From: Herpetosiphonaceae bacterium
GTDB taxonomy: Bacteria; Chloroflexota; Chloroflexia; Chloroflexales; Kallotenuaceae
DNA: 56,779 nucleotides
Assembly: GCA_013821605.1 (NCBI GenBank)
Contig: JACDGP010000018.1
Span: 1-56,779, forward strand
Reading direction: 5' to 3'
This document shows, in pieces, positions 1 through 56,779 of the stretch (position 1 is its first letter; every line of letters starts with the position of its first letter). A model generated the notes under the pieces. The model was not told the origin of the DNA and searched no databases. It worked only from the letters and a program-made list of their open reading frames with translations. A program made the position numbers and the translations under genes.

Positions 1-1401
1 CTCAACGAGGCCGGCGAAACAGTGGTGACGCAATGGTTTGAACGGGCACGTTTTGAGTGGCATCCTGACAAGCCCGACGAATTCAAGGTGCTGCTTGGCC
101 TCCTGGGTACTGAGTTGCGCCACACCGCTGCACCTTCCACCACCTCGATCATTGGCGTGGAAGTCAACCAGGGCGCGGCGGCGGCCACTGCAGCACAATT
201 GCGCAACGCCCAACCTCAACTGGTGCGCTATAACGCTATCATGTGGTCAAGCGTGGAGGCGACACCCGGCGCGCGTAACTGGGCGAACATCCAAGCTGCA
301 ACAGATGAACTGGCCCTGCTGGGCCATTCAGGTGCGGCACCGCTGGTTATTGTTCGTAACACACCTGCCTGGGCTCAGCAAGTGACCGGCTCTGCCTGTG
401 GCCCGATTAAGCCGGCAGCACTTGATGCCTTTGCGGACTTTATGCATGATCTGGTCAGCCGCTATAGTGTGGCACCATACAACGTACATACCTGGGAGTT
501 AGGCAACGAGCCCGATGTTGGCAGTAACCTAGTGGCGGGGGATTCGCTCTTCGGTTGCTGGGGTGATCCTGCCGATCCCTACTATGGCGGCGGTGCCTAC
601 GGTGAGATGCTCAAGCGCGTCTATCCCAAGATCAAGCAAGCCGATCCCGCTGCCCAAGTGGGTATCGGTGGTTTGCTGCTCGACTGTGATCCGACACATC
701 CGCCGACGGGTAAGGACTGCCAACCGGCCAAGTTTCTGGAAGGTATCTTGCGCAGCGGAGCAAATGCTGCTTTCGACTTTGTGAACTACCATGCCTATAG
801 CTATTGGAGTCCCACCAGACAAGATTGGGATCTTGCTTCGGCAACCTGGCAAGATCGTGGTGGCACTGTTTTAGGAAAGCTTGACTTTCTCCAGAGCGTT
901 CTTCAACGCTACCAAGTAGTGAAGCCAATCATCATGAACGAGGGTGGCCTATTGTGCTATCCCGGCGCACAGCCCTGCCCCAGCGATCGTCTCGCTGCCG
1001 ATCAGGCTAGCTATGCCATCCGGCTCTATACTCGATCCTGGGCGCATGGGCTGGCAGGCGCCGTGTGGTATACCCTGAACGGTCCTGGCTGGCGCTCCGG
1101 AGGCCTGCTGGATGCAGCTCAAGCGCCTCGCCCTGCCTATCAAGCGATCATACTCATGAGTACGCTACTACGCGGCGCATCCTTTATGGGCCCGCTCACG
1201 GTACCGGGTGGTGAAGGCTACCTGTTCCGTAAAGGGAGCACCACATATTCTGTGCTATGGACGAACAGTGATGCACCTGTAACCGTACCAGCTCCCCTCG
1301 GAATACGAGCGCAATTCGATGCGCGGGGCCAACGATCCCTTACCTCGGCTACTAATCTGCAGCTCGACTTCGATCCAGTGATCGTTGAGGCACAGCCTTA
1401 G
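1..1401 (+). CDS. Secreted glycoside hydrolase (cellulase/GH39-like), 5'-truncated by window
   Basis: The frame is open from the first base and already inside a protein module, so the true start lies upstream; the GTG at 22 is not a credible start. Residues 1-37 (counted from base 1) are the end of the FERARFE-HPD module that recurs in three other secreted proteins of this window. From about residue 46 to 400 there is a TIM-barrel glycosidase-like domain. WELGNEPD places a probable acid/base Glu at residue 170, and the IIMNEGG segment places a probable nucleophile at Glu314, the usual clan-A arrangement. A short beta-type tail follows. Substrate cannot be told from sequence; hydrolysis of an extracellular or envelope polysaccharide is inferred. 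The next gene is convergent, ending 12 bases away. Confidence 0.8.
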   Translation, partial: LNEAGETVVTQWFERARFEWHPDKPDEFKVLLGLLGTELRHTAAPSTTSIIGVEVNQGAAAATAAQLRNAQPQLVRYNAIMWSSVEATPGARNWANIQAATDELALLGHSGAAPLVIVRNTPAWAQQVTGSACGPIKPAALDAFADFMHDLVSRYSVAPYNVHTWELGNEPDVGSNLVAGDSLFGCWGDPADPYYGGGAYGEMLKRVYPKIKQADPAAQVGIGGLLLDCDPTHPPTGKDCQPAKFLEGILRSGANAAFDFVNYHAYSYWSPTRQDWDLASATWQDRGGTVLGKLDFLQSVLQRYQVVKPIIMNEGGLLCYPGAQPCPSDRLAADQASYAIRLYTRSWAHGLAGAVWYTLNGPGWRSGGLLDAAQAPRPAYQAIILMSTLLRGASFMGPLTVPGGEGYLFRKGSTTYSVLWTNSDAPVTVPAPLGIRAQFDARGQRSLTSATNLQLDFDPVIVEAQP

Positions 1402-1412
1402 TGGCTGCAGCT

Positions 1413-1694
1413 TCACAAAATAATATTACGCTCGCGCATGAGCCGTGACTTCGTTTTACGATAGAGTTCGCTATAATCAAGCCGTCCGGCCGCAATATCA
1501 TTACGATATTGATCAAGCAGGGCACGAACATCGGCCTCCAGACGTTCCTCAGCTTGAAGCTCATCGATCATAATCTCCCTAACCCCATGCAGCAACTTTG
1601 CATCGTCGGCCTGAAGCCGCACATCATCCTGCTCGGCGAGAACGTCAACAATCTCTGCTGCGAGTCGCTCGACCCGCGCTGGTGAAAGCTTCAT
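1413..1694 (-). CDS. DUF507 family protein
   Basis: 93 residues, starting MKLSPARVERLA, which matches the N-terminus typical of the DUF507 family. The rest is predicted helical and charged (AEEIVDVL-like start, then EIMIDELQAEERLEADV and a basic tail), with no signal peptide. An AAGGAG sits 5 bases before the ATG, which fixes the start. Its function is unknown. It has its own likely promoter (extended -10 at 1818-1826) just beyond the stop of the upstream histidine phosphatase gene, so it may be transcribed alone or with that gene. Confidence 0.8.
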   Translation of the reverse strand: MKLSPARVERLAAEIVDVLAEQDDVRLQADDAKLLHGVREIMIDELQAEERLEADVRALLDQYRNDIAAGRLDYSELYRKTKSRLMRERNIIL

Positions 1695-1817
1695 TCGATC
1701 TCCTTTTTAGCTCACCTTGATGCCCAGTTGCATGAGCAGTGCCGCGCAATCACGTGCCGGACGTGGTCGCAGACCATCGGCAGGATGGTGTGAGTCTGAA
1801 CCCGAACGTTGCCTCGG

Positions 1818-1826
1818 ATTATAGCA
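1818..1826 (-). promoter_or_regulatory. Extended -10 promoter element upstream of the DUF507 gene
   Basis: On the minus strand the sequence reads TGCTATAAT, a full extended -10 (TGn plus TATAAT). No good -35 is seen at 16-18 bases, as is common for extended -10 promoters. Predicted transcription would start near 1811, giving a leader of about 115 bases before the ATG at 1694. Confidence 0.5.
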
Positions 1827-1833
1827 CGCAGCC

Positions 1834-2475
1834 CTAGATTGACTCTTGTTTTTCGCGTACCGTCTCAAGTTGGCCAAGGTGACATGCCTCGCCCAACGAT
1901 ACCAGGAACGGCAGCGCGTCTGCATATTCCAAGACGCTGATCGACGCGTTCGTTACCCAAATACGGTTAAGTCGATCCATGGGCATGCCTAGCGCGTCCG
2001 CAATCAGGATTTTGATCACAACGTCATGCGTTGATACCAGGACCGTTTCATTGAGATGCAACTGGAGCATCCGCTCCCGAAAGTTCAACGTGCGCTTAAG
2101 AATGTTTGAAAAGCTTTCCCCATTTGGCATTTGAGAGCGGGTTGGGTACATGCGCCACTCGTCTAGTCCTTCGGGATACTGCTCCCGGACTTCTTTGGCG
2201 AGCAACCCTTGCCAATCGCCATGATGGATTTCGTACAGCGCTTTATCTTGCGTAAAGGGAACATGGGGATGGAAACGAGCAATAGCTTCAGCGGTACGTA
2301 ATGCTCGTTGTAACGGACTGGCGTAAATGGCATCGAGCTTTTCTAAGGCAAGGCGTTGGCCCAGTGCTTCGGCCTGTCGTATTCCCAAATCGGATAGCGG
2401 CGCATCGGCTTGGCCTTGGTAACGGCTACTACGATTCCATTCACTTTCACCATGACGAACCAAAATCAAACGCAT
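1834..2475 (-). CDS. Histidine phosphatase family protein (phosphoglycerate-mutase-like)
   Basis: 213 residues. The N-terminus MRLILVRHGESEWN holds the RHG signature with catalytic His8. The second conserved stretch (YASPLQRALRTAEAI) and an STHD motif near residue 150, the second catalytic His, are present. Length fits a cytosolic cofactor-dependent phosphatase or mutase. GGAGAAG lies 8 bases before the ATG. Substrate is not evident; the family includes phosphoglycerate mutases, alpha-ribazole phosphatases and sugar phosphatases. It sits between the FAD oxidoreductase gene and the DUF507 gene on the same strand. A second, divergent member lies at 8841. Confidence 0.88.
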   Translation of the reverse strand: MRLILVRHGESEWNRSSRYQGQADAPLSDLGIRQAEALGQRLALEKLDAIYASPLQRALRTAEAIARFHPHVPFTQDKALYEIHHGDWQGLLAKEVREQYPEGLDEWRMYPTRSQMPNGESFSNILKRTLNFRERMLQLHLNETVLVSTHDVVIKILIADALGMPMDRLNRIWVTNASISVLEYADALPFLVSLGEACHLGQLETVREKQESI

Positions 2476-2598
2476 ATGACGTACTTCTCCGTTGCATTAA
2501 AAAGCACAGAGGCGCGTGTATCGCAAGCCCCTGCGCTCGATCCCAACTTGTTGTACCCGATGGCTCCTGTTCTGTCAATTGCTGGCGTTGCGCTGCTG

Positions 2599-4260
2599 CT
2601 AGCGCCGCTTGCGTAAGGCGGAAGCGGCGGCGACGGCACCTGCACCGAGGGCTGCGCCAGCTACTCCCAGCCAGATACGCGAGGGTCGCAGGTCGCGCAG
2701 AATGACACCGGCTGTGTTATAACCGGAGGCAGCGAAGACACCGCCACCCGGATGGGTCGATGCCCCTGTAAGATATAGGCCGGCGATCTGCGGTACTTTA
2801 TAGCCCGACAGCTCCGGTAATGGCCGAAAAATAAACATTTGGTCGAAGGACATCTCGATATGCATGACATTACCGCGTAACAGGCCGAACTCGCGTTCCA
2901 GATCAAGCGGTGTTTGAATGTAGCGATCCGTGATCGCCCCACGCATATTCGGTGCATAGCGGTAGACGACTTCAAGCAGCTTATCTGCCTCGTGCTCAGC
3001 AAGACGGTCCCAATCAGTTGTACCTGCGGTTTCAGCACGCAACTCATAGGGGTGATACTGGCCCCAGACGAACAAGGTATGCTTGCCCGCCGGTGCCACG
3101 TCTGCATCGATGGCCGAGAAGGTCATAGCAATCGCCGCTGGTTCACGTGCTGGCATACCGCGTCGGTAGTCGTCATAGGCTCGCACGAGATAGTCGCGCG
3201 ATGGGCAGAGCAGTTGTAAGCCATGATGACTCGGATGTGGGTTACCGCCCGAGGGTGCCGCCAGATAGTCGGGGAGAGCATCCGCGGCGCAACGAATGAC
3301 CATCCCAAAGCCATTACCGACGCGCACCTGCTCGACGCGTTGGCTCAACCCCGGTGGCAAATCTTCGGGCCTGATCAGCTTAAGCAGGGTTGTTTGAACA
3401 TGCGCATTTGAGACCACCGTAGCTGCGGCCAGCTGCTCACCGCTTTCGAGTTCGATACCACTGACCTTGCCCTGTTTGACCAGGATGTGCTTCACCGGTG
3501 CATTCACACGCACCTCGCCGCCGTAATGCTCGAAGCAACGCTGCATCGCCTGCGTCAGCATACCCGAGCCGCCACGTGGATGCTTCGCTCCACTGCGGTG
3601 CAACATGGCATGCCAACCGGCAAAATCGCCTGTGCCAATTTCATCCGGTGGCGGCCCTGACTGTGCAGCCAGCCAGCTCAGCGCCGTCCGCATCGCCTCG
3701 CTTTCAAAGGTTTCGTTGATCAGTTGCCCATACGAGGTAAACAAGCGCCGGAGCGTGTCGACCGAACCACCGGCATTATCAGCTTTATTAAATTGGCCAC
3801 CAGCCATCGCGCGCACAAGGTTCCCTGCCGTTGGTGGCCGCAGAAACGCCGCGAAGACTCCTTCGTTGATCGCGCTCCAGAAGTCCACGAAGCGGCGGTA
3901 GGCTACGGCGTCACGCGGAGAAATCCGGGCGATCGAGTCACAGGTCCGCTCAATATCGCGCCAAAATTCGATGGCCCCTGAACCGTCTGGCAATGGGTAA
4001 AAGGCGAAGGGGTCCATATCAAGGTATTCGAGTCCCCAACGCTCTAATTCGAGTTCGCGTACCACGGGCGTCAGGTGGATCATAATATGCGCTGACGAGC
4101 CCACATCTATGCGGTAGCCACCGAACATTGTTTCGGTACAGACAGCTCCACCGACGGTCGGTCTGCGCTCAACAACGAGCACCCGTAATCCGGCTTTCTG
4201 GAGGTAACAGGCGCAGGTCAAACCATTGTGCCCAGCACCCACCACAATCACATCATACAT
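2599..4260 (-). CDS. FAD-dependent oxidoreductase, phytoene-desaturase/PYROXD2-like, with C-terminal membrane tail
   Basis: 553 residues. The N-terminal Rossmann motif VGAGHNGLTCA (residues 7-17) followed by a basic VVERR end of strand 2 shows FAD binding; the mid-protein GGSGMLTQAM stretch and the C-terminal LYLTGASTHPGGG segment are typical of the phytoene-desaturase/CrtI-like superfamily, closest in architecture to PYROXD2-type proteins. No carotenoid genes adjoin it. The last 25 residues form a hydrophobic Gly/Ala-rich helix ending in RKRR, which looks like a tail anchor. CGGAG sits 5 bases before the ATG. The substrate is unknown; oxidation or isomerisation of a lipid or polyene is a reasonable guess. 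Confidence 0.82.
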   Translation of the reverse strand: MYDVIVVGAGHNGLTCACYLQKAGLRVLVVERRPTVGGAVCTETMFGGYRIDVGSSAHIMIHLTPVVRELELERWGLEYLDMDPFAFYPLPDGSGAIEFWRDIERTCDSIARISPRDAVAYRRFVDFWSAINEGVFAAFLRPPTAGNLVRAMAGGQFNKADNAGGSVDTLRRLFTSYGQLINETFESEAMRTALSWLAAQSGPPPDEIGTGDFAGWHAMLHRSGAKHPRGGSGMLTQAMQRCFEHYGGEVRVNAPVKHILVKQGKVSGIELESGEQLAAATVVSNAHVQTTLLKLIRPEDLPPGLSQRVEQVRVGNGFGMVIRCAADALPDYLAAPSGGNPHPSHHGLQLLCPSRDYLVRAYDDYRRGMPAREPAAIAMTFSAIDADVAPAGKHTLFVWGQYHPYELRAETAGTTDWDRLAEHEADKLLEVVYRYAPNMRGAITDRYIQTPLDLEREFGLLRGNVMHIEMSFDQMFIFRPLPELSGYKVPQIAGLYLTGASTHPGGGVFAASGYNTAGVILRDLRPSRIWLGVAGAALGAGAVAAASALRKRR

Positions 4261-4305
4261 TCAGACTCCGCTCCCTACGGGGTTAGTGCCATTGTAGCGC
4301 AAAGC

Positions 4306-4338
4306 GCGGGCGAGCCCCACTATCGAGGACCCGCCCGC
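4306..4338 (-). terminator. Probable terminator of the GHL10-type hydrolase gene
   Basis: A 7-bp GC-only stem (GCGGGCG at 4306-4312 with CGCCCGC at 4332-4338) lies 18 bases after the stop of the leftward gene at 4357. Only a short T-run (GCTTTGC) follows on the minus strand, so it may be weak. Confidence 0.4.
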
Positions 4339-4356
4339 ACTCTTGATGGCTACAAG

Positions 4357-6588
4357 TTAGCGCTCCCAGGGAGCGTCGTTATAGCGCCAGCGGTAATAAT
4401 GCTGGCCAACATTGCCCATTTCGACCAGGAAGCCGTCTGGATTAGCGGGTGTATAGGTCAATGTTCGCCGCTCAAAAAGTTGAATCATGACATCCTGAAC
4501 CTGATCACCGACGCGGTAGTGGGTCCAGAAGGGCTCACTGATCGGGTAGCCCATGACAAAGATCCAATCGAGTGGTAACTGGCCAAGGTAGTCGCTAAAG
4601 ACATTGGGAATGTTATGGCCCAGCGTCTCGCTATAGAGTTGCTGCTTAATACCATAGTGTTCCAGTGCTTTATCGCTACCCGTATGGCCCTGTGCGTCGA
4701 TTGTCGCGATGACCGGATAGCCGGTGGCCCGGTCACTGACATGATCCTTATTCAACGAGGCGATGCCCGTAAAATCGTCGTAACTTGGGCCCAGAGTAGT
4801 ATCGTTGGCATTGCCACCGATCGGTTGGTTTGAAGGCGTGTGCTGAATCGTTTGGTGGTCGCCAACCTGAATCTGGCCACTTACAAGCTCACGAACCAGT
4901 AACCCATTGGTGACGAACCACGTGGCATTGGGGTCGGCTCCCGGCTGAGTTACTTCCATACGTGACTTATCCCAATATTGCACGGTCCGCTGACCACCAG
5001 GTGCCTCGGCATAGGCTTCACTCCCAGTGGCATAGGCCTGCGGTCCCCACAGCCAGGAACGCTTGGTATCGCCCTGGGCTACCGGACGGTCGGTCCGACT
5101 CCATAGTGCTCCAAAGGCCGGATTAGGAGCGGCGGCGACGAGACCAGTGGCACTGCTGGGCGATAGTACAACATGCGTGACGCTGCCTGCAGCAACACCG
5201 ATACGTTGATCGGTCATGCCGTCGCTGCTCACCGTCCACGTCCCAGGTCGCAAATCAACCGCTCCAAAGACGCCAGAGCCATCGCTGGTCGTAAAAATAT
5301 CAGCTGCTCCCGCTGAACTCAAACGGATCTGCGTATTTGCGTGCGGCCTCCCATTCACTATGATCTGCCCCAAGATGTAGCCGATCTGGGGATGATCCTT
5401 CGTAGGTGGCACTGGCGGTGCCGCTCCACTATTCCACATCTGGTTGTGCAGTTGGTCAAGGAAAGCGTTGCGGTCGGTACTTGCCGGGATTGAGTAGGAA
5501 TACAAGGCCGTCCCCATCAGCCCACCGGCAGCATTTGCATAGCTTATTTGAGCCATATTACCGTCAGCAGTGTTCAGCCATGCCCCGATTCCAATTCCAA
5601 CTCGCCCATCCCCATGATGTTGGTGAATCCAATCAACCCAGTCGCGATACCATACCCGTTGATCCGAGCGTGCCTCGGCTTCGTAATTCATGGGTAGCGC
5701 CCAGTCAATGTAATGGTCGCTCAGCCAGCTATCCCAATCCTGCAGGGTCCGGCGGTAGGCCGCACTGGTATGGAAATCCCCTCCCGTAGGACCATCACCC
5801 CACGTAATCGCCGCTACACTCAGTTGCATAGCGGGTTTCTCGGCCAGCATGCTGAGATAGATTCGCTTGACGAGCTTCGTGACCTGGTCGCGTCGCCATT
5901 GGGTCCATTGATCATCAGTATAGGCCGGCATATCGCTCCGGCCTGTATCTGCTTGGAAGTGGGCCACACTGGTGGGGTTATAACCGAAGTGCTCCGTAGG
6001 GTAGCGAATGTAATCGAGATGGAGACCATCGAGGTCATATTGCTTAACGAGGTGTACTACGGTATTGACAGTGTAATCGGCGGCATCGGGATGGCCAGGA
6101 TCGAGAAAATAGCCGCAATGACCCGGACCATCACAATCGCCCCGTGCCCCCGCATCAGTTTGAGTAAACCAGTTATCGGAGCCTGGAGCATTATAGCCAT
6201 GCTTATACCAAACATGATTGGGATCAGGCTGGTTGTAGCCATCCATCCACACCGGTAGGCTCGCCACCCAGCCATGTACGCGCAGCCCTTGGCTATGCGC
6301 CTTGCCAATTAAATCGGCCAGCGGATCATAACCGGCCTGTACATCGTTGGCAATCGGCTCAAGCGAATCACGATAGTAGCTATCGCCCCGCCGCCGTACT
6401 TGGACGATCAGTGTATTGGCCCCCGCTCGTTGCGCATCATGTATGAGCTGATCGGTTTCAGCGGACGACTTAATACCGGGATGAAAGGCGTCTACCCAGA
6501 AGGCTCGTAACTGCGGTTGGGCCGCAGCGGCACTATGCCAGGGTAGCAGCAAGGCGAAGACAAAAACCATGCAAAAGAGACGACGCAT
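4357..6588 (-). CDS. Secreted GHL10/family-10-like glycoside hydrolase with C-terminal Chloroflexota modules
   Basis: 743 residues from the chosen ATG at 6588. AAGGAG lies 7 bases before this start, whereas the upstream in-frame ATGs at 6618-6621 overlap a -10 box. A signal peptide (MRRLFCMVFVFALLL, cleavage near AAAA-Q) leads into a GHL10-type (DUF187-like) barrel from about 25 to 330: LRAFWVDAFHPG, LIVQVRRRGDSYY, LHLDYIRYP and PMNYEAEA. A carboxypeptidase-regulatory-like beta domain follows (about 395-470). The C-terminal part has VQYWDKSRME and LFERRTLTYTP...MGNVGQHYYRW motifs, which I recall from other Chloroflexota secreted proteins. Expected outside the membrane, acting on a polysaccharide that sequence does not identify. 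Confidence 0.85.
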   Translation of the reverse strand: MRRLFCMVFVFALLLPWHSAAAAQPQLRAFWVDAFHPGIKSSAETDQLIHDAQRAGANTLIVQVRRRGDSYYRDSLEPIANDVQAGYDPLADLIGKAHSQGLRVHGWVASLPVWMDGYNQPDPNHVWYKHGYNAPGSDNWFTQTDAGARGDCDGPGHCGYFLDPGHPDAADYTVNTVVHLVKQYDLDGLHLDYIRYPTEHFGYNPTSVAHFQADTGRSDMPAYTDDQWTQWRRDQVTKLVKRIYLSMLAEKPAMQLSVAAITWGDGPTGGDFHTSAAYRRTLQDWDSWLSDHYIDWALPMNYEAEARSDQRVWYRDWVDWIHQHHGDGRVGIGIGAWLNTADGNMAQISYANAAGGLMGTALYSYSIPASTDRNAFLDQLHNQMWNSGAAPPVPPTKDHPQIGYILGQIIVNGRPHANTQIRLSSAGAADIFTTSDGSGVFGAVDLRPGTWTVSSDGMTDQRIGVAAGSVTHVVLSPSSATGLVAAAPNPAFGALWSRTDRPVAQGDTKRSWLWGPQAYATGSEAYAEAPGGQRTVQYWDKSRMEVTQPGADPNATWFVTNGLLVRELVSGQIQVGDHQTIQHTPSNQPIGGNANDTTLGPSYDDFTGIASLNKDHVSDRATGYPVIATIDAQGHTGSDKALEHYGIKQQLYSETLGHNIPNVFSDYLGQLPLDWIFVMGYPISEPFWTHYRVGDQVQDVMIQLFERRTLTYTPANPDGFLVEMGNVGQHYYRWRYNDAPWER

Positions 6589-6616
6589 GCTCAAACTCCT
6601 TGACTGGAACAAACGC

Positions 6617-6622
6617 ATCATA
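6617..6622 (-). promoter_or_regulatory. Probable -10 box of the GHL10-type hydrolase gene
   Basis: TATGAT on the minus strand with a poor -35 (TCGTTT) 17 bases upstream. A TTGACT also lies only 13 bases away. Transcription would start near 6610, 22 bases before the ATG at 6588, supporting that start. Confidence 0.38.
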
Positions 6623-6723
6623 CCCGACCATGCGCAGTCAAACGAGAATAGGAGGGTGACAGGCAGATGACAACAAAGCTCTCATGTCTCCGTCGCCCTG
6701 AGCTCGCGCCGCGTAAGTCCAAA

Positions 6724-6732
6724 TGTTATAAT
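6724..6732 (+). promoter_or_regulatory. Extended -10 box ahead of the methyltransferase relic
   Basis: TGTTATAAT (TGn plus TATAAT) lies 62 bases before the ATG at 6795, a fitting distance for the original promoter of the now truncated gene. No matching -35 is seen. Confidence 0.4.
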
Positions 6733-6794
6733 TGCATGCCAACCCCGCAAGTACCTACCTCGCGCAAAATCCGTACGGGAAAGGAACAACAGAC

Positions 6795-6872
6795 ATGAAT
6801 TGGTACCAGGAAATACTTGATGACTTTCTCGTTACGAAGCCTAATGTAGCGCGTATGTATGATTACTCATGA
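6795..6872 (+). pseudogene. Relic of a SAM-dependent methyltransferase (Methyltransf_19-like) 5' end
   Basis: A 25-codon frame (MNWYQEILDDFL then KPNVARMYDY) closes at a TGA. The segment KPNVARMYDY matches the conserved start of the S-adenosyl methyltransferase family PF04672, where (K/R)PSVARVYDYYLGG is normal. The frame stops exactly where LGG would begin, and the DNA behind it shows no continuation before the next gene at 6994. It keeps a start codon, a purine-rich AAGGAA 9 bases before it and a -10 box, so this looks like a gene cut by deletion. Confidence 0.6.
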
Positions 6873-6908
6873 TCACCCACCGCCAATCCACTCGCTCAAG
6901 AGGCCGGC

Positions 6909-6935
6909 AACCACTCCGTTATTCGGGGAGTGGTT
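6909..6935. terminator. Perfect 9-bp hairpin between methyltransferase relic and lipoprotein gene
   Basis: AACCACTCC (6909-6917) pairs with GGAGTGGTT (6927-6935) across a 9-base loop. No T-run follows on the plus strand. It may be the terminator of the vanished gene or an operator; apart from this, the relic and the -10 boxes listed, the 405-base gap 6589-6993 shows nothing else. Confidence 0.4.
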
Positions 6936-6993
6936 ACCCATCTCCTACGTATACAGTCCTGCTCAAGTATCACATACAGGATAGAATAGACCT

Positions 6994-7428
6994 ATGCACA
7001 TCCTCAAAAAAATAACGGTCCTTATCGTTGTTGTGGTGTGCCTCTTGCTCACGAATTGTACAGGTCCGTATTCACATCATCCAATTATTGGACAGTGGAA
7101 AATGGTGCAGGGTGAAGCAAATCTCCCAGATACATTAGACCTCCAACTACACCATGTCAACGAATATGACTCTGTGGTCGTTGCTGATGGGCAGGTCCAA
7201 GGAATATGGCGGGGAATACCGAGGACTCAACCACCGTACCAGCTCGAGTTCATTTTCCCCACCTCGTCCGTAACAGTCACTTGGGATATGCCGACAAGGC
7301 TATTTGGAAATGCTACACCGACGTTAATCCTGACTGATGTTGGTGGCAATAAATATATCTATCGGCGGATCAGCTACTGCTCAACGGAAATGGGAACGCC
7401 TTGTCAGCTGGATAAGGAATTGAAATAG
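6994..7428 (+). CDS. Small putative lipoprotein
   Basis: 144 residues. A basic, strongly hydrophobic N-terminus ends in the lipobox LTNC with Cys22 as the probable lipid anchor, followed by a polar stretch and IIGQWKMVQG, a start often seen in small beta-barrel lipocalin-like domains. The remainder is predicted beta-rich and ends with several Cys (YCSTEMGTPC). The DNA is clearly lower in G+C than the neighbouring genes, which suggests recent acquisition. No good Shine-Dalgarno is seen; AGGATAG precedes the ATG at a plausible distance. Function unknown; the surface location is inferred from the lipobox. Confidence 0.65.
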   Translation: MHILKKITVLIVVVVCLLLTNCTGPYSHHPIIGQWKMVQGEANLPDTLDLQLHHVNEYDSVVVADGQVQGIWRGIPRTQPPYQLEFIFPTSSVTVTWDMPTRLFGNATPTLILTDVGGNKYIYRRISYCSTEMGTPCQLDKELK

Positions 7429-7430
7429 CG

Positions 7431-7459
7431 TTGGAACATTACTTTCTGTTCAGAATACT
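7431..7459 (+). promoter_or_regulatory. Candidate promoter of the modular secreted protein gene
   Basis: TTGGAA (7431-7436), a 17-base spacer and AATACT (7454-7459) lie 70 bases before the ATG at 7529. The -35 fits well, the -10 moderately. Confidence 0.38.
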
Positions 7460-7528
7460 GGCCCGGCTTGTATTGCCATCGAACTCCATATACTGGCAGT
7501 ATTATCAACGAACGTGGAAGAGGAAAGT

Positions 7529-8638
7529 ATGCGACGCATTATCTATTTACCCTTTTTAGTAACAGTATGTCTCGCCGTCACCCTACTGCTACCTATTTCA
7601 CGCGCTCATGCCGAATCCGCAATGTGTTTCAAGGAAACAGGGCAGTGTATAAGCGGGCGCTTTCGTCAATATTGGGGGCAAAATGGCGGCCTGCCCGTCT
7701 TTGGCTTTCCGGTCACGCCCGCTCAGAACGAGCAAAACCGCGACACGGGCCAAACGTACCTTACGCAATGGTTTGAGCGCGCCCGCTTTGAACTCCATCC
7801 CGAGAACGCCGCGCCCTATGATGTGCTCCTCGGGCGGCTGGGCGCGGATCGCGTTATTCAGCAGGGCACCCCTTGGCTGCTCAACACAGCGCAAGGACCG
7901 AGCGAAGACATGGGAACCGCCCACGGCTGTCTCTTTTTCCGGCAGACAAAGCACTTCGTGTGTGACCAGGATATCTCTGGCGGTGAGCGACCGAGCTTCA
8001 AAACCTACTGGCTTCAGTATGGGCTGAACGACCGGCGCTTGAACGCGTATGATCGCAGCTTGGCACTCTTCGGCCTGCCGCTGACCGACGCCTTTACGAC
8101 CGTCAACGCTAACGGCGATTGGGTGATGGCGCAAATCTTCGAACGTGCCCGTTTTGAGTATCATGAGGACAACCCCGAGGCGTTCAAGGTGCTGTTGGGC
8201 TTGCTTGGCAACGAAATTCAGGCAAATCCGGGCGATGCGTGGGCGATTGCCCGCAAGACCCTGCCCGCCGATGTGCCGCTCTACCGCCCGAGCTATCTGC
8301 CGAAAGGCTTCGAACCCGGCGCGTTCCTAAGCTATGTGCGCCGCAATGATGCACGCTATGGGCTGATGTACGTGATGCCGGGCGGTAATCCTGCCTATGG
8401 CTTCGGGAAAAATCACATCCAGCTGAGTGTAGGACCTGTGGAAGGCCGTCCGCTCGGCTCACGCGAACCAATTATGGTGCATGGGATAACAGGCAAGCTG
8501 TACACGGGATCGCTGAACCCCCAGTACTGGGTCACGTGGCAGGAAGGCGGCTACACCTATCATGTCCAGGCGTTTGGGGACCAAGTGACGCGCGACGACA
8601 TGGTTCAAATGGTGCAAAGTTTGCAACCCGTGCGCTAA
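7529..8638 (+). CDS. Secreted protein with two FGLP/ERARFE modules and a DUF4367-like C-terminus
   Basis: 369 residues from ATG 7529, which has AGAGGAA just upstream; a GTG at 7514 is in frame but lacks a ribosome site. Signal peptide: RRIIYLPFLV...AHAES. Two copies of a roughly 80-residue module follow (about 33-112 and 122-225); each has FG(F/L)P(V/L)T, a spacer, then (W/I)FERARFE and LLG(R/L)LG. Conserved cysteines flank the first copy (CFKETGQC). The C-terminal domain (about 235-369), with PLYRPSYLPKGF at its start and HVQAFGDQVTRDDMVQM near its end, resembles the DUF4367 domains of anti-sigma factors. Probably cell-surface or secreted. Function unknown. Confidence 0.72.
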   Translation: MRRIIYLPFLVTVCLAVTLLLPISRAHAESAMCFKETGQCISGRFRQYWGQNGGLPVFGFPVTPAQNEQNRDTGQTYLTQWFERARFELHPENAAPYDVLLGRLGADRVIQQGTPWLLNTAQGPSEDMGTAHGCLFFRQTKHFVCDQDISGGERPSFKTYWLQYGLNDRRLNAYDRSLALFGLPLTDAFTTVNANGDWVMAQIFERARFEYHEDNPEAFKVLLGLLGNEIQANPGDAWAIARKTLPADVPLYRPSYLPKGFEPGAFLSYVRRNDARYGLMYVMPGGNPAYGFGKNHIQLSVGPVEGRPLGSREPIMVHGITGKLYTGSLNPQYWVTWQEGGYTYHVQAFGDQVTRDDMVQMVQSLQPVR

Positions 8639-8794
8639 ACCTGTACGTTCAGAGCGGAACGGAATACAACTACCTCGGTTTTCCATTGCTAGCAACGCGT
8701 CGGAGCCGGTCTCGACCACAACGTTTGCCCAATTCGTGATGTTGCATAACTCCTGTATCGGCGTAGGACTGAACCTATGGTTGAATCGAAAGTG

Positions 8795-8803
8795 TGATAT
8801 GAT
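8795..8803 (+). promoter_or_regulatory. Extended -10 promoter element of the phosphatase/DUF3090/SCO1664 operon
   Basis: TGATATGAT (TGn plus TATGAT) lies 38 bases before the ATG at 8841. No clear -35 is present. Confidence 0.38.
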
Positions 8804-8840
8804 CAACTAAGGCTGTGTGACCTGAAGGGAGTTCCGCCGG

Positions 8841-9512
8841 ATGACGCAGTTGCTGCTGATCCGCCATGGTATCAACGATATGGTTGGGCAAAAGAAGCTG
8901 GCAGGTCGGCTGCCGGGTGTCCATCTTAACGATGAAGGTAAACTGCAGGCGGAGGCCCTGGCCGAACGCCTACGTGATGTGCCTATTAGTGCAATTTATT
9001 GTAGTCCTTTGGAGCGCACACAGGAGACAGCAGTTCCCCTTGCACGGGTGAAAGCACTGCCGGTGCTGATCCGTGACGGGCTGAGTGAAGTCGATTACGG
9101 TGACTGGACCGGTCAGCTCATTGACGAGTTGAGTAAATTGGATCAGTGGCGGGTGGTGCAACTGTATCCCAATGGCATGCGTTTTCCCGGCGGCGACGGT
9201 ATGCGGGATATGCAGGCACGGATCGTTAACGAGCTTGAAGCTATTGCTGCAGACCACCCCCGCGAGATCGTAGCCGTCATATCGCACGCTGACTTAATTA
9301 AGGCTGCGCTGGCACACTACTTAGGTGTACATTTTGATTTGTTTCAGCGGATCGTCGTAAATCCAGCTTCGGTAAGCGGCATTATGCTGACGCGCTATGG
9401 ACCACACGTGTTCCGTATCAACGACGATGGCCCATTAAAGTTGGAGCCTGAAAAAGAAGAAACGAAGCCGGCTGGAGAAGACGGTCCGAGTGTGCAAGCG
9501 ACCCAACCTTGA
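8841..9512 (+). CDS. Histidine phosphatase, MSMEG_4193-type
   Basis: 223 residues. LLIRHGIND at the N-terminus holds catalytic His9; YCSPLERTQETA, EVDYGDWTG and AVISHADLIK complete the histidine-phosphatase fold. The RHG-I-N-D variant and the company of DUF3090 and SCO1664-type genes place it in the MSMEG_4193 group (TIGR03848) of putative phosphomutases. The C-terminus ends in an acidic, Lys/Glu-rich tail. First gene of a three-gene operon with gaps of 39 and 23 bases. In actinobacteria this trio often sits near the mycothiol ligase gene; here the next gene is an unrelated, convergent glycosyltransferase. Substrate unknown. Confidence 0.88.
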   Translation: MTQLLLIRHGINDMVGQKKLAGRLPGVHLNDEGKLQAEALAERLRDVPISAIYCSPLERTQETAVPLARVKALPVLIRDGLSEVDYGDWTGQLIDELSKLDQWRVVQLYPNGMRFPGGDGMRDMQARIVNELEAIAADHPREIVAVISHADLIKAALAHYLGVHFDLFQRIVVNPASVSGIMLTRYGPHVFRINDDGPLKLEPEKEETKPAGEDGPSVQATQP

Positions 9513-9551
9513 TTTGGGCTGGCAGTACACCCTACGATAGTTTGAGGAGAT

Positions 9552-10115
9552 ATGCCCGAGTTTACCTATGATTTTGATCCAGTTGACCAGATAACGGTTG
9601 GTGCTGTTGGACAGCCTGGCCAGCGCACATTTTACCTGCAGGCTCGTCGTGGCCGCAGCCAAATCTCGTTTGTGGTCGAGAAAGAGCAAGTCGGTGCACT
9701 TGCTGATGCAGTTGAACAGCTACTCGAAAGCCTTGCCGAAAAAAATCCGCTTCTGAGTACTTCAGAAGATATGATCGCCTTTGCGAACATGGATCTGCGC
9801 GAGCCACTTGAAGAAGCCTTCCGAGTTGGCCAGCTTGGTCTCGGCTACGACGAAGGGCGTGATCTGTTGATCATTATTGCGCAAGAGCTGGGTGGTAGAA
9901 GCGACGATGAGGAAGCAAACGAAGGTGAAGCGGAGCGTCTCGAAACGGCACGGCTCACCTTCCGGCGTGAGCAGGGCCGGGCCTTAGCACAGCGTGGCAA
10001 CGAAGCCGTTACCAAAGGCCGGCCCCGCTGTCCACAATGTGGCGAACCGATGAATCCGGAAGGGCATTTTTGTCCGAAACGTAACGGTCATCGCGTCGAG
10101 GCGGTCGAGGGTTAA
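9552..10115 (+). CDS. DUF3090 family protein with C-terminal zinc ribbon
   Basis: 187 residues. The start PEFTYDFDPVDQITVG and the LQARRGRSQISFVVEKEQV segment are characteristic of DUF3090 (TIGR03847). The last 20 residues carry RCPQCGEPM and a later Cys and His (HFCPKRNGH), a probable zinc-binding treble of the rubredoxin-like kind. GAGGAG lies 4 bases before the ATG. It is the middle gene of the trio with a histidine phosphatase and a kinase-like protein, which suggests a joint pathway, but no biochemical role is known to me. Confidence 0.88.
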   Translation: MPEFTYDFDPVDQITVGAVGQPGQRTFYLQARRGRSQISFVVEKEQVGALADAVEQLLESLAEKNPLLSTSEDMIAFANMDLREPLEEAFRVGQLGLGYDEGRDLLIIIAQELGGRSDDEEANEGEAERLETARLTFRREQGRALAQRGNEAVTKGRPRCPQCGEPMNPEGHFCPKRNGHRVEAVEG

Positions 10116-10138
10116 GCGGTTGTAATCGAGGGAGCAGG

Positions 10139-10882
10139 ATGGAGGACGAACAACCCACCGCCGTAACCGTGGATCGGGTACTAGAGCTACTAGCCCATGG
10201 TGAACTCGAATTGACCGGTCTCATGCCCGATTCATCAAACTATACCTTTCTAACCGAGATCAAGGATGAGGCGGTCTCCGCCTTGGCAATCTATAAGCCA
10301 CGTCGTGGGGAACGGCCGTTGTGGGACTTTCCCCGTGGTACGCTGTGCCGCCGCGAAGCCGCCGCTTTTGCAGTAAGTACGGCATTAGGCTGGAATATTG
10401 TGCCACCAACCGTGCTACGTGATACCGAGCCACATGGTATTGGCTCGTTACAGCTCTATATTGAGAATGATCCCGAGGTCCATTACTTTGCCTTGCGCGG
10501 CGATTATGATGAAGAGTTTAAGCGCATAGCGGCCTTTGATATCCTGGTCAACAACGCCGACCGCAAGGGTGGTCATATTTTGCTTGGCAGCGATGGCCGA
10601 ATTTGGGGCATCGACCATGGCATCACCTTTCACGCCGATCCCAAGCTTCGTACCGTGATTTGGGAATATGCCGGACAACCTATTCCCGACCAGCTTGTTG
10701 CTGACTTGAAGCTCCTCAAGGAGCGCACGGCAGATGCCGGCGATTCATTACCGGGCTTGCTCACTGAATTACTCGATAAACCGGAGATTGTGGCCTTCCG
10801 TCGCCGGCTCGATCGCCTGATCCAGCGTCCTCAATTCCCTACGCCCGGTGGTGGGCGATCAATGCCCTGGCCACCGATCTAA
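10139..10882 (+). CDS. SCO1664 family protein (PI3/4-kinase-like fold)
   Basis: 247 residues, matching the TIGR03843/SCO1664 family, which is distantly related to phosphatidylinositol 3-/4-kinases. FDILVNNADRKGGHIL carries a catalytic-loop-like Asp141 and GIDHG a metal-binding-loop-like Asp159, the counterparts of the kinase HRD and DFG motifs. An upstream Lys in LAIYKPRRGE could contact nucleotide. The gene ends 4 bases inside the convergent glycosyltransferase gene. Phosphotransfer to a protein or small molecule is inferred only from the fold. Together with the phosphatase at 8841 it could make a kinase/phosphatase pair. Confidence 0.85.
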   Translation: MEDEQPTAVTVDRVLELLAHGELELTGLMPDSSNYTFLTEIKDEAVSALAIYKPRRGERPLWDFPRGTLCRREAAAFAVSTALGWNIVPPTVLRDTEPHGIGSLQLYIENDPEVHYFALRGDYDEEFKRIAAFDILVNNADRKGGHILLGSDGRIWGIDHGITFHADPKLRTVIWEYAGQPIPDQLVADLKLLKERTADAGDSLPGLLTELLDKPEIVAFRRRLDRLIQRPQFPTPGGGRSMPWPPI

Positions 10883-12096
10883 GGATTGAGGGCGTGGATA
10901 AACCGGTGCGCTACGTCCTCCCAGCGGCACTCCCGTAACACGAAGTCACGGCCATTCTGCCCGAGGCGTGGGCCGACTCGGGAATCAAGCAGCCGGTCTA
11001 GACAGGCGTCAAACTCTCGGTAGGAGCGAAACCATAAGCCCGCGTTGGCCTGTCGGCAATGATCGACGGTCACGGCACAATCGGCGTGAACCAATGCCGG
11101 GGTCCCATGCAACCATGCTTCCATGACCACCAGCGAATAGCTTTCAAGTACACTCGGCATACAAAAGATGTCAGCCGCCGCATAAGCACTGTATTTTTCG
11201 GCCTCGCTCACGAAGCCTAGGTCATAAATCCAGGGACGGAGGGCCGGTGGAACGTGCAGTTGCCCTGCACCGGCGACAAGTAGTTGTGGTTGTGGGCCAT
11301 GCTCCGCCCAGCGGCGCTCCAGGTAGGCCAGGAGCAGTGGGAAGTTCTTGGTATGATCTCGGCGTCCCATGAAGAACAGCAGTGGTCCTGCTAGTCCGTG
11401 GGCACGGCGAAAGGCTAGCCCATCGCCTTGGGCGGTCAGGTCAATCCCTTCGCCGACGATGGGGCAGCGAGTTGTGGGCCGCCCGCTGATTTGCTGGATA
11501 AGCTGTACTTCGGCCCGGCTGTTAGCCATGATGAGCGGAACGCTACACAAAAGGTGGCGGGTCGTCATGTACCGCGCGTAGGGTTCATCATGCAGACAAG
11601 GAATGAGCGCTGCGTGGTCGCCGGCCAACTGTGCGCCGAAAAAGGTGGTCGGAAAGGCATATAAAAAGAAGACCCAACGCCGGCTAAGCCGCTCGGCTTC
11701 AAGCGTCGCAAGCAATTCATCACTGCTTGCCAACGACTCAAGCAGGTGCCATTCATGAATCGAGCACTTGTCTAAGCCAAAACGTGCGGGTGCTCGGCGA
11801 ACAAGTGGCGGTAAATGCCCACAGGTTGCGGGAAAGCGCCGCACGGGAATACCATCCACGGTCGACCAGCCTACTGGATAATAGGGTGCAAGCGGTGTAC
11901 GAGCGTCCCGCGCTGTCGTCGTCCATACCTCGACCTCAACACCCGCCTGCTGCAATGCCTGGACTAGCTGTCTGGCGTGAGCTTCCGCTCCCCCGGCGGT
12001 ATCGGGACCATACCATGGTAGGACGATGGTGACCGGCATATCGAGGGCTGGCGTAACGTCTGCTTGAACCGCTGGTTCCCTGGAGCTAGCGGTCAT
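10879..12096 (-). CDS. GT4-family glycosyltransferase
   Basis: 405 residues. The N-terminal half opens with IVLPWYGPDTAGGAEAHARQL, the usual acceptor-side Gly-rich loop of GT-B enzymes; the C-terminal half has LLFFMGRRDHTKNF and the E-x7-E motif ESYSLVVMEAW for nucleotide-sugar binding. No membrane segments, so it is likely peripheral on the cytoplasmic side. The start overlaps the end of the upstream small gene by 11 bases, which implies coupled translation. It probably builds an envelope glycan together with its two small upstream neighbours; donor and acceptor sugars are unknown. Confidence 0.88.
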   Translation of the reverse strand: MTASSREPAVQADVTPALDMPVTIVLPWYGPDTAGGAEAHARQLVQALQQAGVEVEVWTTTARDARTPLAPYYPVGWSTVDGIPVRRFPATCGHLPPLVRRAPARFGLDKCSIHEWHLLESLASSDELLATLEAERLSRRWVFFLYAFPTTFFGAQLAGDHAALIPCLHDEPYARYMTTRHLLCSVPLIMANSRAEVQLIQQISGRPTTRCPIVGEGIDLTAQGDGLAFRRAHGLAGPLLFFMGRRDHTKNFPLLLAYLERRWAEHGPQPQLLVAGAGQLHVPPALRPWIYDLGFVSEAEKYSAYAAADIFCMPSVLESYSLVVMEAWLHGTPALVHADCAVTVDHCRQANAGLWFRSYREFDACLDRLLDSRVGPRLGQNGRDFVLRECRWEDVAHRFIHALNP

Positions 12097-12445
12097 GCCG
12101 TGCAGCCTGGAGACGTGATGTTTCTCCTTGCAGGGCGGCTGCTAGTGCTGCTAGGTCAATGAGAGTATCAGCTACGGCTGCGTTCCACTCATTTTGCTGC
12201 CCAACGACTGGATCGACTGCCGCGCTCACGCCACGTCGTACTGCTCGGTTGATCAGTGTCCACAATCGTTCATACATCGTGCGTCCGATCAAGGGTGGGC
12301 TTCCAATGACCCGGCTCGTTTCGCGCAGTTGAGGCTCTAGTTCGCTGAACTGCAATAATGGGAAAGACGGCTCAGCTGAACCGCTCTGTGTAATCGTACG
12401 CACCTCCGCCATGAGCTCGTCGACGGAAATGCTAGTGCGGTTCAT
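12086..12445 (-). CDS. Small helical protein of a glycosyltransferase operon (paralogue of the next gene)
   Basis: 119 residues from ATG 12445, which overlaps the upstream gene by 14 bases; the longer frame would start inside that gene without need. It has a disordered N-terminal half and a C-terminal helix pair, LINRAVRRGVSAAVDPVVGQQNEWNAAV, which clearly resembles the same region of its neighbour (LVRRALRFYLEPIVQQQNSYNAAV). Similar (R)RxxPxxxQQNxxNAAV segments are, to my knowledge, found at the N-termini of envelope glycosyltransferases and methyltransferases. Probably an adaptor or scaffold for the GT4 enzyme; that is inference. Confidence 0.6.
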   Translation of the reverse strand: MNRTSISVDELMAEVRTITQSGSAEPSFPLLQFSELEPQLRETSRVIGSPPLIGRTMYERLWTLINRAVRRGVSAAVDPVVGQQNEWNAAVADTLIDLAALAAALQGETSRLQAARHDR

Positions 12446-12845
12446 TTGGCAACGTCTCGCTTTCCGCTGTGGCCTGCAGGCGCGCAACTTCGTTGGCCAA
12501 AGCTTGTTGAGCCTGGTAGAGTAAGCTCACCGCTCGAGCAACCGCAGCATTATAGCTGTTTTGCTGCTGCACAATCGGTTCGAGGTAAAAGCGAAGTGCC
12601 CGGCGGACCAGGCGCTGCACAAAAACCTCGATTCGCTGGCGCGGGGTATGCCACGTCAGCGGCCAGTGCACACTCACAGCGCGCAAAGCCTCAACCTCGG
12701 CAACGCTTTCGGCCAGAGCAACAGTATCGACGCCCAAAGCCAGATGACGCGAATTGTCATCCTGCAGACCCTGTGCCGCTCGGACCTCAGCCCGCAACTG
12801 TGCCAAGACCGCGCCGACATCGAGTGCTACCTCGTCCATGCTCAT
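12432..12845 (-). CDS. Small helical protein, tandem paralogue of the neighbouring gene
   Basis: 137 residues. The ATG at 12845 follows GGAGAGGGG at good spacing; an ATG two codons on is possible. The N-terminal half is acidic and helical (EVALDVGAVLAQLRAEVRAA), the middle has HTPRQRIEVFVQRLVRR, and the rest holds the LEPIVQQQNSYNAAVARAV helix shared with the next gene, then a heptad-like EVARLQA stretch, a likely coiled coil. No signal peptide. It lies between the S41 peptidase (19-base gap) and its paralogue, all one operon. Function unknown. Confidence 0.6.
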   Translation of the reverse strand: MSMDEVALDVGAVLAQLRAEVRAAQGLQDDNSRHLALGVDTVALAESVAEVEALRAVSVHWPLTWHTPRQRIEVFVQRLVRRALRFYLEPIVQQQNSYNAAVARAVSLLYQAQQALANEVARLQATAESETLPNEPH

Positions 12846-12864
12846 CCCCTCTCCACCCATTCGG

Positions 12865-14151
12865 CTAGCGGGCTACAAAGGGCGAAGGTCCCTCGCCGCG
12901 ATTGGCACTCACTCCTAAAAGGTTCATGGCCCGCTGGAGTTGAACGTCTTTGGTATTCAAGATATCGGCTGACGACATCCCTTTAATGTCACGGGGTGTA
13001 AGTGCGCGCACTCCAGCCGGTAGGGCAACCGTGATGTCGGGCGAGACGCCTTCGCGCCGCAGCGAACGGCCTTGCGGTGTACGCCATTGTCCAACCCCAA
13101 TCCAGACGGCCGAGCCATCGGGTAGCTGCGACGAGTTGAGGACCGTGCCGGTACCAAAGGTCGGGACCCCCAGCACCGTCGCGCGACTATATTCTTGCAA
13201 CGTCGCCGCAAAGATTTCGGAGGAGGAGGCTGAGCCACCATTAATGAGTACCACCATCGGCAGCTTGAGCTCGGGATGATCATTAATTGCTCGCTCTAGC
13301 TTCTCAGGACCATTACGTTGCTCCTGACGTAGAACGATCTGGCCTTTGGGAATGAAGAGGCTCGTTACCCCCACCGCTTCATCCAATAAACCACCGGGGT
13401 TGTCTCGCACATCTAAGATAATCGCGCGAGCTCCGGCTTGCTTCGCTTCGTTGACGCGATCCTGCATTGCTTGGGTCGCATTTTTGGCAAACTGGTTTAA
13501 GCGAACATAGGCGACTTTGTCAGGTAACATGCTCCATGAGGTCGAGGGAATGGTTACGGCAGCGCGAGTAATGGTAAGATCCTTGGTTAACTCTTCACCT
13601 AGATGGCGAATCGTGATCGTTACAGGCGTCCCTGGCTTACCGCGAATCTCCGCTACTACCTCTGCAATCGTCAGTCCTTCGGTGGTCTTGCCATTGACTT
13701 TGACGATCACATCACCGGACTTTACACCCGCAGCTTCGGCAGGAGATCCTTCAATGGGTGATACAATCGTCGGTACACCGCCTTCTATGTCGACATAGGC
13801 CCCAATGCCCTCGAAGGAACCGGCCAGTTGCTCTTGTTCCCGCTTGACTTGCTCGACAGTCTCGTAACGTGTATGGCCCTGATCGCCTAGCGAGTCGAGC
13901 ATGCCATTAATCGCCCCGGTAATCATCTGGTCTGGCTTGATCGCAGTGGGATCAACGAAGCGATCTTGTGCTAGATGCCAAACGCGCCAAAAGTCAGCAA
14001 ACCGACTGCAAATCTCTTTCGATTCGGTGCAGTTACCAGTTTGGGTTTCTTGCCCGCGCACATAGCCAAGCCCGGTGCTGACCGAGAGCATCAAGCACAT
14101 CACGACTGCCACTATCCAAAGCGGGGGGCGCCACATCGCTACCCTGCGCAT
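12865..14151 (-). CDS. S41 (C-terminal processing) peptidase with PDZ domain; catalytic Lys position is Thr
   Basis: 428 residues; AAGGAG 6 bases before the ATG. An N-terminal membrane anchor or signal (WIVAVVMCLMLSVSTG), a CtpA-type linker with the MITGAINGMLDSLGD segment, a PDZ domain (about 110-195, with SPAEAAGVKSGDVI) and an S41 core follow. The nucleophile is Ser309 in GGSASSSEI. The canonical dyad Lys, 25 residues on in TFGKG, is Thr334 here (TFGTG), and the third conserved Asp (QD) is Glu320. The fold and substrate site look intact, so it may be inactive, use another base, or belong to a lineage-specific subgroup. Exported, on the outer face of the membrane. Head of a leftward operon with the glycosyltransferase. 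Confidence 0.88.
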   Translation of the reverse strand: MRRVAMWRPPLWIVAVVMCLMLSVSTGLGYVRGQETQTGNCTESKEICSRFADFWRVWHLAQDRFVDPTAIKPDQMITGAINGMLDSLGDQGHTRYETVEQVKREQEQLAGSFEGIGAYVDIEGGVPTIVSPIEGSPAEAAGVKSGDVIVKVNGKTTEGLTIAEVVAEIRGKPGTPVTITIRHLGEELTKDLTITRAAVTIPSTSWSMLPDKVAYVRLNQFAKNATQAMQDRVNEAKQAGARAIILDVRDNPGGLLDEAVGVTSLFIPKGQIVLRQEQRNGPEKLERAINDHPELKLPMVVLINGGSASSSEIFAATLQEYSRATVLGVPTFGTGTVLNSSQLPDGSAVWIGVGQWRTPQGRSLRREGVSPDITVALPAGVRALTPRDIKGMSSADILNTKDVQLQRAMNLLGVSANRGEGPSPFVAR

Positions 14152-14175
14152 AATCTACTCCTTGCTGCCACTTCA

Positions 14176-14204
14176 ACTATACTTGTTTCCGATACTCGTC
14201 GCAA
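14176..14204 (-). promoter_or_regulatory. Promoter of the S41 peptidase operon
   Basis: On the minus strand TTGCGA (14204-14199) and TATAGT (14181-14176) are separated by 17 bases. The predicted start of transcription is near 14169, 18 bases before the ATG at 14151. It sits in the short divergent region shared with the sbcD-like gene. Confidence 0.55.
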
Positions 14205-14245
14205 CATGTGTCGCCATATCCTAAAAAAGGAGCTTGAACTGCTGT

Positions 14246-15478
14246 ATGCCTAAAATCCTGCACGTGGCCGATATCCATATCGGCATGGAAAATTATGGTC
14301 GCATTGATCCGGCAACCGGCCTGCATAGCCGGCTCGTGGACTTTCTCGACCGCTTGGACGAGGTGTTGGACTACGCCCTCGCTACAGAACCGGTCGATCT
14401 TGTCTTGATTGCCGGCGACATTTATAAGTCGCGCCAACCTAATCCTACGCATCAACGCGAGTTTGCGCGTCGTGTACGCCGGATTGCAGAAGCAGGTATT
14501 CCGCTCGTGCTCCTGACGGGCAACCATGACGTACCGGCGGCCAGCGGTCGAGCACACTCCGTCGAGATTTTCGGCACGCTCCAAATTGCTCATGTCATTA
14601 TTGCCGACCGTCTGCGCACCTATACTGTTCCTACGCAGGGCGGACCGGTTCAGATCGTTACCGTGCCTTGGCTTAACCGCCAGTCGCTGCTAACCAAGGA
14701 CGATCTGCAGGGCCTGCCGATGAGCGCGGTCGAAACTGAAATGATTAGTCGCGTTGAGCGGTGGCTTGAGGAGATCATGCCGACGCTTGACGCTAACATT
14801 CCAACCATGCTGACCTTTCATGGGACCATCGGTGGCGCAACGTATGGGGCCGAGCGTTCAATTATGCTGGGCCATGATTTGGTGTTGCCACGATCGGTCG
14901 TCGCACAACCGGGTATAGACTACATCGCGCTAGGGCATATCCACAAGCACCAGTTGGTCGGTGATAACCCACCGGCAGTCTATCCAGGCAGCCTGGAACG
15001 CATCGACTTTGGTGAAGAGCGCGAACCAAAAGGCTTTGTAATGGTCGACTTACACAAAGATCGTACCACCTGGCGCTTTATCGAGGTCCACGCCCGTCCC
15101 TTTGTCACCATTGAGGTCGATGTCCGCAATCACCCCGATCCACAGCAGCGCGTATTGCATGCGCTCCAAAAGCGTGAGGTGGCCGGTGCTGTCGTCCGGA
15201 TGCTGGTGGAATGTAAGACCGAGCAACGAGCACTGCTCGACGAACGAGCGCTGCGGGAGGCGGTTGAGGCCGCTGGGGCGTCCTACGTGGCGGCAGTTGT
15301 GATCGAGGCTGAGCGCATTCAGCGTAGCCGCTTTGCTGCCGTCGCGGATGAGCTGCGCGGTGGGACAACCCCGCGCCGCGCTTTGGAGCTCTACCTTGAG
15401 TCAAAACAGGTGACTGCCACCCGTCAGGCGCAGTTGCTGGATGCCTTTGACCATTTGCAAGATGAACCGGAGGAGTAA
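14246..15478 (+). CDS. sbcD: SbcD/Mre11-type DNA exonuclease subunit
   Basis: 410 residues. All metallophosphoesterase motifs are present in order: ADIHIG, IAGDIYKS, TGNHDVP, TFHGTIG and LGHIHKH, which bind two Mn ions and catalyse phosphodiester cleavage. A C-terminal capping-like region and a helical tail (about 290-410) fit SbcD. Start: ATG 14246 with AAGGAG 13 bases upstream; a TTG at 14234 is too close to that site. The ATPase partner SbcC, usually adjacent, is not in this window. Expected to act with SbcC on DNA ends and hairpins; a solitary nuclease role cannot be excluded. Confidence 0.82.
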   Translation: MPKILHVADIHIGMENYGRIDPATGLHSRLVDFLDRLDEVLDYALATEPVDLVLIAGDIYKSRQPNPTHQREFARRVRRIAEAGIPLVLLTGNHDVPAASGRAHSVEIFGTLQIAHVIIADRLRTYTVPTQGGPVQIVTVPWLNRQSLLTKDDLQGLPMSAVETEMISRVERWLEEIMPTLDANIPTMLTFHGTIGGATYGAERSIMLGHDLVLPRSVVAQPGIDYIALGHIHKHQLVGDNPPAVYPGSLERIDFGEEREPKGFVMVDLHKDRTTWRFIEVHARPFVTIEVDVRNHPDPQQRVLHALQKREVAGAVVRMLVECKTEQRALLDERALREAVEAAGASYVAAVVIEAERIQRSRFAAVADELRGGTTPRRALELYLESKQVTATRQAQLLDAFDHLQDEPEE

Positions 15479-15603
15479 GCGACGTACTGCTGTCTACCAC
15501 CTTATAGATGTTTTATGGATCGTAAGGTGTACGGAAAGGTCGGCGCGCTACAGTGGGCAGACATCGCATTACACGGCATAGGGACGATCATAGAGTGCGA
15601 TCC

Positions 15604-15612
15604 TGCTATACT
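15604..15612 (+). promoter_or_regulatory. Extended -10 promoter element of the CruF-like gene
   Basis: TGCTATACT (TGn plus TATACT) lies 33 bases before the GTG start. No convincing -35 is seen. Confidence 0.4.
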
Positions 15613-15644
15613 GCTTTTGTGAACAAAAGTACAAATGGGGAGAC

Positions 15645-16616
15645 GTGGTGCCGGCCTGGGTTTATCTATCATTAGAGCTTAGTACGCTCGTGCTTTTTGG
15701 GCTTACGGCCGTGCACGCCCAGCGGCGGAGCCGAGCGGCGCTGCTTGAGTTGTTGACGGCGGCAGTCTACGGATTGCTGCTGGAGTGGTGTGACATCGTC
15801 ATTTACGGCACGTATAGCTATTCGACGGGGTTTTTCTTGCGGGTCGGGCCAGTGCCGATCACGATTGGGCTGTGCTGGGCGTTACTGATCTATGGCGCGA
15901 TGTTGTATAGCGACCAGCTGGGCCTGCCAGTGTGGTCCGCTCCGTTTGCCGATGCGATCTGGGTGATCGTCCTGGATCTGTCATTTGATGCTGTTGCCAT
16001 TCGCCTAGGCTTTTGGCACTGGCATATTGCACTTAGTGATGGCTACTGGGGTGTGCCGGCTGGGAACTTTAACGCTTGGTTGTATGTGGCGCTGGGCTTC
16101 TCGCTGGTGACGCGCTGGGCGAGGGGTCGCAAAACGATGCGGTCAGTGTGGCAGCTGCTCGCGCCGTTGCTGGCTTTTCTGATTTTGCTCGGCGGCATTA
16201 CATTGTTTGATGGCCTGGTTAGGTTGCTGTATCCCCATACGCTGGGCGATAAGGGCATGCTGATCTTTGCCGCGACGCTGGCTTTGTTTGCGGGTGTAAC
16301 GGGTGTAGCGACCCTGCGGTATGGTCTCCACTTGGAACGGGGCCTTGATGTACTCCCAACGCTTACCCGCTGGTTGATGCATGGGTACTTTGGCCTGTGG
16401 CTAGTCGTATGGCTCCTGGTGCCGCAGACGCGCTTAGCGGGTATGGATCTACCACCTTTTTTGATCGGGGTAGCATTCGCCTTGCTGGTCGTGGAAGCCA
16501 GCCTCGTGGTGCTGGTGTTGCTACGGCATGGCAGATGGATTGGGCACCGCCAACAGTTGCCGCGAGCGGAGATTACGGTGCCGGTTGCTGATCGAGTTTC
16601 CCAGATCAAGCCCTAA
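15645..16616 (+). CDS. Integral membrane protein, CruF/carotenoid-biosynthesis (DUF422)-like
   Basis: 323 residues, about eight to nine hydrophobic segments. The pattern in the first half (LEWCDIVIYGTYSYSTG, then GPVPITIGLCWAL, then LSFDAVAIRLGFWHW...GYWGVPAGNFNAW) follows the DUF422/CruF family, whose studied members hydrate carotenoid ends. No other carotenoid gene is near, and the C-terminal third is not typical of CruF, so the assignment is to the superfamily only. Start: GTG 15645 or GTG 15648; GGGGAG is 2 and 5 bases away, so the second is slightly preferable. The SDR gene follows 30 bases on and may be co-transcribed. Confidence 0.6.
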   Translation: MVPAWVYLSLELSTLVLFGLTAVHAQRRSRAALLELLTAAVYGLLLEWCDIVIYGTYSYSTGFFLRVGPVPITIGLCWALLIYGAMLYSDQLGLPVWSAPFADAIWVIVLDLSFDAVAIRLGFWHWHIALSDGYWGVPAGNFNAWLYVALGFSLVTRWARGRKTMRSVWQLLAPLLAFLILLGGITLFDGLVRLLYPHTLGDKGMLIFAATLALFAGVTGVATLRYGLHLERGLDVLPTLTRWLMHGYFGLWLVVWLLVPQTRLAGMDLPPFLIGVAFALLVVEASLVVLVLLRHGRWIGHRQQLPRAEITVPVADRVSQIKP

Positions 16617-16646
16617 CGTGCGTACGTATAGCGCTGGAGGGACGTC

Positions 16647-17387
16647 ATGGCATTAACCGGACAAGTTGTGCTGGTAACGGGTGCGAGTCAGGGGCTGGGT
16701 CGATCAATTGCACTGGCGTTAGCGGAAGAGGATGCTCGCGTGGTGCTGGTGGCGCGTGATGGTCAGAGACTTAATCGGGTAGCGACCGAGATTGAGGCCA
16801 TGGGGCGTGAGGCGCTGGTAGTGTGTTGTGATGTCTGTGACTCGGTACAAGTCACGGCGATGGTAGCACGGGCCTTAGGTGAATTTCAGCAGATCGATAC
16901 GGTCGTGAATAGTGCTGGCATTGGTTTGCGCAAACCAGCTCTGGAAACAACCGGCGCGCAGTGGGATGCCATTTTCGATACGCTGGTGAAAGGCACCTTC
17001 CTGGTGACGCAGGCGGTACTGCCCGGCATGCTGGCGCGCAAGCGTGGCAATATTATTAATCTCGTAGCTCCCCTGGAGCGCATTGAACTCCCCGGCTTCG
17101 CAGCGTATACCGCTGCTAAGTATGCGGTCGTTGGTCTAACGAAGACCCTGGCGAAGGAGTTGCGGCGCTACAGTATTAATGTGAACGGCCTGCACCCCGG
17201 CGGCTTTGCCAATACTGCGATGGTGCAACAGGTCATGGGCAGTATGGTACAGAGCTTGCTTGACCCGGCAGTCATCACACCAGCAGCGGTAGCGCTGGCA
17301 GGGCAACCAGGGCGTGGTTTGACGGGTGACATTATCGACGCGGTGGCCTGGAATACCGATCCAGGGTTAGGGGCAGGTCTGCAATGA
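16647..17387 (+). CDS. SDR-family oxidoreductase (catalytic Ser replaced)
   Basis: 246 residues, the classical short-chain dehydrogenase length. TGASQGLG (residues 10-17) binds the cofactor, VARD after strand 2 favours NADP, NSAGIG and the active-site YTAAK (Tyr154, Lys158) are present. The residue 13 before the Tyr, normally the catalytic Ser, reads Ala141 in NLVAPLER. The enzyme may be impaired or use a substrate that does not need the Ser. GGAGG lies 6 bases before the ATG. It stands alone between the membrane protein and the sigma factor. Substrate unknown. Confidence 0.88.
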   Translation: MALTGQVVLVTGASQGLGRSIALALAEEDARVVLVARDGQRLNRVATEIEAMGREALVVCCDVCDSVQVTAMVARALGEFQQIDTVVNSAGIGLRKPALETTGAQWDAIFDTLVKGTFLVTQAVLPGMLARKRGNIINLVAPLERIELPGFAAYTAAKYAVVGLTKTLAKELRRYSINVNGLHPGGFANTAMVQQVMGSMVQSLLDPAVITPAAVALAGQPGRGLTGDIIDAVAWNTDPGLGAGLQ

Positions 17388-17487
17388 CGACATGTGTTGA
17401 TGGCTTGGCTCGTCCAAATTGGCAGAGGAAAAGGAAGTTTCTTCTACATCCAAAGCGCAGAATTGGACGTAAATCTGGTATGAAGTT

Positions 17488-17513
17488 GTTGTGTTTTGGG
17501 TGTGAGACACAAC
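17488..17513. repeat. Perfect 7-bp inverted repeat in the leader of the sigma factor gene
   Basis: GTTGTGT (17488-17494) and ACACAAC (17507-17513) flank a 12-base loop, 43 bases before the chosen ATG. It could be an operator or RNA hairpin; there is no further support. Confidence 0.25.
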
Positions 17514-17555
17514 CTAGACCCATTGCCTCGTCCCGAAGATGGTGGTGGAAAAGTG

Positions 17556-18632
17556 ATGGCAGCAATGAATAGATATTCGCATGACGGAGATCCGCTCGAT
17601 CCACACGCCGGCCCACTATTGTCGGCCTGGGAAGCGCATGAGCCGGGCGATGAAGACGTTGCCTCGGGTGCTTTTTCGCAAAAAGCTTGGGATGAGCCTG
17701 AAGCTGTTGAAGAAGACACGACGCCTCTGGATGATGCTATTCAGTTGTACTTAAATGAGATCGGTCAAGTTTCGTTGCTCACGGCTGCGCAGGAAGTCAG
17801 CCTCGCCCAACGCATCGAAGCCGGTAAAGCGGCGCGGGTAGAGGTAGATCAAGCACGGTACGCCGGTGACGTGGAACGTCGTGGGTTAGAGGAAACGATT
17901 GCTGACGGTACCCAGGCGCGCCAAGAGTTGATCCAGGCAAACTTACGGTTGGTTGTTAGCGTCGCCAAAAAGTATATTGGCCACCAACTCTCATTTCTGG
18001 ATCTGGTCCAAGAGGGCAATTTAGGCCTGATGCGGGCTGTCGAGAAGTTTGATTGGCGTAAAGGTAATCGTTTTTCTACCTATGCGACATGGTGGATTCG
18101 CCAGTCGGTCAGCCGCTCGCTCGCAGAGCATGGTCGTTTGATTCGCTTGCCGGTACATCTCGGTGAAATGATCGGTCAGGTGCGGCGTACGATGCACCAG
18201 CTTGAGCAATCGCTGGAACGACCGGCCACGCATGAAGAGATCGCCACGGCGCTCGGTATCACCACTCGGAAGGTGAAGCGGCTGCTGACAGCAGCGGTGA
18301 CACCTCTGTCTTTAGAGCAGCCGGTCGGTCCCGATGGCGATACCTTTATCGGTGAGATGCTGGCGGATTCTGATGAGCACACGCCGGTCGAGCAAGCAAC
18401 GCAGCACCTCCTATTTCAAGATATTCATGCTGCCTTACACACATTGCCGGAGCGTGAGCGCAAAGTATTGCAGCTGCGTTATGGCTTGATGGATGGTAAG
18501 CGCCGGACACTCGAAGAGGTCGGCGCAACCTTTGGCATCACACGTGAACGTACGCGCCAGATCGAAGCAGAAGCGATGCGCCACCTACGCGCCCCCGAGT
18601 GGGAACAGCGGTTAGTGGGCTATCTCGAGTAG
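17556..18632 (+). CDS. Sigma-70 family RNA polymerase sigma factor (group 1/2, SigA/SigB-like)
   Basis: 358 residues from ATG 17556 (a second ATG lies three codons later; a TTG at 17496 would add 20 low-quality residues). Region 1.2 (LYLNEIGQVSLLT), 2.1-2.4 (NLRLVVSVAKKYIG, FLDLVQEGNLGLMRAVEKFDWRKG, FSTYATWWIRQ), 3 (RLPVHLGEMIGQVRR) and 4.2 (TLEEVGATFGITRERTRQIE) are all intact. Region 2.4 is close to housekeeping sigma, so it should read -10 boxes like those seen here. Without a long region 1.1 it is more likely a secondary (group 2) factor than the primary one. Ends at a strong terminator. Confidence 0.92.
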   Translation: MAAMNRYSHDGDPLDPHAGPLLSAWEAHEPGDEDVASGAFSQKAWDEPEAVEEDTTPLDDAIQLYLNEIGQVSLLTAAQEVSLAQRIEAGKAARVEVDQARYAGDVERRGLEETIADGTQARQELIQANLRLVVSVAKKYIGHQLSFLDLVQEGNLGLMRAVEKFDWRKGNRFSTYATWWIRQSVSRSLAEHGRLIRLPVHLGEMIGQVRRTMHQLEQSLERPATHEEIATALGITTRKVKRLLTAAVTPLSLEQPVGPDGDTFIGEMLADSDEHTPVEQATQHLLFQDIHAALHTLPERERKVLQLRYGLMDGKRRTLEEVGATFGITRERTRQIEAEAMRHLRAPEWEQRLVGYLE

Positions 18633-18655
18633 AGGTGGCGGTTTGTATCGAAATG

Positions 18656-18690
18656 CGGGCGGGGCATGCTTGCCCTCGCCCGTTTTTGTT
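18656..18690 (+). terminator. Rho-independent terminator of the sigma factor gene
   Basis: CGGGCG and GGGCA pair with TGCCC and CGCCCG through a one-base bulge, with a TGCT loop, followed by TTTTTGTTT. It starts 24 bases after the stop codon. Confidence 0.85.
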
Positions 18691-18737
18691 TAAGGGGATC
18701 CGTTCTCTCCATTACTGCCCCTGATGAGCTCCGCGTG

Positions 18738-19430
18738 CTACGTCCCTATGGTCTGCGGTGTCCAGTCGTGTATTAGGTCCTGTGTAGCGGCACCCGCATC
18801 GTTGAGCTTATCAAAGTCCCGCTGGATACTGGCGCGATCATTAAGATGCGGGAACGGGCCGTCTGGAACGGGAACGTTGAGGAAGGCACACAAGGGCGCC
18901 CATCCTTCTTTGACGTTGTACACGAGCAGTTTCTCCGCCGGCACCGTCCGCTGCACTTCTGCGTTATGCCGATTAAAGACCGAGATAGCGTACGCCTTGT
19001 CCTCAAAACGGTCATGAAACGTATCCTGCCAGACGAGCTTGGTCACCATAGCTCCCGGTCGTCGCAGGTGTTCGTTCATCGCCAACAACTGATTGGCACC
19101 ATCATAGAGCGTGCTTCTCGCGCTCTCATACCACTGTTCGGGGTCACGCACACTCAGCAAGACTTTTGCATCCGGGTAGGTTTGCATGAGTTCCGCATAG
19201 AAGTTGCAAGTGGGCCAATCCACGGTGGCTTGGTAGTTGCCAAAGATGCTGGTCCAGTCGGTAAGCTTGCCAGCGGCTACCTGTTCCCAGAGAGGTAGCA
19301 TCGTCTCCATGTTTTGAAATACTTCCGACATATGGTAGCAGGGCGCAAAGCCCAGCGCTTCGAGTGCGACCTTGAGCGACACGGTTCCCGTTCGGCCAAA
19401 ACCGGCGCCAATGATCTTCAGTTGGTTCAT
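18738..19430 (-). CDS. Sulfotransferase family protein (Sulfotransfer_4-like)
   Basis: 230 residues. GAGFGRTGTVSLKVALE is the PAPS-binding P-loop, and KVLLSVRDPEQWYES the 3'-phosphate-binding segment, both typical of the Sulfotransfer_4 family. CYHMSEVF and the C-terminal PDGPFPHLNDR segment also match. GAGGAAA precedes the ATG. It would transfer sulfate from PAPS to an unknown small molecule or glycan in the cytoplasm. It follows a small ABM-like gene on the same strand 38 bases upstream and lies in a region that looks accessory. Confidence 0.88.
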   Translation of the reverse strand: MNQLKIIGAGFGRTGTVSLKVALEALGFAPCYHMSEVFQNMETMLPLWEQVAAGKLTDWTSIFGNYQATVDWPTCNFYAELMQTYPDAKVLLSVRDPEQWYESARSTLYDGANQLLAMNEHLRRPGAMVTKLVWQDTFHDRFEDKAYAISVFNRHNAEVQRTVPAEKLLVYNVKEGWAPLCAFLNVPVPDGPFPHLNDRASIQRDFDKLNDAGAATQDLIHDWTPQTIGT

Positions 19431-19468
19431 ATGTTTCCTCGTTCTTTCGTGATGGTTAGTGAGTCGGG

Positions 19469-19729
19469 TTACGCCTGGTCGGGCGCCAATGCTATTATGG
19501 TGTAGGTCATCACGTGGTATAACGCTAGTGACTCCAGCGCACGCTGAACTTCCTCGCGTGTGTCGGCGACGAAGGTTTGCCAGAACTTGGAATAGTCGGC
19601 AGCGGTTGAGAACGCTGTGCGTAGGCCCTGCGCATCCAACTCCTTCCCGCGCGCCGTCTCGGCGGGAACAAGGGCCATCAGTTCAGGGGTGAGTGCCTGC
19701 GCCAGCGTGCCTTCGACCATGAATTTCAT
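19469..19729 (-). CDS. Small muconolactone-isomerase/ABM-like protein
   Basis: 86 residues from ATG 19729, which has AAGGAGG 6 bases upstream. MKFMVEGTLAQALTPE opens a single alpha/beta fold like the muconolactone isomerase and dimeric alpha/beta-barrel proteins, with a second half (EEVQRALESLALYHVMTYTIIAL) that would form the second beta-alpha-beta unit. Such proteins are usually dimers that bind small ligands or act as isomerases or monooxygenases. No catalytic residue can be named. Divergent from the large regulator at 19944, and probably co-transcribed with the sulfotransferase gene, which makes both candidate targets. Confidence 0.6.
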   Translation of the reverse strand: MKFMVEGTLAQALTPELMALVPAETARGKELDAQGLRTAFSTAADYSKFWQTFVADTREEVQRALESLALYHVMTYTIIALAPDQA

Positions 19730-19838
19730 TGCTATCCTCCTTGCCAATGAAGCGTGTCCGTCCGCTCCCAGGGAACCTTATGCGGTTCAGCCTATGCTCC
19801 ATACAGGCGACTGAACAGGCAAAACCGGAAACATTAGC

Positions 19839-19869
19839 GGCAAGAGTGCGCTGAACCCGCACTCTTGCC
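19839..19869. promoter_or_regulatory. Perfect 12-bp palindrome upstream of the regulator promoter
   Basis: GGCAAGAGTGCG (19839-19850) and CGCACTCTTGCC (19858-19869) are exact complements around a 7-base centre. It ends 2 bases before the -35 box, has no T-run and lies between divergent genes, so an operator is more likely than a terminator. CTGAAC copies at 19811 and 19851 and GTTCAG at 19785 are also present. Confidence 0.5.
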
Positions 19870-19871
19870 TG

Positions 19872-19901
19872 TTGGCGGTCGATTCGCGCGCGTGCTATGA
19901 T
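19872..19901 (+). promoter_or_regulatory. Promoter of the XRE/NB-ARC/LuxR regulator gene
   Basis: TTGGCG (19872-19877), an 18-base spacer and an extended -10 TGCTATGAT (TATGAT at 19896-19901). Predicted start near 19908, 36 bases before the GTG start. Confidence 0.6.
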
Positions 19902-19943
19902 CCGGTGGCGAGGCCATCAGGGTGGACGAACAGGAGGTGCCGT

Positions 19944-22658
19944 GTGGATACGCAGACAAGCGCATCCTTTGGGACGTTGCTCCGGGAGTGCCGGCTCGCT
20001 GCAGGGCTGACGCAGGAAGGGCTAGCCGAGCGCGCCGGGATTAGCGCACGCACCGTCCGTCTGCTTGAGCAAGGCGGGAGTACGCCACAACGCGCAACAG
20101 CGGAGCGCTTGGTCACCGCGTTGGGCGTGGCGGGCGAGGAGGTTGTCCAGTTCCTGGCTGGAGCAACGTCCGGCCCGAGGCGCCACACCTCCTCCTCGAA
20201 GCACGTGCCTACTCCCCATGCCTGGCCGTTGCCACCTACGGATCTCGTAGGTCGTGAGGGTGAACTGGCGACCGTGCTGGCCCTGCTAGAGCGGGAGCAG
20301 ACACGCGTGCTGACCCTGACCGGACCAGGCGGCGTGGGCAAGACGCGCTTAGCCTTGGCCGTGGCTCTCCAGTTTCAGGAACAAGGCGATCAGGAGGTGC
20401 TCTTCGTCGCCCTGGCACCGCTAGATGCCCCCGAGTTCGTGTTGCCAACGATCGCCCGTGCTGTCGGTGTGCCGGAAGATCCGAGCCGCCCCATCCTCAC
20501 CACGCTGAGCATCGCCCTGCGTAACCGGCCCTGCCTCCTTGTGCTGGACAATTTCGAACACATTGCCGCCGCCGGACCGGAGGTGGCTGCCCTGCGAGCA
20601 GCTTGCCCCGGTCTCCGCCTGCTGGTGACGAGTCGCGTTGTGCTGCACGTGCAGGGTGAGCAGGTGTACCCTATCCCATCGCTCGCCCTCGCCACACCAC
20701 ACCACCTACCGCCCCTGGATGTGCTTCTGCACGTCTCTGCCGTGCAGCTTTTCATCGAGCGCGCCCAAGCGGTCAAGCCCGATTTCGCCCTCACTGCTGC
20801 GAACGCCGCGACGGTGGTGCAGATTTGCGCCCAGCTGGATGGGCTCCCGCTCGCCATTGAGTTAGCGGCAACGCGTGTGGGGATCCTGCCGGTGCAAGCG
20901 CTACAGCGGCGGCTGCAAGGCGATCGGATGGGGCAATCGCTCCAGCTCCTGACGGGTGGCGCGCGTGATCTTCCGCAGCGCCAACGTACGGTGCGCGACA
21001 CGATCGCCTGGAGCTACACCCTCCTGCCGGAGGTGGAGCGCTCCCTATTCCGGTGGCTGGGCGTCTTCCGCGGCGGGTGGTCGCTGCCGGCGGCCGAGGC
21101 GATCTGTGCCGACCATCTCTCACTCGATGCCCTGGACGGACTGATCTCGTTGACAGAGCAGAGTCTGCTCGTGGTGCAAGACGAGGACGGTGAGCCACGC
21201 TTCGGCATGCTTGAGACGATCCGCGAGTATGCGCTGGAGCAACTCGAAGCGAACGGGGAAACCGAGGTGACGCGCCGTGAACACGCGACCTACTACCTGC
21301 GGCTGGCCCATGATGCAGAGCCTATGCTGCTCGGTGCGCACCAACTCATCTGGCTCAAGCGATTAGAGGCAGAGCATGATAACCTGCGCGCCGCGCTGCG
21401 CTGGTTCCTGAACTGGGGAGACGCAGACGGGGCGTTACACCTGAGCGGCGACCTAGCGCACTTCTGGTTCCTGCGGGGCTATTGGAGCGAAGGCCGGCGC
21501 TGGCTCGAAGCGGCACTGAAGGTCGACGAAGGCCGCGAACCGGATACGGTGTGGACGAAGGTGCGGACTGGTGCCGGCCTGCTCGCCTATTATCAGGGCG
21601 ACTATGGTCGGGCAGCAACTTTGTGCGGCGAGAGTCTCTGGCTTTCACGGCAATTGGGAGACCAGCGGGGCATCGTCGCCGCGCTTCACGGGTTGGCGCA
21701 GGTCGCGCGGGCTGGCGACAACTATACTGCGGCCCGTGCCATGTATGAGGAAAGCGTGGATATTCTGCGCATGCTGAACGATACGTGGGGACTGGCCCGT
21801 ACGCTCAACTACCTCGGCATTAGCCTGTTGCAGGATGACCCCGGAGCGGCACGTCCACTCATCGCGGAGGGGCTAGCACTCTTCCGCCAGGTAGGGGACA
21901 GATGGGGCATCGCCTTATCGCTCAATGACTTGGGCACCATAAGCAGGCTGGAAGGTAAATTCGCGGAGGCGCGTCTGCTCTTAGAGGAGACGCTGGACAT
22001 CTTCAGAATGGTCGGAGACAAACGGGGCATCAACAGGACCCTCTGGTTGCTCGCTGAGATTTCATACAACGAGGGTGACTACGCATCGGCGCGCAGGCTG
22101 TACATGGAGGCGCTTGAGATTCTTGGCACACTCGGTGAGCGTGTGATGACACCCGTGTGCCTGGATGGCCTCGCGGCGGTGGCAACGGCGCAGGGCCAAC
22201 TAGTCGGCGCTGCACGGCTCTTTGCCGTAGCGACAGTGCTGCGTGACGCCAGTGGCGCAACCGCGCCAGCCCCATTACGTGCGCAACGAGAGGAGAACCT
22301 GGCTCGCACGCGGGCTGTGCTGGGCGAGGTTCAGTTCGCAGCGGCCTGGAGCGAGGGACAAACTATGATGCCTGAGCAGGCGGTCGCCCAGCTCGACTCT
22401 GGATTGCTCGAGATCCAAACTGTCATGCCGTATGCGGACGCAGGTGCGCCAGCCCTGAAGGGGGTAGCCAGACTCACGAGGCGCGAGCATGAGGTCCTCC
22501 GCCTAGTGGCGCAGGGGCTGACCGACGTGCAGGTTGCCGCACAACTCGTCGTCAGCCCGCGCACCATCAACGCGCATCTATCTTCAATCTACAATAAGCT
22601 CGGCGTGAACTCTCGCACGACGGCGACACGCTATGCCCTTGACCACCGCCTTGTCTAA
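19944..22658 (+). CDS. Large STAND-type transcriptional regulator: XRE HTH, NB-ARC ATPase, TPR, LuxR HTH
   Basis: 904 residues from GTG 19944, with AGGAGG 6 bases upstream; upstream in-frame ATG has no site. Domains: XRE helix-turn-helix (about 8-62, AGLTQEGLAERAGIS), a proline-rich linker, then NB-ARC/AAA ATPase with Walker A GPGGVGKT (127-134, Lys133), LLVLDNFEH as Walker B and LPLAIELAA; a winged-helix-like region; TPR repeats (about 540-770, GDYGRAATLCGESL-type units); C-terminal LuxR HTH (about 840-904, LTRREHEVLRLVAQGLT). DNA-binding domains at both ends are unusual. The TPR part likely senses a ligand. Autoregulation through the palindrome and control of the divergent genes are inferred. 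Confidence 0.9.
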   Translation: MDTQTSASFGTLLRECRLAAGLTQEGLAERAGISARTVRLLEQGGSTPQRATAERLVTALGVAGEEVVQFLAGATSGPRRHTSSSKHVPTPHAWPLPPTDLVGREGELATVLALLEREQTRVLTLTGPGGVGKTRLALAVALQFQEQGDQEVLFVALAPLDAPEFVLPTIARAVGVPEDPSRPILTTLSIALRNRPCLLVLDNFEHIAAAGPEVAALRAACPGLRLLVTSRVVLHVQGEQVYPIPSLALATPHHLPPLDVLLHVSAVQLFIERAQAVKPDFALTAANAATVVQICAQLDGLPLAIELAATRVGILPVQALQRRLQGDRMGQSLQLLTGGARDLPQRQRTVRDTIAWSYTLLPEVERSLFRWLGVFRGGWSLPAAEAICADHLSLDALDGLISLTEQSLLVVQDEDGEPRFGMLETIREYALEQLEANGETEVTRREHATYYLRLAHDAEPMLLGAHQLIWLKRLEAEHDNLRAALRWFLNWGDADGALHLSGDLAHFWFLRGYWSEGRRWLEAALKVDEGREPDTVWTKVRTGAGLLAYYQGDYGRAATLCGESLWLSRQLGDQRGIVAALHGLAQVARAGDNYTAARAMYEESVDILRMLNDTWGLARTLNYLGISLLQDDPGAARPLIAEGLALFRQVGDRWGIALSLNDLGTISRLEGKFAEARLLLEETLDIFRMVGDKRGINRTLWLLAEISYNEGDYASARRLYMEALEILGTLGERVMTPVCLDGLAAVATAQGQLVGAARLFAVATVLRDASGATAPAPLRAQREENLARTRAVLGEVQFAAAWSEGQTMMPEQAVAQLDSGLLEIQTVMPYADAGAPALKGVARLTRREHEVLRLVAQGLTDVQVAAQLVVSPRTINAHLSSIYNKLGVNSRTTATRYALDHRLV

Positions 22659-22812
22659 GGGTATAGAGGGTAGGTAGTTCTACCTAGTTGGCATGCCGTG
22701 CCTTGGCCCGGCAAACTTGGTTATTTTACCGATGTGCCGGTGAAGCCGTTGCGAGATACTGCTGCGAGCGACGATCACGTTGCAAGTCCGTGACCCGGCC
22801 AAGGAGGCAACA

Positions 22813-24483
22813 ATGGCAACCAGCGAGGTGAGAAATTCTTCACATTTCCCTGCGACATGGGAACAGTCCGATGACGCAGAATTGTTCTGGACGTGGCAGC
22901 GTATGATCGATCCCGATCCCATTACGCCGATAGCCGGCGAGTTCATCCGCATGTTCGGAGACGGCACCAATCGCGCGCTCGAAGCTTGTGCGCTGCCGAC
23001 CCGAACCCGTTCCCGTCGCATTAATACCTATTTCTATATTGCCACGTTCACCGTGGCTATGTCACCAGAAGCCTTGCAGGCGGCATCTGCCCGGTCGCAG
23101 GAGAAGCTGGGCGCGATGATGGCAGAGCTGGATGTGCTCTGGGATCGGGACTGGCTGCCCGAAATCAAGCGGTACTTGGCTGCCTGGGAAGCCTTCGACC
23201 TCCACGGCGCTTCCCAAGCGGACCTCCTTGCTCATTGGGACAACATGCTCGCACAACACCAGCGTGTCTGGGAGATCCATGCCCTAGTTGGTACTCTGAT
23301 GTTGGGCGCACTGGCTGGATTTACAACGCTGTACCAACATCTCTTCCCCGGGAAGGACACCTTGAGTGCCTTACGCCTGCTCCAAGGCTTCCCCAATCAG
23401 ACAGTCGAATCTGGCAATGCCTTGTGGCACCTCAGTCGGAAGGCCCTCTCATCGCCCGAGGTGCGTGCGACCATCGAACGAACGGCACCGGATGCTGTGG
23501 CGCGTGCACTCAGCCAGTTCCCCGCGGGCCAGGACTTCCTCGCTGCATTGCAGGCCTATCTGGAGGAATATGGTCGCCGTGGTACGCGCTACTTCGAGGT
23601 GATCGATCCCGGCTGGATCGAGGATCCCGCGCCGGTGTTCAAGAATCTCAAGGATTACCTTCAGCAGCCTACACGTGAGCCGGAAGCCGAGCGCACGGCC
23701 CTCATCGCCGAGCGGGAGCAGTTGCTAGCCGAGACGCGAGCGCGCCTCACAGCCCATCTACCTGGGGTGGCTGGCCAGTTTGAGTTCCTGCTCAAGGCGG
23801 CCCAGACGGCGACCGTCATGCAGGAAGACCACGGCTTTTGGATCGACTTTCGGACCATGTATGAGGCGCGGCGGGTGCTACTGGAATGGGGGCACCGCTT
23901 TGCTGCAGCGGGCGTGGTGGAGCAGCCCGATGATGTCTTCTACCTCACCTTCGCGGAACTGCACGACACAGCGGAAGCCGAGATGCAGCGTGACCTGCGC
24001 CGACTGGTCGGCGGGCGCCGGGCCGAGATGGCGTATTTTGGCACCATTACCCCACCTCCGGCACTTGGCACCCCCCCGCCTGCGACCGTGGTGGATGACC
24101 CGGTAGCGCATATGGCTGCTATGTTCTTCGGCTCACCTCCGGCGGCACAGGAGCAGCCGGATATCGTGCGTGGCAGCGCCGGTTCGGCGGGACAGGTGCG
24201 GGGGCGGGCACGGGTGGTCCGCACACTTGCGGAAGCTGGCAAGCTGCAGCCCGGCGATGTTCTGGTCGCCCCCACAACCAGTCCGCTCTGGACGCCGCTG
24301 TTTGCGACGGTCGCAGCCGTAGTCACCGATACCGGTGGCGTCCTGAGTCACTGTGCCCTTGTCGCACGGGAGTATGGTATCCCCGCCGTCATTGGTACAG
24401 GCACCGGCACCACCATCATTCGGGACGGCCAGATGATCGAGGTCGATGGCAGCGCGGGGATTGTGCGGATCATTGTGGCGTAG
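22813..24483 (+). CDS. PEP-utilising (phosphohistidine swivelling) domain protein without ATP-grasp domain
   Basis: 556 residues from ATG 22813, AAGGAGG 5 bases before. The last 100 residues are a PEP-utilizers mobile domain: GDVLVAPTTSPLW, then TDTGGVLSHCALVAREYGIPAV with phosphorylatable His513, then an IEVDG turn. The N-terminal 430 residues are helical and resemble the middle region found between the ATP-grasp and His domains in rifampin-phosphotransferase-like proteins. The ATP-grasp domain that normally makes the phosphohistidine is absent, and no gene for it lies next door. It may work with a partner encoded elsewhere. Preceding neighbour is the large regulator. Confidence 0.8.
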   Translation: MATSEVRNSSHFPATWEQSDDAELFWTWQRMIDPDPITPIAGEFIRMFGDGTNRALEACALPTRTRSRRINTYFYIATFTVAMSPEALQAASARSQEKLGAMMAELDVLWDRDWLPEIKRYLAAWEAFDLHGASQADLLAHWDNMLAQHQRVWEIHALVGTLMLGALAGFTTLYQHLFPGKDTLSALRLLQGFPNQTVESGNALWHLSRKALSSPEVRATIERTAPDAVARALSQFPAGQDFLAALQAYLEEYGRRGTRYFEVIDPGWIEDPAPVFKNLKDYLQQPTREPEAERTALIAEREQLLAETRARLTAHLPGVAGQFEFLLKAAQTATVMQEDHGFWIDFRTMYEARRVLLEWGHRFAAAGVVEQPDDVFYLTFAELHDTAEAEMQRDLRRLVGGRRAEMAYFGTITPPPALGTPPPATVVDDPVAHMAAMFFGSPPAAQEQPDIVRGSAGSAGQVRGRARVVRTLAEAGKLQPGDVLVAPTTSPLWTPLFATVAAVVTDTGGVLSHCALVAREYGIPAVIGTGTGTTIIRDGQMIEVDGSAGIVRIIVA

Positions 24484-24725
24484 CGTAGCAGGACGACAAC
24501 TAGGAGATCGTCAACGCACGGTCGCAGTGGGTGCTGGACTCCAGGGCGCGCGGCGACATTCGGGTGGATCGGTGGCAAGGGCACATCGTTCGTACAATTG
24601 GCCGCGACAGGCACGCGTTTTGCTACTGTGTAAAACTTTGGTAGTACAGTGAATAGCCTGGGCTATGCTAGGTCATCGCCCAGCTTCCCTTGACCGGCAC
24701 GTGTACGCCGCGGAGCCAGTGAACC

Positions 24726-25655
24726 ATGGCCTACGAGCGCATCCATCCGGCAGAGTATGCCGAACTTCAGGCCCAAATCGTAGCCATAGAGCACGAGCAG
24801 TCGCTCACCGAAGTGACGAATCTTGTCGCGCGCGAAGCGGCCCGTACCGTGCTCGATCTGCGCGTCATCCACCGGATCGAATACTTGCTCCGAGGCGCAG
24901 ACAAAGGGGAGAAGAAACGGCTTAGAGCACTGAAGCGTCAGGCCTTGAGGAGCCACGATCGCCTGGGGCAGATCAATGAGCAGTTCTTTGTGACCTACCG
25001 GCAGCAGATCACCTCGCGTGTGTATGCACCGGCCGCCGTACGGCAGAGGCTGTGCGGCTATGCCGAGCCGGGTGAGCACGAAGTGTGGAGTGACCCGCCG
25101 CGCTATGATGCGCTGGACACCTTCATTGATGGCATCCTCCAAATACCGGTCCTGCCCCGTGCACAACGTCGGCCTGAGCCTGAGATGGTGTACTATCAGC
25201 CTACGCCTGCGCGGATCGTGCTCGATATGGTCGACCGGCTGGCGCTGTCTGCGCAGGATGTTGTCTACGATCTGGGGTCGGGGTTGGGACGTGTTGTGAA
25301 CATCGTCGCGCTGGTGAGCGAGGCCAAGAGCATTGGGGTCGAGTTCGAGCCGGCGTATGCAGCCCAGGCGGAATGCTGTGCGAGGGAACTGGGGCTCGCG
25401 CGGGCGCACTTCATCAACGCTGACGCGCGGGAAGTCAGCTATGGGGACGGCACGGTCTTTTTTCTTTATACGCCGTTCAAGGGCATCATCTTGCAGCGGG
25501 TCGTCGAGCTCCTGTGCGACGAGGCGGCCAAGCGGCGCATTCGCGTTTGTACCTATGGACCGGGAACGCTTGATATGGTGCAGCAGGAGTGGCTTGTCAG
25601 CGTCGATGCGGACGAGCCGAGTGTTGATCATGTCGCCATTTTCGAAAGCAGGTAG
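24726..25655 (+). CDS. Class I SAM-dependent methyltransferase
   Basis: 309 residues. A helical N-terminal half (about 1-160) is of unknown role; then VVYDLGSGLGRV (motif I, SAM binding, about 180) and GVEFEPAYA (motif II), AHFINADAREVSY and FFLYTPFKG as motif IV. The layout of YQPTPARIVLDMVDRLAL before motif I is like DOT1-type or UbiE-like lone methyltransferases. Start is ATG 24726; no strong Shine-Dalgarno is seen. The 242-base gap before it holds no gene that I can recognise. Substrate unknown. Confidence 0.82.
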   Translation: MAYERIHPAEYAELQAQIVAIEHEQSLTEVTNLVAREAARTVLDLRVIHRIEYLLRGADKGEKKRLRALKRQALRSHDRLGQINEQFFVTYRQQITSRVYAPAAVRQRLCGYAEPGEHEVWSDPPRYDALDTFIDGILQIPVLPRAQRRPEPEMVYYQPTPARIVLDMVDRLALSAQDVVYDLGSGLGRVVNIVALVSEAKSIGVEFEPAYAAQAECCARELGLARAHFINADAREVSYGDGTVFFLYTPFKGIILQRVVELLCDEAAKRRIRVCTYGPGTLDMVQQEWLVSVDADEPSVDHVAIFESR

Positions 25656-25736
25656 GCCGCGCGGTCATCAGAGACGGGGCAGCAAACGCGCGGCCGATCT
25701 AGATCGCAACTGCTCACTGCAGTCCACTAGCAAAGA

Positions 25737-25742
25737 TATAAT
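25737..25742 (+). promoter_or_regulatory. -10 box of guaA
   Basis: TATAAT 41 bases before the ATG at 25784. A -35 is not evident. Predicted start near 25749. Confidence 0.42.
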
Positions 25743-25783
25743 GTGGCATGAGATAGTGTATCCCATCTATGAGGGCTGTCCTT

Positions 25784-27325
25784 ATGACCGAGGCCATTGT
25801 TATCGTTGATTTTGGTTCGCAATATAGCCAGCTGATTGTGCGCCGCCTACGCGAACTGGGCGTCTACAGCGAACTCCTGCCTTTCCATGCGCCCGCCGAA
25901 CAAGCCAAGGCACTCAATCCGCGTGGCATTATCTTATCCGGTGGTCCGGCCAGCGTGTATGCGCCCGGAGCGCCCCAGCTACCGGCTTGGGTCGCAGCCA
26001 TGCATGTTCCGGTGCTAGGGATTTGTTATGGTATGCAATTGATTGCTCAGGCTCACGGTGGCGCGGTAACGCCTTCTGATGAGCGCGAGTTCGGTCCGGC
26101 CGATATCGTGGTCGAACATAGTGATTCTCCTTTATTCGCGGCTTTGCCCGCGAGTCAGCGGGTCTGGATGAGTCACGGCGATGCGCTGACGCGCTTGCCG
26201 CCCGGTTTCCATCCGATTGCCCACTCGCCTAACTCGCCGTATGCTGCGATGGGCGATGAGACGCGCCACTGGTACGGGCTGCAATTCCACCCCGAGGTCA
26301 ACCACACGCCGCATGGCAAAGAGTTGCTGGGCAACTTCGCCTATCGCATCTGTGGTGTCCAAGGTGGTTGGACGCCAGAGGTGATTATTGATCAAGCCAT
26401 CGAGCGCATTCAGACGCAAGTTGGTAGCGAGCGGGTGATCTGTGGACTATCGGGCGGCGTGGACTCGGCCGTTGCGGCGGTGCTGATTGGCCGGGCGGTT
26501 GGCGAGCGGCTCACGTGTATTTTTGTTGATACCGGCTTATTGCGGCAGGGCGAAGCCGAGCAAGTCATTACGACCTTCCGAGATCATCTCCATATTCCGT
26601 TAATAGCTGTGAATGCGGCCGAAGAGTTTTTGAGCGCGCTGGAGGGAATTGCCGAGCCTGAGGCGAAACGCCGCATTATTGGCGAAAAGTTCGTCCGGAT
26701 CTTCGAGCGGGAAGCCAAGCAACTGGGTGATGTGCGTTTTCTGGCGCAGGGCACGTTGTATCCGGACGTGATCGAGTCGACGGCAGCCGATCGTAATGTT
26801 GCGGCAAAGATCAAGACGCATCACAACGTTGGTGGCCTGCCCGCCGACATGCAGATGCAGCTTGTCGAGCCACTGCGCTACCTGTTTAAGGACGAGGTAC
26901 GGGCCGTTGGGTTGGAGCTCGGTCTCCCGCCAGAGTGGGTGTGGCGCCACCCGTTTCCCGGCCCGGGGCTAGCGGTACGCATCATTGGTCCAGTCACGTA
27001 TGAGCGAGCGGAGACCTTGCGACGCGCGGATGCCATCTTTCAAGCAGAGTTGCGGCGCGCAGGGGTTGAGCGTGCGACACAACAGGCATTTGCGGTATTG
27101 CTGCCGATCCAGAGCGTCGGGGTGATGGGTGATTTCCGGACCTATGCGGACGTAATCGCCTTGCGGGCCGTGACGACCGAGGATTTTATGACGGCCGATT
27201 GGTCACGGCTGCCGGACGAGGTGCTGCAACGCACCGCTAACCGGATTGTGAATGAGGTGCCGGCCGTCAACCGGGTCGTGTACGATATTACCTCTAAACC
27301 ACCGGCGACCATCGAATGGGAGTGA
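25784..27325 (+). CDS. guaA: GMP synthase (glutamine-hydrolysing)
   Basis: 513 residues, full length. Makes GMP from XMP, glutamine and ATP, the last step of guanine nucleotide synthesis. The N-terminal class-I amidotransferase has Cys81 in GICYGMQ and FHPEVNH for the His/Glu of the triad; the synthetase has the P-loop [10 protein letters not shown], and the C-terminal dimer domain carries [12 protein letters not shown] and the KPPATIEWE end. ATG 25784 is preferred to one five codons upstream, since the conserved N-terminus begins just after it. Stands alone with its own -10 box; the next operon has a separate promoter right after the stop. Confidence 0.97.
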
Positions 27326-27332
27326 TAGTTTT

Positions 27333-27361
27333 TTGACAAACGGGTGCATGGTCGTTATGAT
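27333..27361 (+). promoter_or_regulatory. Near-consensus sigma-70 promoter of the flippase/oxidoreductase operon
   Basis: TTGACA (27333-27338), a 17-base spacer and TATGAT (27356-27361). It begins 7 bases after the guaA stop. Predicted start near 27368, 71 bases before the GTG at 27439. Confidence 0.8.
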
Positions 27362-27368
27362 TCCTTCT

Positions 27369-27390
27369 GCCGCGACATACTCGTCGCGGC
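27369..27390 (+). promoter_or_regulatory. Hairpin at the very 5' end of the flippase mRNA
   Basis: GCCGCGAC (27369-27376) and GTCGCGGC (27383-27390) are exact complements with a 6-base loop. The stem begins at the predicted transcription start, so it would cap the mRNA or serve as an operator. As a guaA terminator it would lack a T-run. Confidence 0.45.
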
Positions 27391-27438
27391 GTTGTGTATC
27401 AGGGCTGGCGCCCAACATTGATGCTGTGAGGCAACGCG

Positions 27439-28503
27439 GTGCGTTCTTGGAAGTTCTGGCTAGGGGTGCTGGTTAGTGCCTTTTTTGTCTTCTGGACGGC
27501 ACGTGGTTTGGAATGGTCGTCCTTCTTCCTGGCGTTGCGTCACGCGAACTACTGGTGGCTCCTGCCCGGGATTGCAATATATTTTGGCGCAGTATGGGCA
27601 CGGACCTGGCGCTGGCACTATATGTTGCGCCATCTTAAGCCGGTCAGCTTGCGACGACTCTTTCCGGTCGTCGTGATTGGCTATATGGGCAATAATGTTT
27701 ATCCACTACGGGCCGGCGAAGTCATTCGATCCTATGTCCTGCGGCGCAACGAGGGGATTAATATTTCGGCATCGCTAGCGACGGTGGCACTTGAGCGACT
27801 GTTTGACGGCCTGGTGATGACCGTGTTTGTTTTCGCAACGCTGCCGTTTTTGCCGTTGCCGCCGCAGTATCGCAGCCTGGTGTTCCTGTGTAGTGGGCTC
27901 TTCGGGATGGCCCTGCTGGTGTTTCTGGGCCTAGCGGCCTGGCCCGAGCATGCTAACGCCCTGATCTTCCGTTTCGTCAGTAGCTTCGTGCCACTGCGCT
28001 TTCGTACACAGATTACGGATGTTGCCAGCCGGTTTCTCGAGGGTCTACATTCCCTGCGTTCGCCGCGTGAAGTGTTGATGATCGTCGTCACGTCGGTCGC
28101 AATTTGGTTGACCGAGACCACAAAATATTGGGTCGTGACGCACGCCTTTGCGGGTCTACATGTCCCGTTCACCGTGCTGATGCTGATGACGGCGGTCGTT
28201 AATCTCGCGACGATGATTCCGTCGGCACCCGGCTACGTGGGCACGTTTGATAAGCCGGGGATCCAGGTGCTGGTCAGCGTCGGCAAGGTGCGTGCAAACA
28301 TTGCAGCAGCCTATACGCTGGTGCTGCATGTGGCCTTGTGGCTGCCGATCACGTTGCTGGGATTATTTTATATGAGTCGCCAAAGCTTGCACTGGCATGA
28401 CATTGATGTGGCGGTCGAAGCGCAACGCCAGCAGGCCGAGCCGGAGGTGCAACTAGGGGTGCCGCCAACCGTTAACACCTCTAATCTGCACGGACATGGA
28501 TAA
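27439..28503 (+). CDS. Lysylphosphatidylglycerol-synthase-type TM protein (AglD/UPF0104-like flippase)
   Basis: 354 residues, about eight membrane segments. RTWRWHYMLRHLKPVSLRRLFPVVVIGYMGNNVYPLRAGEVIRSYVL (abridged here by its motifs RWHYML, GYMGNN and RAGEVIR) is the hallmark of the LPG_synthase_TM/UPF0104 family; the later NLATMIPSAPGYVGTF motif is also kept. No C-terminal aminoacyltransferase is fused, so it is the transmembrane half only, a likely lipid flippase. GTG 27439 with GAGG 8 bases upstream. The FAD oxidoreductase starts 9 bases after the stop and is surely co-transcribed. Confidence 0.88.
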   Translation: MRSWKFWLGVLVSAFFVFWTARGLEWSSFFLALRHANYWWLLPGIAIYFGAVWARTWRWHYMLRHLKPVSLRRLFPVVVIGYMGNNVYPLRAGEVIRSYVLRRNEGINISASLATVALERLFDGLVMTVFVFATLPFLPLPPQYRSLVFLCSGLFGMALLVFLGLAAWPEHANALIFRFVSSFVPLRFRTQITDVASRFLEGLHSLRSPREVLMIVVTSVAIWLTETTKYWVVTHAFAGLHVPFTVLMLMTAVVNLATMIPSAPGYVGTFDKPGIQVLVSVGKVRANIAAAYTLVLHVALWLPITLLGLFYMSRQSLHWHDIDVAVEAQRQQAEPEVQLGVPPTVNTSNLHGHG

Positions 28504-28511
28504 AATAGTAG

Positions 28512-29798
28512 ATGAAGATTGCAATTATTGGGGGTGGATTTACAGGACTAACTGCGGCTCGGGGTCTGTTGATGGCCGGTCACGAGGTAACGGTATTTGA
28601 GGCAGCACCACAGGTTGGCGGGCTTGCTTCAGGTATCAAGGCACCGAACTGGGATTGGTATGTAGAACGGTTCTACCATCATATCTTCACGACCGACCAT
28701 TCTATTATCGAGCTCGCGACCGCGATCGGCGCACGCGACATGATCTTTTTTAACAAGCAGGTCACGGCCTTTTTTTGTGCTGAGCACGGCTCCCATCCGG
28801 TCACGCTTTTTGGTATTTTAGGTAATTCCCACTTACCCTTCGTCGACCGGGTACGCTATGGTGCGACCGCCTTACTCCTGAAACAGCGTAATGACTGGCG
28901 GCGGCTGGAGCACGAAACTGCCGAGGGGTATATGCGCCGCTGGGCCGGCAAGCGGGTGTATGAACTGATGTGGGAGCCATTGTTGGTGGGTAAGTTTGGC
29001 CCCTATGCTCATGATGTTAATGCTGCCTGGCTCTGGGCGCGCGCCAAGGCACGCTCGTTCCAATTAGGCTATTTCGCCGGTGGCTTTCAAGCATTTGCTG
29101 ATGCACTCGCACGCTATGTTGTGGAGCAGTTGGGTGGCAGTGTCTTGGTTAATTGCCCAGTACAGGCACTCGAGCAACGCAATGATCGCTGGGTGGTCCG
29201 CACTGCTGACGGCTCCGACGACTTCGATAGCGTGATCGTGGCCTCAAGCCCTGGTGTCTTGCTCAAGCTCGTGCCGCAACTGCCCCGTGACTATACGGCC
29301 CGGCTAACTGAACTCAAATCGGTAGGGGCCGTCGTGCTGGTCGTGGCGCTACGGCAGCAGCTCTTACGTAACGGCGAATATTGGTTCATGCCGCCGAAGC
29401 GCGATTTTCCGTATATCAACGTGGTCGAACATACCAATATGATCGACCCAGCGCATTATGGCGGAGACCGCGTGATCTATCTGGGAGATTATCTGCCGAC
29501 AGACCACCGTTATTTCAGCATGCCGGAAGACGAGGTCACGCAGGAGTGGCTTGCGCCGCTCACCCAGATCAACCCCGACTTTCGTCCCGAGTGGGTCAAG
29601 CAGACGTGGCTGTTCCGTGAGCCCTATGCTCAACCGGTTGTGCCGGTCGATCACAGCAAGCATCTGCCGCCGCTCGGTACTCCACTTGCTGGTCTATTCT
29701 TTGCGAGTATGAGTCACGTCTATCCTTGGGATAGAGGCACAAACTTTGCGGTCGAGTTGGGCCATCGCGTGGCAGCAGAAGTGCTGGGTAGTGTCTGA
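28512..29798 (+). CDS. FAD-dependent oxidoreductase (amine-oxidase/protoporphyrinogen-oxidase-like)
   Basis: 428 residues. IIGGGFTGLTAARGLL and VFEAAPQVGGLAS form the FAD-binding Rossmann fold and the GG-doublet that follows, and the C-terminal half (PLAGLFFASMSHVYPWDRGTNFAVE) closes the FAD site. The WYVERFYHHIF segment after the GG motif is found in the group of envelope-associated oxidoreductases that includes squalene-linked and UDP-galactopyranose-mutase-like proteins. Co-transcription with a lipid flippase points to envelope lipid or polyprenyl chemistry. Substrate unknown. Confidence 0.85.
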   Translation: MKIAIIGGGFTGLTAARGLLMAGHEVTVFEAAPQVGGLASGIKAPNWDWYVERFYHHIFTTDHSIIELATAIGARDMIFFNKQVTAFFCAEHGSHPVTLFGILGNSHLPFVDRVRYGATALLLKQRNDWRRLEHETAEGYMRRWAGKRVYELMWEPLLVGKFGPYAHDVNAAWLWARAKARSFQLGYFAGGFQAFADALARYVVEQLGGSVLVNCPVQALEQRNDRWVVRTADGSDDFDSVIVASSPGVLLKLVPQLPRDYTARLTELKSVGAVVLVVALRQQLLRNGEYWFMPPKRDFPYINVVEHTNMIDPAHYGGDRVIYLGDYLPTDHRYFSMPEDEVTQEWLAPLTQINPDFRPEWVKQTWLFREPYAQPVVPVDHSKHLPPLGTPLAGLFFASMSHVYPWDRGTNFAVELGHRVAAEVLGSV

Positions 29799-29811
29799 GC
29801 GATAGCGCTGA

Positions 29812-31224
29812 ATGGCGCGTTTGCGCGATGGGCAAGCGAAGCATATGGTATTAATGGTGTGGGGACAGGCGGCCGAGGTAGCATCTAGCAACGGGCTGCT
29901 TGTGCTACGGCTCTTGAGTATTGTGCTGTTGGTGTTGGCCAACGGCTTCTTTGTGTCGGCTGAATTTGCGCTAGTCGGCTCGCGGCGCTCGAAATTGGAG
30001 CAGTTAGCGGAGGAAGGCAACGGTGTTGCCCGGCTGGTGATGGCGCAGCAAGATCACCTTGATCGCTATATTGCTGCGTCGCAACTGGGCATTACCCTGG
30101 CCAGCCTGCTGTTAGGTGCGCTCGCCGAGCCAACCTTTACCGCCATTATCCAACCGCCGGTCGTTTATGGTGCTACCAAGCTGTTCGGTGCATTTCCAAC
30201 GCTAGCGCAGTTTGCCCCGACCATCAGCCACACCTTGGGCTTTGCACTGTCGTATTTTATCGTTACCACGCTCCATATTGTACTAGGCGAGCAAGCGCCC
30301 AAAGTGTTCGCGATCCGTTCGGCGGAGCAAGTCGCGCTGTTTATTGCGCGTCCCTTGCAGATCTTCAGCCTGGTTTTTAGCTGGATCATCCGCTTTTTGG
30401 ATTGGTTAACTGGATTTGTACTAGGGCTGTTCGGCGTCCATGGTTCGAGCGGTCATCATGGTCCACCAACGCTCGAAGAGCTGCGCATGATGGTTCAGGC
30501 CAGTGGCAAAGGTGGCGTGTTAGAACAGGACGAGCAGCAACTTCTGATCAATGTCTTTGACTTCGGTTCGCGGGCCGCCTACCAGGTCATGGTGCCCCGC
30601 ACGGATGTTGCTACAATTACGGCCGATTCGACCGTGAGTGAGTTCCTAGAGCTTTTTAAAGCAACGGGCCATACGCGGTTCCCAGTACTAGGGGCAGGGG
30701 GCGTGGACGATGTGGTTGGGATTGTCTCCGCGAAGGATCTGCTGGTAGCCTTGAGCGACGATACGCTCGCTTTTGATCAACCGCTCAGCCCGCTGGTACG
30801 GCCAGCTTTTTTCCGTCCCGATTCAAAGCATGTCGCCGATCTGCTCCATGAGATGCAACGTGAGCATGTGCGCATGTCGGTGTTGATCGATGAGTACGGC
30901 GGGATGGCGGGGATCGCGACGCTAGAAGATTTGGTCGAAGAGATCGTCGGCGAATTGGATGATGAGTTGGATACAGGTACGCACGATATCGAGACGATCG
31001 ATGAACGAACGGCGGTGGTCGACGGTTTAATGCGGATCGAAGAAGCAAACGAAGGGTTAAAGCTCGATCTTCCAAGTGGCGAATATGAAACCATCGCCGG
31101 TTTTATCCTCGAAAAGCTCGGACGGTTGCCTCTGCCTGACGAGCAACTCCAGTTCGAAGGATCTGTCTTTACCGTGCTGGAGATGCAAGGCCCACGCATC
31201 GCCAGGGTCGAAATCAAGCATTAG
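29812..31224 (+). CDS. CNNM/CorC-type membrane protein (hemolysin family)
   Basis: 470 residues. DUF21 transmembrane domain (about 25-190, starting LLVLANGFFVSAEFALVGSRRSKLEQL), two CBS motifs (about 235-345, with VPRTDVATI, FPVLG and DDVVGIVSAKDLL) and a CorC/HlyC domain (about 380-465, VVDGLMRIEEANE and GEYETIAGFILEKLGRLP). Such proteins move or sense Mg or Co; the CBS pair binds adenine nucleotides. No strong ribosome site; an ATG at 29845 is an alternative start. The Nudix gene starts 13 bases after its stop. Confidence 0.93.
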   Translation: MARLRDGQAKHMVLMVWGQAAEVASSNGLLVLRLLSIVLLVLANGFFVSAEFALVGSRRSKLEQLAEEGNGVARLVMAQQDHLDRYIAASQLGITLASLLLGALAEPTFTAIIQPPVVYGATKLFGAFPTLAQFAPTISHTLGFALSYFIVTTLHIVLGEQAPKVFAIRSAEQVALFIARPLQIFSLVFSWIIRFLDWLTGFVLGLFGVHGSSGHHGPPTLEELRMMVQASGKGGVLEQDEQQLLINVFDFGSRAAYQVMVPRTDVATITADSTVSEFLELFKATGHTRFPVLGAGGVDDVVGIVSAKDLLVALSDDTLAFDQPLSPLVRPAFFRPDSKHVADLLHEMQREHVRMSVLIDEYGGMAGIATLEDLVEEIVGELDDELDTGTHDIETIDERTAVVDGLMRIEEANEGLKLDLPSGEYETIAGFILEKLGRLPLPDEQLQFEGSVFTVLEMQGPRIARVEIKH

Positions 31225-31237
31225 CTGCGGGTGCCAT

Positions 31238-31897
31238 ATGCCATATACCAACGATCTCGTGCCAGGTGACCGCGCGACCCCGGTGCGAAGACTGAATCTA
31301 CCTGCCGATGACGAAGCAGCATTTCGATCAATGATTCCACAAGCGGTGACGGGCGAACGCGACCGGCCGCTCGCGCCCCCAATCGGCGGCCCACCGCATC
31401 GTCGGGGCGCCGTCCTGGTGCTCTTGTATCCCGTGGATGGTGACTGGCACCTGCCGCTGACGGTCCGTACGGCCGCTTTGCGGCGGCATAGCGGTGAAGT
31501 ATCGTTGCCGGGTGGTCGTTACGACGAGAGTGATGGAACACTCGATCAGACTGCGCTCCGTGAGGCCTGGGAAGAGCTGGGCATTGTCCCAGCGGAGGTC
31601 GAGATCGTCGGTCGCTTGATGCCGGTCTGGATCCCGGTCAGCAACTTCTTAATCCTGCCGGTCGTGGGTCTCGCCACAAAGCCGCCCACGTTTACCCCTG
31701 CCAGCGCTGAGGTCGCTGAGGTCGTTGAGGTCTCCTTGCAGATGCTTAGCTTGCCCACGACACGCCAGCTTGTGCACAGGATAATTCGGGGTGTCGATTG
31801 TGCTGTGCCCTGCTTCGTGGTGGCAGGCCACGAGGTCTGGGGGGCAACGGCCATTATCCTGGCGCAGTTGCTCAACCGCTTACACCTCCAGGCATAA
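31238..31897 (+). CDS. Nudix hydrolase, CoA-pyrophosphatase-like
   Basis: 219 residues from ATG 31238. The pattern LPLTVRTAALRRHSGEVSLPGGR, abridged as RTAALRRHSGEVSLPGG, is the UPF0035/CoA-pyrophosphatase signature and is followed by the Nudix-box end ALREAWEELGI. It would hydrolyse CoA or its derivatives to 4'-phosphopantetheine and ADP. Full length for the family. Follows the CNNM gene by 13 bases, probably one operon; the reason for the pairing is unclear. Confidence 0.88.
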   Translation: MPYTNDLVPGDRATPVRRLNLPADDEAAFRSMIPQAVTGERDRPLAPPIGGPPHRRGAVLVLLYPVDGDWHLPLTVRTAALRRHSGEVSLPGGRYDESDGTLDQTALREAWEELGIVPAEVEIVGRLMPVWIPVSNFLILPVVGLATKPPTFTPASAEVAEVVEVSLQMLSLPTTRQLVHRIIRGVDCAVPCFVVAGHEVWGATAIILAQLLNRLHLQA

Positions 31898-32112
31898 TTG
31901 CTTTAGCTATCGTCGCGTTTACGCATCAATCACTGTGAGACGTCCTCGGCGGAGACCGTTGCATCGAACTCCTGATGTAACGACAGCACATCTTCTGGCC
32001 TCCTCATTCCTTGAACCTAACACTTTTAACACACTTTCAGCAAACGGATGCCACATCCGCTACTCATACTAACCTTAAGTTTCAAGGTCGTGGTGTAGAC
32101 GGGGAGGCAACA

Positions 32113-33090
32113 ATGAATACTCGCGCTCGGCTTAATCTTCGTGGCATCGGCTGGTTTCTCGCAATCGCTTTCGGATTGGCCTGGATACTCACCTTGCCCA
32201 TGTATCTCGACGGACGAGGGGTGAGTTCGCCCTGGGTACAGCTCATTCTATTCATCAACTTCACACCCGCCATCGCTACCTTGATCGTTACGCGCTGGAT
32301 TAGCCCGTTGGCACACGTCCGGCGGTCTACCGGCTTGCGGTGGGGAGCGAAGGGCAGTTACTGGGGGTGGTACTGGCTCTTCGGCTGGCTAGGGCTGACC
32401 ATCCTGGTCATGGTCGCACCGTTCGTGGGGGCACTCTTTGGCCACTATCCGCTCGATCTCCAGCACTTTTCTGGCTACCGTGCAGCGCTCGAAAGTACGG
32501 CGCAGGGTCAACAAACACTGAGCCGCTGGCCACTTGAGACGATCGTGCAGTTCACTATGTTGAGCTTGCCACTTGTGACACTGTTGATTAGCCCTGTCAA
32601 TTTTGGCGAAGAATGGGGCTGGCGCGGGTACTTGCTGCCGCAGTTGCTACCACTCGGCCAGTGGCCGGCACTGCTGATCAGTGGGGCTATTTGGGGACTG
32701 TGGCATGCCCCACTGATTCTGCTGGGCTTGAATTACCCACAGCACCCAATCCTGGGCGTCGGGTTGATGGTGATCTTCTGTACAATCATAGGAATTATCC
32801 TGGGTTGGCTACGTCTAGCGACCGGCAGCGTCTGGCCTGCGGTACTCGGTCACGCGGGGATTGATGCGACCAGCCAGTTCGGCGCGATACTGATGCTTAC
32901 TCAGGTTGGCGTTACCTATGATACGGCACAAGTAACTATTCTGGGCTGGACAGGCTGGCTTCTGCCGCTGCTCTTCATCGTCTGCTTGGTAGTCACGCGT
33001 CGATTGCCTGTGCACAACTCGCCGGATACGCCGTCCGGCACCATTTCAATGCCGCTCCCACTGGTAGCATCGAGGCAGGCCAGTGCGTAG
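32113..33090 (+). CDS. CPBP family intramembrane glutamic protease (CAAX protease-like)
   Basis: 325 residues from ATG 32113, with GGGGAGG 5 bases upstream. Eight or so membrane segments. The ABI/CPBP motifs are in order: EEWGWRGYLL (motif 1, catalytic Glu pair and Arg), FxxxH-like AIWGLWHAP (motif 2) and GHAGID (motif 3). Proteins of this family cleave prenylated or membrane peptides or protect from bacteriocins. The C-terminal tail (RLPVHNSPDTPSGT) is repeated in degraded form at 34217-34318. The 215 bases upstream hold only a 6-bp hairpin and no gene. Confidence 0.9.
   Translation: MNTRARLNLRGIGWFLAIAFGLAWILTLPMYLDGRGVSSPWVQLILFINFTPAIATLIVTRWISPLAHVRRSTGLRWGAKGSYWGWYWLFGWLGLTILVMVAPFVGALFGHYPLDLQHFSGYRAALESTAQGQQTLSRWPLETIVQFTMLSLPLVTLLISPVNFGEEWGWRGYLLPQLLPLGQWPALLISGAIWGLWHAPLILLGLNYPQHPILGVGLMVIFCTIIGIILGWLRLATGSVWPAVLGHAGIDATSQFGAILMLTQVGVTYDTAQVTILGWTGWLLPLLFIVCLVVTRRLPVHNSPDTPSGTISMPLPLVASRQASA
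32983..33085 (+). repeat. Direct repeat, copy A: 3' end of the CPBP protease gene
   Basis: This coding segment is matched by 34217-34318. Within the best stretch, 33000-33041 against 34234-34275, I count 36 of 42 identical bases, and the match continues with substitutions and one gap to 33085. Copy A is the intact gene tail. Confidence 0.75.
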
Positions 33091-33109
33091 CCAATGTGGG
33101 AGGCCTTCT

Positions 33110-33502
33110 ATGTCAAAAAAACGCTTTGGCACTATCCGTAAGTTCAATCGTGCCATCTTGAATCCTATCATGAAATTATTGGCGGGGAGGAGGGGTGTCT
33201 TTTATTCGCTTGTCTACCATAGCGGTAGACGCTCGGGCATCGACTATGCAACGCCAGTTGTAGCCGCCAAAAAGGATGGCTCGATCTATATCTGCTTAAC
33301 GTATGGGACAGACACCGATTGGTTTCTCAACGTGCAAGCAGCGGGTCATTGTAAGCTCAAGATAGATGGGCATCTCTACTTTGCGAGCAACCCGGAAGCT
33401 GTAGGCAAAGCATTGGCTTTATCTGCATTTTCGTCATCGTTTCAAGCAAAACTCGAGAAAGCGACGTATGTTACTCAATGTCTAAGGTTGAAAACGCCAT
33501 AG
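33110..33502 (+). CDS. Nitroreductase/deazaflavin-dependent oxidoreductase family protein (DUF385-like)
   Basis: 130 residues from ATG 33110, GGGAGG 6 bases upstream. RGVFYSLVYHSGRRSGIDYATPVVAAKKDG, seen here as GRRSGIDYATPVV, is typical of the F420-type split-barrel family, with LTYGTDTDWFLNV after it. The DNA is lower in G+C than neighbours. Family members bind F420 or lipids such as quinones; coenzyme use cannot be judged here. It lies between the CPBP protease and the dienelactone hydrolase genes. Confidence 0.8.
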   Translation: MSKKRFGTIRKFNRAILNPIMKLLAGRRGVFYSLVYHSGRRSGIDYATPVVAAKKDGSIYICLTYGTDTDWFLNVQAAGHCKLKIDGHLYFASNPEAVGKALALSAFSSSFQAKLEKATYVTQCLRLKTP

Positions 33503-33532
33503 CATCGTGGAGTTTTATAAAAGGAGTTGGTT

Positions 33533-34195
33533 ATGGTGGAGTTTGCAGTAGAGGATCGGAGGAGCACCGGTCATCTGGCGGTACCGGAGCAGGGCAGGAG
33601 TGCAGGGGTCCTTGTGCTCCATGGTTGGTGGGGTCTAACACCTTTCTTTAAGAGTGTGGCGGATCGATTTGCGCAGGCAGGATTCGTAGCATTCGCTCCC
33701 GACTTGTATCATGGCAAAACGGCGACGACGATCAACGAGGCACAACAGTTGATCGGCGCATTAGACGTCAACGAGGCGTATCAGGAGATCATCGCAGCCG
33801 TGGAGCACCTACACGCGCACGAAGCAGTGTGCGGCGACGGTCTGGGAGTCGTCGGGTTTTCGATGGGTGGTTCCGGGGCACTGCTATTGAAGGAACATAT
33901 CGTTGCTGTGATCACGGTCTATGGGAGTGCTCAACCCGAGCAAATTGCGGCGCAGGCAGCATTTCAGGGGCATTTTCCTGAGCATGATGAGTTCGAATCT
34001 GTCGAGGTCGTGCAACAGGTGGAGGAGCACATTCGGGCGCTCGGGCGCGAGGTCACCTTTTATACTTATTCAGGAGTTCAACACTGGTTTTTCGAGACAG
34101 ATCGGCCAGCATATTATGATGAAGCTGCAGCCACGCTTGTGTGGCAACGGATGATCGAGTTTCTGCGTAACCACCTGACAGAGGTTGTCGTCTAA
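33533..34195 (+). CDS. Dienelactone hydrolase family alpha/beta hydrolase
   Basis: 220 residues from ATG 33533, AAGGAG 6 bases upstream. LVLHGWWGLTPFFKSVADRFAQAGF and FAPDLYHGK are the family's N-terminal hallmarks. The nucleophile motif reads GFSMGGSGAL, with Ser where classical dienelactone hydrolases have Cys. Asp and His probably lie in the VTFYTYSGVQHWFFE region, where the His is clear. Likely a cytosolic ester or lactone hydrolase of unknown substrate. Ends in a hairpin overlapping its stop codon. Confidence 0.88.
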   Translation: MVEFAVEDRRSTGHLAVPEQGRSAGVLVLHGWWGLTPFFKSVADRFAQAGFVAFAPDLYHGKTATTINEAQQLIGALDVNEAYQEIIAAVEHLHAHEAVCGDGLGVVGFSMGGSGALLLKEHIVAVITVYGSAQPEQIAAQAAFQGHFPEHDEFESVEVVQQVEEHIRALGREVTFYTYSGVQHWFFETDRPAYYDEAAATLVWQRMIEFLRNHLTEVVV

Positions 34196-34224
34196 GCATT
34201 GTAGCACGTAGCGCAATGCTTAGA
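34191..34224 (+). terminator. 11-bp hairpin across the stop codon of the hydrolase gene
   Basis: TCTAAGCATTG (34191-34201) and CAATGCTTAGA (34214-34224) are perfect complements around a 12-base loop. It contains the TAA stop. No T-run follows, so efficiency as a terminator is uncertain. The right arm falls within the CPBP-tail relic. Confidence 0.4.
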
Positions 34225-34318
34225 CCGTGTGCATCGATTGCCCCTGCGCAACTCGCCTGATACTCAGTCCGGCACGAGCTTAATCCTGACGCCGCAGTAG
34301 CCTCGAATCAGGCCAATG
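34217..34318 (+). pseudogene. Relic of a second CPBP protease gene 3' end (direct repeat, copy B)
   Basis: In one frame the segment encodes RLPLRNSPDTQSGT and then runs to a TAG at 34298, against RLPVHNSPDTPSGT in the intact protease that ends at 33090. The DNA match extends over about 100 bases including non-conserved positions, so it is a decayed copy and not chance. Nothing of the rest of the gene is seen upstream; the dienelactone hydrolase gene abuts it. It lies just before the ABC transporter gene at 34364. Confidence 0.75.
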
Positions 34319-34363
34319 GCTCTGCATCCCGCTCCTATCATCTTCAAGCAGGAGAACATAGGT

Positions 34364-35140
34364 ATGATGCACAGTGAAGCAATGCTGATCATATATGTCC
34401 ATGATCTCCATACATCATATGGTGCCGTGGAGGCTGTCAAAGGTGTCTCCTTTGAGGTGCTCAAAGGGGAAGTCTTTGGCCTGCTCGGACCGAATGGGGC
34501 CGGAAAGACCACCATCTTGGAGACGATCGAAGGCTTGCGCCCGCTGCAACGTGGCTCCGTGCTGGTCAATGGCATCGACGTCGCCGCCGATCCGGTACGC
34601 GTGCACCGGCTGATCGGCGTGCAACTGCAGCACGTTGCATTTTTCGACCGGCTGACCCTGGAAGAGCTGCTCCACCTGTTCGGTGAGCTCTACGGCACGC
34701 GCACCGACCCTACCACTTTGCTCACCCAGGTCGGCCTGCTGAAGCAGCGCAAGATGTATGTGAAAAACCTTTCAGGGGGCCAACGCCAGCGGTTCAGTAT
34801 TGCGGCTGCGCTGGTGAACGATCCCGTCGTCGTCTTTTTGGACGAGCCTACCAGTGGGCTGGACCCCCAGGCGCGTCACAGTGTGTGGGAGCTGGTACGC
34901 GCTGCGAAACGGCGTGGTCAGGCAGTCGTGCTGACAACGCATTATATCGAAGAGGCTGAGGCACTTTGTGATCGGGTCGCGATCATAGATGAAGGCCGTA
35001 TCGTAGCGCTGGATACACCAGCGGTATTGATCCACCGGTTACTTGAGACAGGCTTTAAGCGCGAGGTCGAGATAGCACCAGCGACGCTGGAAGATGTGTT
35101 CCTGCATCTCACGGGTCGTACGCTGAGGGAGGACGTATGA
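34364..35140 (+). CDS. ABC transporter ATP-binding protein
   Basis: 258 residues from ATG 34364 (GGAG 9 bases upstream; ATG 34367 and one further down are alternatives). Walker A GPNGAGKTT, signature LSGGQRQR, Walker B VVFLDEPTSGLD and the H-loop LTTHYIEEAE are intact, so an active ATPase of the ABC-2/DRA exporter class is expected. Translationally coupled to the permease by an ATGA overlap at 35137-35140. Next to a two-component system, which often controls such exporters of peptides or antibiotics. Confidence 0.94.
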   Translation: MMHSEAMLIIYVHDLHTSYGAVEAVKGVSFEVLKGEVFGLLGPNGAGKTTILETIEGLRPLQRGSVLVNGIDVAADPVRVHRLIGVQLQHVAFFDRLTLEELLHLFGELYGTRTDPTTLLTQVGLLKQRKMYVKNLSGGQRQRFSIAAALVNDPVVVFLDEPTSGLDPQARHSVWELVRAAKRRGQAVVLTTHYIEEAEALCDRVAIIDEGRIVALDTPAVLIHRLLETGFKREVEIAPATLEDVFLHLTGRTLREDV

Positions 35141-36213
35141 ACTTCAGCATGCGAGCATACCGTGCCCTGACCGTCGCCAACCTCCTAACGTACTGGCGAA
35201 ATCCACTGGCAACGTCAGGATTGTTTATTGGCCTGGTCTTAATGCTGGGCGGTGTCAGATTCATTGATGGCTCCCACCAGCAGCGCTTCAACGTCAGCCT
35301 CAGCAACCATGCAACCACACAGGCTGCCGCCGAGCTGATCAAGGCGCTTAAGGAAGAGCCAACACTGGTCGTGACCGAGGCCTCTGACGATGATGGTCGC
35401 CAGCGCATACAGAACGGCAAGGCCGACCTGCAACTTGTGATTCCAGTCGCCTTCGGCACCAGCGGGAGTGATGGCCATCCCCGACCGTCTGCCGTGGATG
35501 TTACGTATAAGGCAGGCGGAGCAGGGCAGCAGACGTTGGCGTTGGCCGCAGCCGCCGTCGATCAGGTTGATCGCCAACTGCAGGGAGCACCGCAACTCTT
35601 TGCGGTGCAGTCGCATGTCCTCAATGCGGATGCCAGTATTATCGATATCTTTCTGCCCGGATTGCTGGGCTTCAATCTTGTCAATAGTGGTCTGCTGGTT
35701 GCGGCCGGGATCTTCGCAGGCTATCGCTCCACAGGCGTGCTACGGCGGATCCAGGCGACGGGCACAGCACCCATTAATCTGGTGCTGGCGCATGCTACCT
35801 CAAACCTCCTGTTAAGCATGGTGCAGGCGGTCCTGATGATCTTGATTGCGATGGTGCTTTTCACCCTACGGCTCAATATCTTCGCGCTCCTGGCGGTAAG
35901 TCTGCTGGGCTATCTCGTTTTTCTGGCGTTAGGGTTTGCTATTAGCGGGTGGATTCGTGATGCGCAGCGGGCGCAGGCGATGGCCGCCGCGATTGGGTTT
36001 CCGTTGATCTTCATCGGGCTGTTTCCACCAGACGTCTTGCCGGCCGCCGCGCGTCCGTTCATTAGCCGCTTACCGATCGCTTTGGTCACCTATAGCATGC
36101 GTCAGATCGTTGATGGTGGAGGGTTATGGACGGTCCGCCTAGACTTGTTGGGCCTCGCCATCTGGGCCGTCATTCTGTTAGTTGGCGCCGGACGGATGTT
36201 TCGGTGGGACTAG
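35137..36213 (+). CDS. ABC-2 type transporter permease
   Basis: 358 residues. One N-terminal membrane segment (SGLFIGLVLMLGGV), a large extracellular loop of about 170 residues (up to DIFLPGLLGFN), then five membrane segments, including ISGWIRDAQRAQAMAAAIGFPLIF near the end. This is the ABC2_membrane_3 layout. Overlaps the ATPase gene by 4 bases, so they form one export complex. Substrate unknown. Confidence 0.88.
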   Translation: MNFSMRAYRALTVANLLTYWRNPLATSGLFIGLVLMLGGVRFIDGSHQQRFNVSLSNHATTQAAAELIKALKEEPTLVVTEASDDDGRQRIQNGKADLQLVIPVAFGTSGSDGHPRPSAVDVTYKAGGAGQQTLALAAAAVDQVDRQLQGAPQLFAVQSHVLNADASIIDIFLPGLLGFNLVNSGLLVAAGIFAGYRSTGVLRRIQATGTAPINLVLAHATSNLLLSMVQAVLMILIAMVLFTLRLNIFALLAVSLLGYLVFLALGFAISGWIRDAQRAQAMAAAIGFPLIFIGLFPPDVLPAAARPFISRLPIALVTYSMRQIVDGGGLWTVRLDLLGLAIWAVILLVGAGRMFRWD

Positions 36214-36262
36214 GGCGTGCATGGTAGCGTATGATTGGTGCGCGCGTGAGGAGCATGGATAT

Positions 36263-36943
36263 ATGGCGTTGATCGTTGTGGTCGAGGACGAGCACGAGCT
36301 TGCTGCGCTGCTGAAACGCCAACTGGAGGGCGAAGGCCATCAGGTGGTCGTAGCTGGTGACGGGCAGACGGCGCTGATCCTGGCAGGGCAGAGATAACCT
36401 GATCTGGTCGTTCTGGATTGGATGTTGCCGGAGCTTGATGGGCTGGCTGTTTGCAGGCGCTTGCGCCAGCAGTCAAGCGTACCAATCCTGATGCTCACGG
36501 CCAAAGCGGAGGAGGCCGATCTGGTGCTGGGATTAGAAGTTGGGGCTGACGATTACTTGACCAAACCCTTTAGCCTGCGCGAACTCCTCGCCCGCGTCCG
36601 TGCGCTCCTACGTCGGGTCGAACTATTGCGGCAGGTGGACGGAGCAGACGAAGGACCAATTCGCCTGGGACGGCTCGCGCTCGATCCACTGCTACGGCGT
36701 GTCGAGGTCGACCAAGTGGCGGTCGACCTCACGGTTAAAGAATATGACGTGCTGTATCTGCTGGCTCGGCATCCGGGCCGCAGTTTTAGCCGGGCCTATT
36801 TGCTTGACCGCATCTGGGGCAGTGACTATGTGGGCGGTGAGCGGGCAGTGGATACGCATGTCGTGCACCTGCGGCGCAAGCTAGGAGACATCGGTGGACA
36901 GATCACGACGATATGGGGCGTGGGCTATCGCCTGGAAAGCTAG
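36263..36943 (+). pseudogene. OmpR-family response regulator interrupted by an in-frame TAA
   Basis: Codons 1-44 (from ATG 36263, after GAGGAG) give the receiver start ALIVVVEDEHELAALL. Codon 45 is TAA (36395-36397) and the same frame continues with PDLVVLDWMLPELDG, holding phosphoacceptor Asp52, then Lys101 in LTKPF and a winged-helix domain (SFSRAYLLDRIWG, RAVDTHVVHLRRKLG) to 36943. The rest is 226 codons, the family's normal length, with no other lesion. An ATG at 36422 could restart translation, but that product would lack Asp52. Pseudogene, sequencing error and stop readthrough are all possible. Overlaps the kinase gene. Confidence 0.85.
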
Positions 36944-38930
36944 ACTAACCGCGCGTGTCGGCTTTTGGCGTGCACTGGTCGAGATGCTCCTGGCAGGGTT
37001 TGTGCTGTTCTTGTTGTACTGGCCGCTGGCAACGTTGTGGGGCCCAACCTGGGCCGAGTTATTAAGCTACGTGTGGTGGGCCTTCTATGCATACGCGGCC
37101 TGGCGGCTAGCACCGGGTGGTGCTTCCCACGGTCTGCTCTACCGCATCGCCCGTATCTTGCTTTGGGGCATGCTCTTCGGCATCATTGGCGCGACACAGG
37201 GATATTTGTTTCTCAAGCTTCACCCGTTGCCGGGCCTCTACTTTGGCTTCAGGCTCGAAGATATTCCCTACCCGCAGTACCTCTTGAGTTCAGCACTGAA
37301 CACAATCAGCCCGTTCCTGTTGACCCGCACACTGATCAGCTTATGGGCAGCAGGACGCCGCCGTCTCCGCTGGCGCCTCACGTACTCGTACGTATTGGTG
37401 GCACTAATCGCGACGCTGCTGATCACACCCGCGCAGAGTCTGTATCTGGCCGTCGCCAGTCTGGCTGTTTCACCACCGGTGCTCGCACCGGGAGTGGCCG
37501 CTCAACGCATCGTCACGGCGATCAGTCCATTGCTTGCCCAAGGTGCTTCGGATGAGCAGGTGGCTGGTGTGCTGGCAGGCCTACTTGATGGCACGGTGCG
37601 CGTGCCACTCCAAGCCGAGCAGCCTGTCGTGGAGGATGCAGCAGCAGTTGGCTTCAACGGAGTGCGCCAGATTGTCGTGCTACGACCGGGAGGTATCGTG
37701 CTGACCAGTGCCGGCCAGCAGCGCTTGCAACCGGGCGCGCCGTTGCCCGCAGCCGAGGCGACCCGCATGGCACCCCTGCTCGCGCAGCTCCATGTAGGTG
37801 GTTGCATCAGTGGCCGGCCAGCCAGCGGGTCGGTGGCCGATAGCGCCGCCTGCAACATTGCTGGCACGGACGGGCGGCAAGGCGTGATCCTGCTGGTCGA
37901 AAGCCGCATCGACAGCGTCGTGCAAGCAGAAGCCGACCTCAACCGGATCCTGACGCTGGTCATTATGAACACAGCGACGACGTTTTCGCTGCTACTCGTC
38001 GCGCTGCTGGGTATCCTGGTGGTAGCCGGTGGTGGTGGCTACCTGCTGGCGCGCCGTCTGACACAACGATTAGAAAGCCTCGCCCTAGGCACTGCGGAAC
38101 TCGCGGCGGGACAGTTTGGGCGCAGGATCACCATCGATTCGGGAGATGAGATTGGGCAGCTCGGCAGCGACTTCAATAGCATGGCGGCTCGCCTGCAGGA
38201 GCGTGAGGTGGCCCTCACCATCGAACGTGATCGAGCTGAGCGTGCACTCGCGGCGAACCGCCAACTGGTCGCAAACGTTTCACACGAACTACGCACACCA
38301 TTGACGACGCTGCGCGGCTACCTGGAAGCACTCGAACAGGAGCACAGCACAGCCATACTGGCGCATGATCTTGCCGTGATGCAAGGTGAGGTAGGACGGC
38401 TGACCGCACTGATTGAAGATTTGTTTACGCTGGCGCGCGCGGAAGCACACCAATTACCACTCACGCTCGAAGCGGTGGATGGGGGTGAACTCGTGCGGGA
38501 GTTGGCCCAAACGCTCGCACCGCTCGCCCGACGCGAACGGCAAATCGAACTTGTCACCGCCATTCCACCGGACCTGCCCCATGTCCGGGCCGACCGAGCC
38601 CGCCTGGGCCAGGTGGTGCTCAATTTGCTACAGAATGCCCTGAGTTACACGCCGCCGGGAGGGATTATCGCTGTCGAGGGAAGTGCGGGCGATGGCATGG
38701 TGACCCTGGTGGTAGACGATACCGGGATAGGCATCCCACCAGAAGAGTTGCAGCGTGTCTTCGAGCGCTTCTACCGCAGTGATAGCTCACGGGCGCGCGA
38801 CAGTGGCGGCGCGGGGATCGGGCTGGCGCTGGTGCAAGAGCTTGTGATCGCGATGGGTGGCAGTGTTGCCGCACAAAGTACACTGGGGCGCGGCAGCCGC
38901 TTCAGCATCGTCCTGCCGGAGATGCTGTAA
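36894..38930 (+). CDS. Sensor histidine kinase
   Basis: 678 residues from GTG 36894, overlapping the regulator by 50 bases; a later ATG at 36984 would still keep the membrane part. Seven or so membrane segments in the first 190 residues, an extracellular domain (about 200-350), another membrane segment, HAMP (about 385-437, RRLTQRLESLALGTAEL), HisKA with His464 in NVSHELRTPL and a HATPase (LLQNALSYTPPGG, VDDTGIGIPPEELQRVFERFYR, GAGIGLALVQ). Intact, unlike its partner. Should autophosphorylate in response to an extracellular signal; target likely the ABC exporter next to it. Confidence 0.94.
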   Translation: MDRSRRYGAWAIAWKARLTARVGFWRALVEMLLAGFVLFLLYWPLATLWGPTWAELLSYVWWAFYAYAAWRLAPGGASHGLLYRIARILLWGMLFGIIGATQGYLFLKLHPLPGLYFGFRLEDIPYPQYLLSSALNTISPFLLTRTLISLWAAGRRRLRWRLTYSYVLVALIATLLITPAQSLYLAVASLAVSPPVLAPGVAAQRIVTAISPLLAQGASDEQVAGVLAGLLDGTVRVPLQAEQPVVEDAAAVGFNGVRQIVVLRPGGIVLTSAGQQRLQPGAPLPAAEATRMAPLLAQLHVGGCISGRPASGSVADSAACNIAGTDGRQGVILLVESRIDSVVQAEADLNRILTLVIMNTATTFSLLLVALLGILVVAGGGGYLLARRLTQRLESLALGTAELAAGQFGRRITIDSGDEIGQLGSDFNSMAARLQEREVALTIERDRAERALAANRQLVANVSHELRTPLTTLRGYLEALEQEHSTAILAHDLAVMQGEVGRLTALIEDLFTLARAEAHQLPLTLEAVDGGELVRELAQTLAPLARRERQIELVTAIPPDLPHVRADRARLGQVVLNLLQNALSYTPPGGIIAVEGSAGDGMVTLVVDDTGIGIPPEELQRVFERFYRSDSSRARDSGGAGIGLALVQELVIAMGGSVAAQSTLGRGSRFSIVLPEML

Positions 38931-38940
38931 GAGGGCATAT

Positions 38941-40476
38941 TCATACGTCATGATGATCCCACATTCCGCCAGCAGCTCTGCCATGTCGCGGTCGCTGAGT
39001 TTGTTGCTGGTAACACACCCATGCCAGTGCGAGGAGCGCATAATAGAATGTTACCGGCCATATATCAATGGATGGAGGCGTCAGGCCAGTTCCCGAGAGC
39101 TTAGCCAGTAGATGTGAGCCGACGAGCAAGCATTGCAGGAACGGCCAGGTGAAGAAGGCGACAATCTGGCCAAGGGGCGGTAACAGCCAGCCAATCACAA
39201 TAGATAAGGTGCCAAAGGCCATGGTGAAGGGCACCAGCGGCAGCAATAGAAGGTTGGCCAGGGGTGCCACCAGCGGAAGTTGGCCAAAGCTGAGCAGCAG
39301 GATGGGCAGCGTCAGTGCGGAGGCGCCTAGAGTTGCAGCGAGGGGCTCGATCAGCAGCGGACTGCGTCCCGCGAACGGGATACGCTGCAGGAGTTCTCTC
39401 AAAGCTGGGGTGAACGCGAACAAGCCGGCAGTCGCGAGTGCCGATAGTTGGAAGCCAACGTCCCAGATGCTATAGGGGTCGAGCAGCGTAAGCAAGCCGC
39501 AGGCGACCAGCAACAACGTCCATGGATCACCTGGCCGCCCAACCAAGTCGGCCAGGATTACCAGGCTCGCCATCACGGCTGCCCGCATGACAGAGGGAGT
39601 TGCGCCGACGAAACAAACGTAGAGCACGAGGATAACGGCGGCGGCCCAATCTGCCTGCCGTCGTGCAAGTCCCAGCATAAGCAGCAGGGTGATGGCGTTC
39701 ACAACGACGAGCGTAATGTTCCAGCCGGAAATCACCAAAATGTGACTCGTGCCTGTCGTCGTGAAATCAGCCAAGACATGCTTGGGGATCGTTGCCTTAA
39801 CGCCCAATATAATGCCAAGCAGGAGCGAGGCATGCGGTTCAGGCAGGAGCTGAAGTGCGATGGCACGCACGGCATCGTTCATTTGCAAGAGGGGCTGCAA
39901 GAGCCGGGACCCGCTAAAGCCCGATAGGTGAGTCACCGCCGGCTGCTTCATTACGGCCGTGATGCCCTGGCGTTGTAGGTAGGCGCGGTAGTCGAAGGAA
40001 GGGGTATTGGCAGGCTGTGTTAGCAGGCCGCTGACCTTGATGTTTGCTCCGTACTGCAACTCTGGGAGCGGCGACAACTGCAGTATGATTTGTCCACGAC
40101 GGGCTTCGGATCGTCCCCGGATCTCGATGGCGATAGCACCAAGCACCACGTTCTGCCGGTCTTCACGCCGATCAGGTTGCCCGGCAATCGTGCCGCGCAG
40201 TACGACCCGCTGGCCAATGGCACGATCGATGTCATCGGTAGTCGGCACAGGTTGTGCCCAAACAAGACGAGTTGCGCCGAGCAGCAGAGCGGTCAAGTAG
40301 AGCGTCGGCTTACCCCAAGCGGTTGGTCGCCATAAGGCAGCAAGCAACAAGGCGGCACCTGTCGCGAGCAAAAGCGGTACCAGTGGCAGGTGTAGAAGGT
40401 TGGCAAGTACAATGCCGAGCAGCCAAAACAGGACCGTGATTGCTAGACGCACCACTCTGCTCCAGATTATTGCCAC
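38941..40476 (-). CDS. ComEC/Rec2-type competence channel, without metallo-beta-lactamase domain
   Basis: 511 residues. An N-terminal hydrophobic pair and OB-like DUF4131 segment (about 85-175, VVLRGTIAGQPDRRED and FDYRAYLQRQGI) precede a Competence domain with about nine membrane segments (GTSHILVISGWNITLVV, FVGATPSVMRAAVMASLVIL, DPYSIWDVGFQLSALATAG are the diagnostic parts). The C-terminal metallo-beta-lactamase nuclease domain of Bacillus ComEC is missing; the frame ends in a TM segment and a short basic tail. GTG start at 40476. Imports single-stranded DNA in competent cells. Last gene of the MOSC-GT87-YdcF unit; the convergent kinase gene ends 10 bases away. Confidence 0.88.
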   Translation of the reverse strand: MAIIWSRVVRLAITVLFWLLGIVLANLLHLPLVPLLLATGAALLLAALWRPTAWGKPTLYLTALLLGATRLVWAQPVPTTDDIDRAIGQRVVLRGTIAGQPDRREDRQNVVLGAIAIEIRGRSEARRGQIILQLSPLPELQYGANIKVSGLLTQPANTPSFDYRAYLQRQGITAVMKQPAVTHLSGFSGSRLLQPLLQMNDAVRAIALQLLPEPHASLLLGIILGVKATIPKHVLADFTTTGTSHILVISGWNITLVVVNAITLLLMLGLARRQADWAAAVILVLYVCFVGATPSVMRAAVMASLVILADLVGRPGDPWTLLLVACGLLTLLDPYSIWDVGFQLSALATAGLFAFTPALRELLQRIPFAGRSPLLIEPLAATLGASALTLPILLLSFGQLPLVAPLANLLLLPLVPFTMAFGTLSIVIGWLLPPLGQIVAFFTWPFLQCLLVGSHLLAKLSGTGLTPPSIDIWPVTFYYALLALAWVCYQQQTQRPRHGRAAGGMWDHHDV

Positions 40477-40542
40477 ATTGTAGCTGATCAGGCTGCATGT
40501 ATGAGTGGAAGGACGAAGTGACGATAAGCTGGCAACTCGCCG

Positions 40543-41250
40543 TTAGGTATGGATCGGCTCGGCGGGTCCGAGGAAGCGGGGGGTGGGACGGGTTACATGG
40601 ACTTGCCAGAGCATGAGTAGCGTTGCGGCGTGTTCGCGCAAGGTATACTGCGGTAGAAGGTCGGCATAAGCGGCGCGGCGTGAGCCAGTCATGCTGTCGG
40701 CAGCGAGGCCCACACTTTGGATCCCAAGTTGTGTACAGGTATAAAGGGCGCGCGGCAGATGAAAGGCCTGGGTAACGAGCACGGCTTGCTCCACGCCAAA
40801 GATGGCTCGCGCCCGGTAGCAAGAGTCGTAGGTTCGAAAGCCAGCATAGTCCAGCGTAATCGCTGTCGCTGGAACACCTTGTGCCATAGCAAACCGGCGC
40901 ATCACGGCTACTTCGTTGTAATACCTGGTGCTATTGTCGCCGGTCAACAACAGGTGCTGAACTCTTCCTGCCCGGTATAAGGCCGCTGCTGCAGTGACCC
41001 GATCAGCTAATACCGCAGTTGGTGTCCCATCCGGCAGTACGCCAGCACCGAAAACAATTGCAACTGGCGCTTGAGGGACAACGGCAATGTCGTGATAGAC
41101 TGTCCCTCCCGTGTGCGCAACATAACGTATAACGGCTGCGACCGCGAGTATCCCGGTTGGCGGTAGAGCAAGCAGGAGGATGAGAGTGCGCCGGACGAGG
41201 CGACGAGCACTACTGCTGTTAGCTAGGTGCCTGAGCGTGGGCCGTAGCAT
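40543..41250 (-). CDS. YdcF/SanA-like (DUF218) membrane-associated protein
   Basis: 235 residues; the ATG at 41250 has AGGGGG 3 bases upstream, and one six codons earlier is a less supported alternative. One N-terminal membrane helix (LILLLALPPTGILAV), then VAIVFGAGVLPDGTPT, HLLLTGDN, VTQAFHLPRAL and YADLLPQYTLREH, typical of SanA/YdcF-type DUF218 proteins that take part in envelope barrier function in E. coli. Overlap and short spacing place it in the leftward operon with the GT87-like gene upstream (7-base gap). Confidence 0.85.
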   Translation of the reverse strand: MLRPTLRHLANSSSARRLVRRTLILLLALPPTGILAVAAVIRYVAHTGGTVYHDIAVVPQAPVAIVFGAGVLPDGTPTAVLADRVTAAAALYRAGRVQHLLLTGDNSTRYYNEVAVMRRFAMAQGVPATAITLDYAGFRTYDSCYRARAIFGVEQAVLVTQAFHLPRALYTCTQLGIQSVGLAADSMTGSRRAAYADLLPQYTLREHAATLLMLWQVHVTRPTPRFLGPAEPIHT

Positions 41251-41257
41251 TGACCCC

Positions 41258-42505
41258 CTAGGTACCATGGCTCGGAAATAGGCGAGTTATGGCGAAGGGA
41301 GCTGCTAGCGGTCGGAGCAGCAGTACACCGGCAATCAGGGTCGCCATGATCAACGGGACAACGAGCTGGACGTGAGTATAGTGGACCTGCTCATAAAAGA
41401 ACACGGTGATATACAAAGCAAGCAGCAGTGCTTGGGTGCCGTGAATTAAGCGGCTGGACTGAATCTGGGGCGACAGGATGCGGTCGGCAAGGACCAGGAC
41501 CGGCAAAACGAGCAGGCCGAGATCATAAATCGGCATGTGGGGACTGATGAGCATAATACCCAAGACCGTAACGGCATAACGTAAGGGCTCATCCGGCATC
41601 GGTTGCAGCCAGAGCCACGCTAAGATACACGCGGTAAAGGCAACACAGAGCCAGCCGAGTGTCGTTGCTACGACCCCACGGCCCAGTAACAGAGCCCAGA
41701 AGGGCTGCCATGAGAACAGTTTGATGATTTGGCGTTGCTGCTCCACCTGCAACGTGGACATCGTAAGCTTGATCCAGGCTGGCCAACTGGCTGGACCCAC
41801 GACCAGAGTGCCTAGTGCAGCGACGACGGCAAGGCCAGCCAGAGCTGAACCAACAGCGCGCCAGCGGCGTGCCAACACCAGCAGTGGCAGCAATGCTAGG
41901 AAGAACTGAGGCTTAACACAGCCAAGCGCAATGAGCAGGCCGGCAAGCACATCTCGGCGTCGAGGCAGTGCGCGGAGGATGGCAACATGCAGCAGGAGCG
42001 AAAGTCCCGTGTTTTGACCGGCTGAGGCGGCGAAATAGACCGGTGCACTACCCAGCGCAAGTGCTGTCGTCGTGCCCCAACGGCTGGCAAGTGCTGGGAG
42101 GAAGGGCCGCATCAGCCATACGCTCGCCACAAAGCAGCCGAGCATAGCGATCGTCCAAATGGTAAACGCGGCGCGATACGAGAGCCAACCGAGTGGGGCA
42201 ACCATGATGGCCCATTGGGGCGGGTTGACAAAGCCCGATACCCCAACGCGGGGTCCATCTAGCCGTTCCTGAAACGCTGCTTGAGCGGCGAGATCATACA
42301 ACTGCCGGTTTTGCCCACTGAGCACGAAGCGTGCGCCTGTGTAGAATGCCATGAAGTCGGGGCCCAGGGTCGTGCCCGTGCTGTCGCGGGTTGCTCCACC
42401 GCCGCTCCACTGCATCAACATAACGCCCCATAGCAGCAGCAGCAGCACGAGATACAGTGGGATCGTCCAGCGCAAGACACGCCACGAAAGAAAGGTGGTT
42501 AACAC
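41258..42505 (-). CDS. Polytopic glycosyltransferase, GT87 (DUF2029)-like
   Basis: 415 residues, about ten membrane segments. The loop between the first two segments has GPDFMAFYTGARFVLSG, with the Asp of the GT-C active site, and QERLDGPRVGVSGFVNPPQW, then SGQNTGLSLLLH in a later loop, matching GT87/DUF2029 mannosyltransferases, which use polyprenyl-phosphate sugar. GTG start at 42505 lies 11 bases after the MOSC gene; no clear ribosome site. It would build an extracytoplasmic glycan. Acceptor unknown. Confidence 0.82.
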   Translation of the reverse strand: MLTTFLSWRVLRWTIPLYLVLLLLLWGVMLMQWSGGGATRDSTGTTLGPDFMAFYTGARFVLSGQNRQLYDLAAQAAFQERLDGPRVGVSGFVNPPQWAIMVAPLGWLSYRAAFTIWTIAMLGCFVASVWLMRPFLPALASRWGTTTALALGSAPVYFAASAGQNTGLSLLLHVAILRALPRRRDVLAGLLIALGCVKPQFFLALLPLLVLARRWRAVGSALAGLAVVAALGTLVVGPASWPAWIKLTMSTLQVEQQRQIIKLFSWQPFWALLLGRGVVATTLGWLCVAFTACILAWLWLQPMPDEPLRYAVTVLGIMLISPHMPIYDLGLLVLPVLVLADRILSPQIQSSRLIHGTQALLLALYITVFFYEQVHYTHVQLVVPLIMATLIAGVLLLRPLAAPFAITRLFPSHGT

Positions 42506-42516
42506 AACAGTGTTCG

Positions 42517-42978
42517 CTACTCCTGTCGGGTGGCTGAAGGTGCGATCGGCATCGTCGTTTCGATGGTAATCGAGTCACCGATGCGCACCTTGCCAGAGCT
42601 CAAGACGCGCGTGAACATACCGCGGCGGTCACGAAGCTCCGTTCGTAGTCCAGGGCGGATAGTATCCAATTTATCGCAGACCGGACAAGCGATCGTTATC
42701 TCCAACAGGACCGAACCTATGCGTAGCTGCTGGCCACGTTGTAGATCGTCAATCATCAAGCCGTCCACGGTCAGGTTCTCGTCCAAGTCGCCGGGCTGGA
42801 GCCCAAAGTGGTCGATCAGCGCTCGATTCATTAACAGCACCTGCCGCTTAGAGCCAGGCTTGCCATGCCTGTCACCAACGATGCCCTGGTCGGCAATCAT
42901 TTCGGCCTCGGTGAGAGCTACCTGTGGCAGGCCTTTTACATCGGGCCGGAAAAGTGCAACAATTTGGCCTGCGGTCAT
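42517..42978 (-). CDS. MOSC domain-containing protein
   Basis: 153 residues from ATG 42978, AGGAG 5 bases upstream. GQIVALFRPDVKGLPQVAL, VGDRHGKPGSKRQVLLMN and ENLTVDGL are the MOSC-domain hallmarks; ACPVCDKLDTIRPGL carries the conserved Cys pair region of this domain family. MOSC proteins bind molybdopterin and carry sulfur from a Cys. The domain is alone, as in YiiM-type proteins. First gene of the leftward operon. In the 277 bases upstream (42979-43255) I see only weak promoter-like boxes. Confidence 0.9.
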   Translation of the reverse strand: MTAGQIVALFRPDVKGLPQVALTEAEMIADQGIVGDRHGKPGSKRQVLLMNRALIDHFGLQPGDLDENLTVDGLMIDDLQRGQQLRIGSVLLEITIACPVCDKLDTIRPGLRTELRDRRGMFTRVLSSGKVRIGDSITIETTMPIAPSATRQE

Positions 42979-43193
42979 CACTGCTCCTAGCCTGCGTGCC
43001 GGTGCGTATAGCACCGTAGCATCTATTGTACAGCGTACCGACGTATCTCAAGCATTCCGGCTCCATGGTCGATTTTCTCCCAGCAGCGGTATGGTTCACA
43101 TTCTAGCCATCCACGCCAGCATGATCATTGCCAGACGATAGGTCGTTAGTCCCCAAGTTCTGTAACCATTCGTTGACTACCCTTGGTAACCGC

Positions 43194-43223
43194 TTGGCAC
43201 ATCATGTGCAATAGGGATAGAGT
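43194..43223 (+). promoter_or_regulatory. Weak promoter candidate for the SGNH hydrolase
   Basis: TTGGCA (43194-43199), 18 bases, then TAGAGT (43218-43223), 33 bases before the ATG at 43256. The -10 fits poorly. Confidence 0.25.
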
Positions 43224-43255
43224 ATTCAACACTATCCGAGGAAATCGAATACAGC

Positions 43256-43888
43256 ATGCAAACGTCAAAGATCATTCGTTTTGTGGCGATTGGGGACAGT
43301 TTAACCGAAGGAATTTGGGATTGGGGCCAAGGTGATTGCCATGCGGGCTTCGCCTACGTGCTGGCTGATCAGTTGCGCCAACAAGAACCGGGGCTTGAGT
43401 TTCATAATCTTGGGGCCGGTGGTGCACGCACAGCCGACGTGTTACAAAAGCAGGTCAATCAGGCCATTCAGCTTAAGCCCGATATTCTGACGCTGTTAGT
43501 AGGAGCCAACGACGTACCGGCCACGCCCGAGCCGCTTTTTCGGCAACAATACGATCAGCTGATCGCGCGCATCAATGGGGGTGTTAAAGGCTTGGTGCTT
43601 GTTGGGAACATCCCGAATGCAGCGCAGTTGCTGCCAGAACAATGGGTGCCCTACCAGTCGCTGCTGGCGGAGCGGGTGCAGGTGATGAATGCCACCATCA
43701 TGCAAGCAACGCAGCGTTATGGTATAGCACTCGTTGATCTGTATAGCCACCCCGCGACGGCTGACCGGCGTAATGTGAGCAAAGATGGCCTCCATCCCAA
43801 TCCGCGCGGCTACCGGCTTTTGGCCCAGGCCTTTGCCGATGTGCTGAGTGAAAAGACGGGTATGGATCTGATGATCGCAGGAACATAA
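43256..43888 (+). CDS. SGNH/GDSL-family hydrolase
   Basis: 210 residues. Block I GDSLTEG (Ser nucleophile), block II Gly in LGAGGART, block III VGANDV and block V DGLHPNPRGY with the Asp-His pair are all present. No signal peptide, so cytosolic or associated with the membrane from inside. Typical targets are esters, lipids or acetylated sugars. It has its own weak promoter; the ABC transporter genes follow after 47 bases. Confidence 0.9.
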   Translation: MQTSKIIRFVAIGDSLTEGIWDWGQGDCHAGFAYVLADQLRQQEPGLEFHNLGAGGARTADVLQKQVNQAIQLKPDILTLLVGANDVPATPEPLFRQQYDQLIARINGGVKGLVLVGNIPNAAQLLPEQWVPYQSLLAERVQVMNATIMQATQRYGIALVDLYSHPATADRRNVSKDGLHPNPRGYRLLAQAFADVLSEKTGMDLMIAGT

Positions 43889-43935
43889 AGCACTGCTGAA
43901 ACAACCAAACATGGAACCGTTGGAAGGACGTGGGT

Positions 43936-44937
43936 ATGCGCCAAGCTGCCGAGGGCTGCGTTATTGAGATGCGGGATGTTAGTAAAACGTGGGGGGACGT
44001 AGGTGTCCATAATATTACCTTACAGGTGCCCGCCGGACAAATTTTTGGCGTAGTTGGTCCATCGGGTTGTGGCAAGACGACCACGATCCGCATGCTGACG
44101 GGCGTTTACACTCCGGACTCCGGTGAGCTGCGGGTCTTAGGTGCAACGCCGAAGACGTTTGACAAGCGGGCGCGTGAACGCATCGGCTATATGCCACAGC
44201 TCTTCGTCTTGTATCCAACGCTGACCGTGAAGGAAAATCTTAACTTCGTGGCCTCATTGTACGGCATGCCTTGGTTTAGCCGGCGCAAACGCTTGCAAGA
44301 ACTGTTACAGTTTGTGGAGTTAACCCAAGCGCGTCATACCTTGGCGGAAAAGATTTCCGGTGGGATGAAGCGGCGACTTGAGTTAGCGTGTGCCCTGGTC
44401 CATGATCCGACGCTGTTGTTCGCGGATGAGCCGACGGCTGGGGTTGACCCGGTGTTGCGTGGCAAGTTCTGGGATGGCTTTAAGGAGCTGCAGAAGTCGG
44501 GCCATAGTCTGGTGGTTACGACGCAATATGTATCCGAGGTCGAGTATTGTGATCAGGTGGCCGTGATGCGCCGGGGCCGCTTGCTAATGATCGAGACACC
44601 GGAAGGACTGCGGAAGCGCGCGTTTGGTGGTTTTGCCGTGATTGCGCTGCATGTCGATCCCTCCGATGAGCCTAACACGCGCGAGATCCTGAGCCAATTG
44701 CCCTTTGTAGCCAAGATCGAATCACCCCGCAATACGCCACAAGGCTTGTTGCATGTCTATGTGGATGATGCGGGAACACGTTTGCCAACCCTGATCCAGG
44801 CGCTTGGGCGCGATCCAACCATTGATACCCGCACGGCTGAAGAGTTCAAGCCGCCCTTTGATGAGGTGTTTATTACTCTGATGCAGCAAGCCGATGAGAA
44901 AGACCCAGCAGGCGCTCTGGAGGCGATGAATGAGTAA
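43936..44937 (+). CDS. ABC transporter ATP-binding protein (ABC-2 exporter)
   Basis: 333 residues from ATG 43936, with AAGGA 7 bases upstream; a GTG at 43930 is in frame. Walker A GPSGCGKTT, signature ISGGMKRRLE, Walker B LLFADEPTAGVDP and H-loop VVTTQYVSEVEY (Gln-Tyr where His is usual: the H-loop His is absent) are seen. The His to Gln replacement may lower ATPase activity, though such variants occur in ABC-2 exporters. C-terminal 90-residue domain (about 240-333) is typical of this class. Overlaps the permease gene by 8 bases. Confidence 0.9.
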   Translation: MRQAAEGCVIEMRDVSKTWGDVGVHNITLQVPAGQIFGVVGPSGCGKTTTIRMLTGVYTPDSGELRVLGATPKTFDKRARERIGYMPQLFVLYPTLTVKENLNFVASLYGMPWFSRRKRLQELLQFVELTQARHTLAEKISGGMKRRLELACALVHDPTLLFADEPTAGVDPVLRGKFWDGFKELQKSGHSLVVTTQYVSEVEYCDQVAVMRRGRLLMIETPEGLRKRAFGGFAVIALHVDPSDEPNTREILSQLPFVAKIESPRNTPQGLLHVYVDDAGTRLPTLIQALGRDPTIDTRTAEEFKPPFDEVFITLMQQADEKDPAGALEAMNE

Positions 44938-46456
44938 GTCTATTGTTCGCATCCTGGCTTTCTTTGGCAAAGAAATTTCCGAGATTCGCCGCCAGCCACG
45001 GCTGGTGCTCTCACTGGTGATGGGGCCTTTCCTGATTTTATTGATTTTCGGCCTGGGCTATTCGGGCGAGCAACCCAAGCTCAAGACGATTCTGGTTGTA
45101 CCTCCGGGTAGTACTCAAGACCCGCGCGTTCAAGCGCTGGTGAAAAACCTTGGTCCTAACTTTAACGTGCTTGATGTAACGGCCGATCAAGCAACCGCAC
45201 AAAAGCGCTTAAAACAGGGCGAGGCGGATCTTGTGGAGATCGTGCCTAAGGATGTTGATCAGCTCTTTGGTCGCCAACAACAGTCGCCGGTGACGGTGCT
45301 GTATAGCCAAATCGATCCGCTGCAAGAACAATGGATCAGGTACCTGACCTATGTCCAGGTGAAGGAGTTGAATACGGCGCTGCTCCTGAATCTGGCAAAC
45401 GCCGGCAAAGAGCAGAACGGCAATCTCGACCAATATATCAGCGATGCCCGGCAGCAACTGACCACGATCCAGACAGGTTTACAGGTGGCTGGCAACCCGC
45501 AAACTCGTCTAGCAATTCAGCGCTTGCGCTCGAACAACGGCTTAATCCTGGCCAGCCTGATTTTATCGGGGCAGGGCGGATCAAACGATCAGGCTCAACA
45601 AAGTGCTGAGCAAATTCAAAATGACTTGCAAGCACTCGAAAGTGGACTCGGTAGTGCTCAGGTCAAGGACCAGCAGGCACATCTCACGGCTATTGATGGA
45701 AAGCTGAACGAGCTGGAGACGGTGGCCGGGCAGGTTAAGACGGTACCGGCTGAGGTGCTGGTCTCACCACTGATTCCGGATCCGAAGAATATCGCGGATG
45801 TTAACTACCAGCCCAGCTACATTACTTTCTATACACCAGGGGTCGTGGCGCTGCTGCTCCAACACATGGCCATAACCTTGGCAGCGCTGTCATTGGTGCG
45901 CGAAAATTTGCTAGGTTCAGTCGAACTGTTCAGGGTCTCGCCAACCGGCAGCGGCCAGATCATGATCGGTAAATACCTTGGATATACATTATTGGCCGGC
46001 GTGATTGCTGCAGTGCTGGTCGGAGCCCTCACGGCCAATATCTCGCTAGGCGCGGTCGCGAACACATCTGTCAGCTTCGGCATGGGGGTGCCCTTCGTCG
46101 GTAACCCGTATTGGTTCGCGCTGGTGACGTTGCTCTTGATCTGGGCGTCGCTGGGGATTGGCTTCTTGATCTCGGCGCTTTCCCAGACCGAGTCACAGGC
46201 TGTACAGCTATCGATGATTACGTTGCTCGCCTCGGTCTTTTTCTCCGGTTTCTTCTTGCCACTGGGCAATTTTACGCGTGCAGTCCGCGGGATCTCCTAC
46301 CTGTTACCTGTGACGCACGGGATTACTGCCTATCAGGATATTATGCTGCGGGGACGCGATCCCAGCTTACAGGTACTGTTGTGGCTGAGTGGGATAGCGT
46401 TGGTCTGTTTTGTGCTAGCATGGGCGCTATGGCGCCGAAATCTCAAACGGAGGTAA
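44930..46456 (+). CDS. ABC-2 type transporter permease with coiled-coil extracellular domain
   Basis: 508 residues. One N-terminal membrane segment (LVLSLVMGPFLILLIFGLGYS), an extracellular part of about 250 residues with Gln-rich heptad-like stretches (AEQIQNDLQALESGL, LTAIDGKLNELETV), then six membrane segments (TPGVVALLLQHMAITLAAL, QSESQAVQLSMITLLAS-like). This is the YhgE/ABC2_membrane_3 layout. It starts 8 bases before the ATPase stop and is translationally coupled. YtxH-like genes follow 5 bases on. Confidence 0.9.
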   Translation: MSKSIVRILAFFGKEISEIRRQPRLVLSLVMGPFLILLIFGLGYSGEQPKLKTILVVPPGSTQDPRVQALVKNLGPNFNVLDVTADQATAQKRLKQGEADLVEIVPKDVDQLFGRQQQSPVTVLYSQIDPLQEQWIRYLTYVQVKELNTALLLNLANAGKEQNGNLDQYISDARQQLTTIQTGLQVAGNPQTRLAIQRLRSNNGLILASLILSGQGGSNDQAQQSAEQIQNDLQALESGLGSAQVKDQQAHLTAIDGKLNELETVAGQVKTVPAEVLVSPLIPDPKNIADVNYQPSYITFYTPGVVALLLQHMAITLAALSLVRENLLGSVELFRVSPTGSGQIMIGKYLGYTLLAGVIAAVLVGALTANISLGAVANTSVSFGMGVPFVGNPYWFALVTLLLIWASLGIGFLISALSQTESQAVQLSMITLLASVFFSGFFLPLGNFTRAVRGISYLLPVTHGITAYQDIMLRGRDPSLQVLLWLSGIALVCFVLAWALWRRNLKRR

Positions 46457-46461
46457 CATAG

Positions 46462-47472
46462 ATGTACGAGGAAGAAGACACCAGTTGGAGTTTTGCGGCC
46501 GGCATGTTTGTTGGTGCAGTCATTGGCGCGGCGCTGGCTAGCCTGTTCACGCCACGTAGTGGGGCACAAAACCGTGAACTTGTGCGTGACAAGACGGTGG
46601 TCCTGAAAGACCGTGTCAGCGACGCAGCATCATCAGCCACCAACGCCGTTAGCTCCACGGCCTCGACAGTTGCGGATAAAGCGAGCAGCGCTGCTTCAAC
46701 GATGGCTGACAAGGCGAGCAGTGCGGCCTCGACAGTTGCGGATAAGGCAAGCAGCGCTGCTTCGACAGTTGCGGATAAGGCGAGTACTGCCGCTTCGACG
46801 GTCGCGGATAAAGCCACTGGTGCCGTAGCGACGGTGCAGGGTGCAGCCTCGACTGCGGCAAGTAAGGTAAGCGATGTCGCGGGCACGGCAACCGATAAAG
46901 CTCGTGATCTGACGGGCCAGGCAGCAGCCAAAGCTGGGACGGCGGCCGATGCTGTAGGAACGGCAGCGTCGGCTGCCAAAGCGACAGCGGCAGATGCTGC
47001 GGATACGGCAAAGCAGAAAGCCGGAGCTGTCGCCGCTCAGGCCAAAGCTACGGCGACGGAGGCGGTGGACACGGCGAAACAAAAAGCCGGGGCGGTTGCC
47101 GATCAGACCAAAGCCACAGCGGCGGATGTTGCGAGCACGGCGCAACAAAAAGCCGGAGCTGCTGTTGATCAGACCAAGGCCTCGGCTGCCGAGGCGGTTG
47201 ATGCTGCTAAAGATACGGCGAGTAGCATAGCGCCTGCCGGTAGTACAGCACCCAGTATGCCGCCTGCCCCACACAGTACGTCGGTGACTGCCTCCATGCC
47301 TGCTCAAGCAAAGCAGCACGAAGGATCTAGTTCGATGGCAGCTGCGCAAAGCTATGACCCGCAATCCGATATGATCATCACCGATACCTCAAAGATCCCT
47401 GACATGAATGAGGTGGGCGAAGAGTTATCGAGTGGTGCCCAGTTCGAGGTCGATCACGGTAATAATGAGTAG
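46462..47472 (+). CDS. YtxH-domain protein with LEA-like 11-residue Ala/Thr/Lys repeats
   Basis: 336 residues; GGAGG 8 bases before the ATG. The N-terminal 50 residues form a YtxH domain: one hydrophobic helix (FAAGMFVGAVIGAALASLF) followed by PRSGAQNRELV. From residue 68 to 122 come five 11-residue repeats (STVADKASSAA), and from 181 to 246 three 22-residue repeats (AKQKAGAV...QTKATAAD); the region is almost free of Pro, Gly-poor and rich in Ala, Thr and Lys, as in group 3 LEA proteins and apolipoprotein-like helices. It is therefore an amphipathic-helix protein anchored by one N-terminal helix. The C-terminal 60 residues are disordered and acidic. Desiccation or membrane protection is inferred. 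Confidence 0.82.
   Translation: MYEEEDTSWSFAAGMFVGAVIGAALASLFTPRSGAQNRELVRDKTVVLKDRVSDAASSATNAVSSTASTVADKASSAASTMADKASSAASTVADKASSAASTVADKASTAASTVADKATGAVATVQGAASTAASKVSDVAGTATDKARDLTGQAAAKAGTAADAVGTAASAAKATAADAADTAKQKAGAVAAQAKATATEAVDTAKQKAGAVADQTKATAADVASTAQQKAGAAVDQTKASAAEAVDAAKDTASSIAPAGSTAPSMPPAPHSTSVTASMPAQAKQHEGSSSMAAAQSYDPQSDMIITDTSKIPDMNEVGEELSSGAQFEVDHGNNE
46663..46827 (+). repeat. Five tandem 33-bp repeats (11-residue units) in the LEA-like gene
   Basis: Five in-frame copies of a 33-bp unit encode STVADKASSAA, STMADKASSAA, STVADKASSAA, STVADKASTAA and STVADKATGAV. Copies differ mostly at third positions and few residues, showing recent expansion plus purifying selection on the helix. 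Confidence 0.9.
47002..47199 (+). repeat. Three tandem 66-bp repeats (22-residue units) in the LEA-like gene
   Basis: Three in-frame copies begin DTAKQKAGAV, DTAKQKAGAV and STAQQKAGAA and share KAT/KAS-rich second halves. The unit is twice 11 residues, so it continues the period of the first repeat block. Confidence 0.85.
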
Positions 47473-47498
47473 CCCAAACGCATAGAGGAGAGATAGTA

Positions 47499-47660
47499 GT
47501 GAAAGTGATCGGAACGATTCTGCGGTGGTTCGTGCTCGGTGCAGTTGCGGGTCTCCTGATTGCCCCGCGTGCAGGTCACGAAACCCGTGAGTTGATCGGT
47601 GAAAAGTTTACTCAGCTTGTTGACGGCCTAGAAAACGGCAGCAGTGCGGACGCGGCCTAG
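47499..47660 (+). CDS. 53-residue YtxH-like micro-protein
   Basis: A GTG at 47499 follows GAGGAG at good spacing and opens a 53-codon frame. The product KVIGTILRWFVLGAVAGLL holds one hydrophobic helix, followed by APRAGHETRELIGEKF, a YtxH-type P-R-x-G-x-(E/Q)-x-R-E-L motif also present in the larger neighbour (PRSGAQNREL). Thus a truncated or minimal paralogue without the LEA-like repeats. It is 26 bases downstream of the large YtxH gene and ends before a strong hairpin. Probably a small membrane protein; function unknown. Confidence 0.7.
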   Translation: MKVIGTILRWFVLGAVAGLLIAPRAGHETRELIGEKFTQLVDGLENGSSADAA

Positions 47661-47694
47661 CCCAGATCTCACCTACGCCACCTCGTGTACGTCT

Positions 47695-47726
47695 AAGCGC
47701 TCCGCCTCCTACCAGGCGGAGCGCTT
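47695..47726 (+). terminator. 13-bp perfect hairpin terminating the exporter/YtxH operon
   Basis: AAGCGCTCCGCCT (47695-47707) pairs exactly with AGGCGGAGCGCTT (47714-47726), with loop CCTACC. It lies 34 bases after the stop of the micro-protein gene. The T-run is weak, but the stem is very stable. Confidence 0.65.
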
Positions 47727-47752
47727 GCTGCTCCGTCTAATCCTGTTACAAT
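47725..47752 (+). promoter_or_regulatory. Promoter of the LOG-family gene
   Basis: TTGCTG (47725-47730), 16 bases, then an extended -10 TGTTACAAT (TACAAT at 47747-47752). It overlaps the end of the preceding hairpin; transcription would begin near 47759, 43 bases before the ATG at 47802. Confidence 0.5.
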
Positions 47753-47801
47753 CCCTACGCACAACCTGTTTCCTCAAACACAGGTCGTGGCATAGTCTTG
47801 C

Positions 47802-48383
47802 ATGGAAGAGGGTATAACCGTATTGCAACACACCATTACCGTGTACTGCTCCTCTAGTGATGCGGTTAGCGAGGTCTATCAAGCTGCAGCCTGTGAACTT
47901 GGTCGCCTGATCGTGGAGCGGGGCTATCTGTTGGTATATGGTGGTTCGCGTTCCGGCTTAATGGGTCTTGTCAGTGAAGCAGCATTAGCGGCAGGCGGTA
48001 CCGTCATTGGGATCATGCCCGAGTTGTTTCAGGCAGCGCGCGCTGCGCATAACACGGAAATTGAACTGATTATTACGGACGGGATGCGGGCACGCAAGGC
48101 CATGATGGAAGATCGAGCTGATGCTTTTATTGCACTTCCGGGTGGTTTTGGGACCTTTGAGGAGGTGCTTGAAGTTATTACCAATAAGCAGCTTGCGTTG
48201 CACCACAAGCCGATCGTGTTGTTGAATATAAACGACTACTATGCTCCACTGCTGGCACAGGTCGAGACTGCAGTAGCTCAGCACTTCATTCGACCAGAGT
48301 ATCGTAACCTATTCACCGTCGCCACCACGCCCATTGCGGCGCTAGACGCAGTTGCCACAGGGATCGTACCACATCGTGCATAA
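47802..48383 (+). CDS. LOG family protein (Rossmann-fold nucleotide phosphoribohydrolase)
   Basis: 193 residues. The LOG signatures are clear: YGGSRSGLMGLVSEAAL, GMRARKAMMEDRADAFIALPGGFGTFEEVLE with the catalytic PGGxGTxxE. Such enzymes cut cytokinin-type or other nucleoside 5'-monophosphates into base and ribose 5-phosphate; many bacterial ones are AMP-like nucleotide hydrolases, often mis-annotated as lysine decarboxylases. ATG 47802 or TTG 47823 may be the start; the conserved part begins at ITVYCSSS. Confidence 0.92.
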   Translation: MEEGITVLQHTITVYCSSSDAVSEVYQAAACELGRLIVERGYLLVYGGSRSGLMGLVSEAALAAGGTVIGIMPELFQAARAAHNTEIELIITDGMRARKAMMEDRADAFIALPGGFGTFEEVLEVITNKQLALHHKPIVLLNINDYYAPLLAQVETAVAQHFIRPEYRNLFTVATTPIAALDAVATGIVPHRA

Positions 48384-48437
48384 GCTGCTGCCTCATCTGT
48401 GTAACCAGGCGACAGTTCGACAGGGGCAAAGGGCGAT

Positions 48438-48446
48438 TGGTATAAT
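48438..48446 (+). promoter_or_regulatory. Extended -10 promoter element of the penicillin-binding protein gene
   Basis: TGGTATAAT (TGn plus TATAAT), 24 bases before the ATG at 48471. A TTCGAC at 48416 is 19 bases upstream. Confidence 0.55.
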
Positions 48447-48470
48447 GGCCGGCGAGATAATGAGGCGGCC

Positions 48471-50237
48471 ATGCGCAGGTTAGTAGGCACAGTGGGCATC
48501 AGCGGTAGTGGGTTGCTGCTCATAGCTGGCATGTTCCAAAAGAGCGACGCACTCTGGCTAGCTGCGCTGTGGGCGAGTATCCTGCTGCTAGGGATCGGCG
48601 TGAGTGCCACGTTGCAAGCGCTACATGGCGGTGTGCGCCGGGGTGTGTTGAATCTGTCGTTGGTCTTCTCGCTTTTGTTTGTGATGCTGACGGCTCAGTT
48701 GCTGCGTACTCAGTTTGTGCAGGCCAATGCAATCTATAACCGGGTCGTCAAGGGTCCGAATGGTAACGTGGGCAATTCACGACCGGTAACGAGTTCTTTG
48801 AAAGTTCGGCGCGGTGGGATTTTTGATCGCCGCGGTACACAACTCGCGGGGAGCCAGTCATCGCCACAAGGCTATGCGAAGCGTACCTATCCAATAGCCC
48901 AAACTGCCGACGTGCGGGCCTTCTCGAATATCCTAGGCTACACATCGCCGAATTATGGTCAGGATGGCCTGGAGGCGCAGTGGAATGACTATTTGACTGG
49001 GGCGAAAGGGCAGCCCCTACTGGCGCTCCAAGATGACGTGCTGAATCGTCCACATCAAGGCGATGATATGCAACTTACGATCGACGCGCGCTTGCAAGCC
49101 GCCGCCTGGCAGATTTTGCAGCAAAAGGGTGGTGGCAAGCCCGGATCGGCAGTGGTGATCGAGCCTAAAACAGGAGCTATTTTGGCGCTGGTATCGACCC
49201 CCGGCTATGATCCGCAGGCATTAGCTTTTGATCCATTTCAGGAAGATTGGGATGCGATGGGCAAGCAGATCGGAGCCTACTGGAACCGGATCAACCAGGA
49301 TCCGCTCCATCCCTTGATCAACCGTCCGCTGCAAGGACAATATCCCCCCGGTTCAACTTTCAAGACTATCACGGCCATTGCTACCCTGCAACATCCGGAA
49401 GTTTTGAGCGAGCCTCGGGCAATCGATTGTCCCAATGAGTACCGGCCCGATCCGAACGCGCCGCCGGTGGTTAATGCTGTCGGCCCACCCTTGTATCCTC
49501 AGCAGCCTGCACTGGGCGATATCATCAAGCAACGGATGGGTGGCAAGCTTGATCTGGCGGGTGTGTATGCCTTTTCGTGCAATACCGCCTTTGCACAGCT
49601 AGGTGTGCGCTTGGGGAAGGATAATCTTGCCAATACATCTCGTACCCTAGGCTTCTACCCACCACGTGAAGCGGCGACGATCGATGCGAATCCAGATATG
49701 ACCGACCTGCCCACACAGTTAAGTTTGCTGGCGGTGCGCGGGACGTTTCTTGATCAGGTGAACGCGGTTGCCGATACCGCCTATGGTCAGGGGCAACTCT
49801 TTGTCACGCCGATCCAGATGGCGCTGACGGCGGCGGCAATTGCGAATGATGGACAGCTTGCGGAACCTTACCTGGTCGAAAAAATCACCGATCCGGAGAA
49901 AGCCACCGCCTACCAGCATAATCCCCGCCAACGGCAAGTAATGCCGGCGAATGTAGCTACCCAGATGCGCTCATTAATGCAGACTGAAGTGGTGACCGGC
50001 TATGGGAAAGGAGCTGCCGTTGCTGGTCAAACGGTCGGCGGTAAGTCGGGCAGCGCGCAGGCAGGCCCGGGCGATGACCCAAACAAGATTGTGCATGCCT
50101 GGTTTATTGCGATCGCGCCGGTCGAACAGCCGCGTTATGCTGTAGCTGTGATGATCGAAAATGGCCGAGATGGTGTTGTAGTAGGTGGTACGACGGCGGG
50201 TGCCGTTCTGCAAGCAGCCTTCAACCTCGAAAAATAA
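48471..50237 (+). CDS. Class B penicillin-binding protein (peptidoglycan transpeptidase)
   Basis: 588 residues. Two or three N-terminal membrane segments (LLLIAGMFQKSDALWLAALWASILLL and LSLVFSLLFVMLTAQLL parts), a dimerisation-type linker (RRGGIFDRRGTQLA) and the transpeptidase domain: SxxK in PPGSTFKTITA (Ser295), SxN in SCNTAFAQLG and KSG in GGKSGSAQ, all in order. Resembles the PbpA/FtsI-like group that pairs with FtsW/RodA; no such gene is adjacent. It cross-links peptidoglycan on the outside of the membrane and would be a beta-lactam target. Confidence 0.93.
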   Translation: MRRLVGTVGISGSGLLLIAGMFQKSDALWLAALWASILLLGIGVSATLQALHGGVRRGVLNLSLVFSLLFVMLTAQLLRTQFVQANAIYNRVVKGPNGNVGNSRPVTSSLKVRRGGIFDRRGTQLAGSQSSPQGYAKRTYPIAQTADVRAFSNILGYTSPNYGQDGLEAQWNDYLTGAKGQPLLALQDDVLNRPHQGDDMQLTIDARLQAAAWQILQQKGGGKPGSAVVIEPKTGAILALVSTPGYDPQALAFDPFQEDWDAMGKQIGAYWNRINQDPLHPLINRPLQGQYPPGSTFKTITAIATLQHPEVLSEPRAIDCPNEYRPDPNAPPVVNAVGPPLYPQQPALGDIIKQRMGGKLDLAGVYAFSCNTAFAQLGVRLGKDNLANTSRTLGFYPPREAATIDANPDMTDLPTQLSLLAVRGTFLDQVNAVADTAYGQGQLFVTPIQMALTAAAIANDGQLAEPYLVEKITDPEKATAYQHNPRQRQVMPANVATQMRSLMQTEVVTGYGKGAAVAGQTVGGKSGSAQAGPGDDPNKIVHAWFIAIAPVEQPRYAVAVMIENGRDGVVVGGTTAGAVLQAAFNLEK

Positions 50238-50270
50238 CATATGGCAACGGAGAGGAATAAACAGGACAGT

Positions 50271-51350
50271 ATGATCAACCAAGAGCGCCTACTCGATACC
50301 TTTTTGCATCTGGTTCAGATCGACAATCCATCGGGTCAGGAAGCGGCGATGGCGCAGTATGTCATGACGTGGTTGCGTGGGGAAGGGTTCGAAGCGCAGC
50401 AGGATGCGAAAGGTAATGTGTTAGCACAGCTCCCTGGGCAAGGCGCGCCCTTGTTGCTGAGTGGTCATCTCGATAGTGTGGCACCTGCTGTGGGCAAACA
50501 AGGGGTGGTGCGTGACGGCGTGGTCTATAGCGCCGGCCCAACCGTCCTGGGAGCTGATGATCTCGCCGGCGTCGCTGCGATCATGGAAGCGGTTCGCGCG
50601 GTGCGTGAGGCTGGGCGACCGTACCGGGCAGCCGAGATCGTCTTCTCGGTTGAGGAGGAGATCGGGCTGCGCGGTGCCAAGGCGTTGGATTGGAGTATGA
50701 TCACAGCGAAAGAAGGTGTGGCACTCGATCTTAACGGTGAGGTTGGCGGAATTTGTGTGGCCGCGCCCGCGCAAGATACGCTACGCGTCACGATCCATGG
50801 CAAGGCAGCCCACGCTGGCGTCGCTCCAGAGCAGGGTATTAACGCCATCCGGGTAGCTGCGGAAGCGATAGCAGCGATGCCGCTGGGCCGTATTGATGCT
50901 GAAACGACTGCGAATATTGGTACGATCAGTGGCGGTGCGGCCAAAAACATTGTGCCTGACCGGGTCGAATTATTGGGTGAGGCTCGGTCGCGCAACGCAG
51001 GCAAGCTGGCAGCACAAGTTGACCAGATGCGCCAAGCGTTTGAAGCAGCGGCACAACGACACGGGGCCTCCGTTGACGTGGTCGTCACCCATGAATATGG
51101 TGTCCAGTTGATCGATCCTGAAGCACCGATCGTGCAGTTGTGCCAGGCCGCAGCCCGGCAAGCTGGCTTAACGCCGACCTTGATCGAGACCGGCGGCGGC
51201 TCGGATGTTAATATCTATACGATGCATGGTATCAGCGCCGTTAATTTAAGTGTAGGTTACCGTGATATTCACTCAACCGATGAGCACATCGCGGTCGAGA
51301 GCATCGTGAAAACGGCTCGATTAGTCGCGGCCCTCCTGCAGATTATCTAG
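50271..51350 (+). CDS. M20/M28-type metallopeptidase (PepT-like)
   Basis: 359 residues from ATG 50271 (AGGA 5 bases upstream). Metal ligands: His in LSGHLDSVAP, bridging Asp in GADDLAGVAAI, Glu pair in FSVEEEIGLRG, and later Asp in ALDLNGEVG, with His in the DIHSTDEHI end. A dimerisation domain (about 165-280) sits in between (HAGVAPEQGINAI). The layout matches tripeptidase T-like M20 peptidases, which free N-terminal residues of small peptides. Two Zn ions expected. It starts 33 bases after the transpeptidase stop, so one operon is possible. Confidence 0.88.
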   Translation: MINQERLLDTFLHLVQIDNPSGQEAAMAQYVMTWLRGEGFEAQQDAKGNVLAQLPGQGAPLLLSGHLDSVAPAVGKQGVVRDGVVYSAGPTVLGADDLAGVAAIMEAVRAVREAGRPYRAAEIVFSVEEEIGLRGAKALDWSMITAKEGVALDLNGEVGGICVAAPAQDTLRVTIHGKAAHAGVAPEQGINAIRVAAEAIAAMPLGRIDAETTANIGTISGGAAKNIVPDRVELLGEARSRNAGKLAAQVDQMRQAFEAAAQRHGASVDVVVTHEYGVQLIDPEAPIVQLCQAAARQAGLTPTLIETGGGSDVNIYTMHGISAVNLSVGYRDIHSTDEHIAVESIVKTARLVAALLQII

Positions 51351-51378
51351 AGATGGAAACCATGTACGCGTATGACTT

Positions 51379-51396
51379 CAGAGCAAACGTGCTCTG
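51379..51396 (+). promoter_or_regulatory. Short hairpin between the peptidase and eno
   Basis: CAGAGCA (51379-51385) and TGCTCTG (51390-51396) enclose an AACG tetraloop. Either a weak terminator for the peptidase or part of the eno leader. Confidence 0.35.
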
Positions 51397-51417
51397 TGAA
51401 TGAGGTGTGGTGCTTGA

Positions 51418-52725
<1,308 letters not shown>

Positions 52726-52744
52726 TACAGGCCAGGCGAGTGAT

Positions 52745-52770
52745 GCAGCCGAGTTGCTCCGCTCGGCTGC
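52745..52770 (+). terminator. 9-bp hairpin after eno
   Basis: GCAGCCGAG (52745-52753) and CTCGGCTGC (52762-52770) around an 8-base loop, 20 bases after the eno stop. No T-run follows, but position fits a terminator. Confidence 0.5.
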
Positions 52771-52784
52771 CGCGGTGAGCACGT

Positions 52785-53924
52785 TTAGCAGCTATTGAGC
52801 GCGTTCCGGGCGGCCAGGACCCGCTCAATAGCTGCTTCAGGCGTCGAACCCAGGCTAGTAAGATGGCCCATCTTACGACCGGGACGAGCACGTTGTTTCC
52901 CATACAGGTGCAGCTTGACCTCCGGAAAAGCACAGGCCGCTGCCCAGTTGGGCTCGCCCCCCTCCCATCGATCGCCCAGCAGATTACACATGGCTGCCGG
53001 TTGCAGCAGCTCGGTCCCTCCTAATGGGAGGCCGCAGACGGCACGCAGCTGTTGCTCAAACTGGCTCGTCGTCGCCGCTTCGATAGTCAAATGACCGGAG
53101 TTGTGGGGCCGCGGTGCTAACTCATTGATCAACAGGCGCTGATCCGAAGTAACAAAGAATTCGACGCATAATATACCGACGACATCGAGTTGCTCAAGGA
53201 CGTCCCGTGCAATGTCGATAGCTGCAGCGGCCAACTCGGGTGCAAGGCGTGCCGGCGCGAGTGAAAGGTCAAGGATGTGGTTATGGTGAATGTTTTCGAT
53301 CACACCGTAATGGACGAACGTGCCATCTACGCCGCGCGCCGCGACGACTGATACCTCGCGCTCGAAAGCTACCCATGCTTCAAGGATCGCCTCCTGATCT
53401 CCTAAAGCGTGGAAGACCGGCTCCAGATCAACAGGGCGGCTCAGTTTATGCTGGCCTTTGCCATCATAGCCAAAGCCGGCAGTTTTGAGGACCGCCGGAT
53501 AGCCTATGTGTCCGAGGCCGTTTTCTAACTCCGCCAAGCTGTGCACGGGATGAAAGGGGGTGACGGGAAAACCGGCTTGCCGCAGAAAGTTTTTTTCGCG
53601 CAGGCGGTGTTGTGTGATGTCAAGGACGCGACCATCCGGACGAACGGGAACATACTCTGCTGCCAAGGCGGTAGCAGCAGCCGAGACATTTTCGAACTCA
53701 AAGGTGACGACGTCGACCTGTTGGACAAACGTACGAACGGCATCTAGATCATCATACTGTGCACACACAGCCTGGTCAGCGAGCTGTCCGGCAGGTGAGT
53801 CATGGTCGGGGCCGAAGCAATGGACGCGGTAGCCCATACGACGTGCAGCAAGGGCTAACATCCGCCCGAGCTGGCCATTACCTAAAATACCGACGGTCGC
53901 TCCGGGTAAGATCGGCGTGCTCAT
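52785..53924 (-). CDS. purK: N5-carboxyaminoimidazole ribonucleotide synthase
   Basis: 379 residues, full length. Makes N5-CAIR from AIR, bicarbonate and ATP in purine synthesis. [22 protein letters not shown] opens the pre-ATP-grasp domain; the ATP-grasp domain has [29 protein letters not shown] and [17 protein letters not shown]. The gene's ATG overlaps the purE stop in an ATGA at 53921-53924, so both are made from one coupled message. Its last codons form a 15-bp hairpin with a 20-base loop. Confidence 0.97.
52787..52836 (-). terminator. 15-bp perfect inverted repeat at the 3' end of purK
   Basis: AGCAGCTATTGAGCG (52787-52801) and CGCTCAATAGCTGCT (52822-52836) are exact complements. The repeat overlaps the stop codon (52785-52787) and the final codons ([13 protein letters not shown] region). 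A short T-poor sequence follows on the minus strand, so it may act as an mRNA end protector rather than a terminator. Confidence 0.4.
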
Positions 53925-54427
53925 TCCGGCAGGAGATCCGCAAGGACCTTATTGGTCTGACCGGCGCGGAAGTGTAGGAGTTGCCCCCGCAGGGCAGGAC
54001 GGGTCAGCGCAAGGATCGAGACCGCCAGTAGGGCCGCATTGATGGCACCGGCTTTGCCGATGGCCAGTGTACCAACCGGAATCCCGGGTGGCATCTGCAC
54101 GATTGACAGCAATGAGTCCTGACCATGGAGCGCATGGCTTTCAACCGGAACGCCGAGGACCGGCAGTAAGGTATGGGCAGCAACCATACCGGGCAAATGG
54201 GCAGCACCACCGGCTCCAGCAATAATGACCGCCAGGCCGCGAGCCTCGGCAGTGGTCGCGAACTCGGTCATAAGCTGTGGCGTACGATGTGCCGAGACGA
54301 TACGACGTTCGTGGGGTATGCCGAACTGCTGCAACATATCGGCAGCATGGCGCATTGTCTCCCAGTCGGACTTGCTGCCCATAATAACCGCAACCAATGG
54401 TTGCGCCGGATCTGCTGTATCGATCAA
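53921..54427 (-). CDS. purE: N5-carboxyaminoimidazole ribonucleotide mutase
   Basis: 168 residues from TTG 54427, which has GAGGAA just upstream; the family's conserved part begins within ten residues ([15 protein letters not shown]), and the long upstream extension is implausible. Converts N5-CAIR to CAIR. Other motifs: [44 protein letters not shown] (in part) all intact. Start codon usage TTG makes translation weak unless coupled. PurE leads purK; the start region is 150 bases from the divergent ybjQ-like gene. Confidence 0.95.
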
Positions 54428-54576
54428 GATTTCCTCATGATGGACTAACGTGCCTAGAGAGGATACCAAGGGTCCGGTTCCCGTGCAACTACTTGCTGCG
54501 TAGTGGAGGGTGGAAGCTGGCGAACGGCTACAGTACAATGGGCCTAGTACATAGCTGATCGCCAAGGAGGAAGTCG

Positions 54577-54909
54577 ATGGATCACAACATGGTGAGCACA
54601 ACGTTTAACCTGCCGGGCTACACGATCCGGCGCAACATTGGCGTTGTGCGCGGCATTATCGTCCGCTCACGCAGTGTGGTGGGGGCGATTGGAGCAACCC
54701 TGCAAACGTTGGCTGGTGGGAATATTACGATCTGGTCCGAGTTGTGTGAGCAGACGCGGGAAGAAGCGTTCATGAGCATGATGCAGCATGCCGAGGCGCT
54801 GGGTGCAAATGCGATCATCGGCATGCGCTATGACGCAACTGAACTGGCGCAAGGGGTCACCGAAGTACTGGCCTATGGCACGGCGGTGGTCGTCGATACA
54901 GCGGGCTAG
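54577..54909 (+). CDS. YbjQ-family (UPF0145) protein
   Basis: 110 residues. [35 protein letters not shown] and [14 protein letters not shown] are the family marks. AAGGAGG is 6 bases before the ATG. The family is a conserved pentameric beta-alpha-beta fold of unknown role, formerly proposed to bind heavy metals. No signal peptide. The next small gene begins 8 bases after its stop, likely an operon. Confidence 0.93.
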
Positions 54910-54917
54910 GAGGTGCG

Positions 54918-55172
54918 ATGCTGATAACTGTAGTCCTTGACCACCCGGACAACGATGTCGAGGTGGTGGGCCTAATCCCCGGCGAAACACTGGAAGCGCG
55001 CTTTGGCCCCCGTGGCTATACAGCTTACCGCCTGTTCGCAGCCGCTGCACGGCTCCTTTTTCTTGCCACGCAAAAAACTGCTAAGCCCGATATCGCTGCT
55101 GCTACCGAGATGCAACTCAACCGGGAAGCACAGTTCGTACGGCAACGGTTGGCTGAACTGGCGCGCCATTAG
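54918..55172 (+). CDS. Small hypothetical protein downstream of ybjQ-like gene
   Basis: 84 residues. I do not recognise it. It starts MLITVVLDHPDNDVEVVGL (beta strands), then an amphipathic YTAYRLFAAAARLLFLATQ helix, and ends EAQFVRQRLAELARH. No Cys, no signal peptide. GCTAGGAGGTG shows a good ribosome site just before the ATG. Tight spacing to the YbjQ gene suggests they are co-transcribed. A shadow ORF is unlikely since the opposite strand is worse and the ribosome site is strong. Confidence 0.6.
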   Translation: MLITVVLDHPDNDVEVVGLIPGETLEARFGPRGYTAYRLFAAAARLLFLATQKTAKPDIAAATEMQLNREAQFVRQRLAELARH

Positions 55173-55190
55173 CTTAGGGGCAAGCCGCTA

Positions 55191-55230
55191 GTTAAAAAAC
55201 AGCCCCGCCTCCAACTCGGAGGCGGGGCTG
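55191..55230 (-). terminator. Strong terminator of the VanW-domain gene
   Basis: A 12-bp GC-rich perfect stem (AGCCCCGCCTCC at 55201-55212 with GGAGGCGGGGCT at 55218-55229) with loop AACTC. On the minus strand it is followed by GTTTTTTAAC, so it terminates the leftward gene ending at 55249; the plus-strand pair probably uses it as a weaker stop. Confidence 0.88.
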
Positions 55231-55248
55231 CCCGTTGGAGCAACAGCG

Positions 55249-56691
55249 TTAGGGATGCGTCTTACCGATTGCCGGCGCAATGTTGGGATTGGCATCGCCG
55301 GGAACCCGGTTGACGCCATAGGGCACTGTTACACCGGGGCCATACAGGAAGAAATCGGCCCACGGACTATAATGGCTCGGCAGAATGTCGTGGTGCAGGA
55401 CCGCGCCATTGGCGGCGGTCACGATGCGCTGCATGGCAATATCCGAGCCGGGACGCCCGTGCACAATCTGACGTGTGCCACCGTACGGCAGTGATGAGTC
55501 GAACTGCCAGTTGGATAGGCCAGGCTGAACGACTTTGGACTCGAAGGGACCGACCATTTGGCTGGTGCGTCCATCATTCCAACCATACAGCGAGAAGGTG
55601 ACCGTCGCCTGATTGGGGTTGGTCGATGCTGCGACATACACTGGGCCGGCTGTGTCGTTGCGCCACTTAAAATCTACTTGCGGCGTGAAGACCGTGGCAT
55701 CGAAGCCCTTGATGTTTTCATAGAAGTTGATCATGTATGTATGTGGTGTGCGATCAACAATCCCCAGACCGGCGTAAAAGACTGCGCGGTACATCGTGGT
55801 CGAGACCTGGCACAAGCCACCACCGGTTACTTTCTGGAGCCTGCCACCCACGATCGCATAGCCGTCGACGAAGCCGTCATCAGAGGTAGCCGAGCCCAAG
55901 TTATTGCCGAAGGAAAAGACTTGGCCGGCTTGCACGACCTTGCCATTCATACGACCGGCACCGCGCGCGATGTTGTTGATGCGCTCAGAGAATGAACCAT
56001 AGTAACCGGTCGTGGCGGTGCCTAGCAAGGTGATGGGCAGCACCGCCTTGCGGGAGCTGGTCGGTACGGCCGAGTTGTCTAGGAGCTGGCGACCAAGCAG
56101 GCCAAGCTGAACGCGGTAAGCAGCTGGGGCAGTGGGGTGCAACTCCATACGCGCGCGTTCGAAGTATTGCACCAGATAGGAGTTGCCATCCGAATAGTTA
56201 ACTTCCTGGAAGGGTTCGGAGAGCGGGAAGCCAAAAACGGGCAAGCCACCATAGCTGGACCAAAATTGCAAGAAGGTATCCTGCAGCGTGTGCTTGGTCT
56301 GTGTGAAATACATGGTGCTGGCACTGCTTTTAGCAGCAACCGAGGCGAATGCGCCGCTGGCCCGCCCACCCACGAGACCCCGCCCGACTTGCGTCAATGA
56401 GACGAAGAAGGCATTGGGCAGCTCGGGATGCAGTTCGAAGCGCGCCCGCTCGAAGTATTGCACCTGCATACCATTTTCGGTGATGACCTCGGTCAGCGGC
56501 AGGCCAAAGATGCGCAGATCACCATTCGCTTCGTAGAAGCTCTTGATGCGCGTCGCAATGTTATGCCCTGTTTCCCCAAAATAGCGCACACTAGATGGTG
56601 CCGCCGCCGCTACCGGTCGGACAGCACTCAGGGGACTCAGCGCGAGCAGCAGGGTCATCAGGACGACAGCAAAACGTACCCGTGGTTTCAT
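55249..56691 (-). CDS. Secreted VanW-domain protein with two FGLP/ERARFE modules
   Basis: 480 residues from ATG 56691 (AGGAG 4 bases upstream; an in-frame ATG fourteen codons earlier lies close to the -10 box). Signal peptide: RVRFAVVLMTLLLAL...VAAAAPSS. Two copies of the module occur (about 33-108 and 122-200), each with IFGLPLTE or VFGFPLSE and then YFERAR(F/M)ELHP. The VanW domain follows (about 215-430): VQAGQVFSFGNNLG, GGLCQVSTTMYRAVFYAGL and a beta-rich end. VanW is of unknown function, but is widespread in envelope proteins. Anchorless, so secreted or bound through the modules. Has a strong promoter and terminator of its own. Confidence 0.9.
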   Translation of the reverse strand: MKPRVRFAVVLMTLLLALSPLSAVRPVAAAAPSSVRYFGETGHNIATRIKSFYEANGDLRIFGLPLTEVITENGMQVQYFERARFELHPELPNAFFVSLTQVGRGLVGGRASGAFASVAAKSSASTMYFTQTKHTLQDTFLQFWSSYGGLPVFGFPLSEPFQEVNYSDGNSYLVQYFERARMELHPTAPAAYRVQLGLLGRQLLDNSAVPTSSRKAVLPITLLGTATTGYYGSFSERINNIARGAGRMNGKVVQAGQVFSFGNNLGSATSDDGFVDGYAIVGGRLQKVTGGGLCQVSTTMYRAVFYAGLGIVDRTPHTYMINFYENIKGFDATVFTPQVDFKWRNDTAGPVYVAASTNPNQATVTFSLYGWNDGRTSQMVGPFESKVVQPGLSNWQFDSSLPYGGTRQIVHGRPGSDIAMQRIVTAANGAVLHHDILPSHYSPWADFFLYGPGVTVPYGVNRVPGDANPNIAPAIGKTHP

Positions 56692-56731
56692 GGGACTCCT
56701 AGTCGTGGAAGAAAAATGTTTCGTTTCTCCC

Positions 56732-56759
56732 ATTATAGTGGGCTTAAGCGATCCGTCAA
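56732..56759 (-). promoter_or_regulatory. Strong promoter of the VanW-domain gene
   Basis: Minus strand: TTGACG (56759-56754), 16 bases, TATAAT (56737-56732). Transcription would begin near 56725, 34 bases before the ATG. Confidence 0.7.
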
Positions 56760-56779
56760 TTTGAAAAGCGGATATGGCT

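Follow-up and report, generated by a model that had tools for sequence, protein, structure and literature searches.

The window analyzed here is a stretch of 56,779 nucleotides that forms part of contig C57 in a draft genome of 5.88 Mb (259 contigs). It carries a response regulator gene that is interrupted by an in-frame stop codon, preceded by the genes of an ABC-2 type exporter and followed by a sensor histidine kinase gene. The features of the locus are listed below.

34316 to 35140, forward strand: ABC transporter ATPase whose start could be either 34316 or 34364; DrrA is the nearest NCBIfam model, scoring below its cut-off
35137 to 36213, forward strand: ABC-2 type permease, intact (domain match to ABC2_membrane_3)
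36263 to 36943, forward strand: OmpR/PhoB-type response regulator gene, interrupted (translation; Response_reg and Trans_reg_C matches; intact orthologues)
36263 to 36394, forward strand: 44-residue N-terminal fragment, beta1-alpha1-beta2-alpha2 with E8/D9 (translation and domain match)
36395 to 36397, forward strand: TAA stop in frame at codon 45, within the loop between alpha2 and beta3 and ahead of the phosphoacceptor Asp52 (sense codon in 20 of 20 relatives)
36416 to 36418, forward strand: GAT codon of the predicted phosphoacceptor Asp52, 3' of the stop (LDWMLP conserved in all relatives)
36422 to 36943, forward strand: possible restart product of 173 residues from ATG codon 54, with a weak Shine-Dalgarno (SD) sequence of -3.1 kcal/mol (start-site scoring)
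36524 to 36943, forward strand: conceivable internal-start product from GTG codon 88 after GGAGGAGG, -11.8 kcal/mol
36894 to 38930, forward strand: sensor histidine kinase with HAMP, HisKA and HATPase_c domains, intact, GTG start (domains and motifs)

Translation of the regulator frame, from ATG 36263 to the TAG ending at 36943, gave 226 codons counting the internal TAA and revealed no other lesion between these positions; a whole-genome search returned a match over query residues 1-226 containing "1 TAA". The Response_reg profile was matched both before the stop (positions 1-37) and after it (positions 43-111), and a near full-length Trans_reg_C domain (PF00486; E 5e-24, profile positions 3-77 of 77) was identified 3' of the receiver. 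Translation and domain matches thus agree with the initial annotation that the frame is open over the whole OmpR-type length except for one TAA, and the position of that stop ahead of Asp52 was also confirmed. As in OmpR/PhoB-type regulators (PF00072 plus PF00486), the conceptual protein has the receiver residues E8/D9, D52 and K103 and a C-terminal winged helix, and it is encoded ahead of a sensor kinase; it differs from them in lacking a single uninterrupted frame, the stop at codon 45 preventing synthesis of the full protein. The closest NCBIfam models were PhoB, RpaB and MtrA, none of which scored above its cut-off. An open stretch of 181 codons after the stop has a chance of about 0.003 in random sequence of equal GC, but the homology of the regulator makes a chance explanation of the open frame irrelevant. 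A good ribosome-binding site (GAGGAG, -7.8 kcal/mol) precedes ATG 36263; there is an additional in-frame ATG upstream at 36221, and the orthologue alignments begin at the position of 36263. The 44-residue fragment is the sole product of normal initiation at 36263.

The kinase and exporter had been described as intact, and this was borne out: the kinase domains and motifs are complete, including the H-box SHELRTPL and the N and G boxes, and the permease matches its family model. They had also been described as overlapping the regulator gene, which is correct for the kinase (50-nt overlap, GTG start at 36894 with AGGAG 6 nt upstream) but not for the exporter, as the permease gene ends at 36213 and a gap of 49 nt separates it from the regulator ATG. 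The GTG was assigned as the kinase start because the conserved N-terminus RVGFWRAL precedes ATG 36984 and GTG 36894 is the sole start ahead of it. The ATPase and permease genes overlap each other at 35137-35140. Upstream of the exporter, an open reading frame at 32011-33090 encodes the motif EEWGWRGYLLP and by eye resembles a CPBP/CAAX-type membrane protease; an Rce1-like protein is encoded immediately upstream of the orthologous regulator-kinase pair at locus L109. A promoter and terminator scan yielded no more matches than expected by chance.

Orthologues were searched for in 82 genomes of the order. This analysis revealed nine regulator orthologues with 66-75% identity and 11 more distant ones with 53-59% identity, and no internal stop was found in any of these 20 relatives. 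Alignment at position 45, which had been proposed as a check, identified a sense codon in 20/20, mostly Gln (Gln 14, Arg 3, Ala 1, Pro 1, Lys 1), as expected for a nonsense pseudogene with intact orthologues. Orthologous regulator-kinase pairs were present in G059, G060, G062, G051, G047 and G034, with contig fragments in G075, G073 and G048. When the kinase was used as a query against the genome contigs, only distant kinases were recovered (about 30-46% identity, catalytic part), and its orthologues were therefore taken from the search of the order's genomes. Where the contig allows, the kinases of these pairs are homologous over their full length (47-51% identity in G059, G060, G062 and G051; 40-41% in G047 and G034). 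Unlike the gene in the window, the regulator is unbroken in all of these pairs.

At several orthologous loci the pair is likewise preceded by genes for an ABC ATPase and an ABC-2 permease, an arrangement that lends support to control of an exporter by the regulator-kinase system. The exporter in the window is, however, not clearly the same as that of the relatives, because the upstream ATPases share only 35-37% identity and similarity was no more than marginal for the one permease compared. The window exporter (34316-36213) is DrrA/DrrB-like, while relatives have a different ABC-2 exporter at the same place and some of them a weakly M50-peptidase-like protein; replacement of the exporter beside a conserved two-component pair is possible. 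No regulator orthologue at E 1e-66 or better was present in the five further members of the family that were compared (G001-G005), so that within the family the gene appears confined to this genus among the genomes compared. It is absent from these five and yet present in more distant genera of the order, a patchy distribution that could reflect either patchy loss or horizontal transfer.

The initial annotation also offered readthrough and phase variation as explanations of the stop. The first, genuine readthrough or recoding of TAA to give a low level of full-length regulator, would account for the preserved frame 3' of the stop. However, the stop is conserved in 0/20 relatives, the adjacent kinase gene itself terminates with TAA, and the other interrupted gene of the genome contains TAG. 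No tRNA with a TTA anticodon was identified among the 44 tRNAs classified (a few expected tRNAs were missing, and this list is not fully complete), and the RNA 3' of the stop is not unusually structured (fold z -1.45). Readthrough is thus highly improbable. The second explanation, reversible (phase-variable) silencing of the regulator, has a negligible probability: the lesion is a substitution, and the site has only short, chance-like repeats, with no simple-sequence repeat, long direct or inverted repeat or invertible element found over codon 45.

A very recent mutation had also been proposed, and the comparison with orthologues supports it: alongside the sense codon in all relatives, there is one lesion and the functional residues are conserved. 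The regulator retains 111 of the 124 positions that are invariant in the nine close orthologues, including D9, D52, K103 and the winged-helix core. The 13 departures, compared with 0-7 in each relative, may stem from a longer branch or from a degree of relaxed constraint at an earlier stage. They are not good evidence of long decay, because the direction of the relative-rate counts differed between the two outgroups used and most of the counts were not significant; no consistent rate acceleration was detected by these counts for either the regulator or the kinase. From the absence of further lesions, the neutral age of the stop was bounded at roughly 3-8% divergence, assuming that nonsense mutations make up about 3% and indels 3-10% per substitution. 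The single lesion, the retained residues and the lack of consistent acceleration together indicate that the regulator was functional until recently, and the bound on its neutral age implies that selection acted on the gene for almost its entire history.

Apart from a single base the gene looks functional throughout, and the assembly is a draft of 259 contigs. The gene could also be intact in the organism, the TAA being an error of sequencing or assembly, as the initial annotation had suggested, or a minority variant adopted in the consensus. We consider this unlikely. The TAA site is not a homopolymer, and interruptions are rare: across five Pfam families in the genome (Trans_reg_C, 31 matches; Response_reg, 96; ABC_tran, 135; HATPase_c, 72; BPD_transp_1, 84), 2/418 matches contained a stop, which argues that the genome is neither recoded nor badly sequenced and that its base-error rate is not high. 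One of the two is the window regulator and the other is a kinase remnant on contig C38 (L110, 23406-24391, reverse strand), which has HisKA and HATPase domains with an in-frame TAG and no N-terminal sensor part. This remnant adjoins open reading frames resembling transposase genes of the IS200/IS605 type and has the appearance of an older, transposon-truncated pseudogene of an ordinary kind. A codon-usage scan of the window for further interrupted frames flagged only an apparently normal gene boundary at 50235; its threshold missed the regulator itself, and the scan is therefore insensitive.

The near full-length winged helix 3' of the stop raises a further alternative, in which restart at ATG 36422 or GTG 36524 yields a functional, phosphorylation-independent regulator that binds DNA constitutively; the isolated effector domain of PhoB binds DNA in this way. 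The initial annotation had named a single restart ATG beyond the stop. ATG 36422 is indeed the first, but it is not the only one, as codon 77 is also ATG; other in-frame start candidates are TTG codons 55, 67 and 99 and GTG codon 88. Within window positions 36500-36526, the last of these lies eight bases after the strong SD-like sequence GGAGGAGG, the strongest such site among the window and the ten relatives compared, and its product would consist of the end of the receiver and the DNA-binding domain. This motif stems, however, from GAG GAG codons, which encode residues that are commonly retained, and relatives have weaker versions of it, so chance is the better reading of the site; the site at ATG 36422 is weak and the partial receiver in the product would probably misfold. 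The earlier conclusion that a restart product could not be phosphorylated holds for any start, and for a stronger reason than the position of Asp52: beta1-alpha1-beta2-alpha2 is missing from every such product, and with it the acidic pair E8/D9, which receivers require for Mg2+ binding. A functional restart regulator is very unlikely. The related proposal of a rewired system, in which the nonsense allele releases a free phosphorylation-independent DNA-binding fragment from GTG 36524 or ATG 36422, is likewise very unlikely; if true, it would uncouple exporter expression from the sensor.

Taken together, these data are best explained by a recent loss-of-function point mutation that has produced a young nonsense pseudogene and orphaned its kinase (probability about 0.75). 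A functional OmpR/PhoB-type regulator paired with the downstream kinase would have been interrupted when the substitution of one base turned codon 45 into a stop; the simplest precursor is a glutamine codon, as found in most relatives. Translation from 36263 would then halt after 44 residues, ahead of the phosphoacceptor Asp and the DNA-binding domain, and for this reason the full regulator would not be made. The kinase could still be made from the ribosome-binding site that it has within the regulator gene, possibly at a level reduced by polarity across about 500 untranslated bases, and would be left without its cognate partner. We infer that function was lost and that phospho-dependent control would be lost at the target, which is probably the neighbouring ABC-2 exporter, the operon of the system itself, or both.

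Like other single-nonsense bacterial pseudogenes, the regulator gene has one point lesion, an otherwise conserved frame and intact orthologues, and it has no feature that distinguishes it from them. Literature searches returned nothing specific. The gene is most likely an ordinary case rather than a new mechanism, and its significance outside annotation is small. We suggest that it be annotated as a probable pseudogene of recent origin whose kinase is an orphan, and that models of the regulation of the neighbouring exporter in this strain not assume a normal two-component circuit until the base has been checked.
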